From Syntrophaceae bacterium (GTDB lineage Bacteria; Desulfobacterota; Syntrophia; Syntrophales; Smithellaceae): DNA of 39,060 nucleotides. Each line of letters begins with the position of its first letter. The first letter of the stretch is position 1. The stretch spans positions 10,456-49,515 of the forward strand of contig PLGI01000171.1 of NCBI GenBank assembly GCA_003139775.1. Direction: 5' to 3'. Both the position numbers and the translations under genes were made by a program. This document shows, piece after piece, positions 1 to 39,060 of this stretch. The notes beneath the pieces are model-generated. The model saw only the letters and a list, made by a program, of their open reading frames with translations. It was not told the origin of the DNA and ran no database searches.

Positions 1-110
1 GGAATTGGTAAGTTGAACAATCCCGCGCAGCGGAGGGTTTAATACCCCGCAGCTTGCTGCGGAACCTGTTTCCAAAGCTTGCTTTGGGGTTCATACCCGT
101 GATTTCTTAA
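1..110. repeat. Tandem small hairpins at left window edge
   Basis: Two short inverted repeats stand in tandem: CCGCAGC/GCTGCGG at 47-62 and CCAAAGC/GCTTTGG at 72-87, both centred on the same AGCTTGCT core. The arms differ between the two hairpins but pair perfectly within each. The preceding bases contain ATCCCGC, as in the second hairpin of the intergenic elements at 14.5, 17.2 and 38.0 kb. The reverse complement of the same motif (CCCCGCAGCAAG) closes the window at its right edge. No gene is seen here. Confidence 0.7.
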
Positions 111-182
111 ATTTAACTCATTGGTATTAAGGCATGAGTATAATTTTAACAGATAAATTAACATACATGAAGCGAGGTAAAT

Positions 183-818
183 ATGAAGAGGATTTATTTT
201 GCTATACCAATAATTGCTGCATTCCTTGTAATTATAGGTATGCAGGCACAAAGGAATTTTACTACTGCAGAAGCAGAAGATGGAGTATTAAAGATGGGGA
301 AAACAGGTGAATTAGACACTAAACCGGATTCGGGAACCAAAAAAATTCTTGTGGCTTATTATTCTCACACCGGTAACACCAGAGAAATTGCCAATCAAAT
401 TCACAAAATTGTAGGTGGAGATATTTTTGAAATTCAGGCCGTAACGACGTATCCTAGTGATTATGAAGAGGTTAAAAAAAGGGCAAGGCAGGAACTTGAT
501 TCCGGCTACAAACCAGCATTGAAAACAAAAATTAATAACATCAACTCGTATGATATTGTTTTCATAGGTTACCCTATCTGGTGGGGTACGATGGCCGCTC
601 CGGTCAAAACTTTTTTGTCGGAATATGATTTCTCGGGAAAGACCATTGTACCATTTTGCACACACGGAGGAAGCGGTCTGGGGCGAAGTATTACGGATAT
701 CGCGGCACTTTGTCCGCATTCAACTATTCTGGATGGCCTTGCCGTTTGGGGGAAAAATGCAAAAACTGCACAAAACGATGTATCAGCATGGGTGCGTAGA
801 ATCAAAGTCAAAGAGTAG
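183..818 (+). CDS. Exported or membrane-anchored flavodoxin (Flavodoxin_4 type)
   Basis: FMN-dependent one-electron carrier by family. Residues 4-20 form a hydrophobic segment after MKR, so the protein is either secreted or held in the membrane; a cleavage site after AEA (about residue 31) is possible and there is no lipobox Cys. The flavodoxin fold runs from about residue 53 to 206: the phosphate-binding loop is SHTGNT at 61-66, the flavin-stacking stretch is YPIWWGT, and the CTHGGSGLG loop follows. The start ATG has a GCGAGGT ribosome site 4-5 bases upstream. It is followed after 44 bases by a DUF362 gene and then by a second flavodoxin without a signal. Placing a flavodoxin outside the cytoplasm is unusual, because FMN would have to be loaded there. 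The partner is unknown; the DUF362 neighbour is a candidate. G+C is about 42 percent. Confidence 0.85.
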   Translation: MKRIYFAIPIIAAFLVIIGMQAQRNFTTAEAEDGVLKMGKTGELDTKPDSGTKKILVAYYSHTGNTREIANQIHKIVGGDIFEIQAVTTYPSDYEEVKKRARQELDSGYKPALKTKINNINSYDIVFIGYPIWWGTMAAPVKTFLSEYDFSGKTIVPFCTHGGSGLGRSITDIAALCPHSTILDGLAVWGKNAKTAQNDVSAWVRRIKVKE

Positions 819-862
819 CGTTTTGCGCCTATAAAATGATCTCTTATTGAAAGGAAAAAACT

Positions 863-1843
863 ATGAATAAAAAGATTTCGGATCGCGATTTTCTGAAGAC
901 AGGTTCCGTCGCGCTGGGTGCTGTGGCCCTAAGCAATGTTACAGATGCAGGCAAAGCTTTTGCCGCAGGACAGGACAAAACCCAGGTATTCTTTACCAAG
1001 GACATAAGCGTCAAAGGATTGCTGAACATCTATTCCAAAATCAATCAAGGTATGACAGGCAAAATAGGCATCAAGTTACACACTGGCGAGCCGCACGGTC
1101 CCAATATCCTACCGCGGGACATGGTAAAAGCACTGCAACAGCACATTCCCAATAGTAACCTGGTGGAAACCAATACCCTGTATAAGGGCAAGAGATATAC
1201 TACAACGGATCATCGCGAAACCATTAAGATCAACGGCTGGGATTTCTGCCCAGTGGACATCATGGACGAGGACGGCGCGGTGATGATCCCCGTTAAAGGC
1301 GGGAAGCATTTCAAGGAAATGTCGGTCGGCAAACACATGCTTCATTACGACTCGATGGTGGTGCTGACCCATTTCAAAGGGCACGACATGGGTGGCATCG
1401 GCGGTTCACTGAAGAATATCGCCATCGGCTGCGCGGACGGGACCATAGGCAAGAAAATGGTCCACGCCGCTACCGATAACGATGATCTCGAGAGCTGGCT
1501 GAAAGGCGAACCCTTCCAGGAAAATATGGTGGAGTCGGCAAAAGCCACTATAGATCATTTCGGCAAGAGGATCGTTTATATAAATGTGCTACGCAATATG
1601 TCCGTGGACTGCGACTGCGCCGGCATCGAGGCCTCTCCGGTTAAGGCGCGCGACCTGGGCATCCTGGCTTCCACTGATATCCTGGCCGTAGAACAAGCTT
1701 CCATCGACATGGTATATAAGTTGCCCGAAGCGGAACTTCACGACCTTAAGGAACGTATTGAATCCCGTAAGGGGCTGCGCCAGCTGTCGTACATGAAAGA
1801 GATGAAAATGGGCAATGATCAGTACGAGCTTATTACGCTCTAA
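863..1843 (+). CDS. DUF362 domain protein with Tat-like leader
   Basis: The body matches the DUF362 family (function unsettled; often linked to Fe-S or redox proteins), for example the stretches KIGIKLHTGE, HFKGHDMGGIGGSLKN and MSVDCDCAGIEASPV. Cysteines at GWDFC, IGCADG and CDC could bind metal; the C-terminal ferredoxin domain found in some members is absent. The leader SDRDFLKTGSVALGAVAL, followed by AFA, is laid out like a twin-arginine signal but has Asp-Arg in place of Arg-Arg, so Tat export is doubtful. The ribosome site GAAAGGA lies ahead of the ATG. Sampled stretches run near 55 percent G+C, well above both flanking flavodoxins, which suggests a separate origin. It lies 15 bases before the next gene, so co-transcription is likely. 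Enzymatic role unknown. Confidence 0.75.
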   Translation: MNKKISDRDFLKTGSVALGAVALSNVTDAGKAFAAGQDKTQVFFTKDISVKGLLNIYSKINQGMTGKIGIKLHTGEPHGPNILPRDMVKALQQHIPNSNLVETNTLYKGKRYTTTDHRETIKINGWDFCPVDIMDEDGAVMIPVKGGKHFKEMSVGKHMLHYDSMVVLTHFKGHDMGGIGGSLKNIAIGCADGTIGKKMVHAATDNDDLESWLKGEPFQENMVESAKATIDHFGKRIVYINVLRNMSVDCDCAGIEASPVKARDLGILASTDILAVEQASIDMVYKLPEAELHDLKERIESRKGLRQLSYMKEMKMGNDQYELITL

Positions 1844-1858
1844 AGGGGGAATTAAGAA

Positions 1859-2395
1859 ATGGCAAATTCAAAAAGCCTTATCGCTTATTTTTCACGCAAA
1901 GGAAATAATTATGTGGGAGGTAGTATTGTAAATCTGCCAATTGGAAACACAGAAGTAATAGCAAAGAAAATACAGGAATTAACAGGAAGCGATATGTTCC
2001 AAATCAAAACAGTAAAATCTTATCCAGAAGATTATACGGAAACTACAAATGTAGCACAGGAAGAACTGAGGAAAAATTCCAGACCTGAGCTTACAGGAAT
2101 AGTAGATGATATGGATTCTTATGATGTAATTTATATCGGGTATCCGATTTGGTATGGAACGATGCCGATGACGGTGTTTACGTTTTTAGAGTCTTATGAT
2201 TTTTCAGGAAAGACCATTATCCCTTATTGTACACATGAAGGAAGCGGTTTAGGTCAAAGCGTGAGGGACATAAAGAAACTTTGTCCAAACTCCAGAGTCC
2301 ATGACGGATTGGCAATCAAAGGCAGCAGCGTTAATAGGACTCAGAATGATGTGTCAGCATGGTTACATAAGCTCGGCATTTCAGATAAAAAATAG
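1859..2395 (+). CDS. Cytoplasmic flavodoxin (Flavodoxin_4 type) with expanded phosphate loop
   Basis: This is a second FMN flavodoxin, 178 residues, with no signal peptide. The phosphate loop is split: SRKGNN is followed by an insertion of about a dozen residues ending in PIGNTEVIA, a variant I associate with Firmicutes-like flavodoxins. The YPIWYGT flavin-stacking stretch, the CTHEGSGLGQS loop and the C-terminal TQNDVSAWLHKL helix match the first flavodoxin. GGGG lies 10 bases ahead of the ATG. G+C is only about 35 percent in sampled stretches, against about 55 percent for the gene just upstream. The next 100 bases hold a decayed relative of this gene type. Confidence 0.88.
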   Translation: MANSKSLIAYFSRKGNNYVGGSIVNLPIGNTEVIAKKIQELTGSDMFQIKTVKSYPEDYTETTNVAQEELRKNSRPELTGIVDDMDSYDVIYIGYPIWYGTMPMTVFTFLESYDFSGKTIIPYCTHEGSGLGQSVRDIKKLCPNSRVHDGLAIKGSSVNRTQNDVSAWLHKLGISDKK

Positions 2396-2406
2396 GAGAG
2401 TTTAAA

Positions 2407-2494
2407 ATGCAGAAGCGCAAATTGGGGGAGAGATGTGAAAACCGCATAAAACAAAATATCTGAGTGGCTGCGAAAAAATAATATCACGAAATAA
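2407..2494 (+). pseudogene. Remnant: aldo/keto reductase-like start joined to a flavodoxin C-terminus
   Basis: Reading 2407-2463 from an ATG behind a TAGGAG ribosome site gives MQKRKLG followed by a short tail and a stop. MQKRKLG is a common N-terminus of aldo/keto reductases. In the next frame, from 2423, the reading is WGRDVKTA, a TAA at 2447-2449, then NKISEWLRKNNITK and a stop at 2492-2494. This aligns with the end of the first flavodoxin (WGKNAKTAQNDVSAWVRR) with the stop standing where Gln is expected (CAA to TAA). I read this as a deletion scar that fused the start of one lost gene to the end of a third flavodoxin. The flavodoxin part is well supported; the reductase part rests on seven residues. 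Confidence 0.55.
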
Positions 2495-2521
2495 GAAAGT
2501 AGAATTTAAGGAGGTATCATT

Positions 2522-3688
2522 ATGCTAAACTTCAATTTTTATAATCCAACACGGATATTTTTTGGGAAAGATAGGCTTGAGGTTATTGATAAAAATGTTC
2601 CGGCTAATGCCAGAGTATTAATAACCTTTGGAGGTGGAAGTGCTAAAAAAAGTGGTCTTATCGAAAAGGTTAAGACCTTTCTTGGTAAAAGAAAAATTTA
2701 TGAATTCGGCGGTATTGAGCCGAATCCCCGCTATGAAACTTTAGTAAAAACTATAGAAATCGTCCGTAGCGAAAACATTGATTTTATACTTGCTGTTGGT
2801 GGAGGCTCCGTGATTGACGGGACTAAATTCATATCACTGGCTTCATTTTACAAAGGTGATTCGCGTGATTTATTGAAATACGGCTTTAGGCCTATTCCTT
2901 TCGATGTAGTACGAAAAGTTGTTCCATTTGGTACAGTACTGACATTACCTGCAACAGGATCTGAAATGAATAGCGGAGCAGTAATCAGTTATGAACATGG
3001 GAAATTTCCGGTTATGTGCGAGTTAATATTTCCTGAATTTTCAATATTAGACCCTACAATAACTTTTACGCTTCCCAGGATTCAGGTTGCCAATGGTGTG
3101 ATTGACGCATTTGTACATACTGTAGAGCAATATATAACATTTCCTGCGGATGCCAAAGTACAGGATCGTATAGCCGAAGGAATATTACAAACATTGATTG
3201 AAATTGGTGCGACAACAGTTGCAGAACCCGAAAATTATGATGCACGTGCTAATCTTGTGTGGAGTGCAACCATGGCACTGAACGGTATAATTGGCGCAGG
3301 GGTTCCTCAGGATTGGGCGACACATATGATCGGACATGAACTTACCGCATTATTTGGCATCGATCATGGCCAAACTTTAGCAATTGTATATCCGGCGTTA
3401 CTTGAGGTTAGACGTACTCAAAAGCGAGCCAAACTTTTGCAATATGCGGAACGTGTCTGGCATATAGGGAAGGGTGGCGAAGATGAGAAGATAGATTTGG
3501 CAATCAAAAAAACAAGAGAATTCTTTGAAAGCCTTGGTATAAAGACTCGTCTTTCTGAATATGGCGTTACAGCCGACAAAATACCGGTTGTGATTGAACA
3601 ACTGAAAGCCCATGGGATGACAGCGCTCTCGGAAACTCAGGATCTTACATTGGATATAAGCCAAAAAATTCTTGAACGAGCAATGTGA
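2522..3688 (+). CDS. Iron-dependent alcohol dehydrogenase (YqhD/BdhA group)
   Basis: NAD(P)H-linked reduction of aldehydes to alcohols, cytoplasmic, by family. The N-terminal nucleotide domain shows FGGGSAKKSG at about 36-45 (the site that in YqhD favours NADPH) and GGGSVIDG at 93-100. The C-terminal domain supplies the metal ligands Asp195, His199, His268 and His282, at the spacing expected for YqhD. Length 388 is normal. A strong AAGGAGG at 2508-2514 sits 7 bases before the ATG. It follows the flavodoxin remnant in the same direction, so it may once have formed an operon with the lost genes. A role in detoxifying short aldehydes or in alcohol fermentation is inferred. Confidence 0.9.
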   Translation: MLNFNFYNPTRIFFGKDRLEVIDKNVPANARVLITFGGGSAKKSGLIEKVKTFLGKRKIYEFGGIEPNPRYETLVKTIEIVRSENIDFILAVGGGSVIDGTKFISLASFYKGDSRDLLKYGFRPIPFDVVRKVVPFGTVLTLPATGSEMNSGAVISYEHGKFPVMCELIFPEFSILDPTITFTLPRIQVANGVIDAFVHTVEQYITFPADAKVQDRIAEGILQTLIEIGATTVAEPENYDARANLVWSATMALNGIIGAGVPQDWATHMIGHELTALFGIDHGQTLAIVYPALLEVRRTQKRAKLLQYAERVWHIGKGGEDEKIDLAIKKTREFFESLGIKTRLSEYGVTADKIPVVIEQLKAHGMTALSETQDLTLDISQKILERAM

Positions 3689-3757
3689 TTTTCCCGTCAA
3701 AGTGAGCTTTAAAGCAACGGTGTGCTGAAACGGAAACACACAGGATAACCAGTTATT

Positions 3758-3787
3758 CCAGTGGTCACAGCTATCGCCGTGCCACTG
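3758..3787. terminator. Weak inverted repeat between convergent genes
   Basis: CAGTGG (3759-3764) pairs with CCACTG (3782-3787) around a 17-base loop in the 129-base gap between the convergent alcohol dehydrogenase and hemW genes. No clear T-tract follows, so terminator function is only a possibility. Confidence 0.25.
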
Positions 3788-3817
3788 AACTTGTTGTCAG
3801 CTAACGATCTGTCTTTA

Positions 3818-4945
3818 TTAAATAAGAGCCAGACTGTCGGCTACAGCCATTCCTGTGCGTGTAGGGCGTAAAAAGCCATCTTTTAATTCCACAAATTTAT
3901 TTTTGATCAACGCATCGATAATAGTTTTCTTATCCACTAGCAAATCAACGCCATAACTTATTTTGTAGCGTTTCAAATCAATACCGGCTTTGGTGCGCAA
4001 GCCGAGAAATAATGCTTCTAGTTTCAGTTGTTCCACTGAAAGTGTTTCCGTATTTTCCACCGGCATTTTATCTTGAGCAATCTCTTTTAAATACGTTTTA
4101 ACGGCAGATGTATTCCACCAGCGTCTGTTACCCAAAAATGAATGCGCGGCAGGTCCCAGACCTAAATAAGGTACGTGCTCCCAGTATTTCTGATTATGTC
4201 TGGATTTGAATTTATCTTGGCGGGCAAAGTTGGACACTTCGTAGTGAATGTAGCCGGCTTTTTCCAATTCATCTGTTGTAGTATGAAAAAATTTTAATTG
4301 TTCTTTTTCAGCAGGTAATTTTATATTCTGTAGCGCATATTTTTTATACAGTGGTGTTCCGGTCTCCAGTGAGAGCTGATAGCAGGAAATATGCTCCGGC
4401 GCATAGGATAGAGCCTGCAGTATTGTCTTCTTCCAGAGGGAAATATTCTGACCATGAATTCCGTAAATTAAATCAATCCCGATATTGTCAAAACCGGCTT
4501 TCCGAGAATCATTAATAGCGGAAATAGATTCTTCCGAATTATGTCTGCGTCCGAGGAATTTAAGAATATTATCATCAAAGGACTGGATACCGATGTTCAA
4601 GCGATTAATTCCTAATAAGAGCAGAGCATGAAAATATTCTAAAGACACATCTCCCGGATTTACTTCCATAGTTATTTCGGCGTGGGGATCAATATTATAA
4701 GATTTATTTATTGCTTTAAATATCGTTTCCAGTTGCCCAATGGATAAAAGGGAAGGGGTGCCACCGCCGAGATAGATGGTGTCAAATGATGAAAAGACAT
4801 TGCGGTAATATTCTATTTCTTTTTTTAGCGTCACAATATATTCAGGAATAAGATTTAGTGACTCAATTGAGTAAAAGCTGCAGTAGCCGCATTTGCTGAG
4901 GCAAAAAGGAATGTGAATATAGAGCCCGGCCTGATCACTTTTCAT
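3818..4945 (-). CDS. hemW: Radical SAM heme chaperone HemW
   Basis: HemW-type proteins bind heme and a 4Fe-4S cluster and pass heme to membrane enzymes; many were once annotated as oxygen-independent coproporphyrinogen oxidases. The radical SAM signature is at the N-terminus: Cys15, Cys19 and Cys22 in IPFCLSKCGYC, followed by LGGGTPSLL and EVNPGDVS for SAM and the barrel. Length 375 fits HemW. The short N-terminus ahead of the first Cys argues against true HemN. It is followed upstream (to the right) by lepA, with a palindromic repeat between them, an arrangement common in bacteria. No strong ribosome site is visible ahead of the ATG. Confidence 0.9.
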   Translation of the reverse strand: MKSDQAGLYIHIPFCLSKCGYCSFYSIESLNLIPEYIVTLKKEIEYYRNVFSSFDTIYLGGGTPSLLSIGQLETIFKAINKSYNIDPHAEITMEVNPGDVSLEYFHALLLLGINRLNIGIQSFDDNILKFLGRRHNSEESISAINDSRKAGFDNIGIDLIYGIHGQNISLWKKTILQALSYAPEHISCYQLSLETGTPLYKKYALQNIKLPAEKEQLKFFHTTTDELEKAGYIHYEVSNFARQDKFKSRHNQKYWEHVPYLGLGPAAHSFLGNRRWWNTSAVKTYLKEIAQDKMPVENTETLSVEQLKLEALFLGLRTKAGIDLKRYKISYGVDLLVDKKTIIDALIKNKFVELKDGFLRPTRTGMAVADSLALI

Positions 4946-4967
4946 AATTGTAATTCAAATAAAAAAT

Positions 4968-5092
4968 ATTCTATTTCATATTCAAGATGATAGCAAGGCG
5001 GCAAGAAGGAGGCGACACAGGCTTACTTAGTTTGTACGTCGAGGAGCCGACGACGCAGCCAATGCAGCTAGCGCTTGAAGATGGAATAGAAT
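4968..5092. repeat. Long palindromic dispersed element, copy 1
   Basis: The outer arms 4968-4986 and 5074-5092 are inverted copies with 17 of 19 bases pairing. The core (4987-5073) contains GGCGGCAAG, AGGAG, GAGGAGCCGA and GACGC blocks that align with the copy at 6907-7029. The outer arm sequence is different from that of the other copy although each copy is self-complementary. It lies between the lepA stop and the hemW start. Confidence 0.75.
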
Positions 5093-5094
5093 AC

Positions 5095-6891
5095 CTAGTC
5101 GGTATCTGATTTCAGAACTGCGAGAAACGCGCTCTGCGGAATACTTACGGAGCCGATCATCTTCATGCGCTTCTTTCCGGCTTTTTGCTTTTCGAGCAAT
5201 TTTCTTTTCCGACTAATATCGCCGCCGTAGCATTTAGCCGTCACATCTTTGCGGAAGGCGCTGATTGTGCTGCGGGCGATAATCTCTGTGCCAACCGCGC
5301 CTTGAATAGCAATTTTAAACATCTGGCGTGGTATTTCTTCTTTCAATCTATCACAGGCCAGGAGGGCTCGCGAACGGGCACGATCGTGATGGACAATCTG
5401 CGAGAGGGCGTCGACTTTTTCGCTGTTGACCAGAATATCCATCAAAACTAAATTGCTTTCGCGATAATCGATAATATCATAATCAAACGAACCATAGCCC
5501 TGGGTAACCGATTTAAAGCGGTCATAAAAATCAAAGATGACTTCGGCCAGTGGCATTTCGTAGGATAACTCCACGCGTCCGGGGCCAGTGTAATTCATAG
5601 TGGAATTGGTGCCGCGCTTATCCATACATAATTTCATCACAGCCCCTAAATAACGCTCGGGAAGCATCATTGCGGCGCGAATGTAAGGTTCTTCTCCTTT
5701 GGCAATTTCTGCGGGATCAGGATAGTGTGAGGGGTTATCCACATAAATAACCTTGTTGTCTTTGAGCGTGAAGCGGTAACGCACGCTGGGTACGGAAAGA
5801 ATAATGGAAAGATCATATTCCCTTTCCAATCTTTCCTGAACTATATCCAGATGAAGAAGTCCTAAAAAGCCGCAGCGGAAACCCTGTCCAAGGGCGACGG
5901 ACGAATCCTTTTCAAAAATAAAAGAAGCATCATTGAGTTTATACTTTTCCAGTGAATCAGCTAAATCCTGATAATCGTCGGAAGCAATAGGATAGATGGA
6001 AGCAAAGACCACAGGTTTAACTTCTTTAAATCCGGGCAGCGGTTGACTGCAAGGCTTCTCCTGTAAAGTAATGGTATCACCGGTGCGTACATCCGCCACG
6101 GTTTTTACACCGGCGATGATATAGCCCACTTCACCAGCAGACAGTTTTTCGCGTTTTTCGCGTTTGAGCAAAAAATGCCCTACTTCTTCAACTTTATAAG
6201 TAGTGTTGTTGTACATGAATCTGATAATGTCGCCGCTTTTAACAGTGCCTTCAAATACACGGCAGTGGATAATTGTGCCGCGAAAAGAATCGTAATGGGC
6301 ATCGAAAATTAATGCCGCCAGCGGATTTTCAGAACTGCCCTTGGGGGGAGGAATACGTTCGACGATTGCTTCGAGAATTTCTTCTATGCCGATTCCTTCC
6401 TTGGCCGAACATTTTATGTGAGTATCCGGATCGAGGCCCAGTTCCGAGTCAATTTCCTCTAACACGCGGTCAATATCAGCTGACGGTAGATCGATTTTAT
6501 TAATAATGGGTATAATTTCCAGATTATGTTCAGTGGCCAGGTAAAGATTGGCTAAAGTCTGCGCCTGCACGCCTTGCGCCGCGTCAATTAAAAGCAGGAC
6601 GCCCTCGCAAGAAGCAAGAGATCGGGAAACTTCGTAGGAAAAATCAACATGACCGGGAGTGTCAATTAAGTTCAGGATATAATCTTTTCCGTCATGAGAA
6701 TGATAGGGCAGAGATATAGCATTGCTTTTGATGGTAATGCCGCGTTCCCGTTCAATATCCATATTGTCCAGAATTTGATCTTGAAAGTTTCTTTCATTAC
6801 ATACGCCGGTAAATTGAATCAGGCGGTCGGCAAGTGTGGATTTGCCGTGGTCAATATGAGCGATGATGCTAAAGTTTCTAATGTTTTCCAT
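5095..6891 (-). CDS. lepA: Elongation factor 4 (LepA), ribosome back-translocase GTPase
   Basis: This translational GTPase acts on stalled or mistranslocated ribosomes. The G domain is at the N-terminus: AHIDHGKST at 11-19 (G1), DTPGHVDF (G3) and NKIDLP (G4). The LepA-specific C-terminal domain ends in GGDISRKRKLLEKQKAGKK and the basic tail. Length 598 is standard. Both sides of the gene carry copies of the same palindromic element. The ribosome site ahead of the ATG is weak (AGAGAA). Confidence 0.97.
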   Translation of the reverse strand: MENIRNFSIIAHIDHGKSTLADRLIQFTGVCNERNFQDQILDNMDIERERGITIKSNAISLPYHSHDGKDYILNLIDTPGHVDFSYEVSRSLASCEGVLLLIDAAQGVQAQTLANLYLATEHNLEIIPIINKIDLPSADIDRVLEEIDSELGLDPDTHIKCSAKEGIGIEEILEAIVERIPPPKGSSENPLAALIFDAHYDSFRGTIIHCRVFEGTVKSGDIIRFMYNNTTYKVEEVGHFLLKREKREKLSAGEVGYIIAGVKTVADVRTGDTITLQEKPCSQPLPGFKEVKPVVFASIYPIASDDYQDLADSLEKYKLNDASFIFEKDSSVALGQGFRCGFLGLLHLDIVQERLEREYDLSIILSVPSVRYRFTLKDNKVIYVDNPSHYPDPAEIAKGEEPYIRAAMMLPERYLGAVMKLCMDKRGTNSTMNYTGPGRVELSYEMPLAEVIFDFYDRFKSVTQGYGSFDYDIIDYRESNLVLMDILVNSEKVDALSQIVHHDRARSRALLACDRLKEEIPRQMFKIAIQGAVGTEIIARSTISAFRKDVTAKCYGGDISRKRKLLEKQKAGKKRMKMIGSVSIPQSAFLAVLKSDTD

Positions 6892-6906
6892 AATTCTCTA
6901 TAGCCG

Positions 6907-7029
6907 ATACCATTTTGCTTTCAAAGGATAACGCGGCGGCAAGTAGGAGACACCGCCGGCGTATTACTAATACGCTGAGGAAGCCGATGACGCGGCCAAC
7001 AAAGTTAGCCAAAGAAAGCGAATTGGTAT
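6907..7029. repeat. Long palindromic dispersed element, copy 2
   Basis: The outer arms 6907-6926 and 7010-7029 pair over ATACCA and GCTTTC blocks. The core includes GGCGGCAAG, AGGAG, a GGCGTATT/AATACGC inner hairpin and GAGGAAGCCGATGACGC, homologous to copy 1 at 4968-5092. It lies between the adk terminator and the lepA start. Confidence 0.75.
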
Positions 7030-7036
7030 GAAGATG

Positions 7037-7067
7037 AAAAAGCCCTCATGAAAATACGAGGGCTTTT
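7037..7067 (-). terminator. Rho-independent terminator of adk
   Basis: AAAAGCCCTC and GAGGGCTTTT form a perfect 10-base-pair stem around a 10-base loop, with T-runs on both sides. It begins about 22 bases after the adk stop on the minus strand. The symmetry would let it work in both directions. Confidence 0.9.
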
Positions 7068-7089
7068 ATCAAATATCTCTCCATACAAA

Positions 7090-7764
7090 TTAAGCAAGTT
7101 TCTTTAAAAGATCTTCCGATACTTCTTTTACACCGACGCTGCCATCAATGGAAATTATTTTTGCCCTTTTTTTGAAATAGTTAACAGCGGCCAAAGTGCC
7201 TGTTTTGGTATCGTAATAAATACCGTGGCGTTTATCGATGGCGGCAGTATCCTGATCGTCAGCGCGTGCAGTCAGTTCAGCGCAACCACAGACACGGCAG
7301 GTAAATTTTCCATCTTTTTCAATGGGTTTGATAGCATCAATAAAAATATTGTTGGGATGGTTATTATCTGTTTTGCAAAGTCTGCGTCCCATGATGCGTT
7401 TTTTGGCTATTTCACGATCCAGATCAATTTCAATGACGTAATCCAGTTTGATTCTTTCTTTTTCCAGTGCTGTCCAAAGGGCTTCGGCCTGAGCCAGGTT
7501 ACGGGGAAACCCGTCCAACAACCAGCCTTTTTTGCAATCATCTCCCTTCAGGCGGTCCAGAATCATGGGAATCGTAATATCATCAGGTACAAGTTCGCCG
7601 CGATCGATAAATGCTTTTGCCTTCTCTCCCAATGGAGTTTTTTTGAAAATATTCTGACGGAAAATAACGCCTGTTTCAATATGAGGTACGCCATACTTCT
7701 TTTGCACTACTGCACCTTGAGTTCCTTTGCCACTGCCGTTGGGGCCAAAAATTAAAATGTTCAC
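7090..7764 (-). CDS. adk: Adenylate kinase with Cys-containing LID
   Basis: Catalyses ATP + AMP to 2 ADP in the cytoplasm. The P-loop is GPNGSGKGTQ (8-17), the AMP-binding site is TGVIFR (31-36) and DGFPRN (84-89). The LID (about 127-170) carries Cys130, Cys156, Cys159 and Cys161 plus His136 in CKTDNNHP, so it may hold zinc, but the spacing is not the usual CxxC plus CxxC/D. The start is GTG at 7764; a GGAG ribosome site lies 8-9 bases upstream and a promoter lies at 7803-7831. Length 224 is normal for a long-LID enzyme. Confidence 0.95.
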   Translation of the reverse strand: MNILIFGPNGSGKGTQGAVVQKKYGVPHIETGVIFRQNIFKKTPLGEKAKAFIDRGELVPDDITIPMILDRLKGDDCKKGWLLDGFPRNLAQAEALWTALEKERIKLDYVIEIDLDREIAKKRIMGRRLCKTDNNHPNNIFIDAIKPIEKDGKFTCRVCGCAELTARADDQDTAAIDKRHGIYYDTKTGTLAAVNYFKKRAKIISIDGSVGVKEVSEDLLKKLA

Positions 7765-7802
7765 TTTGAGACTCCTTTCATGAAAGATATTAAAGTTGAC
7801 GT

Positions 7803-7831
7803 CTTATAATGTATTATATATTTTTTCGCAA
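7803..7831 (-). promoter_or_regulatory. Predicted sigma-70 promoter of adk
   Basis: On the minus strand TTGCGA (7831-7826) and TATAAG (7808-7803) are separated by exactly 17 bases. Transcription would begin near 7796, about 32 bases ahead of the adk GTG. Confidence 0.6.
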
Positions 7832-8010
7832 TAATAAAAGAATGAACTGATGGGCTGTCGAAAACATACGGTTTTTGAAAGACTTCCTTCACATTTCACA
7901 ATTTTAAAAGAGCAAGAATGAGTATTTGCTAAACCGTCTAATGTTCTTCTTTTTCCCTTTCATCCTTCACTTTTTACTTAATTACTTAATTCTTTTTAAT
8001 AAATAAAAGG
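7832..8010. other. AT-rich gene-free stretch
   Basis: Between the adk promoter and the hairpin element downstream of the FmdB gene I see no coding frame, no strong hairpin and no RNA-like structure. The part from about 7940 to 7990 is pyrimidine-rich on the plus strand. Confidence 0.5.
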
Positions 8011-8095
8011 TGTCATTTATCTCGCGTCGCTGCGCCTCGGGGATAGTTCGACTTGCCAATATTGCGGCACTGCGTTTGTAATATTGGAGTCTCAC
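8011..8095 (-). repeat. Two-hairpin intergenic element, copy at 8.0 kb
   Basis: Read on the minus strand it opens with GTGAGACT directly after the stop codon of the FmdB gene, then a stem CCAATATT/AATATTGG around a loop holding AAACGCAGTG, then CAAGTCGAACTATCC, a second GC-rich region and ATGACACC. Flanks and loop match copies at 17.2, 19.3, 31.5 and 38.0 kb while the stem sequence differs. Confidence 0.75.
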
Positions 8096-8308
8096 TTAAT
8101 GACAGCAACCTGAAGAACAACCTGATGAGCAGGAGGAAGATGAACATGATGAACAATTTGACTTCCCGCCGGCAAATACTGACATAACCTTTTGAGGTTT
8201 TTTTGCTCCACATTCCGGACAAGAAAGTTTTTTTTCTTCCATTGATGAAAAGATCAAACTCTCAAAGATATTTTTACACTTTTTGCATCTAAATTCGTAA
8301 ATAGGCAT
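8096..8308 (-). CDS. FmdB-family zinc ribbon protein with Cys/Ser tail
   Basis: This is a 70-residue protein. MPIYEFRCKKC with Cys8 and Cys11, and CPECG with Cys30 and Cys33, form the zinc ribbon typical of the FmdB family; the family is thought to be regulatory but the function is not settled. The C-terminus (about residues 51-70) is almost entirely Cys and Ser with a final Gly-Cys-Cys-His, giving eight Cys in 20 residues, which may be disordered or bind more metal. It lies just downstream of the M48 protease gene (14-base gap), so the two are probably co-transcribed. Confidence 0.85.
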   Translation of the reverse strand: MPIYEFRCKKCKNIFESLIFSSMEEKKLSCPECGAKKPQKVMSVFAGGKSNCSSCSSSSCSSGCSSGCCH

Positions 8309-8322
8309 TGTATGTTATCCTT

Positions 8323-9744
8323 TTAAGGCTTTAATTTCCTGATCGATTTCTTATACTCGTCAGAGTTTAATTCTTTAATTGCCTGATTAATGGCGCCAGT
8401 TCGTTCTGAACCCTGCGGAAAATAAGTAAGTGCTTCTTTAAAATGAAATAGAGCACTTTCCTTCTTTTTCGCTTTTTTGAAATACAAGCCGAAATAATAA
8501 TGAGATTCGCCTTGATTATTTAGTTTACCATAGGTCATGGCAATGAAATAATTAATGTCTGCATCATCGAGCACTTTATCTTTCAGTTTCAGGTAGCAAT
8601 CAAGGGCATTTTGATAGTTATCTAAAGCAAAATAGGCTTTACCCAGTGCTAAAGTAACTTCATCGTTGTTGGTATTTAAATTTGCAGCCCGCAGAAGATA
8701 GTCTTGCGCAAGATCAGCTTTCCCCATTTTAAGATAAATTAAACCGATATTTTTTAAAACATCTTCATCCCGCGGAGATAAACTAAGCGCTTTTTGATAA
8801 TGATTGAGGGCGGAATTTGTTTGTCCGAGTTGATCTTCAGCTAAAGCAAGAGTATAGAGCAAATCAATGTTATTAGGATCTTTCTTAAAAGATTCTTCCA
8901 GTTGTTTGTACTTTGTATTCAGATCAGCTGTGTCTAATGAAACCAGAGCCTGCATCCTGCTGAGATTGCCAATAATGTTCTTTACTCCTCTCTGGTGATA
9001 TTGCGTTAAAATCAGGCTACCCAAATAAAAAATACGATCATCGGTGCCCGGATGTGTTTGTAGATAAGAAGGTATGGTTTTAGAGAAAAACTCATACTGT
9101 TTCATTATTTTAAGAAAGTCAACCATAGCTGCGGGATAATAGCCGGCGCTGACGAGATAACTTAAACCTAATCGGTCTGCTTCTTCTTCATGTTCACGCA
9201 TAAATTTTAGCGTCAGGCTGCTGGAACCGGCGACAGAAAAGGCGGCAATAGCCGCAGTAGCCTCACCACCTCCTCCTAGGAAAGCTCCGGCAATAATTGC
9301 GGCTAATGTGGCAATATTTAATTTTTGTGATTTTTCAATAAGACTGGCAACGTGATGAGAATTGGCATGGCCAAGTTCATGGGCAATAACCCCGGCTAAC
9401 TCACCTTCGTTTTCTACAACATTAATTAAGCCTTTATTGACATATACATAACCACCAGGCGTATTAAAAGCATTGATTAAATTACTATTCACAATATAAA
9501 AATGAAACTCAAACGGTGCTTTTTTACTTTGCGCGAGAATTAAATTGCCGATTTGATTTATATAATCATTGAGCTTCTTATTTTGCAGAAGAAGGTGATT
9601 TTTTTCCATTTGATCGTAAAATTCCTTGCCCAGTTTTTTTTCGTCATCGATAGTGAATTCGGCAAGACAAATGCTTGTTCGAAACAATAAGATAAAAAAA
9701 ACAACAGCAAAAGAAATATATTGATTTTGAGTAAATTTACACAT
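8323..9744 (-). CDS. M48-family periplasmic metalloprotease with TPR repeats (BepA-like)
   Basis: Zinc protease that in its BepA relatives trims misassembled outer-membrane proteins, including the LPS-export channel LptD. Residues 1-28 form a signal peptide ending near CLA. The catalytic HELGH is at 122-126 and the third ligand lies in EHEEEAD at about 184-190. Residues 280-460 contain about five TPR units with the usual LALGKAYFALDNYQNAL pattern. Length 473 matches BepA-type proteins. Expression probably begins near a short palindrome at 9764-9778. Outer-membrane quality control is inferred from the family. Confidence 0.88.
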   Translation of the reverse strand: MCKFTQNQYISFAVVFFILLFRTSICLAEFTIDDEKKLGKEFYDQMEKNHLLLQNKKLNDYINQIGNLILAQSKKAPFEFHFYIVNSNLINAFNTPGGYVYVNKGLINVVENEGELAGVIAHELGHANSHHVASLIEKSQKLNIATLAAIIAGAFLGGGGEATAAIAAFSVAGSSSLTLKFMREHEEEADRLGLSYLVSAGYYPAAMVDFLKIMKQYEFFSKTIPSYLQTHPGTDDRIFYLGSLILTQYHQRGVKNIIGNLSRMQALVSLDTADLNTKYKQLEESFKKDPNNIDLLYTLALAEDQLGQTNSALNHYQKALSLSPRDEDVLKNIGLIYLKMGKADLAQDYLLRAANLNTNNDEVTLALGKAYFALDNYQNALDCYLKLKDKVLDDADINYFIAMTYGKLNNQGESHYYFGLYFKKAKKKESALFHFKEALTYFPQGSERTGAINQAIKELNSDEYKKSIRKLKP

Positions 9745-9763
9745 AAGCAGTTTTTAAATTAAA

Positions 9764-9778
9764 TACTATATTATAGTA
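9764..9778. promoter_or_regulatory. Short palindrome ahead of the M48 protease gene
   Basis: TACTATA and TATAGTA are perfect inverted arms around a single central T, 20 bases upstream of the protease ATG, in the 112-base divergent gap with cmk. It could be an operator or simply an AT-rich promoter region. Confidence 0.3.
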
Positions 9779-9856
9779 ATATTACCTTCTTTATAATTTA
9801 AAGACAAGTCTTCATTTTTTAGAGTCAACTTAAAATATTAACGGGGATTATCAGGT

Positions 9857-10525
9857 ATGGAGAAAAAATTTATTATAACTATTGATGGACCGGCAGGCGC
9901 CGGCAAAAGTACGGTAAGCAAAACTTTAGCAAAGAAGCTGAATTATATTTATCTGGATACAGGCGCTCTTTATCGAGCACTGGCTTATAAAACGCTAAAA
10001 CTTAAAATATCTTTAGACGACGTTTCCGCCATAGCTAATCTGTGTTCCAGTACCACCGTAGTTCTGAAAAATATTGACGGCCGAATGAAAGTATATGTGG
10101 ATGGGGAAGATGTTGAGGAAAAAATTCGTACAGAAGAAGTAGGACTGGCTGCTTCTAACATATCTACTTTTGCCGTAGTGCGAGAAAGATTACTTAATTT
10201 ACAGAGAGAGGCAGGAGCTCAAGGCGGTATAGTTGCGGAAGGCAGGGATATGGGTTCAGTAGTTTTTCCGCATGCGGATTATAAATTTTTTCTTGATGCC
10301 AAATTAGAAGAAAGAATAAAAAGAAGGTACGAAGAACTTTTGGACAAAGGTGCTTCAGTCGAATATAAAACAATTCAAAAAGATATGTTCGCCAGGGATA
10401 AACAGGATAAGCAGCGTGAAATTGCGCCCCTGAAAGCGCCTGATGGTGCAATAATAATTGATTCAGATAATTTGTCTGCGGCGGAAGTCGTAGACAATAT
10501 TATCTTTTATATTCCGGTAAAATAA
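9857..10525 (+). CDS. cmk: Cytidylate kinase
   Basis: Phosphorylates CMP and dCMP with ATP in pyrimidine nucleotide supply. The P-loop GPAGAGKST is at about 11-19, followed by LDTGALYRALAYK for CMP binding and VAEGRDMGSVVFP, the hallmark of the family. Length 222 is typical. It precedes rpsA, a very widely conserved order. A GGGG motif lies about 10 bases ahead of the ATG. A palindrome follows within 3 bases of the stop. Confidence 0.96.
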   Translation: MEKKFIITIDGPAGAGKSTVSKTLAKKLNYIYLDTGALYRALAYKTLKLKISLDDVSAIANLCSSTTVVLKNIDGRMKVYVDGEDVEEKIRTEEVGLAASNISTFAVVRERLLNLQREAGAQGGIVAEGRDMGSVVFPHADYKFFLDAKLEERIKRRYEELLDKGASVEYKTIQKDMFARDKQDKQREIAPLKAPDGAIIIDSDNLSAAEVVDNIIFYIPVK

Positions 10526-10527
10526 AT

Positions 10528-10582
10528 TGAAAATTAACCATAAATACATATATATTTGATTTATGTTGATATTTAATTTTCA
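10528..10582 (+). promoter_or_regulatory. AT-rich two-part hairpin in the cmk-rpsA gap
   Basis: The outer arms TGAAAATTAA (10528-10537) and TTAATTTTCA (10573-10582) pair perfectly; inside them CATAAAT (10539-10545) pairs with ATTTATG (10559-10565). The right arm overlaps a predicted rpsA -35 element. It could be a weak cmk terminator, an operator, or part of the control of S1 synthesis. Confidence 0.5.
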
Positions 10583-10594
10583 GTGTGTTAAATT
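10566..10594 (+). promoter_or_regulatory. Predicted promoter of rpsA
   Basis: TTGATA (10566-10571) and TAAATT (10589-10594) are spaced by 17 bases. The -10 is a modest match (4 of 6). The leader would be about 35 bases before the rpsA ATG. Confidence 0.4.
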
Positions 10595-10637
10595 TTAAAA
10601 ATTATGAGGTTCATAAAACTTAGGGGGTATTAGTTAA

Positions 10638-12407
10638 ATGGTTAACAATAACAACTTAAACTTAACAAAAGAAAAGGAATTTGACGCGGACTCTTCAACA
10701 AAAAATCAATCATCTCCATCCAAAGAAGACGGCATGGATTTTAAAGAACTTTTCGAACAAAGCCTTAACCAACTGCAATATGGTGATATCGCCAGAGGTA
10801 AAGTTGTACAGATCAAAGACGATAGGGTAATGGTTGATGTTGGTTGGAAAACTGAAGGTTATATTCCTGCCGGAGAAATAAAAGACACTCGAGGAAATAT
10901 CAATATTTCTGTTGGCGATGAAATAGATGTATTTATTGATAAGAGAGATTCAGAAGGTACCTTGGTATTATCAAAAGATAAAGCATCCAAATTCAAAATT
11001 TGGGATGACATTAAAAACGCTTGCGATAATAATATTCTGATTGAAGGTGTTGTTGTCGAAAAAGTTAAAGGAGGCCTTTCCGTTGATATTGGGATTATCG
11101 CCTTCCTCCCCGGTTCTCAGGTAGATATTCGTCCAATTAAAGATTTAGACAAATTCGTTGGCCAAACCTTAGATTTCAACGTGTTAAAATATGACCGAAA
11201 GCGTAACAATGTAGTTTTGTCGCGCCGTTCGATTGTGTCTTCAGAAAGAGAAGCGGAAAAGAAAGATATTTTAAAATCTATTCAGGAAGGTAACATTATC
11301 GAAGGTGTGATTAAAAATATCACTGATTACGGTGTATTTATTGATTTAGGAGGCATTGATGGACTGCTTCATGTTACGGATATTTCCTGGGGCAGAATTG
11401 CTAAACCTGCGGAAAATTTCCGTAAGGGTGAAAAAATCAAGACCAAAGTTCTTTCCTTTGACTCTGAGAAAGAGAGGGTTTCTTTAGGCCTCAAACAGTT
11501 AATGGATAATCCATGGGAAAGAATCATAGAAAAATATCCGGTCGGTTCGATTGTCGAAGGCAAGGTTGTAAATTTGACTGACTACGGTGTTTTTGTGGAA
11601 TTGGAGCCGGGAGTTGAGGGATTGGTACATATATCGGAGATGTACTGGACAAGAGAAATTAAACATCCATCAAAAGTATTGAATATGGATGAAACAATCA
11701 AAGTTATGGTTTTGGAAGTAAATCCGGAAACAAAGCGGGTTTCTTTAAGCTTAAAGCAAACAACAGCAAATCCATGGGAGAAGTTAAAAGAAAAATATCC
11801 GGTCGGAACAGTTGTTAAAGGTGTTGTCAGGAATATCACTAATTTCGGAGTTTTTGTAGGAATTGAAGAAAAGATTGACGGATTAATCCATGTATCTGAT
11901 ATTTCATGGAAGCATAGGGTAACTCATCCCTCTGAATATTTTAAAAAAGGGCAGGAAGTTGAGGCAGTAGTCTTAAATGTGGATGTAGAAAACGAAAAAT
12001 TTTCTCTGGGTATAAAACAAATTGAAAAAAATCCTTGGTATGATTTGTCTCAAAAATATGCGCCAGGTAGTGTTGTAACGGGTAAAATAACGAACTTTAC
12101 AGATTTTGGAATTTTTATGGAAATTGAGGAGGGGATCGAAGGACTTGTCCATATCTCCGAAATAAGCCAAAAGCGCGTAAAGACTTCTTCGGAACTTTAT
12201 TCTATGGGAGACACTGTATCGGCCATAGTCAAGAGTATTGACCCTAAATCCAAGAAAATTAGATTAAGCATAAAGGAACTGGAAGCTCCGGCTCCGGCTC
12301 AGGCACCAACATCAAATCAATATATTAACAATACAGAAAATGTAGGATCTAATCTTAGTCAGGCGTTGGCAGAAGTAAAAATTAACAATCAGCAAAAAGG
12401 TGAATAA
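10638..12407 (+). CDS. rpsA: 30S ribosomal protein S1 (six S1 domains)
   Basis: S1 binds mRNA and helps its docking on the 30S subunit. Six S1 OB-fold repeats can be placed at about residues 48-113, 133-197, 217-286, 302-373, 389-460 and 476-546; the last four carry the DYGVF or DFGIF and GLVHISE patterns and are closely alike. The N-terminal 45 residues are polar and the last 40 are rich in Ala, Pro and Asn. Length 589 is usual. AGGGGGT lies about 10 bases before the ATG. The last codons overlap the sppA ribosome site, indicating coupled translation. Confidence 0.97.
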   Translation: MVNNNNLNLTKEKEFDADSSTKNQSSPSKEDGMDFKELFEQSLNQLQYGDIARGKVVQIKDDRVMVDVGWKTEGYIPAGEIKDTRGNINISVGDEIDVFIDKRDSEGTLVLSKDKASKFKIWDDIKNACDNNILIEGVVVEKVKGGLSVDIGIIAFLPGSQVDIRPIKDLDKFVGQTLDFNVLKYDRKRNNVVLSRRSIVSSEREAEKKDILKSIQEGNIIEGVIKNITDYGVFIDLGGIDGLLHVTDISWGRIAKPAENFRKGEKIKTKVLSFDSEKERVSLGLKQLMDNPWERIIEKYPVGSIVEGKVVNLTDYGVFVELEPGVEGLVHISEMYWTREIKHPSKVLNMDETIKVMVLEVNPETKRVSLSLKQTTANPWEKLKEKYPVGTVVKGVVRNITNFGVFVGIEEKIDGLIHVSDISWKHRVTHPSEYFKKGQEVEAVVLNVDVENEKFSLGIKQIEKNPWYDLSQKYAPGSVVTGKITNFTDFGIFMEIEEGIEGLVHISEISQKRVKTSSELYSMGDTVSAIVKSIDPKSKKIRLSIKELEAPAPAQAPTSNQYINNTENVGSNLSQALAEVKINNQQKGE

Positions 12408-12411
12408 AAGC

Positions 12412-13308
12412 ATGAGAAAACATCCCGTAATTTTTGGAATATTCATACTTCTGATTCTGGGGATTTCGTTTTACTTTTTTTTCTATAAAGCTGGTTTACA
12501 TTCCGGTAAAAATAAAGGTTTTTCTTTAAATGACAAAATTGGCGTTGTTCCTGTCGAAGGTGTAATTGCTGATTCCCAGGCAATAACCGAGCAATTGGAT
12601 GAGTTCGGCAAGGATGATTCTATTGCTGCCGTTGTTTTGCGGGTCGATTCGCCCGGCGGAGGTGTAGCCGCTTCTCAAGAAATTTACGATGCCGTGATTG
12701 AGCTCAAAAAAAAGAAAAAGGTTGTCGTGTCTATGGGTTCAGTTGCCGCTTCCGGCGGCTTGCTTGTAGCTTGTGCCGCGGATAAAATTGTCGCTAATCC
12801 CGGAACCATTACCGGTAGTATTTCAGCAATTATGCAGTTTGCCAATTTTGAAGAATTGATGAAGAAAGTCGGGTTGAAATCTTCCGTAGTAAAAAGTGGG
12901 CAATATAAAGATATTGGTTCGCCCCTGAGAGATATGACTCCTGAAGAAAAAGTAATTATTCAGGATCTGGTAGATGACATCTTCAATCAGTTTGTCGACG
13001 TGATCGTGAAAGAACGGAAGCTTCCCCGGGAAAAAGTTATTCAGATAGCTGATGGCCGCGTATTTTCCGGACGTAAGGCGAAAGAACTTGGGTTGGTTGA
13101 TTATCTTGGCGACATGGCATCTGCAGCCAAACTGGCAAGTAAATTAGCGGGAAAAGACGGCAAATATGATCTGGTTTACCCCAGCAAAAAACGGACATCT
13201 ATTTTTGATTATCTGTTGGAAAGCACGGCAAGTCAAATAAGCAATTCCCTGAAAGAAAAAATGGGAAGTATCAACGGCTTAAGTTATTTATATTATCCTG
13301 TCAGATAA
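12412..13308 (+). CDS. sppA: Signal peptide peptidase SppA (short, 36-kDa type)
   Basis: Membrane-anchored serine protease that degrades released signal peptides. The N-terminal membrane segment is at about residues 6-25. The catalytic Ser lies in SVAASGG and the Lys in KSGQYKDIGSP. Only one protease domain is present, as in SppA of about 300 residues. I chose ATG at 12412 because AAGG (12397-12400) lies 11 bases upstream; an in-frame GTG at 12400 overlaps rpsA by 8 bases but has no ribosome site. It lies between rpsA and an IHF/HU gene, an arrangement seen in many proteobacteria. Confidence 0.93.
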   Translation: MRKHPVIFGIFILLILGISFYFFFYKAGLHSGKNKGFSLNDKIGVVPVEGVIADSQAITEQLDEFGKDDSIAAVVLRVDSPGGGVAASQEIYDAVIELKKKKKVVVSMGSVAASGGLLVACAADKIVANPGTITGSISAIMQFANFEELMKKVGLKSSVVKSGQYKDIGSPLRDMTPEEKVIIQDLVDDIFNQFVDVIVKERKLPREKVIQIADGRVFSGRKAKELGLVDYLGDMASAAKLASKLAGKDGKYDLVYPSKKRTSIFDYLLESTASQISNSLKEKMGSINGLSYLYYPVR

Positions 13309-13323
13309 ATGCCAGAGGTTATT

Positions 13324-13608
13324 ATGACAAAAAACGATTTAATTAAAAAATTGCAGGAAGAGTTGAAATCTTATTCCCTTCAGGATGTAACTTATGCCGT
13401 AAACATAATATTTGATTCGATGATTGGTGCGATAAAACGCGGGGAACGTATTGAACTGAGGGGGTTTGGCAGTTTTGTAGTTAGAGAAAGAAAACCACGT
13501 CTGGGCAGAAATCCCAAATCCGGCGCCGAAGTAAAATTGGCAGAAAGAAAAGTGCCATTTTTTAAAACCGGTAAAGAATTGCGGCTGATGGTAGACAATA
13601 AGAAATGA
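13324..13608 (+). CDS. IHF-beta/HU family DNA-bending protein
   Basis: This is a histone-like protein of 94 residues that bends DNA. It starts MTKNDLIKKL, as IHF-beta proteins do, and carries the GFGSFVVRERKPRLGRNPKSG arm, whose Pro inserts into the minor groove. An in-frame ATG at 13309 directly follows the sppA stop, but the AGAGG at 13312-13316 fits the ATG at 13324 and that start matches the family. Its position after rpsA and sppA is the classic ihfB place. Because RpoN is also encoded here, a role in sigma-54 promoter looping is plausible. Confidence 0.9.
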   Translation: MTKNDLIKKLQEELKSYSLQDVTYAVNIIFDSMIGAIKRGERIELRGFGSFVVRERKPRLGRNPKSGAEVKLAERKVPFFKTGKELRLMVDNKK

Positions 13609-14369
13609 CTTATCAAACTGTAATCATTGAAAAGAAAGACGGATATGCCGTAGTCAAGTTCAATCGTCCTCATGAGATGAACGCGATTTCCAAAGAGATG
13701 CGGCAGGACTTATATACGGTTTTTATTGATTTGGAGATTGATCCGGAAGTTAAAGCAATAATTATAACCGGCGGAGAATATGTTTTTTCAGCCGGTATGG
13801 ATATAAAGGAAATGTCCAGCCTTCCTAATGAGGAAGGAGATGAATTTCTTAAATCAATGATGAGGTACTTAAAAAAGATTTATTCCTGCAAAAAACCGGT
13901 AATCGCTGCAGTAGGCGGTATTGCTTTAGGTGGCGGTTTTAATCTGGTTACTGTTTGTGATCTTGTTGTTGCCTCCGAAAGCGCGATCTTTTGTCATCCC
14001 GAGTTAAAATTTGGATTCAATCCGTTTTTTTATCCGTTAAGTCAAATTGTCGGTATAACCAAAGCAAAAGAAATAGTAATGCTGGGAGAGCCGATAGGGG
14101 CGAATGAAGCCTTGAAAATCGGGTTAGTCAATAAAGTTGAGTTGCCGGAGAGATTTATGCAGGTGGCGGAAAATATAGCCCAGACCTTAGCGAAACGTTC
14201 GCCTAAAGCTTTTGAAGAATTAAAAAATCTTTGCTCTATTGTGCCGCGTATGGATAAAATGGCTGCACTGGATATAGAATCGTCAATATGCGCGTTGCTC
14301 TTTGCCCGTGATGAACGCAAAATTCAAATGAACGAAATGTTGTCTGAAAAATCCCGCAAGAAAAAATAG
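13605..14369 (+). CDS. Enoyl-CoA hydratase/isomerase family protein (crotonase fold)
   Basis: The crotonase fold is clear: the oxyanion-hole motifs SAGMDIKEM (62-70) and GGIALGGGFN (104-113) are both present. Of the two catalytic Glu of classical hydratase, the second is kept (Glu133 in HPELKFG) but the first position is Asn113. So hydration of enoyl-CoA is uncertain, and an isomerase, hydrolase or other crotonase activity is possible. The start overlaps the IHF stop by 4 bases (ATGA), so the gene ends the rpsA-sppA-IHF unit. A hairpin repeat begins exactly at its stop codon. Confidence 0.85.
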   Translation: MTYQTVIIEKKDGYAVVKFNRPHEMNAISKEMRQDLYTVFIDLEIDPEVKAIIITGGEYVFSAGMDIKEMSSLPNEEGDEFLKSMMRYLKKIYSCKKPVIAAVGGIALGGGFNLVTVCDLVVASESAIFCHPELKFGFNPFFYPLSQIVGITKAKEIVMLGEPIGANEALKIGLVNKVELPERFMQVAENIAQTLAKRSPKAFEELKNLCSIVPRMDKMAALDIESSICALLFARDERKIQMNEMLSEKSRKKK

Positions 14370-14560
14370 TGACACTCGCTGAAAACGAACGTAGTGAAGT
14401 TTGAAGCGTAAGTGGAACTATCCCCAACGCGAAGCGTTGCGGGATAAGTGACACCTTATCCAGAAGCGAAGCGCATAACCTAAAGGTCATCTGCGACTGA
14501 AATTTGTTGGACGAACTATCCCGCGAGCATAGCGAATCGGGGTAGTGAAGACCATTGTTA
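14367..14560 (+). repeat. Cluster of hairpin modules after the crotonase gene
   Basis: The stretch begins TAGTGACACTCGCTG, using the stop codon as its first bases. It then holds CAACGC/GCGTTG inside ATCCC...GGGAT, a GGATAAG/CTTATCC hairpin (14442-14461), a right half-module CTGAAATTTGTTGGACGAAC and CTATCCCG/CGGGGTAG (about 14515-14545). The module borders match those at 17.2, 31.5 and 37.7 kb. Confidence 0.7.
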
Positions 14561-14651
14561 CGAAGTTTGTCCCTGTGCCACCTGAAGGTGGCGGGATAAT
14601 TCGCTCTAAGATTTTCCGGGCACTACATTTCGGAAAATCAAGGCTCATTAA
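14561..14651 (+). repeat. Direct repeat, copy 1 (second copy near 37.7 kb)
   Basis: About 90 bases match 37675-37769 closely. The block carries GCCACC/GGTGGC and a 9-base-pair hairpin GATTTTCCG/CGGAAAATC (14610-14639), then AAGGCTCATTAAA. It lies directly downstream of the minus-strand sigma-like gene, but no T-tract follows the hairpin. Confidence 0.8.
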
Positions 14652-14653
14652 AA

Positions 14654-14938
14654 TTACAAATTATCCCAATCATTTCCCTGTATGGCAAAATCTTTAAGCT
14701 GGTCTCTTCTCTTTTTATGCTGAAGCTTTTTTAAGGCCTTAGCTTCAATTTGCCGGATTCTTTCACGCGTAACACCCATCATATCGCCCACTTCTTCCAA
14801 AGTGAATGGCCCGTAGTTACAGGCTACCCATGTACAATTTAAAAAGGATTCATTTTTTAAACGCCACTCACAGGTACTGTCAGTGCATATCTCAGTAATT
14901 AGAGTCATCTTTTTCTTGCAGGTATATGAATTATTCAT
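14654..14938 (-). CDS. Stand-alone sigma-70 region 4 mini-protein with Cys-rich N-terminus
   Basis: This is a 94-residue protein. Residues about 43-73 ([20 protein letters not shown], then [10 protein letters not shown]) are a textbook sigma-70 region 4 helix-turn-helix, which reads -35 elements. The regions 1-3 needed for a working sigma factor are missing. The N-terminal half has Cys7, Cys18, Cys23, Cys35 and Cys40, suited to a zinc or Fe-S site. I recall similar small proteins in Deltaproteobacteria but know of no assigned role. AAGGAG lies 8 bases before the ATG. It lies alone between the crotonase unit and the FTR/glutaredoxin pair. A redox- or metal-sensing DNA-binding regulator is inferred. 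Confidence 0.8.
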
Positions 14939-15097
14939 GGAGAAAACTCCTTATTTTTCAAATTTTTCCAAATTAAATGTTAAATTTTTCGATTACGGTT
15001 GAATATAATGATTTATTTCGGGAAATCAAGTAAAAAGATAAAAACATTTTTATCCCAAAATACAGTGTTGAATATAACAGGGGAAATCTAATGTCTC

Positions 15098-15430
15098 CTA
15101 AAAACTGATTTTTTCCTTTGGCCTTCTCTCCGGAACGTATTGATGTTCAATCCTTCCTTCATTCCATTGGGAAGAAACATATAAATTGCAGTAACAACTG
15201 CCGTATTCTTTGATGTCTTCCGGCCTGTACTGACAGGGGCACATAATATCGGCATCCTTTTCGCGATTACCGGCTGCCAGACGGCAGGGGCAGGACATGT
15301 AGCCGTAGCGTTCCTTGTTGATTAAAAGATCGCCTAAAATTGTCAGAACCCATTCCTTGTCTTTGTTAAAGAAATAGCCTTTGGGTTCCTGAACTTTTTT
15401 TAACATCTCGTAGAGTTCGGCGGGAAGCAT
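15098..15430 (-). CDS. Ferredoxin-thioredoxin reductase catalytic (beta) subunit
   Basis: Uses electrons from ferredoxin to reduce a disulfide on a thioredoxin-like partner. The six key cysteines are present: Cys47/Cys49 (CPC), Cys64/Cys66 (CPC) and Cys79/Cys81 (CYC). By family, Cys47, 64, 66 and 79 hold the 4Fe-4S cluster and Cys49/Cys81 form the active disulfide. Length 110 is normal. The ATG overlaps the stop of the glutaredoxin-like gene (TAATG), so translation is coupled and that protein is the obvious substrate. No FTR alpha subunit is seen, as in anaerobes that use the catalytic subunit alone. Confidence 0.9.
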   Translation of the reverse strand: MLPAELYEMLKKVQEPKGYFFNKDKEWVLTILGDLLINKERYGYMSCPCRLAAGNREKDADIMCPCQYRPEDIKEYGSCYCNLYVSSQWNEGRIEHQYVPERRPKEKISF

Positions 15431-15681
15431 TAAAGACCCAACGCCTCCTTAATATCGTTTTCCTTGAAGCCGATAATTATATTGTCGCCAATGATAATAG
15501 TCGGGAAAGAACGCTGGGGATTGTATTGCTCCACTTCTTTTAAAATAATCTGCCTTTCATCACCTTGAAGCAAATCAACATCAACATAATCGAAAGCAAC
15601 TCCGTTATCATGCAGGAACTTCTTTGTCGCTCTGCAATGACTACACGTGCTCAAGGTAAATATTTTAACTTTAGTGGCCAT
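15430..15681 (-). CDS. Glutaredoxin/NrdH-like thiol carrier
   Basis: This is an 83-residue thioredoxin-fold protein with the redox centre TCSHC (Cys13 and Cys16) and a conserved FPTIIIGDN, which gives the cis-Pro loop. It lacks a long extra domain. Coupling to the FTR catalytic subunit (1-base overlap) suggests it is reduced by ferredoxin through FTR rather than by glutathione or NADPH, and passes electrons to targets such as ribonucleotide reductase; this is inferred. Confidence 0.88.
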   Translation of the reverse strand: MATKVKIFTLSTCSHCRATKKFLHDNGVAFDYVDVDLLQGDERQIILKEVEQYNPQRSFPTIIIGDNIIIGFKENDIKEALGL

Positions 15682-15762
15682 TTTCTACTCCTTAATTTTT
15701 AGTGTGTTTAATTTAACTGGATTTCTAAAAAATGGCAACTGATTATTTTTGATTGGAACAAA

Positions 15763-15804
15763 GCGCCTAACGGGTATCGCGGCAGCGTTATACCGTTCAG
15801 GCGC
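15763..15804 (-). repeat. attC-like imperfect palindrome across a stop codon
   Basis: GCGCCTAACGGGTAT (15763-15777) and ATACCGTTCAGGCGC (15790-15804) are imperfect inverted arms with single-base bulges, and CGC/GCG pair inside. On the minus strand it ends with GTTAGGC, a perfect match to the integron core GTTRRRY, and its other arm GCCTGAAC contains the TGA stop of the gene at 15797-16348. At 42 bases it is shorter than known attC sites. A plain terminator stem without a T-tract is the alternative. Confidence 0.45.
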
Positions 15805-16348
15805 TGGTTCTGTTTTCTTTCTGCAGTTCTGACATAAATCCCACGACATCCGTTGTGACAGCGTTTGTGAATTCGACGATATCAAGGAGATATCCTGAGT
15901 CCACTTCCTCTTCAGTAATACGGAAGCCCTGTTTCAATTTTGCTGTAACCTTCCTGCGAACAATCTTTTTATCATACATGTACAGTCCAACCCACGAGGA
16001 ATGCATTACGGTATTATGGAGTTCCTCCGCCTTTAAAATGTTGGCGCAGAGTTCCTGTAGGACCTCTGTAACTGGAGCGTTCGGGATAGTGAAAGAGCGA
16101 TCAGCGGCACAGTGACGTACCAGTGAGGCAAAGAGATTGATCTTGGCACGAAAAGACATCTCGGCGACTACAATGTTTCCGGTGCCCTGTTTTATGCCTA
16201 GCAGGGAAACGATCGCCTCGCTGACACGATCCTCTAACTCGGAGAAAGTAACTGCAATCATGCCAATGGCTGTTAAGAGTTCATCTGGCACGCCATCGCG
16301 TTCTGTGAACGACCTACCGGAGCGGTTAAATCCATTATAATGTTTCAT
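15797..16348 (-). CDS. Hypothetical protein, possible degenerate HEPN-like
   Basis: I do not recognise this 183-residue protein with confidence. It looks all-helical: a first helix pair around TFSELEDRVSEAIVSLLG (34-51), then MSFRAKINLFASLV (64-77), and a helix ending ELHNTVMHSSW (109-119). The NxxxH of the last (Asn112, His116) resembles the motif of HEPN-type RNases, but the preceding Arg is replaced by His, so activity is doubtful. No signal or membrane segment. Composition appears slightly richer in G+C than its neighbours. It sits alone between thiol-redox genes and a nitroreductase, has a palindrome across its stop and shares an 18-base upstream sequence with the Mrr gene, all suggesting an acquired cassette. 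Confidence 0.6.
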   Translation of the reverse strand: MKHYNGFNRSGRSFTERDGVPDELLTAIGMIAVTFSELEDRVSEAIVSLLGIKQGTGNIVVAEMSFRAKINLFASLVRHCAADRSFTIPNAPVTEVLQELCANILKAEELHNTVMHSSWVGLYMYDKKIVRRKVTAKLKQGFRITEEEVDSGYLLDIVEFTNAVTTDVVGFMSELQKENRTSA

Positions 16349-16359
16349 ATTTCAACCAG

Positions 16360-16377
16360 AACATTGTTTATATGGAT
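16360..16377 (-). repeat. 18-base upstream sequence shared with the Mrr gene
   Basis: ATCCATATAAACAATGTT, read on the minus strand, ends 11 bases before the ATG of the hypothetical gene. An identical copy lies at 38123-38140, 27 bases ahead of the Mrr start. Identity stops immediately after GTT. Confidence 0.6.
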
Positions 16378-16409
16378 TGGCATAATATCCCAAATTAAGC
16401 AGCTTATAT

Positions 16410-17039
16410 TTAGAAATTCACCACAATTTCATTGTAGCTTTTTCTCCATTTTGGCGGAAGGAGAGTTTTTGTTTTGTCGAAATAGCCGATTGCCAGCAAA
16501 AGAGGAATCCAGTATTGATCGGGTATATTAAAAGCCTTCCTTACGCCGTCAATATCGAATCCGTCCATCGGATGTGAATCGAGTCCGGCATCCTTTGCGG
16601 CAAGCATCAGCGACATGGCGAAAAATCCGGTATTCTTGCAGGCAAAAGCCAATTGCCTTTCCGGCGATACTCCGTAAAGAGAGTTGGCAGCATTAATAAA
16701 CCAGTCGTACTGCTCCTGCTTCATAATACCCGCTTTAACCGATTCGGCAAAATCTTTTTCAAAACCGGCATTGCCTTTTTTAAATCCTTCGCGATCACCA
16801 AGAACAATCAGGACAACAGGTGCATCGGTAATTTTAGGCTGATCCCATGCTACTTTTCTGAGCATTTCTTTTTTTGCTTTGTCTCGCAGAACAATCAAGT
16901 TCCACGGCTGAAGATTAAATCCCGAAGGCGCCAGCGCAGCAGTTTCTATTATTTCCTTTAGTTGGGCTTCAGTTACATCTTTTGTTGGGTCAAAAAAATT
17001 AACGGCTCGTCTTTGTTGCATTACATCTTTGAATTCCAT
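16410..17039 (-). CDS. Nitroreductase-family FMN oxidoreductase
   Basis: FMN- and NAD(P)H-dependent reductase, likely of nitro compounds or quinones; substrate unknown. The FMN-phosphate arm QQRRAVNFFDP is at 8-18, the APSGFNLQPW loop at 37-46, GFFAMSLMLAAKDAGLDSHP at 138-157, and the C-terminal PPKWRKSYNEIVV is as in NfsB-like enzymes. Length 209 is typical. Probably a homodimer. It is flanked by an apparently inserted gene downstream and repeats upstream, so no operon partner is evident. Confidence 0.9.
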   Translation of the reverse strand: MEFKDVMQQRRAVNFFDPTKDVTEAQLKEIIETAALAPSGFNLQPWNLIVLRDKAKKEMLRKVAWDQPKITDAPVVLIVLGDREGFKKGNAGFEKDFAESVKAGIMKQEQYDWFINAANSLYGVSPERQLAFACKNTGFFAMSLMLAAKDAGLDSHPMDGFDIDGVRKAFNIPDQYWIPLLLAIGYFDKTKTLLPPKWRKSYNEIVVNF

Positions 17040-17114
17040 AAAACCCCCTTATTGATGTTGGCAGTTAAAGTATTAAAATTATATAAAATGTAACAAACTT
17101 TACTTTCAAGGCAC

Positions 17115-17290
17115 AGATTTTCCCCCTTTTCAAAGGGGAATCAAGGGGGATTTAGTGAGTCCTAAGTTTCAGAAACAAAGTACACTGAAATTTGCTGGAC
17201 GAACTATCCCAAGCATATAGCGATGTGGGATAATAAGTACAAAATTTAAATCTCCCCTAACCCCTCTTTAGAAAAGAGGGGAATTATGCA
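17115..17290. repeat. Intergenic hairpin modules near 17.2 kb
   Basis: This fills most of the 306-base gap between the nitroreductase and Nudix genes. A CCCCTTTT/AAAGGGG pair is followed by a two-hairpin element (17156-17232): TGAGTC flank, AAGTTTCAG/CTGAAATTT stem around AAACAAAGTACA, GGACGAACTATCCCA, then a TGGGAT closing arm. A CCCCTCTTT/AAAGAGGGG hairpin lies at 17261-17281 and could end transcription of the plus-oriented side. No gene is seen. Confidence 0.7.
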
Positions 17291-17345
17291 TGCCAATATC
17301 TGAAATGACTAATTGCTATTTTATCCATTATACGAAGTCTTGATT

Positions 17346-18344
17346 TTATATCTCTTCGTGTCCCCTGGTTAAATAAAAAGTGGCCAGATCGAAGAAGATA
17401 GTCATGCGTCTTTGTAGTTCAAAGGTCATGTAAAGATCAAGATTTTTCTGCAGGGCATCCTGCGCCAATGCCAGAGTCCAGATGTGTTTGCGGATAAGGC
17501 TCAGCGCGCTTAAGGTTTCGCTGATTTTAAAACCGGCCCTTTTTCTTTCGCGGCCCAGTTTTGCGTAGAAACTCTTCACCCTGTTGACATCATGCAGGCC
17601 GCCGAGCCAGAGAGTTATTTGGGAAAGAATCCTGTCGCAGATATTATACAAGACCGCTCTTTCCACCTTGTGGTATTCAGCGGTGGAAGGATTTATCGCA
17701 ATATCTTCCAGCCATTGTTCGATAATCTTTTCTTTGTTTTTAATAATTACGTTGACCAGACGGCGCGTCAGAGAATTTTTCGCGACCGCGGGCGGAAGCG
17801 TTTTTTTATCCGTATGTTTAATGGAATCAAATATCGCCCAGTAATCTCTTCTGCTTTTAATGTAGGCGTCCAGAGCGCGTTTATTGGAACGGAAGGCGAG
17901 CGGTGGCAATTTGTTTACCGGCCAGAAACGGGCCTGCGAGCAATCATCGCCTGCGGCAAGTTTTCCGCCGCTTTGTTCCACGACAAAGGTCAAAAAAAGA
18001 AGATCGCCGTAGAAGCGGCTCTTGTAGGAATCAACATCCAGCAATTTTATAATTTTGCCCTTAATGCCCGTTTCTTCTTTCAGTTCCCGCAAAGCCGCTT
18101 CTTCTATGCTTTCTCCGGCTTCGGCAAATCCTGACGGCAGGCACCATAGTCCTTTAGAGGGTCGCCTGCCACGCTTGACTAAAAGTATCCGGCGCGAGGA
18201 TTCAATAATTGTGGAAACCACCGGTAGAGGATTTTCATAAAAATAGGAATTACAATAGGGGCAGAAATCCCTCATGACGCCATCTTCGCTTTTTTTTGTA
18301 ATTTCTCCTCCACAATAAAGGCAATGCTTGCGGTGTTTTTTCAT
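17346..18344 (-). CDS. Nudix hydrolase fused to zinc ribbon and RsbRD-N-like sensor domain
   Basis: Three parts are visible. Residues 8-31 form a zinc ribbon (Cys8, Cys11, Cys28, Cys31). Residues 45-165 are a Nudix domain with the full box from Gly72 to Ile94 (key residues Glu78, Arg86, Glu87, Glu90, Glu91). Residues about 190-330 are helical and resemble the RsbRD N-terminal sensor domain (EKIIEQWLEDI, then YAKLGRERKRAGFKISETLS). The substrate is unknown, probably a nucleoside diphosphate derivative. The start at 18344 follows GAGGAAAC and overlaps the methyltransferase stop (TAATG), so I prefer it to an in-frame ATG 33 bases earlier. The fusion is unusual. Confidence 0.85.
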   Translation of the reverse strand: MKKHRKHCLYCGGEITKKSEDGVMRDFCPYCNSYFYENPLPVVSTIIESSRRILLVKRGRRPSKGLWCLPSGFAEAGESIEEAALRELKEETGIKGKIIKLLDVDSYKSRFYGDLLFLTFVVEQSGGKLAAGDDCSQARFWPVNKLPPLAFRSNKRALDAYIKSRRDYWAIFDSIKHTDKKTLPPAVAKNSLTRRLVNVIIKNKEKIIEQWLEDIAINPSTAEYHKVERAVLYNICDRILSQITLWLGGLHDVNRVKSFYAKLGRERKRAGFKISETLSALSLIRKHIWTLALAQDALQKNLDLYMTFELQRRMTIFFDLATFYLTRGHEEI

Positions 18345-19201
18345 TATGTTTCCTCTGAAATTTGTGGATGGAAGCAAATAAAAATTTTGTCATCCTTGCA
18401 TATGGTGACTAAATTATTCTTCATTGCCGAATCCTGTAACTCCCGCATAAGCTGATTAATGATGTTTTTATTATGGGAATCGGTTCCCGTCAGGAAAAAA
18501 GATTTTTTAAACTGGAAGTAATCTAAGAAATTGTCAATTTCCTGAGGCTGAAAAACCAGCGTGTTTTTAAAATCAATTGCCAAAATCCTGCCGAAAAACG
18601 GATGGAGAAGTTTCTCTCCGTTTTCGGCGGAAAATTGTTCGAAAATAATTTCTATCGGCAGGGATTGTTTTTCATTGAGCGAATTATTTTGTTGAAGAAT
18701 ATTTTTGACAATGACGACTATTTCCCGCATGCCTGCCTGAGAATGGGTAATGGTGATAAAAAGCCCGTCTTTTTTCAAGACGCGGGCAATCTCCGGAATC
18801 ATATCGGCAAAAAAGTACAAAGCATAACTGCAGATCACCAAGTCAAAGGACCCAGCGGGTAATTTCCTTATCTTATCAATGCCGGAAGAGGAAAAATAAC
18901 CTGAATATCCGGCGCGCCGGCAGGCCTCCAGAAAAAAAGGTTTATATTCGGGGATAATATCAATGCCGGTGATTTTTGCTTCCGGGTGTAGTTTGTCTTT
19001 CAGAGCTTCGGTAAAAGCGCCGAAAGCACAGCCTAATTCCAATACGTTTTGACAGTTCGAGAGGTCAGCTTGCTTCAGGGCTGTTTTTCTTATGTCGTTT
19101 TTATTAGTGGAAAACCGGCGGATTAATTGCGCGATAGCCAGATGCTTTTGTACATCGCGGAACACCTTGCGAATTTTTATTTTATCAATAACTTCGGTCA
19201 T
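18344..19201 (-). CDS. Class I SAM-dependent methyltransferase
   Basis: This is a 285-residue protein with the Rossmann methyltransferase pattern: motif I ELGCAFGAF (55-63), the acidic Asp81 in GIDIIPEYK for the SAM ribose, and FDLVICSYALYF (119-130) as motif IV. The N-terminal 45 residues are helical. The target is not evident; the C-terminal 120 residues, with a predicted beta-rich part, do not point to a known class. It is translationally coupled to the Nudix-sensor gene (1-base overlap), so the two likely act on one pathway. Confidence 0.82.
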   Translation of the reverse strand: MTEVIDKIKIRKVFRDVQKHLAIAQLIRRFSTNKNDIRKTALKQADLSNCQNVLELGCAFGAFTEALKDKLHPEAKITGIDIIPEYKPFFLEACRRAGYSGYFSSSGIDKIRKLPAGSFDLVICSYALYFFADMIPEIARVLKKDGLFITITHSQAGMREIVVIVKNILQQNNSLNEKQSLPIEIIFEQFSAENGEKLLHPFFGRILAIDFKNTLVFQPQEIDNFLDYFQFKKSFFLTGTDSHNKNIINQLMRELQDSAMKNNLVTICKDDKIFICFHPQISEET

Positions 19202-19230
19202 ATATATGCCTTTATTAAAGGTATCACTTT

Positions 19231-19411
19231 AATCCCGCGGTTTGGAATCCTCCGGCTTCAGCTTGGGGAGGAATGCGGTGTAACCTGCGGGAGGTCGCGT
19301 TATCCTCTACTTCGCAGGATAATTCGACCTACAAGCTTCAGTGCACTTCGTTTCTGAAGCTTGGGTCTCATTATTGCAGGGAATCTCCGGCTCCTACCGG
19401 AGGAGGCTCCA
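19231..19411. repeat. Composite repeat B, copy 1, with a two-hairpin element
   Basis: The block 19242-19301 (GGAATCCTCCGGCTTC, GGAGGAATGCGGTGTAA, GAGGTCGCGTTAT) is nearly the same as 24403-24464. To its right, on the minus strand, lies a two-hairpin element with a perfect 10-base-pair stem CAAGCTTCAG/CTGAAGCTTG around AAACGAAGTGCA, flanked by AATGAGAC and GGTCGAATTATCC. The block ends in CCGGAGGAGGCTCCACT right at the rpiB stop. Confidence 0.8.
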
Positions 19412-19855
19412 CTATTTATTTTCTACATCCATGATTTTGGCGACTCTTCTTGCATGCCTATCGCCGGCAAACTTTGTATCCATAAATATTTCGATCATTT
19501 TCATAACGGGTACAGAATATTTTACTCTGCCGCCAAAAGCGATAAAATTAGCATCATTGTGCGTTTTGGCCATCTCGGCGGTAAAGAGATCATGAATTAA
19601 GGCACACCGGATGCCTTTGATTTTATTTGCGGCAATCGACATTCCAATTCCCGTTCCGCAAAGCAGAATGCCGAAATCATACCCGCCTTTTTTAAATTCT
19701 TCGCAGGCAATCACGGCGATATCGGGGTAATCTACAGAATTATCGTTATTTACTCCCATATCTTTTATCTCGCAATTCTTTGTTTTTAAAAAGGATATAA
19801 TTTCACTTTTTAAAGCCACGGCGCCATGATCGGAAGCAATAATAATTTTTTTCAT
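19412..19855 (-). CDS. rpiB: Ribose-5-phosphate isomerase B
   Basis: Interconverts ribulose-5-phosphate and ribose-5-phosphate in the pentose phosphate pathway. Length 147. Asp9-His10 in IASDHGA, the catalytic Cys66 in LLCGTGIGMS, and His99 in KTHNDANF are all in place, as is the GIRCALIHD stretch. The start at 19855 fits the family and has TTGGAG about 10 bases upstream; a longer frame begins 39 bases earlier. The gene diverges from xerD. Confidence 0.94.
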   Translation of the reverse strand: MKKIIIASDHGAVALKSEIISFLKTKNCEIKDMGVNNDNSVDYPDIAVIACEEFKKGGYDFGILLCGTGIGMSIAANKIKGIRCALIHDLFTAEMAKTHNDANFIAFGGRVKYSVPVMKMIEIFMDTKFAGDRHARRVAKIMDVENK

Positions 19856-19971
19856 TGGTAATTTCTCCAAAAGAACTTTTTCTGAATTTCTCAACTCTTA
19901 TTTTTACGATATTACGAAATAAGTCAATAAAAAAACTTTGCTTCGCGGGCATATTTGCGTTAAAAAGTCCT

Positions 19972-20862
19972 ATGCGGGAATTATTGACAAAGTATTTCAA
20001 TCATCTTTTAATTGAACGCGGAGTGGCTCAAAACACCTTGGAATCCTACGGCCGTGATTTGCGCCGGTTTATTTTCTTTATTGAGGAGAGTAAGAAAATA
20101 ACGGATATAAATGAAGTCACACCGGAGGTGATTGTTGAATATTTAGTGAGGATTAAAAATGAAGGATTAGCGGCGAATTCCATGAACCGGTCGCTTGCCG
20201 CTTTGAGAGGATTTTATAAATATCTGCTGCGCGAAAAAATAATTATAGAGACACCGCTGGCCAACATTGAACTGGCGAAAGTCTGGATGAAACTGCCCGA
20301 TACGATCAGCAAGGAGGAAATGAAAGCCATTTTGGCCCAGCCGGGCACTCAGACGACTCCTGCTATCCGCAACACTGCCATGCTGGAGCTTTTATACGCA
20401 ACTGGAATTCGTGTTTCGGAATTAATTAATCTGACAATGAATAGTGTTAATTGGCAGGTCGGCTTTTTGATTGTCATGGGGAAGGGAAGTAAAGAAAGGA
20501 TTGTTCCGATCGGCAAAATAGCTTACGATTGCACCAGGCGTTATGTTGATGAGGCCAGACCGCAATTAATGCAGAAAAAAAGTACGGATGTATTATTTTT
20601 AAACCGCTTTGGAGGCAAATTTACCAGACAGGGCTTCTGGAAAATAGTTGTCGGTTATGCTAAAAAAACCGGATTGCAAAAGAAAGTTTATCCGCACACT
20701 TTCCGCCATTCTTTTGCATCGCATCTTTTGGAAGGCGGCGCCGACTTGCGTACCGTACAGGTGATGTTAGGACATGCCGATATTTCCACAACGCAAATTT
20801 ACACACATATAACGCGGGAGAGGTTAAGAGAAGTTCACCAGAAATATCATCCACGTGGCTGA
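19972..20862 (+). CDS. xerD: Tyrosine recombinase XerD
   Basis: Resolves chromosome dimers at dif with XerC. The 296 residues match E. coli XerD in size and in catalytic residue positions: Arg147 (TGIRVSEL), Lys171 (GKGSKERIVP), His242 and Arg245 (HTFRHSFASHL), His268 (LGHAD) and Tyr277 (TTQIYTHI). The SAM-like N-terminal domain runs from 1 to about 100. I chose ATG at 19972 because it gives the family N-terminus (MRELLTKYFNHLLIERG); the frame is open further upstream. No attachment site or cargo is nearby, so it is the housekeeping recombinase rather than an integrase. Confidence 0.92.
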   Translation: MRELLTKYFNHLLIERGVAQNTLESYGRDLRRFIFFIEESKKITDINEVTPEVIVEYLVRIKNEGLAANSMNRSLAALRGFYKYLLREKIIIETPLANIELAKVWMKLPDTISKEEMKAILAQPGTQTTPAIRNTAMLELLYATGIRVSELINLTMNSVNWQVGFLIVMGKGSKERIVPIGKIAYDCTRRYVDEARPQLMQKKSTDVLFLNRFGGKFTRQGFWKIVVGYAKKTGLQKKVYPHTFRHSFASHLLEGGADLRTVQVMLGHADISTTQIYTHITRERLREVHQKYHPRG

Positions 20863-20915
20863 TCACCGGCAAATTGCCTGTGACTTGGAAGAGTAAAAAA
20901 TTTCATGAGGGGTTA

Positions 20916-22940
20916 ATGATTAATCAACGAGTAAATATCAAAAAACAGAGCAAGAAAATATTGTTTCCAATAATGAAGATATTGATTGCGTTTGTTTTCA
21001 TTATTTTAATTTTCGTCTTTTTATATTTTTTCTATCCACAATCTTTCCGTTCTTTTACCCTCAGTGTCTCAAGAGTAAAAAATACTTTTTCCTATTACAT
21101 ATTGCAGACCAGACCTCACTTTTATTATTTGGAAATGGAGAAAAACGGCAAGGATATTTGTGTAGGTAAAGACAATGTTCTGGAAGTAACTTACCGCGAC
21201 GAATTTGTGGTCAAGTCGGTGGTCAGTGATGACCTAACGGGCAAATACACAACGATAAATGTCGAAGGTTTGAGCAAGGGTAATAACGATTTAGGCATTT
21301 TATTACGTGGTATTGATCTCGTCAATAAAATAATTAAAAATGGTGTTGTAATTGATGATTCCGGAATCGTATCCGATTACAAAATATTAATAAATTATCG
21401 CAATGAAATGTTAGCCGCTGTTCCCCTTAAAGTTGTAATTACCCCTCAGGACTGGTTTAGGTTTGCAAAAGATTCGTCAAATGTGAAAGAGCAAATCGAA
21501 TATTTGAAAAAAGCAATAAGCATGAATAAGAATGATATCAGCGTACGCGAGATTCTTGCCGGTGTTTACTTGCGGCAGGGCAGCCTGGATGATGCCATCA
21601 GCCAATATAAGGATATAGTGGAGTTTAAACCCGATGATTCAGTAGCGCTGGGAGAATTGGCTAAATGCTATATCAAGAAAAAAGAATTTGACGATGCTAT
21701 CAAGGTATCGAGGAAGATTATCAAAATCAACCCGAAGGAAGCGCAAGCTTATATCAGCCTCGGTCTTTCTCTGGCGGATAAAGGATTGTGGGATCAAGCG
21801 ATAAAAAATTATCGCGAGGCGGTGCGGATTGAACCGGATAATTATCCGGTCAGATTTAAATTGGGAGAAGCCTACAAAAAGAACAACATGATGAACCCAG
21901 CTATTGAAGAATACAAATATATCGCTGCACATTCGAAAGAGGCGGACTTGGCCTTACTGCCTTTGGGTGATATTTATTTAAAACTAAAAAAATACGATGA
22001 CGCCATTAAATGTTATAAGGAAGTTATAAAAAAGCAGCCGCGACTGGTTGCCACTTACGCCAATCTTGCTTCTGCCTATGCCGGAAGCGGCAAATGGCCG
22101 GAAGAGCTGGATAATTTGAAAAAAGCGGTTTCATTAAATCCTGATGAGCCGACAATCCGCTTCAATCTTGGTGCGGCTTATGAAAGAAAAGAAATGAACT
22201 CCGAAGCGATTAAAGAATATGAGCATGTGTTGAAAATTAATCCTGAGGATGCCGATGCTCTGGAACGTCTAGCTGATCTGGCACTTAAAAATAGGAAATT
22301 TGGTCAGGCCGTAAAATATTATGAAAAATTAACAACAAAATCTTCTAAAAATTATTCGATTTTTGCCAATTTAGGTTTTGCCTATGGCGAACAAAAAAAA
22401 TATGCGGCATCAGCAGAAAATTACGAAAAAGCGATTAAATACGGTGCTAAAAACTCCAACTTACATTATAATTTAGCCTATACATACGATAAATTGGGAA
22501 AGGAAAAAAAAGCAATTGCTGAGTATGAAAAAATATCTCCGCCGACCAAGGAAGTATTAAGTATTCTTGCCGGGTTTTATTTGAAAGAAAAAAAGTATGC
22601 GCCGGCAATCAAGTATTACAAAAAAATAGTTGACTTAGAACCGAAAAAAGCTGCGTCTTATGCCGGCTTAGGTTACGCTTATGCCGCTGGTAGTGATTGG
22701 GATATGGCCATTAAAAATTATCGGACTGCATTGAAATACGACCACGAAGACAGTGAGCTTTACGCTAACTTAGGGGAAGCTTATGAAAAAAAAGGATTGT
22801 ATCAGGAGGCGCTAAAAGCATACACCAATGCCTATGAGCTTAATCCGGAATCGGCAAAAGCCGCCCCAAAAATACCAAAACTTAAAATTCAACTTTTGCA
22901 GGAGAAAGCGCAGAAAAAAACAAGGAGTGACGAAGAATGA
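20916..22940 (+). CDS. Large membrane-anchored TPR protein
   Basis: A cytoplasmic basic N-terminus and one hydrophobic segment (about residues 16-38) are followed by an extracytoplasmic domain of about 140 residues with no family I recognise, then some 13 tandem TPR units to about residue 655, ending in a charged tail. GAGGGG at 20907-20912 sets the start at ATG 20916; an upstream in-frame ATG at 20874 lacks such a site. The stop overlaps kdsA by 4 bases (ATGA), so it is translated together with Kdo synthesis. A scaffold role in envelope or LPS assembly is inferred from place and topology. Confidence 0.82.
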   Translation: MINQRVNIKKQSKKILFPIMKILIAFVFIILIFVFLYFFYPQSFRSFTLSVSRVKNTFSYYILQTRPHFYYLEMEKNGKDICVGKDNVLEVTYRDEFVVKSVVSDDLTGKYTTINVEGLSKGNNDLGILLRGIDLVNKIIKNGVVIDDSGIVSDYKILINYRNEMLAAVPLKVVITPQDWFRFAKDSSNVKEQIEYLKKAISMNKNDISVREILAGVYLRQGSLDDAISQYKDIVEFKPDDSVALGELAKCYIKKKEFDDAIKVSRKIIKINPKEAQAYISLGLSLADKGLWDQAIKNYREAVRIEPDNYPVRFKLGEAYKKNNMMNPAIEEYKYIAAHSKEADLALLPLGDIYLKLKKYDDAIKCYKEVIKKQPRLVATYANLASAYAGSGKWPEELDNLKKAVSLNPDEPTIRFNLGAAYERKEMNSEAIKEYEHVLKINPEDADALERLADLALKNRKFGQAVKYYEKLTTKSSKNYSIFANLGFAYGEQKKYAASAENYEKAIKYGAKNSNLHYNLAYTYDKLGKEKKAIAEYEKISPPTKEVLSILAGFYLKEKKYAPAIKYYKKIVDLEPKKAASYAGLGYAYAAGSDWDMAIKNYRTALKYDHEDSELYANLGEAYEKKGLYQEALKAYTNAYELNPESAKAAPKIPKLKIQLLQEKAQKKTRSDEE

Positions 22941-23764
22941 AGCAAATTAACATAGGTGATTTTGTTATTGGAGATAATGTGAAATTTATTTTGATTGCCG
23001 GACCGTGTGTTCTGGAAAATGAGGCAGTGGCAATGGATACGGCCCGATATTTACAAAAACTCACGGCAAAATTGAAAATCCCTTTTATCTTTAAAGCTTC
23101 TTACGACAAAGCCAACAGGACTTCGATTAAATCTTATCGCGGCCCCGGAGAAAAAAAGGGATTAGCGATGTTAAAAAGAATTAAAGATAAATTGGGCATA
23201 CCGTTGCTTTCCGATGTACATCGTTTTGAGGAAATTGATGCTGCCGCGAAAATATTGGATGTTGTCCAGGTGCCGGCTTTTCTGTGCCGTCAGACGGATT
23301 TTATTACCGAAATTGCGAAAAAAGCGTGCGTCATTAATATAAAGAAAGGGCAGTTTTTAGCGCCCTGGGATGTGGCCAATATAATAGAAAAGGCAAAAGC
23401 AGCCGGTAATGAAAACATTATGATTACAGAACGGGGCGCATCGTTTGGCTACAATAACCTTGTTTTTGATGTGCGTTCTTTGCCCATTATCAGGGATATG
23501 GGATATCCGGTAATATTTGATGCCACTCACGCGGTGCAATTACCCGGAGGAGAGGGAACGGCATCGGGTGGTCAGAGGGATATGGTAAAGTATCTGGCGC
23601 GAGCGGCGGTGGCCGCGGGCGTGGACGGCATATTTTTGGAAGTGCACAGGTACCCGGAAAAAGCGCTATGTGACGGCGCCAATTCGCTATATCTTTCCGA
23701 ACTGGAAGAACTGCTGACGGTGCTGAAAAAAATTGACAATTTAGTAAAAACGCAAGCCCGTTAA
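22937..23764 (+). CDS. kdsA: 3-deoxy-8-phosphooctulonate (Kdo-8-P) synthase
   Basis: Condenses arabinose-5-phosphate with phosphoenolpyruvate in Kdo synthesis for LPS. The barrel motifs are clear: AGPCVLEN (21-28), FKASYDKANRTS, SDVHRFEE, CRQTDF, INIKKGQF, TERGASFGYNN, FDATHAVQLPGG and EVHRYPEKALCDGANS. Cys24 in AGPC marks the metal-dependent class; the metal-independent E. coli enzyme has Asn there. Length 275 is normal. It overlaps the TPR gene and is followed by kdsC after 42 bases. Confidence 0.96.
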   Translation: MKQINIGDFVIGDNVKFILIAGPCVLENEAVAMDTARYLQKLTAKLKIPFIFKASYDKANRTSIKSYRGPGEKKGLAMLKRIKDKLGIPLLSDVHRFEEIDAAAKILDVVQVPAFLCRQTDFITEIAKKACVINIKKGQFLAPWDVANIIEKAKAAGNENIMITERGASFGYNNLVFDVRSLPIIRDMGYPVIFDATHAVQLPGGEGTASGGQRDMVKYLARAAVAAGVDGIFLEVHRYPEKALCDGANSLYLSELEELLTVLKKIDNLVKTQAR

Positions 23765-23806
23765 ATAACAGGGCAGTCAATATTCAAATTCATAAGGATA
23801 ATTAAA

Positions 23807-24349
23807 ATGATGAAAAAAAATATTAAAGAAAAACTCATAGGAATAAAACTCCTGATACTGGACGTTGATGGCGTCATGACTGATGGGCGCATCATTATGG
23901 ATAATGAAGGGCGCGAAACTAAAAACTTCGATGTGCGCGACGGTCACGGAATAAAGATACTTCAGCGTTATGGAATCAAGGTCGCTATACTCACAGGGCG
24001 GCAATCGAAAGTAGTTGAGTATCGGGCAAAGGATCTGGAGATTGGTGATGTTTATCAGGGGGCGTTTAATAAAAAGGATATTTTTGGAATAATTTTAGAA
24101 AAACACAAGTTATCGGCCAGCGCGGTGGCTTTTTTAGGTGATGATATCGTGGATATACCTGTGCTAAAGTGCGTGGGTTTTTCCGCAGCGGTGACTGACG
24201 CCATTGATGTGGTGAAAAAATCGGTTGATTATATAACCAGAAACAAAGGTGGACGCGGCGCGGTAAGAGAGCTTTGTGAAATGATTTTGCAGGCTCAGGG
24301 CAGATGGCCGGAAATCGCCGCCAAATATGAGTTTACGGAATATATATAA
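23807..24349 (+). CDS. kdsC: Kdo-8-phosphate phosphatase (HAD family)
   Basis: Removes the phosphate from Kdo-8-P, the step after KdsA. The HAD motif I LDVDGVMTDG has nucleophile Asp19 and Asp21; motif II TGRQS, and GDDIVDIPVL with the metal ligands, follow. Length 180 fits the cap-less tetrameric KdsC group. AAGGAT lies 9-10 bases ahead of the ATG. A composite repeat of about 140 bases separates it from lptC. Confidence 0.93.
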   Translation: MMKKNIKEKLIGIKLLILDVDGVMTDGRIIMDNEGRETKNFDVRDGHGIKILQRYGIKVAILTGRQSKVVEYRAKDLEIGDVYQGAFNKKDIFGIILEKHKLSASAVAFLGDDIVDIPVLKCVGFSAAVTDAIDVVKKSVDYITRNKGGRGAVRELCEMILQAQGRWPEIAAKYEFTEYI

Positions 24350-24363
24350 AAGATAGTGCAGTT

Positions 24364-24503
24364 AATCCCTCGGTTTGTGTACAACTAGAACATCGTTTAC
24401 ATTTGGAATCCTCCGGCTCCAGCCGGTGGAGGAATGCGGTGTAATCCGCGAGAGGTCGCGTTATTTTGGGGAGCCTCCGGTTCCTGAGGTGGGGCTCCAC
24501 TAG
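24364..24503. repeat. Composite repeat B, copy 2
   Basis: GGAATCCTCCGGCTCC, GGAGGAATGCGGTGTAA, GAGGTCGCGTTAT and a GGAGCC...GGCTCC arm match the copy at 19231-19411. Here about 30 extra bases separate the CGGTTT start from GGAATCC. It occupies the main part of the 278-base gap between kdsC and lptC; the rest (24505-24627) is AT-rich with no gene. Confidence 0.8.
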
Positions 24504-24627
24504 CCTTTCTTCAATTCATCTGATCATCCATCCTTATACCTTTACACACGACATTCTGAGTGATATAGTAAAATTAGTTATACGGTTGTACTGGGCAATA
24601 ACAGAAAATCACTGATTTGAGTTGAAA

Positions 24628-25179
24628 ATGAAATTAAATAAAAAGTCGATAATTATATCGTCAATAATAGTCGTTTTAACAGCCATTTTGATTACTGCCG
24701 TAGTTATAATCAAGATTAAAGTAAATAAACCCATGAATTTGTTAAAGGCATTGCCGGATGTTGATCTGAAAATTAAAGGTTTCAACTATACGGAAGTAGG
24801 TGACGCCAATGCCAAATGGGAAGTAAAAGCAGATATCGCTACATATGACAAAAAACAAAACCTTGCTGTATTTGATCGGGTTCAAATAAAGTTAACAACG
24901 TCTGACGGAAAAGTTTTCGAAATGAGTGCTGATAAAGGCAGGATGTTTACGGATACAAAGAACATAGAAATAAAAGATAATGTGGTCATCATCTCTGATG
25001 CTGGCGATAAATTTTCCACTGATCATTTAAGTTATAACGATGCTGAAAAAAAGTTTTATACCGATGCGCCGGTAACCATGGAAAATAGGCATATGAAAAT
25101 AACAGGTGTGGGGTTGACGCTCTTCATGAATACCGGAGAATTAAATCTTTCCTCCCTGGTTAAAGCAAAAATAAATTGA
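24628..25179 (+). CDS. lptC: LPS export protein LptC
   Basis: Single-pass inner-membrane protein that takes LPS from LptB2FG and hands it to LptA. The membrane helix is at about residues 7-28; the rest is a beta-jellyroll (FNYTEVGDANAKWEVKADIA, then repeating strands FEMSADKGRM and KFSTDHLSYN). Length 183 is usual. An in-frame TTG lies two codons earlier; I prefer the ATG. It starts the lptC-lptA-lptB run. Confidence 0.88.
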   Translation: MKLNKKSIIISSIIVVLTAILITAVVIIKIKVNKPMNLLKALPDVDLKIKGFNYTEVGDANAKWEVKADIATYDKKQNLAVFDRVQIKLTTSDGKVFEMSADKGRMFTDTKNIEIKDNVVIISDAGDKFSTDHLSYNDAEKKFYTDAPVTMENRHMKITGVGLTLFMNTGELNLSSLVKAKIN

Positions 25180-25191
25180 TCGGGCAATGAT

Positions 25192-25740
25192 ATGGTTAAT
25201 ATAAAAGAGTATCTGTTTATTTTATTTGTCTTGCTAACAACGTCGCTTGCCTACGCCGAAAATAAGCTGTTTAGTAAGCAATCGGATGAACCTATTGAAA
25301 TTACTTCCAGCCGAATGGAGGCTTTTAACGAAAAGAAACTGGTTGTATTTTCCGGTAATGCAATAGCAAAACAAGGTAATAAAGTACTGAAAGCAGATCA
25401 GTTAAATTTGTATTATAAAAAAGAACCTGGTAAAAAAGTTAAAGTCGGAACAACAGAAACCGAAGGAACTGGCGATCTGGAGAAATTGGAAGCTAAAGGG
25501 AATGTTTCTTTGACTCAAGGAGGAAGAACAGCCACCGGAGATGAAGCAATATATTTACGGGATAGCGGCAAAGTTATTTTGACTGGCAATCCTGTATTGA
25601 GCGAAGGCAAAAACCTAATTAAAGGAGATAGAGTGATAGTCTTTCTCAATGAAGACAGGGGAGTAGTGGAGAGTAATACAAAGAAGCAGGTTAAAGCAAT
25701 AATTTATCCCCAGGAAAAGAAAAAAGCAGGAGTCAATTAG
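25192..25740 (+). CDS. lptA: Periplasmic LPS bridge protein LptA
   Basis: LptA oligomers bridge the periplasm for LPS. The signal peptide covers residues 1-22 and ends in AYA. The OstA-type jellyroll follows with ITSSRMEAFNEKKLVVFSGN and GNVSLTQGGRTATGDEAIYL. Length 182 is standard. It is 12 bases from lptC and 22 from lptB. Confidence 0.93.
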   Translation: MVNIKEYLFILFVLLTTSLAYAENKLFSKQSDEPIEITSSRMEAFNEKKLVVFSGNAIAKQGNKVLKADQLNLYYKKEPGKKVKVGTTETEGTGDLEKLEAKGNVSLTQGGRTATGDEAIYLRDSGKVILTGNPVLSEGKNLIKGDRVIVFLNEDRGVVESNTKKQVKAIIYPQEKKKAGVN

Positions 25741-25762
25741 CGAGCATTTAGCGCTTTAAATT

Positions 25763-26485
25763 ATGAGCAATTTATCGACAAAAGGGTTAATCAAAATCTA
25801 CAATAAGCGAAAAGTCGTTAATCAGATTGACTTATCGATTTCGCCGGGTGAAGTTGTCGGTTTACTTGGTCCTAATGGTGCCGGCAAAACAACCACTTTT
25901 TATATGATTGTCGGACTGATTAAGCCGGATGCCGGGGAAATATTTCTAGATGGCGAAAATATTACTAGATTTCCTATGTATTTAAGGGCGCGCAAAGGAT
26001 TAAATTACCTGCCGCAAGAACCATCAATTTTTCGCAAACTTACTGTAGAAGAAAATATCCTGGCTATTTTAGAAACTCTTGATTTGCAAGAGGAAGAAAG
26101 AAGAGAAAAACTTCAAGAACTTCTCTGTGAACTTGATCTAACCGGGCTGGCGAAAAATAATGCTTATTCTCTTTCCGGAGGCGAAAGAAGAAGAGTGGAG
26201 ATTACACGTGCATTAGTTACCTCTCCGAAGTATATGCTTTTAGATGAACCTTTTGCCGGCATTGATCCGCTTGCCGTTGCCGATATCCAAAAAATAATCG
26301 AAAAATTAAAAGCTAAGGGAATCGGCATCATTATTTCCGACCACAATGTGCGGGAGACCCTTTCCTGTTGTGATCGGGCCTATATTGTCAATGAAGGGGC
26401 TATACTTGTTGAAGGAGAGCCGGATAAAATTGCCAACAGTGAACTGGCGCGAAAATTCTATTTTGGCGAAACTTTTAATTTATAA
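25763..26485 (+). CDS. lptB: LPS export ABC ATPase LptB
   Basis: ATPase of the LptB2FG exporter. Walker A GPNGAGKTTT (35-44), Q-loop LPQEPSIF, signature LSGGERRRVEI, Walker B MLLDEPFAGIDP and the H-loop SDHNVRET are intact. Length 240 is normal. The membrane partners LptF and LptG are not in the window. rpoN begins 29 bases later, the common order. Confidence 0.96.
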   Translation: MSNLSTKGLIKIYNKRKVVNQIDLSISPGEVVGLLGPNGAGKTTTFYMIVGLIKPDAGEIFLDGENITRFPMYLRARKGLNYLPQEPSIFRKLTVEENILAILETLDLQEEERREKLQELLCELDLTGLAKNNAYSLSGGERRRVEITRALVTSPKYMLLDEPFAGIDPLAVADIQKIIEKLKAKGIGIIISDHNVRETLSCCDRAYIVNEGAILVEGEPDKIANSELARKFYFGETFNL

Positions 26486-26514
26486 AAAATCGCAATCGAT
26501 GATTGTTTATTATT

Positions 26515-27990
26515 ATGGCATTTGAGTTAAAACAAAATTTAAAATTATCTCAACAGTTAATCATGACACCTCAGCTGCAGCAGGCAATAAAATTGTTGCA
26601 GTTATCCCGAATGGAACTTGTCGAAACAATTAATCAGGAGATGGAAGAAAATCCTCTTTTGGAAGAAGTTTCTCCGGACGAAGGAAATAATGAGGAAGTT
26701 CATACGGAAATCGAAGAAGATATCCGGCCTGTTGAACGAGAAGAAGTTAAAGCGCTTGAACGTGCAGAAGAAGTGGCCATTATTGAAGGAGATAACCGCG
26801 AAGAGTTTGATTGGACTAATTATCTGGAAGATTATGGCCCGGTAGGTGTAACCTATGGTGGCCCAGATGCGGAAGAGCATTCCTGGGATAATGTTCTAAC
26901 CGAAAGTCAATCGCTTACAAAATATTTAATGTGGCAGATGAAACTTTCATCTTTTACAGAAGATGAAATACGTGTCTGTACTCAAATTGTCGGCAATCTT
27001 GACCAAAATGGTTATTTATGCGCGAGCGTGCCGGAAATTGGTCAGTTGGAAAATGTCAGCGAAGAATTCGTTGAAGCCGTTTTGAAAAAGGTTCAAGAAT
27101 TTGACCCACCGGGAATTGCTGCCCGTAATCTTCAGGAATGTCTATTAATTCAAGCGAGAATGCTGGGCATAAAAAACAAGATTATTGAAGTTATCATCAA
27201 GGATTATCTTAAAGACCTGGAACTGAAAAATTATGTCCATATTGCCCATAAATTAAAAGTTCCTCTGCGCGATGTGGAGATAGCAGTATTATTAATAAGT
27301 AGAATGAATCCAAAACCGGGCAGCATGTATTCCGAAGATAAGATTCAGCCGATAATTCCCGATGTTTATATTGTCAAGGCGGGTGATGAGTATAAAATAA
27401 TTCTTAATGATGATGGTTTGCCTCGTCTGCGGATCAGTAACTTTTATCGTGAAATTATGGCGGGACTTACCGATCATGGCCATGGTGAGGAAGAAAACGG
27501 AAAAAAATATATCAAAGATAAAGTGCAATCGGCTACATGGCTGATTAAAAGCATACAGCAGCGGCAGAATACAATTTATAAAGTGGCTGAAAGCATTGTT
27601 AAATTCCAAAGAGATTTCTTTGATCGCGGTATTGATTTCCTTAAACCATTAGTGCTGCGCGATATTGCCAGTGATATAGAGATGCACGAGTCCACGATCA
27701 GCCGTGTAGTAAGCAATAAATATGTGCATTCACCTCAGGGAATATTTGAAATGAAGTACTTCTTCGGTAGTTCCATTAAAAGAACATCTGAGGGAACCAT
27801 AGCATCAAAAAGTGTCAAAGAAGAAATTAAGCAAATAATCAGTGGAGAAAAGCCCAAAAAACCTTATAGTGATTGCGAGATTGTTGATCTACTGAAAGTA
27901 AAAGGAATCAATATCGCCCGACGCACTGTTGCTAAGTATAGGGAAATGATGGGAGTTCTACCTTCTTCGAAGAGGAAGAAATATTTTTAA
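26515..27990 (+). CDS. rpoN: RNA polymerase sigma-54 factor
   Basis: Region I is LKQNLKLSQQLIMTPQLQQA with the Gln-rich helix, then an acidic region II (about 50-105), the core-binding domain, and near the C-terminus the HTH and the RpoN box ARRTVAKYRE, which reads the -24 element. I chose the ATG at 26515 for 491 residues; a TTG 12 bases earlier is also in frame. No enhancer-binding activator is in the window, and I saw no clear -24/-12 promoter here. Confidence 0.96.
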   Translation: MAFELKQNLKLSQQLIMTPQLQQAIKLLQLSRMELVETINQEMEENPLLEEVSPDEGNNEEVHTEIEEDIRPVEREEVKALERAEEVAIIEGDNREEFDWTNYLEDYGPVGVTYGGPDAEEHSWDNVLTESQSLTKYLMWQMKLSSFTEDEIRVCTQIVGNLDQNGYLCASVPEIGQLENVSEEFVEAVLKKVQEFDPPGIAARNLQECLLIQARMLGIKNKIIEVIIKDYLKDLELKNYVHIAHKLKVPLRDVEIAVLLISRMNPKPGSMYSEDKIQPIIPDVYIVKAGDEYKIILNDDGLPRLRISNFYREIMAGLTDHGHGEEENGKKYIKDKVQSATWLIKSIQQRQNTIYKVAESIVKFQRDFFDRGIDFLKPLVLRDIASDIEMHESTISRVVSNKYVHSPQGIFEMKYFFGSSIKRTSEGTIASKSVKEEIKQIISGEKPKKPYSDCEIVDLLKVKGINIARRTVAKYREMMGVLPSSKRKKYF

Positions 27991-28024
27991 GTTATTTCAT
28001 TGGAGCGGTGGATTTAGAGATAAA

Positions 28025-28069
28025 TGATGTAAAAATTTGATTGACTTTTAGTTTTTACATCAATATATG
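28025..28069 (+). promoter_or_regulatory. Predicted hpf-ptsN-rapZ promoter inside an 11-base inverted repeat
   Basis: TTGACT (28041-28046) and TATATG (28064-28069) are 17 bases apart. TGATGTAAAAA (28025-28035) and TTTTTACATCA (28052-28062) are perfect inverted arms: one lies just upstream of the -35 and the other in the spacer. A repressor bound to both arms would cover the -35. Alternatively, the arms could form an rpoN terminator hairpin. Confidence 0.55.
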
Positions 28070-28155
28070 ACGAACCTCTTTGTTGCCAGCTCGGTGATAA
28101 GTTTCAAAAGTCAATAGAATGTTGAGCGGATTAATTTAATTAAGGAGGAACTATT

Positions 28156-28692
28156 ATGAAAATTTCGGTAACTTTTAGAAACGGTGAAGGTGAGAACTGG
28201 CAGAAAGTTTACGCGGAAGAAAAAATTCAGAAATTGAATAAATATTTAGATACGCCCGCCGAGGCGCATATTATTGTCTCCATGGAAAAATTCAGAAATT
28301 TCGCCGAAATCAATCTAAGCTCTAATGGTTGGAATATAAATGCAAAAGAAGAAGCAAAAGACATGCATCTTGCACTCGATAGCTGTATAGAAAAAATAGA
28401 AAAGCAACTTAAAAAACAAAGAGAAAAAATAAGAGAACATAAACCCAAAAGTATTCGCCGTGGCAAGGAAAAATCAGAGGAAGGAGGAGGAGAAGAGGAA
28501 GAATCAAACATAAGCAAAATTGCTGAAACGCGTAAAGTCATATTGAAGCCCATGTCTTTTGATGAAGCGATAATGGAAATAGAAGGAACCAAAGATCGCT
28601 TTATTATTTATCGGGATTCTTCTTCTGAAAACGTAAGCTTGATCTATCGTCGCGATGATGGAAATTATGCACTGATCGAGACAAATAGCTGA
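28156..28692 (+). CDS. hpf: Ribosome hibernation promoting factor (long form)
   Basis: Binds idle ribosomes and pairs them as 100S dimers. The N-terminal S30AE domain covers about 1-100, a charged linker rich in Lys and Glu follows (about 95-122), and the C-terminal dimerisation domain is KPMSFDEAIMEIEGTKDRFI and onward. The 178-residue length and C-domain define the long form. AAGGAGG lies 8 bases before the ATG. It lies between rpoN and ptsN as usual. Confidence 0.94.
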   Translation: MKISVTFRNGEGENWQKVYAEEKIQKLNKYLDTPAEAHIIVSMEKFRNFAEINLSSNGWNINAKEEAKDMHLALDSCIEKIEKQLKKQREKIREHKPKSIRRGKEKSEEGGGEEEESNISKIAETRKVILKPMSFDEAIMEIEGTKDRFIIYRDSSSENVSLIYRRDDGNYALIETNS

Positions 28693-28747
28693 ACGGGTGG
28701 TTTATAAACTGAGCCTGTGCCATAAAATCACGATTAAGGTGTGGTAA

Positions 28748-29218
28748 ATGCAACTGGATCAAATTTTTAAAATTGAATTTATTAATGCCAATTTACTGGC
28801 CAAAACTAAAATCGAAGCGTTAACGGAGTTAGTTAATACCATAATCCAGGGCGGCCTTAAACTTAATCCTTCTTCGATTATTGAAATTTTACAACAGAGA
28901 GAAAATCTTGGTTCTACAGGAATAGGCGACGGAGTTGCCATTCCTCATGGGAAAATACCTGAACTTGATGATCTCATTGTCGCTTTTGGACGCAGTATGG
29001 AAGGTGTTCCTTATGACTCCATAGATGGAAAACCTGTACACCTTTTCTTCTTGCTTTTATCGCCGGAAAATTCAGCCGGTCAGCATTTAAAAGTTTTGGC
29101 CAAGATTTCTAAAATGTTGAAAGTAGCTAATTTCCGCAAAATGCTTTTGAAAGCAAAAACACAAAGTGATTTATATAAAATAATTATTGATCAAGAAAAT
29201 ACCTGCATCCTTAGTTAA
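28748..29218 (+). CDS. ptsN: Nitrogen-type PTS IIA protein (PtsN-like)
   Basis: This is a regulatory phosphocarrier of 156 residues with one EIIA domain. His67 in [10 protein letters not shown] is the phosphorylated residue. The [20 protein letters not shown] stretch is typical. No sugar transport domains are attached. It lies with rpoN, hpf and rapZ, the usual nitrogen PTS setting; no HPr or EI gene is in the window. Confidence 0.93.
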
Positions 29219-29235
29219 GAAAGGATGGTAGTCAA

Positions 29236-30102
29236 ATGAAAAATCTACGAGTGGTCATTATCACCGGTCTTTCCGGTTCCGGTAAAAGTACAGCCCTGCG
29301 GGCATTGGAAGATATTGGTTTTTTTTGCGTGGATAACCTGCCAGTTATTTTACTGCCGAAATTTCTTTCTATAACTACATCTTCGTCACCGGAAATAAAA
29401 CAAGTAGCCATGGTCATGGATTTGCGGGAAAGAAGCTTTCTCGATAAGTACCAGCGAATATTTACAGGACTTAAAGAAAAAGGTTACAAAATAGAGATTC
29501 TCTTCCTTGAATCCAGTGACGATTCTCTGTTGCATCGCTTTAGCGAGACCAGACGTATTCATCCTCTTTCCGAAAGGGGAATGATTATGGAAGGTATCCT
29601 GATGGAAAGAGAAAAATTATCATCCTTAAAAAAAATGGCGGACAAGATTATCGATACAACTTCCGTTAATGTTCACCAGCTGAAAGACATCGTGCAACGT
29701 CATTTTTTGCCGTCTTCCAGACATAAAAAAATGGTCATTAACATAACTTCTTTCGGCTATCGTTATGGATTACCCGTTGATGCTGATCTCGTTTTTGACG
29801 TAAGGTTTTTACCCAATCCTTATTTTGTTGATAATTTAAAAAATTATGACGGCCATCATGCTGATGTGCAAGACTATGTTTTGCAAAACAAAGAAAGTAA
29901 AGAGTTCTTGAAGAAAATATTAGATTTAATGAATTTACTCATTCCCCTCTATGAAAAAGAGGGGAAGGTGCGTTTAAATATCGCCATGGGCTGCACAGGA
30001 GGTAAACATCGTTCCGTAGTTATGGCTAATAAATTAGATTCGTATTTTTCGTCGATGAAGTATATGGTAAATTTAAACCATCGCGACATCAAAAAAAATT
30101 AA
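29236..30102 (+). CDS. rapZ: RapZ/YvcJ nucleotide-binding protein
   Basis: P-loop protein that in enterobacteria is an RNase adaptor controlling amino-sugar synthesis. Walker A is GLSGSGKS at 11-18; the C-terminal domain carries [11 protein letters not shown]. Length 288 is typical. The ATG is 17 bases after the ptsN stop with AAGGATGG upstream. Its stop codon abuts the stop of the convergent M23 gene with no base between them. Confidence 0.94.
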
Positions 30103-31419
30103 CTATTTATTGATATTATCTTTAATCCAGTGCGGATCCCACCATTCCTGCGGGTTGACAAATTGTCCGCCGGCAATAATACTGAAATGTAAATGATCTC
30201 CTCCCGCCAAGCCGGATGTGCCGGAATTACCGATTTTTTCACCCTTCGCTACATTTTTACCGACAGAGGTATTGATGATGGATAAATGTCCATATAAGCT
30301 GAACAAGCCCAGGCCATGATCAATAATAACGGCATTTCCGTAAATGCCTAAAGTTCCGGTGAAGACAACAACGCCGCTGTTGGCCGCTTCAATAGTAGCT
30401 TGAGTAGTTGAGGCCAAATCGACGCCGGTGTGAAGAGATTCACCGACAACTTTGCCGCCATACAAGTAATCTCTCTTATCAGCAAAAAGCGCCATCGGAG
30501 CAGCATTGCTCATCCGCAGGAAAGTGCCTTCCCAAAGCGCTTTAGGCGCGGACTTTTTGCAAATATTTTGTATAGTCAGAAAATTTTCATTACGCATTTG
30601 AGAATTGATATAGATAAATACTTCCAGAAGAGTTTTCCCTCGCAGAGACGGAACCATTGCCTGGAATTCCGGCATTTTCTGTTGCAGAAAACTTTCGCTC
30701 AAATTCATTTTATCATGGCGGAATTTCTTTTCCTTAATCACGCAAGGGAATGCAATCTTTGTTTCATTTCCTGCATCATCACGCGCAAAGATCGTTATTC
30801 CCGTTTTTGTTTTGGTCGCGTCAATCGGTATAGCAAAATAGGTTACGGAAGTTGCTATATTATTGAGCAGTGTAGTGTGACCCGGAGTAAAATAATCATT
30901 GACGTAAACTCCCGTATAAACGATTTTTTTGGATGACTGGTAAGCGACAAAGCCTGTGCCGCCCTGATTTATGTAATTGACAGTTTTCAGGATATTAATC
31001 TGCGGCGGGATTGTGTCAATTTTTACCGCCTGATATAAAATTGTTTGATTTTTGAAAAGAGAATAGTCTGTCGCTGTAATTTTGATAATGGCCGGACCGT
31101 TATGTAGTTTCAACTCTGTCGTGTTTATAGTCAGGGATAAAATTTCCTGTTTTTCCCCCCTGGAAGAGATTCTTTTATCAGCCAGAATTTGACCTTTATT
31201 ATCCTGAATTATTTCTGCGGTTAAATGGGAGATACCGCTTTTAGAATCAGAAAAAGTAATTCCAATGGTTTTTTGTCTGCCCACAGCTGTAATTTCCTGA
31301 TCGAACTTAATTAGAGGTTTTTCTATTTCCACATAACTGCCAAGATAAAACCAGCAAAGCGCGGCAACAACTAAAATTGCGACAGAAATTTTGATATATA
31401 ATAAATTAAATCTTTTCAT
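30103..31419 (-). CDS. Membrane-anchored M23 peptidoglycan endopeptidase
   Basis: Lysostaphin-type metallopeptidase. An N-terminal membrane helix at about residues 9-27 anchors it; residues 35-230 form an Ig-like, beta-rich region; the M23 domain is at about 320-425. The zinc and catalytic residues are His330 and Asp334 (HTGVD), His378 (LYGHLS) and His409/His411 (DHLHFS), all present, so it should be active. A role in cell-wall remodelling in the periplasm follows from the family. A promoter is predicted 40 bases upstream. Confidence 0.9.
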   Translation of the reverse strand: MKRFNLLYIKISVAILVVAALCWFYLGSYVEIEKPLIKFDQEITAVGRQKTIGITFSDSKSGISHLTAEIIQDNKGQILADKRISSRGEKQEILSLTINTTELKLHNGPAIIKITATDYSLFKNQTILYQAVKIDTIPPQINILKTVNYINQGGTGFVAYQSSKKIVYTGVYVNDYFTPGHTTLLNNIATSVTYFAIPIDATKTKTGITIFARDDAGNETKIAFPCVIKEKKFRHDKMNLSESFLQQKMPEFQAMVPSLRGKTLLEVFIYINSQMRNENFLTIQNICKKSAPKALWEGTFLRMSNAAPMALFADKRDYLYGGKVVGESLHTGVDLASTTQATIEAANSGVVVFTGTLGIYGNAVIIDHGLGLFSLYGHLSIINTSVGKNVAKGEKIGNSGTSGLAGGDHLHFSIIAGGQFVNPQEWWDPHWIKDNINK

Positions 31420-31458
31420 AATAATCCTCTAAAACGGTGATATATTGGAACTGCGCGG

Positions 31459-31487
31459 CTTATAATAGCTTTTAGAACGTTTTGCAA
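31459..31487 (-). promoter_or_regulatory. Predicted promoter of the M23 peptidase gene
   Basis: On the minus strand TTGCAA (31487-31482) and TATAAG (31464-31459) lie 17 bases apart. The leader would be about 33 bases. The -10 is the same as that of the adk promoter. Confidence 0.6.
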
Positions 31488-31497
31488 GACAAATTAA

Positions 31498-31636
31498 TGA
31501 GACTCGCTGACTATAGGAAGCGTTAGTTGTAGTGAGACACAAATTTCATAAGCTCAGCTTAGTGAAATTTGTAAGTCGAACTATCCAATAGCCAAAAGCT
31601 ATTGGAAATTATCCCACGTGCGAAGCTAAGTGGGAC
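31498..31636 (+). repeat. Two-hairpin intergenic element, copy at 31.5 kb
   Basis: After a TGAGACTCGCTGA start, the perfect 10-base-pair stem ACAAATTTCA/TGAAATTTGT surrounds a loop TAAGCTCAGCTTAG. Then come AAGTCGAACTATCC, a CCAATAGC/GCTATTGG hairpin and a further CCCAC/GTGGG hairpin. Flanks match the copies at 8.0, 17.2, 19.3 and 38.0 kb. It fills the centre of the 361-base gap between M23 and coaBC. Confidence 0.78.
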
Positions 31637-31679
31637 TATTTTCTTAAAATATTTGAAAGATAACAATGATAATTATGCC

Positions 31680-31737
31680 TTGATATTGTTAAGAAGCACT
31701 GTTATATTTTCATATAGAGTCGCATACAGCTGTATGC
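31680..31737 (+). promoter_or_regulatory. coaBC promoter and 16-base palindromic operator candidate
   Basis: TTGATA (31680-31685) and TATATT (31703-31708) have 17-base spacing and one mismatch each from consensus. A perfect 16-base palindrome GCATACAGCTGTATGC lies at 31722-31737, about where early transcription would pass, 43 bases before the coaBC ATG. It suits a dimeric repressor; no regulator gene is adjacent. Confidence 0.6.
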
Positions 31738-31780
31738 ATTGGAACTAGTAAAATAAAAATTTACTGGAGAGATTGGAAGT

Positions 31781-32992
31781 ATGCTTATAAACAAGAAAAT
31801 TGTTCTCGGTGTTACCGGAGGGATTGCCGCCTACAAAACAGCGGAATTAACCCGCGCGCTCGTCAAGGCAGGGGCGCAGGTAAAAGTCATCATGACCAAA
31901 AGCGCTGCGGAATTTATCACTCCTTTAACTTTGCAAACCCTTTCACAAAATCAAGTATATACGGATATGTTTGTCCCGACGGATAAATACGATATGGCGC
32001 ACATCGCCCTGGCTGAATTTGCCGATGCTTTTGTCATTGCGCCGGCTACGGGAAACATAATCGGAAAAATCGCTTCCGGCATCGGCGACGATTTGCTTTC
32101 CACCACGATTATGGCTCAAGTCAAGCCGACGCTAATTTGTCCGGCTATGAACGATAAAATGCTGGCTAACCCTATTGTTCAGGAAAATATAAATAAACTA
32201 AAAAAATTTGGTTATGTTGTAATGGATAGTGCGGTGGGTGAGTTGGCTTGCAAAACGCAGGGAGCAGGACGTCTGCCTGATGTTCAGGAAATTGTCGAAG
32301 AGATAGAAACGCTTCTGACTCCCAAGGATTTAGACGGTGTAAAGATTTTGATTACCGCCGGTCCTACCGAAGAGCCGCTGGATCCAGTGCGTTTTATTAC
32401 CAATTTATCATCGGGAAAGATGGGCTACGCATTGGCCATTGCCGCACACAGGCGAGGCGCTAAAGTTACCTTAATCAGCGGTCCGACAACTTTGCCCCTG
32501 CCTCCGGTAGAAAAAATAATCAAAGTACGCACGGCACAGGAGATGCACAAAGCAGTTCTGGATAATTATAAAAAAGCGACAATCATTATCAAAGCCGCTG
32601 CTGTTGCCGATTATTGCCCCAAAGTATTGGCTACAGAAAAAATCAAAAAGGATAAAAAAATACTTTCTTTGGAATTAAAAAGAAATCCGGACATAATTGC
32701 GGAAATCGGGAAAAATAAGAGTAACCGCATATTGGTCGGCTTTGCTATGGAAACACAGAATTTATTGGCCAATGCCCGGGAGAAACTAAAGAAAAAAAAT
32801 ATGGATTTGATTGTTGCCAACAATTTACAGGAAGAAGGCGCCGGTTTTCGAACAGATACCAATATAATTACGATAATCGACAGTACGGGTAAAGCGGAGT
32901 CTTTTGAGAAAATGACAAAAATCGAAGCTGCGGAGGAAATTCTTAATCACGTCCAAAAAATAATCAAAAAGAAGGGTAATAGTAAAAAATAA
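31781..32992 (+). CDS. coaBC: Bifunctional phosphopantothenoylcysteine decarboxylase/synthase
   Basis: Carries out two steps of coenzyme A synthesis. The N-terminal CoaC part (about 1-180) is an FMN decarboxylase with GVTGGIAAYK, the active His in DMAHIALA, APATGNIIGKIA and PAMNDKMLANP. The C-terminal CoaB part (about 185-400) has ITAGPTEEPLDPVRFITN and AAAVADYCP for nucleotide and substrate binding. Length 403 is typical. CTGGAGAG lies ahead of the ATG. The uracil-DNA glycosylase gene overlaps its stop by 1 base. Confidence 0.95.
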   Translation: MLINKKIVLGVTGGIAAYKTAELTRALVKAGAQVKVIMTKSAAEFITPLTLQTLSQNQVYTDMFVPTDKYDMAHIALAEFADAFVIAPATGNIIGKIASGIGDDLLSTTIMAQVKPTLICPAMNDKMLANPIVQENINKLKKFGYVVMDSAVGELACKTQGAGRLPDVQEIVEEIETLLTPKDLDGVKILITAGPTEEPLDPVRFITNLSSGKMGYALAIAAHRRGAKVTLISGPTTLPLPPVEKIIKVRTAQEMHKAVLDNYKKATIIIKAAAVADYCPKVLATEKIKKDKKILSLELKRNPDIIAEIGKNKSNRILVGFAMETQNLLANAREKLKKKNMDLIVANNLQEEGAGFRTDTNIITIIDSTGKAESFEKMTKIEAAEEILNHVQKIIKKKGNSKK

Positions 32993-33714
32993 TGGATGAA
33001 TCTTTTTCAAATCTGGACAGGAATAAATTACAAACAGAATTGCTCCATGCAGTTAAAGGGCTCAAAGGACAAGTGATAAATCAAAACAGTTTGTCTGTCG
33101 GGATGGACTGGAAGAAAATGCCTCAAGAAATTAAAAAAGTAAAAACTGATTCAAAAAATAAGGAAGAACAGTTAACAAAAATTTGTCGGGAGATGGCCGA
33201 TTGCCAGCTTTGCCAATTGGCTAAAACAAGACACAATCTTGTTTTTGGCGATGGCAATCCCCATGCGCAAATAGTTTTTGTCGGGGAGGCGCCCGGCGCT
33301 GATGAAGATGAGCAGGGTTTGCCCTTTGTAGGCAGGGCTGGACAGCTATTAACTGATATTATCGTAAAGGGAATGAAGCTTGAGCGCAAGGAGGTTTATA
33401 TCTGCAATATACTTAAATGCCGTCCACCAGGCAATCGTAACCCCTTGCCCGATGAAATAAGCAAGTGTGAGCCGTTTTTGAAAAAACAATTGCAGATTAT
33501 TTCGCCAAAAATAATCTGCGCTTTAGGAACTTTTGCCGCTCAGACACTTTTAAAGACTGATATACCGATATCCGCGTTACGCGGCCGTTTTCATTCCTAT
33601 GAAGGAATAAAATTAATGCCGACATATCATCCGGCATATCTTTTACGCAATCCTTCGGCTAAGAAGCCAGTATGGGAAGATGTCCAGATGATTATGAAGG
33701 AAACTCAGCCCTAA
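32992..33714 (+). CDS. Family 4 uracil-DNA glycosylase (4Fe-4S)
   Basis: Removes uracil from DNA. The four cluster ligands are Cys71, Cys74 (CQLC), Cys143 ([11 protein letters not shown]) and Cys159. The catalytic motif GEAPGADED is at 99-107 and HPAYLLR at 213-219. The first 65 residues are a variable leader, common in this family. The start overlaps the coaBC stop (TAATG), so the genes are translated together. Confidence 0.93.
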
Positions 33715-33755
33715 TTATTGGTGATTCAAACCAATAAGCTAAAAGAGGTTAAACA

Positions 33756-35054
33756 ATGTTCAAGAAAATTATTTTCACATTGATTGCGGTTTTAATAATC
33801 ATGAATTTTGGAGCTTGGGCCGAAGAAAAGAAACCGGTATTTAATGTTATTACAATTGACGGCGTTATTACATCGCCGACAGCAAAATACGTTGCCAATA
33901 GTATAAAAGATGCGCAACAAACAGAAGCTGAAGGACTGATAATCTTACTTGATACACCGGGTGGAATGGATACGGCGATGCGTGACATAGCCAAAAGCAT
34001 TCTCAACGCGCCCCTTCCGGTAATTGTTTTTGTTTCTCCTCCCGGCGCTCGCGCCGCATCCGCGGGAGTCATTATCACGGAAGCTGCTCATATAGCCGCA
34101 ATGGCTCCCGGTACAAATATAGGCGCCGCTCATCCTGTGGCTATCGGTCTTGGCGGAGGCGGTATGGATAAAACCATGTCCAAAAAAGTGGAAAACGACG
34201 CTGCCGCTTACGCCCGCAGCATTGCTAAATTAAGAGGCCGCTCTGAAGAATGGGCGGAAAAAGCTGTGCGTAAAAGTGAATCAATAACTGCTGAAGAAGC
34301 GCTTAAACTAAACGTTATTGATTTTGTAGCTCCCGATATCGACAAACTTTTAGTTGCCATCGATCAAAAAGAAGTAAATCTGGCGAAGGGCAAAAAGAAA
34401 ATATCAACAAAAAATGCTATAATTAATAATAAGAAAATGGGGACGCGTCAGGGAGTCCTCGCGGCTATTTCCGATCCCAATATTTCTTATATCCTTTTGT
34501 TAATAGGACTGGCGGGCCTGTATTTTGAACTTTCCACGCCGGGAGCGATTTTGCCCGGAGTAATCGGTGGCATATCGCTCTTGCTGGCGTTTTTCGGCCT
34601 GTCCACTTTGCCGGTAAATTATTCGGGAATTTTACTAATAATTTTTGGTGTAATTTTATTCATTGCGGAGATAAAAGTTATGAGTCATGGTATTCTTACT
34701 GTCGGGGGAGTGATTTCCTTAATTATGGGATCATTGTTATTATTCGATACAACGGAGCCCGCCTTGCGCATTTCTTTGCAGGTTTTGATCCCAGCCATTC
34801 TGGTGGCTTCCGGTTTTTTTATTGTGGTTATCTGGTTGGCGATTAAAGCGCAAATGCGGAAACACTTCACGGGGGTGGAAGCAATGGCCGGCGCTGAAGC
34901 TGAAGTGGTGACCGACATTGACAATGAAGGCAAAGTATTTTTAAAAGGAGCATACTGGAGGGCAACAAGTGAAAAACCGATAAAAAAAGGAGCAAAAGTA
35001 AAAGTTATTAAGGTCGAAGGTCTGAGCTTGATTGTGGAAGAAATAAAGAAATAA
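33756..35054 (+). CDS. NfeD-family membrane serine protease (ClpP-type)
   Basis: Residues 1-22 are a signal peptide ending AWA. The protease domain (about 28-220) has a Ser-Lys dyad: Ser102 in ARAASAGV and Lys143 or Lys144. A block of about four membrane helices follows (about 245-370), then a C-terminal NfeD OB-fold domain (about 375-432). Archaeal and bacterial relatives cut the C-terminus of their partner stomatin, which here is the next gene (35 bases on). Length 432 matches the long NfeD type. Envelope quality control is inferred. Confidence 0.92.
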   Translation: MFKKIIFTLIAVLIIMNFGAWAEEKKPVFNVITIDGVITSPTAKYVANSIKDAQQTEAEGLIILLDTPGGMDTAMRDIAKSILNAPLPVIVFVSPPGARAASAGVIITEAAHIAAMAPGTNIGAAHPVAIGLGGGGMDKTMSKKVENDAAAYARSIAKLRGRSEEWAEKAVRKSESITAEEALKLNVIDFVAPDIDKLLVAIDQKEVNLAKGKKKISTKNAIINNKKMGTRQGVLAAISDPNISYILLLIGLAGLYFELSTPGAILPGVIGGISLLLAFFGLSTLPVNYSGILLIIFGVILFIAEIKVMSHGILTVGGVISLIMGSLLLFDTTEPALRISLQVLIPAILVASGFFIVVIWLAIKAQMRKHFTGVEAMAGAEAEVVTDIDNEGKVFLKGAYWRATSEKPIKKGAKVKVIKVEGLSLIVEEIKK

Positions 35055-35089
35055 TAATCTTATAAATAAATTAAAGGAGGGAACTTAAA

Positions 35090-35854
35090 ATGGTTGGTAA
35101 TTTTTCTTTACCGCTGATAGTTGTTATCGTGCTGGTATTGATGTTTTTGGCATCCGCAATCCGTGTATTGAATGAATACGAAAGGGCTGTTGTTTTCCGT
35201 TTAGGCCGGATCAGGGACGTCAAAGGACCGGGATTGATCATCATAATTCCCGGCATTGACAAAGTGGTAAAAGTAGATATGCGGACAATCACCATGGACG
35301 TTCCCCCGCAGGATGTTATTACCAAAGACAACGTCTCCATTAAGGTAAATGCAGTAGTATATTTCCGGGTTGTTGATGCTAATGCGGCGGTGGTAGATGT
35401 CGAAAATTATCTCTATGCCACATCGCAGCTTGCCCAGACCACTCTCCGCAGTGTTTGCGGGCAGGTGGAATTAGATGAAATTCTTTCGGCGCGGGAAAAG
35501 ATCAACATACATCTGCAGGAAATACTGGATCGCAGTACTGATCCCTGGGGCATAAAAGTATCGCTGGTGGAAGTAAAACAAATTGATTTGCCGGAAGAAA
35601 TGAAACGGGCAATAGCCAAACAAGCAGAAGCGGAAAGAGAACGGCGCGCCAAGGTCATCAATGCTGAAGGCGAATTCCAGGCCGCGCAGAAATTAATTGA
35701 AGCGGCCGCTTTAATGGAAACACAGCCAATGTCTCTGCAATTACGTTATTTGCAGACATTGAATCAGATTTCTGCGGAACACAATTCCACGATATTATTT
35801 CCAATACCCATTGATCTGTTTAAACCATTTTTAAAATTGGCGGAAAAAGCGTAA
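35090..35854 (+). CDS. Slipin (stomatin/SPFH family) membrane protein
   Basis: One N-terminal membrane segment (about 4-24) is followed by the SPFH domain: [39 protein letters not shown] and the coiled-coil [19 protein letters not shown]. Length 254 is typical. It forms a conserved pair with NfeD and is the likely protease partner. A strong AAAGGAGGGA lies ahead of the ATG. Confidence 0.94.
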
Positions 35855-35858
35855 AATA

Positions 35859-35890
35859 AAATTGGCGGGAGTTCAGGATCCCGCCAATTT
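35859..35890 (+). terminator. Hairpin directly after the slipin gene
   Basis: AAATTGGCGGG and CCCGCCAATTT form a perfect 11-base-pair stem with a 10-base loop, 5 bases beyond the slipin stop. Only a short T-run follows on either strand. It probably ends or attenuates nfeD-slipin transcription before the next small gene. Confidence 0.7.
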
Positions 35891-35918
35891 AAAAATAGTT
35901 ATGCAGGAGGAGAAACTT

Positions 35919-36236
35919 ATGCCAAACGAGAAACGCAACATTATTACCGGTGGTCTCATTTTAATTACTTTAGGTGTATTAATTTTTATAAGCAGGACAA
36001 CAAGCTATAGTTTTCAACATCAAACATGGCCGATTTTGATAATTGTTATTGGAATATCCACAATTATTCAGAAAGCAAAAGATTTTGGCGGTTGGTTTAT
36101 CACTATCGCGGGAGTATTATTTCTCATTATTGAATTTTATGGTTTTGAACTTTCCCAATATTCCAAGTATCTATTGCCGGCGATATTGATTTTGCTGGGA
36201 ATCTTTGTAATATTAAGACGGAAAAAACATAATTGA
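35919..36236 (+). CDS. Small polytopic membrane protein (LiaI/DUF5668-like)
   Basis: This is a 105-residue protein with three to four hydrophobic segments (about 8-25, 35-50, 58-74, 80-97), each with a WPILIIVIG-like pattern as in LiaI-LiaF-type transmembrane regions. AGGAGG at 35905-35910 decides the start at 35919 over an in-frame ATG at 35862, which would lie inside the slipin hairpin. Its place after NfeD and slipin suggests a part in the same envelope response. Function unknown. Confidence 0.75.
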   Translation: MPNEKRNIITGGLILITLGVLIFISRTTSYSFQHQTWPILIIVIGISTIIQKAKDFGGWFITIAGVLFLIIEFYGFELSQYSKYLLPAILILLGIFVILRRKKHN

Positions 36237-36240
36237 GACC

Positions 36241-36415
36241 TTTGCACAGCGTCTCTAAGCGTCATACCGGCTTATCCGACATACGCCGGAGTAATCGGTC
36301 CGAAGTCCGGCGTATGCCGGAGGTATCCAGGAAATATCATAGAATACTGGATTTCCGCTTTCGTAACCTGATAACCTGAAGGTCACGCGAAGTCATCTGC
36401 GACGGGAATGACAAT
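36241..36415. repeat. Dispersed repeat (CATACGCCGGA palindrome and GAATGAC end)
   Basis: CATACGCCGGA (36280-36290) and TCCGGCGTATG (36306-36316) pair perfectly. The stretch runs from a GTCATACC start through TACTGGATTTCCGCTTTCG to a CGGGAATGAC end, the layout of the common GTCATTCCCGC...GGGAATGAC repeats. The CCTGAAGGTCACGCGAAGTCATCTGCGAC portion resembles 14478-14501. It fills most of the gap before the aminotransferase. Confidence 0.65.
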
Positions 36416-36485
36416 ATTATTGGTTTTATAAAGTTATGCAGAACTCTCATTATATTGAAAATTAAAGAAACGGAATTTCTTAAAT

Positions 36486-37682
36486 ATGTCTATTGCTAAA
36501 AAGATCAAATCATCCATTTCTCAATCATCGATGATCAGGAAAATGTTTGAAGAAGGAATTCTTCTCAAAAAAAAATATGGCGCGGATAAGGTTTATGACT
36601 TCAGTCTTGGTAATCCCAACGTGGAGCAGCCGGATGAATTTAAAAGTGAGCTGATTAACCTCGCGGCAGAGAAGATTCCTCTGAAGCACGGCTATATGCC
36701 TCAAGCCGGATATACGGAAACAAGACAGGTTATTGCCGGCAAAATCAGCAGGATCACCGGATTGAAAATGTCAGCAGATCATATTGTAATGTCCTGTGGC
36801 GCAGGTGGCGCGTTAAATGTAATCTTGAAAGCGCTGCTTGATCCCGGAGATGAAGTCATTGTGCTTAAACCTTTCTTCGTTGAATATCCTTTTTACATTG
36901 AAAATTATGGTGGTGTCGTAAAATTTGCCAAGACCAAAGCTGATTTTGCTTTGGATATCGCTGCCATTTCCAAAGCAATCAACAGAAAGACAAAAGCAAT
37001 TATAATTAATTCGCCCAATAATCCAACCGGTAAGGTTTACAACAAAAAAAATATTACTGATTTAGCCCGGCTATTGAAAGAAAAGGGCAGGGCATACGAC
37101 AAGGCAATATATCTCATATCTGATGAACCATACGCGGAAATAGTCTTTGATGGTGTGACCGTGCCCAGTGTATTGAAGGCTTACCCTAACAGCATTCTTG
37201 CCTATTCTTATTCCAAGACGCTGTCTTTGCCTGGAGAAAGAATCGGTTATATCACCGTCAATCCTAAGATTCATGAAGTAAACGATTTAATCAGCGCGCT
37301 GATTTTATGCACGCGTATAATGGGTTTTGTGAACGCGCCGGCTCTGATGCAACGGATAGTTGCCAGGCTTCGGGATGTCACTGTTGATGTAAAAGTTTAT
37401 CAAAAAAAACGTGATCTGCTCTGTGCCGGATTGACTAAAGCAGGCTACAAATTTGAAAAACCGCAGGGCGCTTTTTATTTATTTGTCCAAAGCCCGATCC
37501 CCGATGATGTGGAATTTGTCAAAATGCTTTTGAAGAAAAATATTGTTGTTGCGGACGGCAGCGGTTTCGGCGGCCCCGGCTACTTCCGCATTGCTTACTG
37601 CGTTGACGATGCGACAATTGTGAATTCTATGGAAGGATTTAAGGAAGCGATCAATGACACTCGCTTAAAACGAGCGAAGTAA
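36486..37682 (+). CDS. Pyridoxal phosphate aminotransferase (class I)
   Basis: Fold-type I aminotransferase of 398 residues. The PLP Lys is in SYSKTLSLPGERIG, preceded by SPNNPTGKV and SDEPYAEI; the Arg that binds the substrate carboxylate is in GYFRIAYC. The substrate is not decidable by eye; aspartate or aromatic amino acids are usual. The last eight residues (DTRLKRAK) and the stop are encoded by bases that match the GTGACACTCGC hairpin repeat found after the crotonase gene. Confidence 0.9.
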   Translation: MSIAKKIKSSISQSSMIRKMFEEGILLKKKYGADKVYDFSLGNPNVEQPDEFKSELINLAAEKIPLKHGYMPQAGYTETRQVIAGKISRITGLKMSADHIVMSCGAGGALNVILKALLDPGDEVIVLKPFFVEYPFYIENYGGVVKFAKTKADFALDIAAISKAINRKTKAIIINSPNNPTGKVYNKKNITDLARLLKEKGRAYDKAIYLISDEPYAEIVFDGVTVPSVLKAYPNSILAYSYSKTLSLPGERIGYITVNPKIHEVNDLISALILCTRIMGFVNAPALMQRIVARLRDVTVDVKVYQKKRDLLCAGLTKAGYKFEKPQGAFYLFVQSPIPDDVEFVKMLLKKNIVVADGSGFGGPGYFRIAYCVDDATIVNSMEGFKEAINDTRLKRAK

Positions 37683-37995
37683 GGTTTGTCACTGCCACCT
37701 GAAGATGGCTGGATAATTCTTTCTTAGATTTTCCGAGTACTAAGTTTCGGAAAATCAAGGCTCATTAAAGCGTAAGTGGAATTGATTTCAGGAGCGTAGC
37801 GATAGTGACTCTCGCTGAGAGCGAATGAAATGACGTTCGAAGCTCAAGAGGAACAATCCCACCAACGCAGTTAGCAGGGATGTGGGATCAAGGAATGTAA
37901 ATAAAATTTCTGTCATTGCCCGGCCTGACCGGGCAATCCAGTTACTAAGTTTATGTGTTGAATTATAAAAGCATAAAGTATTTTTACTGAGTGTT
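37656..37995 (+). repeat. Cluster of hairpin modules after the aminotransferase
   Basis: It contains, in order, the ATGACACTCGC module overlapping the stop codon; the direct repeat 37675-37769, matching 14561-14651, with hairpin GATTTTCCG/CGGAAAATC at 37727-37756; a second module from about 37805 (AGTGACTCTCGCTGAGAGCG); an ATCCCAC/GTGGGAT pair (about 37857-37889); and GTCATTGCCCGG...CCGGGCAAT. No gene is seen in this part of the 485-base gap. Confidence 0.75.
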
Positions 37996-38110
37996 AATGA
38001 GTCCCAAGTTTTAGAAACGCAGTGAACGGAAACTTGCTGGTCTAATTATCCCGCCACAGGCGGAGGATATCGAAGATATCCGAGATGCCGACAGCGGAGC
38101 GGCGTTTGCA
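37996..38110 (+). repeat. Two-hairpin intergenic element, copy at 38.0 kb
   Basis: AATGAGTCC, then stem CAAGTTTT/GGAAACTTG (one G-U pair) around AGAAACGCAGTGAAC, then CTGGTCTAATTATCC, CCGCC/GGCGG, and a GGATATC/GATATCC pair. It matches 17156-17232 over the first half. It ends shortly before the 18-base sequence shared with 16360-16377. Confidence 0.75.
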
Positions 38111-38122
38111 ATATTAACACCG

Positions 38123-38140
38123 ATCCATATAAACAATGTT
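38123..38140 (+). repeat. 18-base upstream sequence shared with the 15.8-16.3 kb gene
   Basis: ATCCATATAAACAATGTT, identical to the minus-strand sequence at 16360-16377. The next bases ATGCC make GTTATGC, close to integron core sites. It ends 27 bases before the Mrr start. Confidence 0.6.
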
Positions 38141-38167
38141 ATGCCTAAAATCTGAGAGGAGGGAATG

Positions 38168-39037
38168 ATGGCAATCTCTGAATTTGCTACTTATATGAAT
38201 CCACTTATCTTAGCGTTAAGGAAATTAGGTGGTTCGGCTCGTGCGGATGAAGTATGCAACGCCATTGCGGAAACATTACATCTTCCAGATGTTGTATTGG
38301 ATAAACAGCTTAAGAATGGTGAGTCCAGATTCAAAAACCAAGTCCACTGGGCAAGGTTTTATTTGGCTAATACAGAATATATTGACTCTTCTAAACGTGG
38401 TGTTTGGACATTAACAGAGAAAGGCCAGACCACTTCAGAACTAAACGAAGATCAGTTACGTGAAATAATACAAGAAGTACAAACAAAAACTGTAAAAACA
38501 AAACTAGATAAAATCCAAAGCCAATTGGTTCGAGCTGAGGATAACAGTGGGGTAACCTTGCCAGATGCAACTGCGGCAAATTCAAGGGAACAATTACGGA
38601 ATATTCTTAAATCATTGTCGCCTTCAGGTTTTGAGCGTATCTGTCAAAGATTGCTTAGAGAAGCTGGTTTTGAAAAAGTTGAAGTTACTGGGAGGTCTGG
38701 TGATGGGGGAATTGATGGAAATGGTGTTCTACAACTTAATCCGTTTGTAAGCTTTCAAGTTCTTTTCCAGTGCAAGCGATATGAAGGAAATGTTACCGCA
38801 TCTCAAGTTCGAGATTTCCGTGGTGCTATGATGGGCCGAGCCGAAAAAGGAATAATATTGACTACGGGTCGCTTTACCGCAGATGCAGAACGTGAAGCAA
38901 CCCGGGATGGCGTGCAACCTATTGAGCTTGTTGATGGCGATAAGCTTGTGTCAATGTTTGAACAGCTTGAGCTTGGAATGAGACCACAAACAGTATATGA
39001 AGTTGACGAAGCATTCTTTGAGCCATTTAAGGAATAA
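38168..39037 (+). CDS. Mrr-type restriction endonuclease (orphan, type IV-like)
   Basis: Cleaves DNA, by family often with modified bases. Residues 1-90 are the winged-helix Mrr N-domain; residues 148-270 are the PD-(D/E)xK-like catalytic domain with Glu156 (GFERICQRLL), Asp183 (GDGGIDG) and Gln201-x-Lys203 (FQCKRY). These residues are intact. AGGAGG at 38157-38162 fits the ATG at 38168 better than the in-frame ATG 3 bases earlier. No methyltransferase or specificity gene is near. Surrounding repeats and the shared 18-base upstream sequence suggest that it was acquired. Confidence 0.9.
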   Translation: MAISEFATYMNPLILALRKLGGSARADEVCNAIAETLHLPDVVLDKQLKNGESRFKNQVHWARFYLANTEYIDSSKRGVWTLTEKGQTTSELNEDQLREIIQEVQTKTVKTKLDKIQSQLVRAEDNSGVTLPDATAANSREQLRNILKSLSPSGFERICQRLLREAGFEKVEVTGRSGDGGIDGNGVLQLNPFVSFQVLFQCKRYEGNVTASQVRDFRGAMMGRAEKGIILTTGRFTADAEREATRDGVQPIELVDGDKLVSMFEQLELGMRPQTVYEVDEAFFEPFKE

Positions 39038-39046
39038 GTAATGAAC

Positions 39047-39060
39047 CTCCCCGCAGCAAG
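39047..39060. repeat. Half hairpin at right window edge
   Basis: CTCCCCGCAGCAAG begins 10 bases after the Mrr stop. It is the reverse complement of the left half of the hairpin at 47-62 and is cut by the end of the window. Confidence 0.5.

Follow-up and report, generated by a model that had tools for sequence, protein, structure and literature searches.

The 39,060-nucleotide stretch of a Syntrophaceae genome analysed here (the window) carries a short double hairpin that recurs between genes with strongly varying stems, which raises the question of what such an element is and how it spreads. An initial annotation, made from the sequence alone, had listed five copies and proposed a mobile hairpin, an RNA processing or termination signal, or a protein-binding site. 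All five were present within a few bases of where it had placed them, and refolding confirmed each. With a covariance model of the first hairpin (the H1 unit), nine strong copies, scoring from 51.6 to 78.1 bits, and one weak copy were found in the window; the nine strong copies are all rows of the model's alignment and match it by construction, five of them having been found independently. These copies, the second hairpins (H2) and the composite elements are distributed as follows:

8041-8096, minus strand: H1 unit, a reported copy (67.6 bits), directly 3' of a small ORF (FmdB-like by eye), next to its stop codon.
14368-14423, plus strand: H1 unit (72.8 bits) whose TAG doubles as the stop codon of the enoyl-CoA hydratase gene.
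14419-14444, plus strand: second hairpin of the 14368 copy, a row of the H2 alignment.
14447-14521, plus strand: weak copy (18.8 bits, E 0.013) with an extended apical loop (module TAACCTAAAGGTCATCTGCGA).
14594-14649, minus strand: H1 unit (64.1 bits) just past the end of a convergent ORF (14654-14938, minus).
17154-17209, plus strand: H1 unit, a reported copy (67.0 bits).
17205-17230, plus strand: second hairpin of the 17154 copy, row L183:362-387 of the H2 alignment.
19233-19413, minus strand: composite element of about 180 bp carrying H1-H2, at the rpiB/methyltransferase site; ends approximate, from site comparison.
19301-19321, minus strand: second hairpin of the 19317 copy, TATCC TGCGAAGTAGA GGATA, read from the sequence.
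19317-19372, minus strand: H1 unit (56-mer), a reported copy (78.1 bits), inside the composite insertion.
24351-24501, minus strand: related outer composite (repeat D7) without the H1-H2 module, from repeat comparison.
31531-31586, plus strand: H1 unit, a reported copy (65.9 bits), in a divergent intergenic region.
37711-37766, minus strand: H1 unit (53.3 bits).
37804-37859, plus strand: H1 unit (51.6 bits) of the subfamily with an inner tandem G.A.
37996-38051, plus strand: H1 unit, a reported copy (63.7 bits).

No Rfam covariance model matched within the window at its gathering score, and a tRNA scan of the window returned nothing. In another locus (L030), immediately 5' of the minus-strand copy at 1360, an element comes directly after what by eye is an apparent tRNA 3' end, and an integrase-like gene is present in the same locus. 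Within the window, a gene for an Mrr-type restriction endonuclease (38165-39037) lies directly 3' of the 37996 copy. A different repeat of about 125 bp, with many copies in two related genomes (G014 and G010; about 79-93% identity), occupies positions 6906-7040, in the gap that separates lepA from the adenylate kinase gene. A further type of repeat, containing runs like CCCCCTTTTCAAAGGGGAATCAAGGGGG, was seen at about 17115-17153 and 17247-17283 as well as in loci L018 and L009, and stretches like it flank hairpin copies elsewhere in the window's genome. In addition, a module like TAACCTGAAGGTCATCTGCGA was found in the apical loop of some H1 copies (L010, L016, L020, L032, and about position 14470 of the window).

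The H1 unit is a rigid 56-nt structure, ART-GA-(4 bp)-(10 bp)-12-nt loop-(10 bp)-2-nt bulge-(4 bp)-GA-AYT-ATCC, and its interior length is identical in all five reported copies (ARTGA, 42 bases, GAAYT, ATCC). The two GA at its base form a tandem G.A mismatch, the 12-nt loop contains a 2-bp mini-hairpin that closes a G-N-A-like triloop, and in some subfamilies another tandem G.A replaces Watson-Crick pairs at two inner positions. The second hairpin begins with the ATCC at the 3' end of the H1 unit, and on the other side a T directly precedes ARTGA in 205 of 214 contexts. Among the copies selected by pattern, the basal GA was nearly invariant (208 of 208 on one side, 206 of 208 on the other), a figure raised artificially by the presence of GA in the search pattern itself. 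As controls against this selection bias we used shuffles, a tree-based null and a set of unselected hairpins, located by loop and upper stem alone in the window, L001-L008, L153-L212 and L248-L257. In these hairpins, for which the basal box was neither required nor used to fetch the sources, the 5'-side GA was present in 20 of 20 and the 3'-side GA was missing in 4, leaving GA on both sides in 16 of 20, and the bulge was exactly 2 nt in all 13 with a perfect lower stem. A wider, partly selected set gave GA/GA in 149 of 162 and a 2-nt bulge in 127 of 128. The basal G.A mismatches and the bulge are thus mostly kept, although less absolutely than the pattern-selected set implied.

The claim that structure rather than sequence is kept was borne out by the covariation of the H1 stems. 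For this analysis, 208 distinct copies had been selected by a pattern fixing the basal boxes together with at least 9 of 14 paired stem positions, from which the 48 maximally different ones were aligned with five window copies. In this 53-sequence alignment, 90.1% of the 1007 pair cells were paired, compared to 62.7% after shuffling; the selection inflates the percentage and means that the basal pairs say little. Cells changed on both sides numbered 298 vs 90.4 in shuffles, a sample of maximally different rows favouring variation, and the covariation score was 0.736 vs 0.227, falling to 0.134 or less when the partner was slid by 1 to 3 columns. Two coarser measures did not separate the alignment from its shuffles: pairs changed on both sides (17 of 19 vs 15.4, reached by 84 of 500 shuffles) and further pair types (49 vs 45.3, reached by 38 of 500). 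RNAalifold predicted 15 pairs on the same alignment, 14 of them with compensatory changes. Under the tree-based null, run with our own code on the 208 copies by re-placing the changes of each column on a FastTree tree (100 simulations), 8 pairs were significant at E<=0.05, all of them structural, as were the 14 strongest pairs, while 11 of the 19 structural pairs did not reach significance. The remark that the second hairpin behaves alike was only partly right: the hairpin is present, but over 49 copies its base is invariant, in part because the selection pattern fixes it, its inner pairs fit no single fold, and covariation further in is weak (0.115 vs 0.073).

Further copies of the unit were found outside the window. 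Allowing one mismatch at most, the pattern ARTGA-N42-GAAYTATCC has 272 occurrences in the window's genome (3.4 Mb in 206 contigs; 153 forward and 119 reverse), compared to a single match for the reversed control. The covariance model built from the 53 copies matched 150 of the 150 candidates that were scored on this genome, out of 1555, so that the pattern count is preferred. Scanning of 60 relatives with the pattern, mostly draft genomes in which absences may be gaps, gave from 8 to 272 copies across 17 genomes of the genus, varying counts in the rest of the family, and mostly values near the control outside it. With the covariance model, 59 of 155 genomes of the class matched: the family accounts for 44 of these, out of its 51 genomes, and the remaining 15 belong to other families of the order and have one to three copies each. 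Some of the matches outside the family are variants with other loops on the same base, TGAGACT...AGTCGAATT. In three loci of another family of the order (L230, L231, and L232), variants are found, some in tandem, that have the base box in common and differ in their loops and type of second hairpin.

At least 97 stretches in a species collection carry the unit with its loop; the titles among the matches listed are Smithella, Smithellaceae, Syntrophaceae or Deltaproteobacteria, with a single exception, Woesearchaeota, the contig concerned (L067) being possibly misbinned. The element also appears in fifteen stretches of IMG/VR contigs, one of which (L148) has two copies, at 8848-8903 and 9891-9946, each coinciding with the stop codon of an ORF read in the same direction. 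The element is concentrated in one Smithella/Syntrophaceae family, and keyword searches of an open-access library listed no description of such repeats in Smithella or Syntrophales.

Comparison between relatives revealed that these copies move. Between 4.9 and 24.8 kb of the window, as covered, gene order is largely kept in G014 (84-95% identity per block) and G010 (about 84%), with a replaced stretch in G014 between 15.7 and 17.3 kb, and many intergenic sites differ in their hairpin elements, clean gains being seen on either side. The rpiB/methyltransferase site, analysed in 17 genomes of the genus, is empty in 12, filled in 3, rearranged in 1 and was not recovered in 1. The two genes are separated by 32-34 nt in the 12 empty genomes, G014 and G010 among them, vs 213 nt in the window, and by 197 and 120 nt at the two other filled sites, which contain a different composite. 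In addition, G014 is devoid of the element at the site of the window's 8041 copy, both G014 and G010 show unrelated bases (27 and 40, respectively) at the site of the outer composite at 24351-24501, and more filled/empty pairs were found among the other fetched loci. These pairs correspond to clean insertions; by eye, they show no consistent sign of the target site duplication that, together with terminal inverted repeats, characterises MITEs, the element ends being approximate. This insertion polymorphism at orthologous sites identifies the element as mobile, in line with the first of the readings proposed initially.

The modules also nest. At two different loci (pairs L052/L036 and L186/L191), the H1-H2 module was found at the same internal junction of an outer element, with a relative in which the module is absent. 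At the enoyl-CoA hydratase junction, the window, G014 (L097) and G010 carry three different stems at an identical position, and at a NUDIX gene junction G014 and G010 differ in stem, the window's genome having no element there. Reinsertion at a favoured site, or exchange between copies, is a possible origin of these differing stems, and some of the stem exchange could be due to gene conversion among copies. On the whole, we consider that the element is probably mobile DNA of the REP/BIME type, short and non-autonomous, with H1 plus H2, about 80 bp, as its unit.

The location of the copies bears on whether they act in a transcript or in DNA. Of 218 copies, a number that includes orthologous sites of related genomes (only identical copies were removed), 204 lie outside any ORF of at least 100 aa and 14 overlap one, the ORFs being mechanical and not gene calls. 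A cis-acting RNA kept by selection on the transcript, such as a 3'UTR stabiliser, a processing site or a terminator, would agree with this intergenic position, with the strong compensatory change and with the contact with stop codons: in 15 of the 97 same-strand cases the TAR of the element serves as stop codon of the gene upstream, vs 0 to 4 cases at any other offset up to 30 nt. However, the sites are not conserved between relatives, the 204 intergenic copies are evenly oriented to the upstream gene (97 in the same and 97 in the opposite orientation, 10 without an upstream ORF), and divergent regions are not avoided, with 104, 36 and 26 copies in tandem, divergent and convergent gaps, compared to 354, 92 and 67 such gaps in the same loci. 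A role in RNA termination or processing, one of those proposed at the outset, is thus not supported by orientation or position, and a cis-acting RNA in general looks distinctly unlikely. The tandem G.A and the G-N-A loop are present on one strand only, and the top strand is more stable with DNA parameters in 165 of 208 copies (7 equal); RNA folding favours this same strand (133 of 208), which would also agree with an RNA role, so that folding cannot separate DNA from RNA. G.T pairs, an excess of which would point to the functional strand, outnumber A.C mismatches slightly, 75 to 57, partly due to one subfamily. It is the lack of a transcript-strand preference that makes single-stranded DNA the more likely acting form. 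Template switching during replication can restore complementarity without selection, and could in this way keep neutral palindromes symmetrical, but it would erase the bulge and the G.A mismatches, both retained among the unselected hairpins (13 of 13 and 16 of 20), and insertions are observed between relatives, which leaves this explanation with hardly any credibility.

Three kinds of enzyme were considered as possible movers of the element. Integron attC sites carry R'/R'' core boxes and are recognised as folded single strands with extrahelical bases; attC-like sites exchanged on folded single strands by an integron integrase or another tyrosine recombinase would explain a fold conserved over sequence, the extrahelical bases and the exchange of modules at fixed junctions. 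Of 36 genomes, 21 have an integron integrase over the cut-off and every one has weaker tyrosine-recombinase matches, but no integrase over the cut-off was detected in the three with most copies (G000, which is the window's genome, G010, and G014), nor in G008 and G011, and the listed copies are spread over many contigs, with no cassette arrays seen. Missing over the cut-off from element-rich genomes, the integron integrase was rejected as a general driver, and attC-like exchange appears very unlikely. Spread through an RNA copy made by a reverse transcriptase would suit an RNA-like covarying fold, and an RNA intermediate has been proposed for certain hairpin elements (PMC2800124), but RVT_1, found in 13 of the 36 genomes, gave no match in G000, G006, G010, G008 or G011; missing from several rich genomes, this enzyme was likewise rejected as a general driver, and we give the route almost no weight. 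The initial annotation had pointed to a RAYT-type transposase, and genes of this kind are present: Y1_Tnp (PF01797, searched in 36 genomes) was found in 17 of 22 family genomes, with two genes in that of the window, and E. coli REPs likewise need a mid-stem mismatch or bulge for activity (PMC8266576). Nevertheless, copy number did not correlate with Y1 gene number (Spearman 0.22, p 0.33 for the 22 family genomes; 0.29, p 0.26 for the genus only), no Y1 match was obtained in G008 (81 copies, 98% complete, 10 contigs), G011 (49 copies) or G012 (86 copies, 79% complete), and the element was near just 1 of the 19 Y1 loci examined, out of 49 Y1 matches in the 22 family genomes. That locus, L163, harbours variant elements found by the covariance model and missed by the pattern, and we estimate such a single adjacency to be about chance level for an element-rich genome. 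Furthermore, the RAYT-like gene of the window's genome (333 aa; L040, G000:C119, 1432-2433) has an inverted repeat of its own, around CAAGTCTACTCTTGACTCATG, on either side; this repeat is different from the H1-H2 element, and in this respect the gene resembles the RAYT genes with unrelated long terminal repeats described in PMC3733652. Of 210 copies, 14 have GTAG exactly at the 5' junction, but just 17 of 210 contexts have it within -8 to +5 of the unit (22 with GTAG or GTGG), and 2 have its complement on the 3' side. RAYT/Y1 as sole driver was rejected on copy number and adjacency, and a GTAG-type REP moved by a RAYT (Y1 HUH) transposase is unlikely.

No transposase appeared among the 25 largest clusters of neighbouring proteins; one cluster corresponded to integrase-like proteins from 6 loci, of which three represent a single place. 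A search for an autonomous partner with the same ends led to module pairs 0.5-2.6 kb apart (L163, L113), which proved to be separate short elements, and to pairs 1.03-1.04 kb apart (L148, L099), whose enclosed genes look unrelated; a search with the protein enclosed in L148 gave only two contigs already known, and there was no PHROG match. Neither Y1 transposases nor integron integrases nor reverse transcriptases explain the spread, although such an enzyme may have been lost after past activity.

Under the short non-autonomous DNA element that we favour, the strand that bears both the G.A mismatches and the G-N-A loop would fold as single-stranded DNA during replication, and a protein would recognise the fold, that is, the basal tandem G.A, the 2-nt bulge and the 12-nt loop, instead of the sequence of the stems. 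This protein would then move the element to T-rich sites between genes or beside older copies, and the protein-binding site proposed initially is a possible description of the hairpin. Insertion at the very end of a gene would do little harm, because the basal box TARTGA supplies stop codons.

Among known systems, the mitochondrial double-hairpin elements of Allomyces are reportedly short mobile intergenic hairpins. Together with the RHEs of sponges they are the nearest in shape, as short mobile intergenic units, but they are organellar. Moreover, in sponge RHEs the stems are described as conserved and the loops as variable (PMC2800124), the reverse of the present element. Bacterial REPs have been divided into GTAG- and CGTC-tagged super-families, the latter presented without a dedicated transposase (PMC3733652). 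Like GTAG REPs, REPINs and BIMEs, the element consists of short extragenic hairpins with a stem mismatch or bulge, in hundreds of copies and in clusters, but it has a longer, fixed interior of 42 nt, strongly varying stems and nested modules, and shows no RAYT association; the high-copy extragenic palindrome of a GTAG REP was found, mostly without its tag and, but for one of the Y1 loci examined, without a RAYT gene flanked by the element. It is also free of the bias to unidirectional or convergent regions reported for REPs of the GTAG type (PMC3733652). REPIN spacers show compensatory changes (PMC3116915), which, together with the bulge needed in E. coli REPs, makes a fold-recognising enzyme plausible here. 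CGTC-tagged REPs, which include Rickettsia RPE-4/6 and Neisseria dRS3, share with the element many hairpin copies without a dedicated transposase, as they are described in PMC3733652. However, the present architecture is larger, with two hairpins and a tandem G.A, and the CGTC tag at one end is mostly absent: of 210 copies, 1 has CGTC on the 5' side, and in 18 the complement GACG lies on the 3' side, as part of the stem base of one subfamily. Given these counts and the 14 of 210 for GTAG, neither tag defines the family. Nor does it have the integrase that attC sites would call for in the genomes where it spreads (G000, G010, and G014, at the cut-off used), whereas the insertion polymorphism at orthologous sites is that of a REP-like mobile hairpin. 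The element is REP-like in this broad sense and a member of neither REP super-family.

More tentatively, and with the balance of our judgement still against it, the element might represent a third super-family among the palindromic mobile elements of bacteria, recognised through its fold and not its sequence. A host or parasite enzyme that is neither a Y1 transposase nor an integron integrase nor a reverse transcriptase would spread it, and its hairpins would act as building blocks, inserting into one another and exchanging stems at fixed junctions. REPs of the CGTC type have long been without an enzyme; here, an abundant family is available with many natural variants and clear filled and empty sites, and its covariation map shows which bases an enzyme would need to see, so that the spread of small hairpins without a known transposase becomes a testable question. 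Finally, the junction with stop codons and the modular nesting record how syntrophic bacteria build their intergenic DNA.
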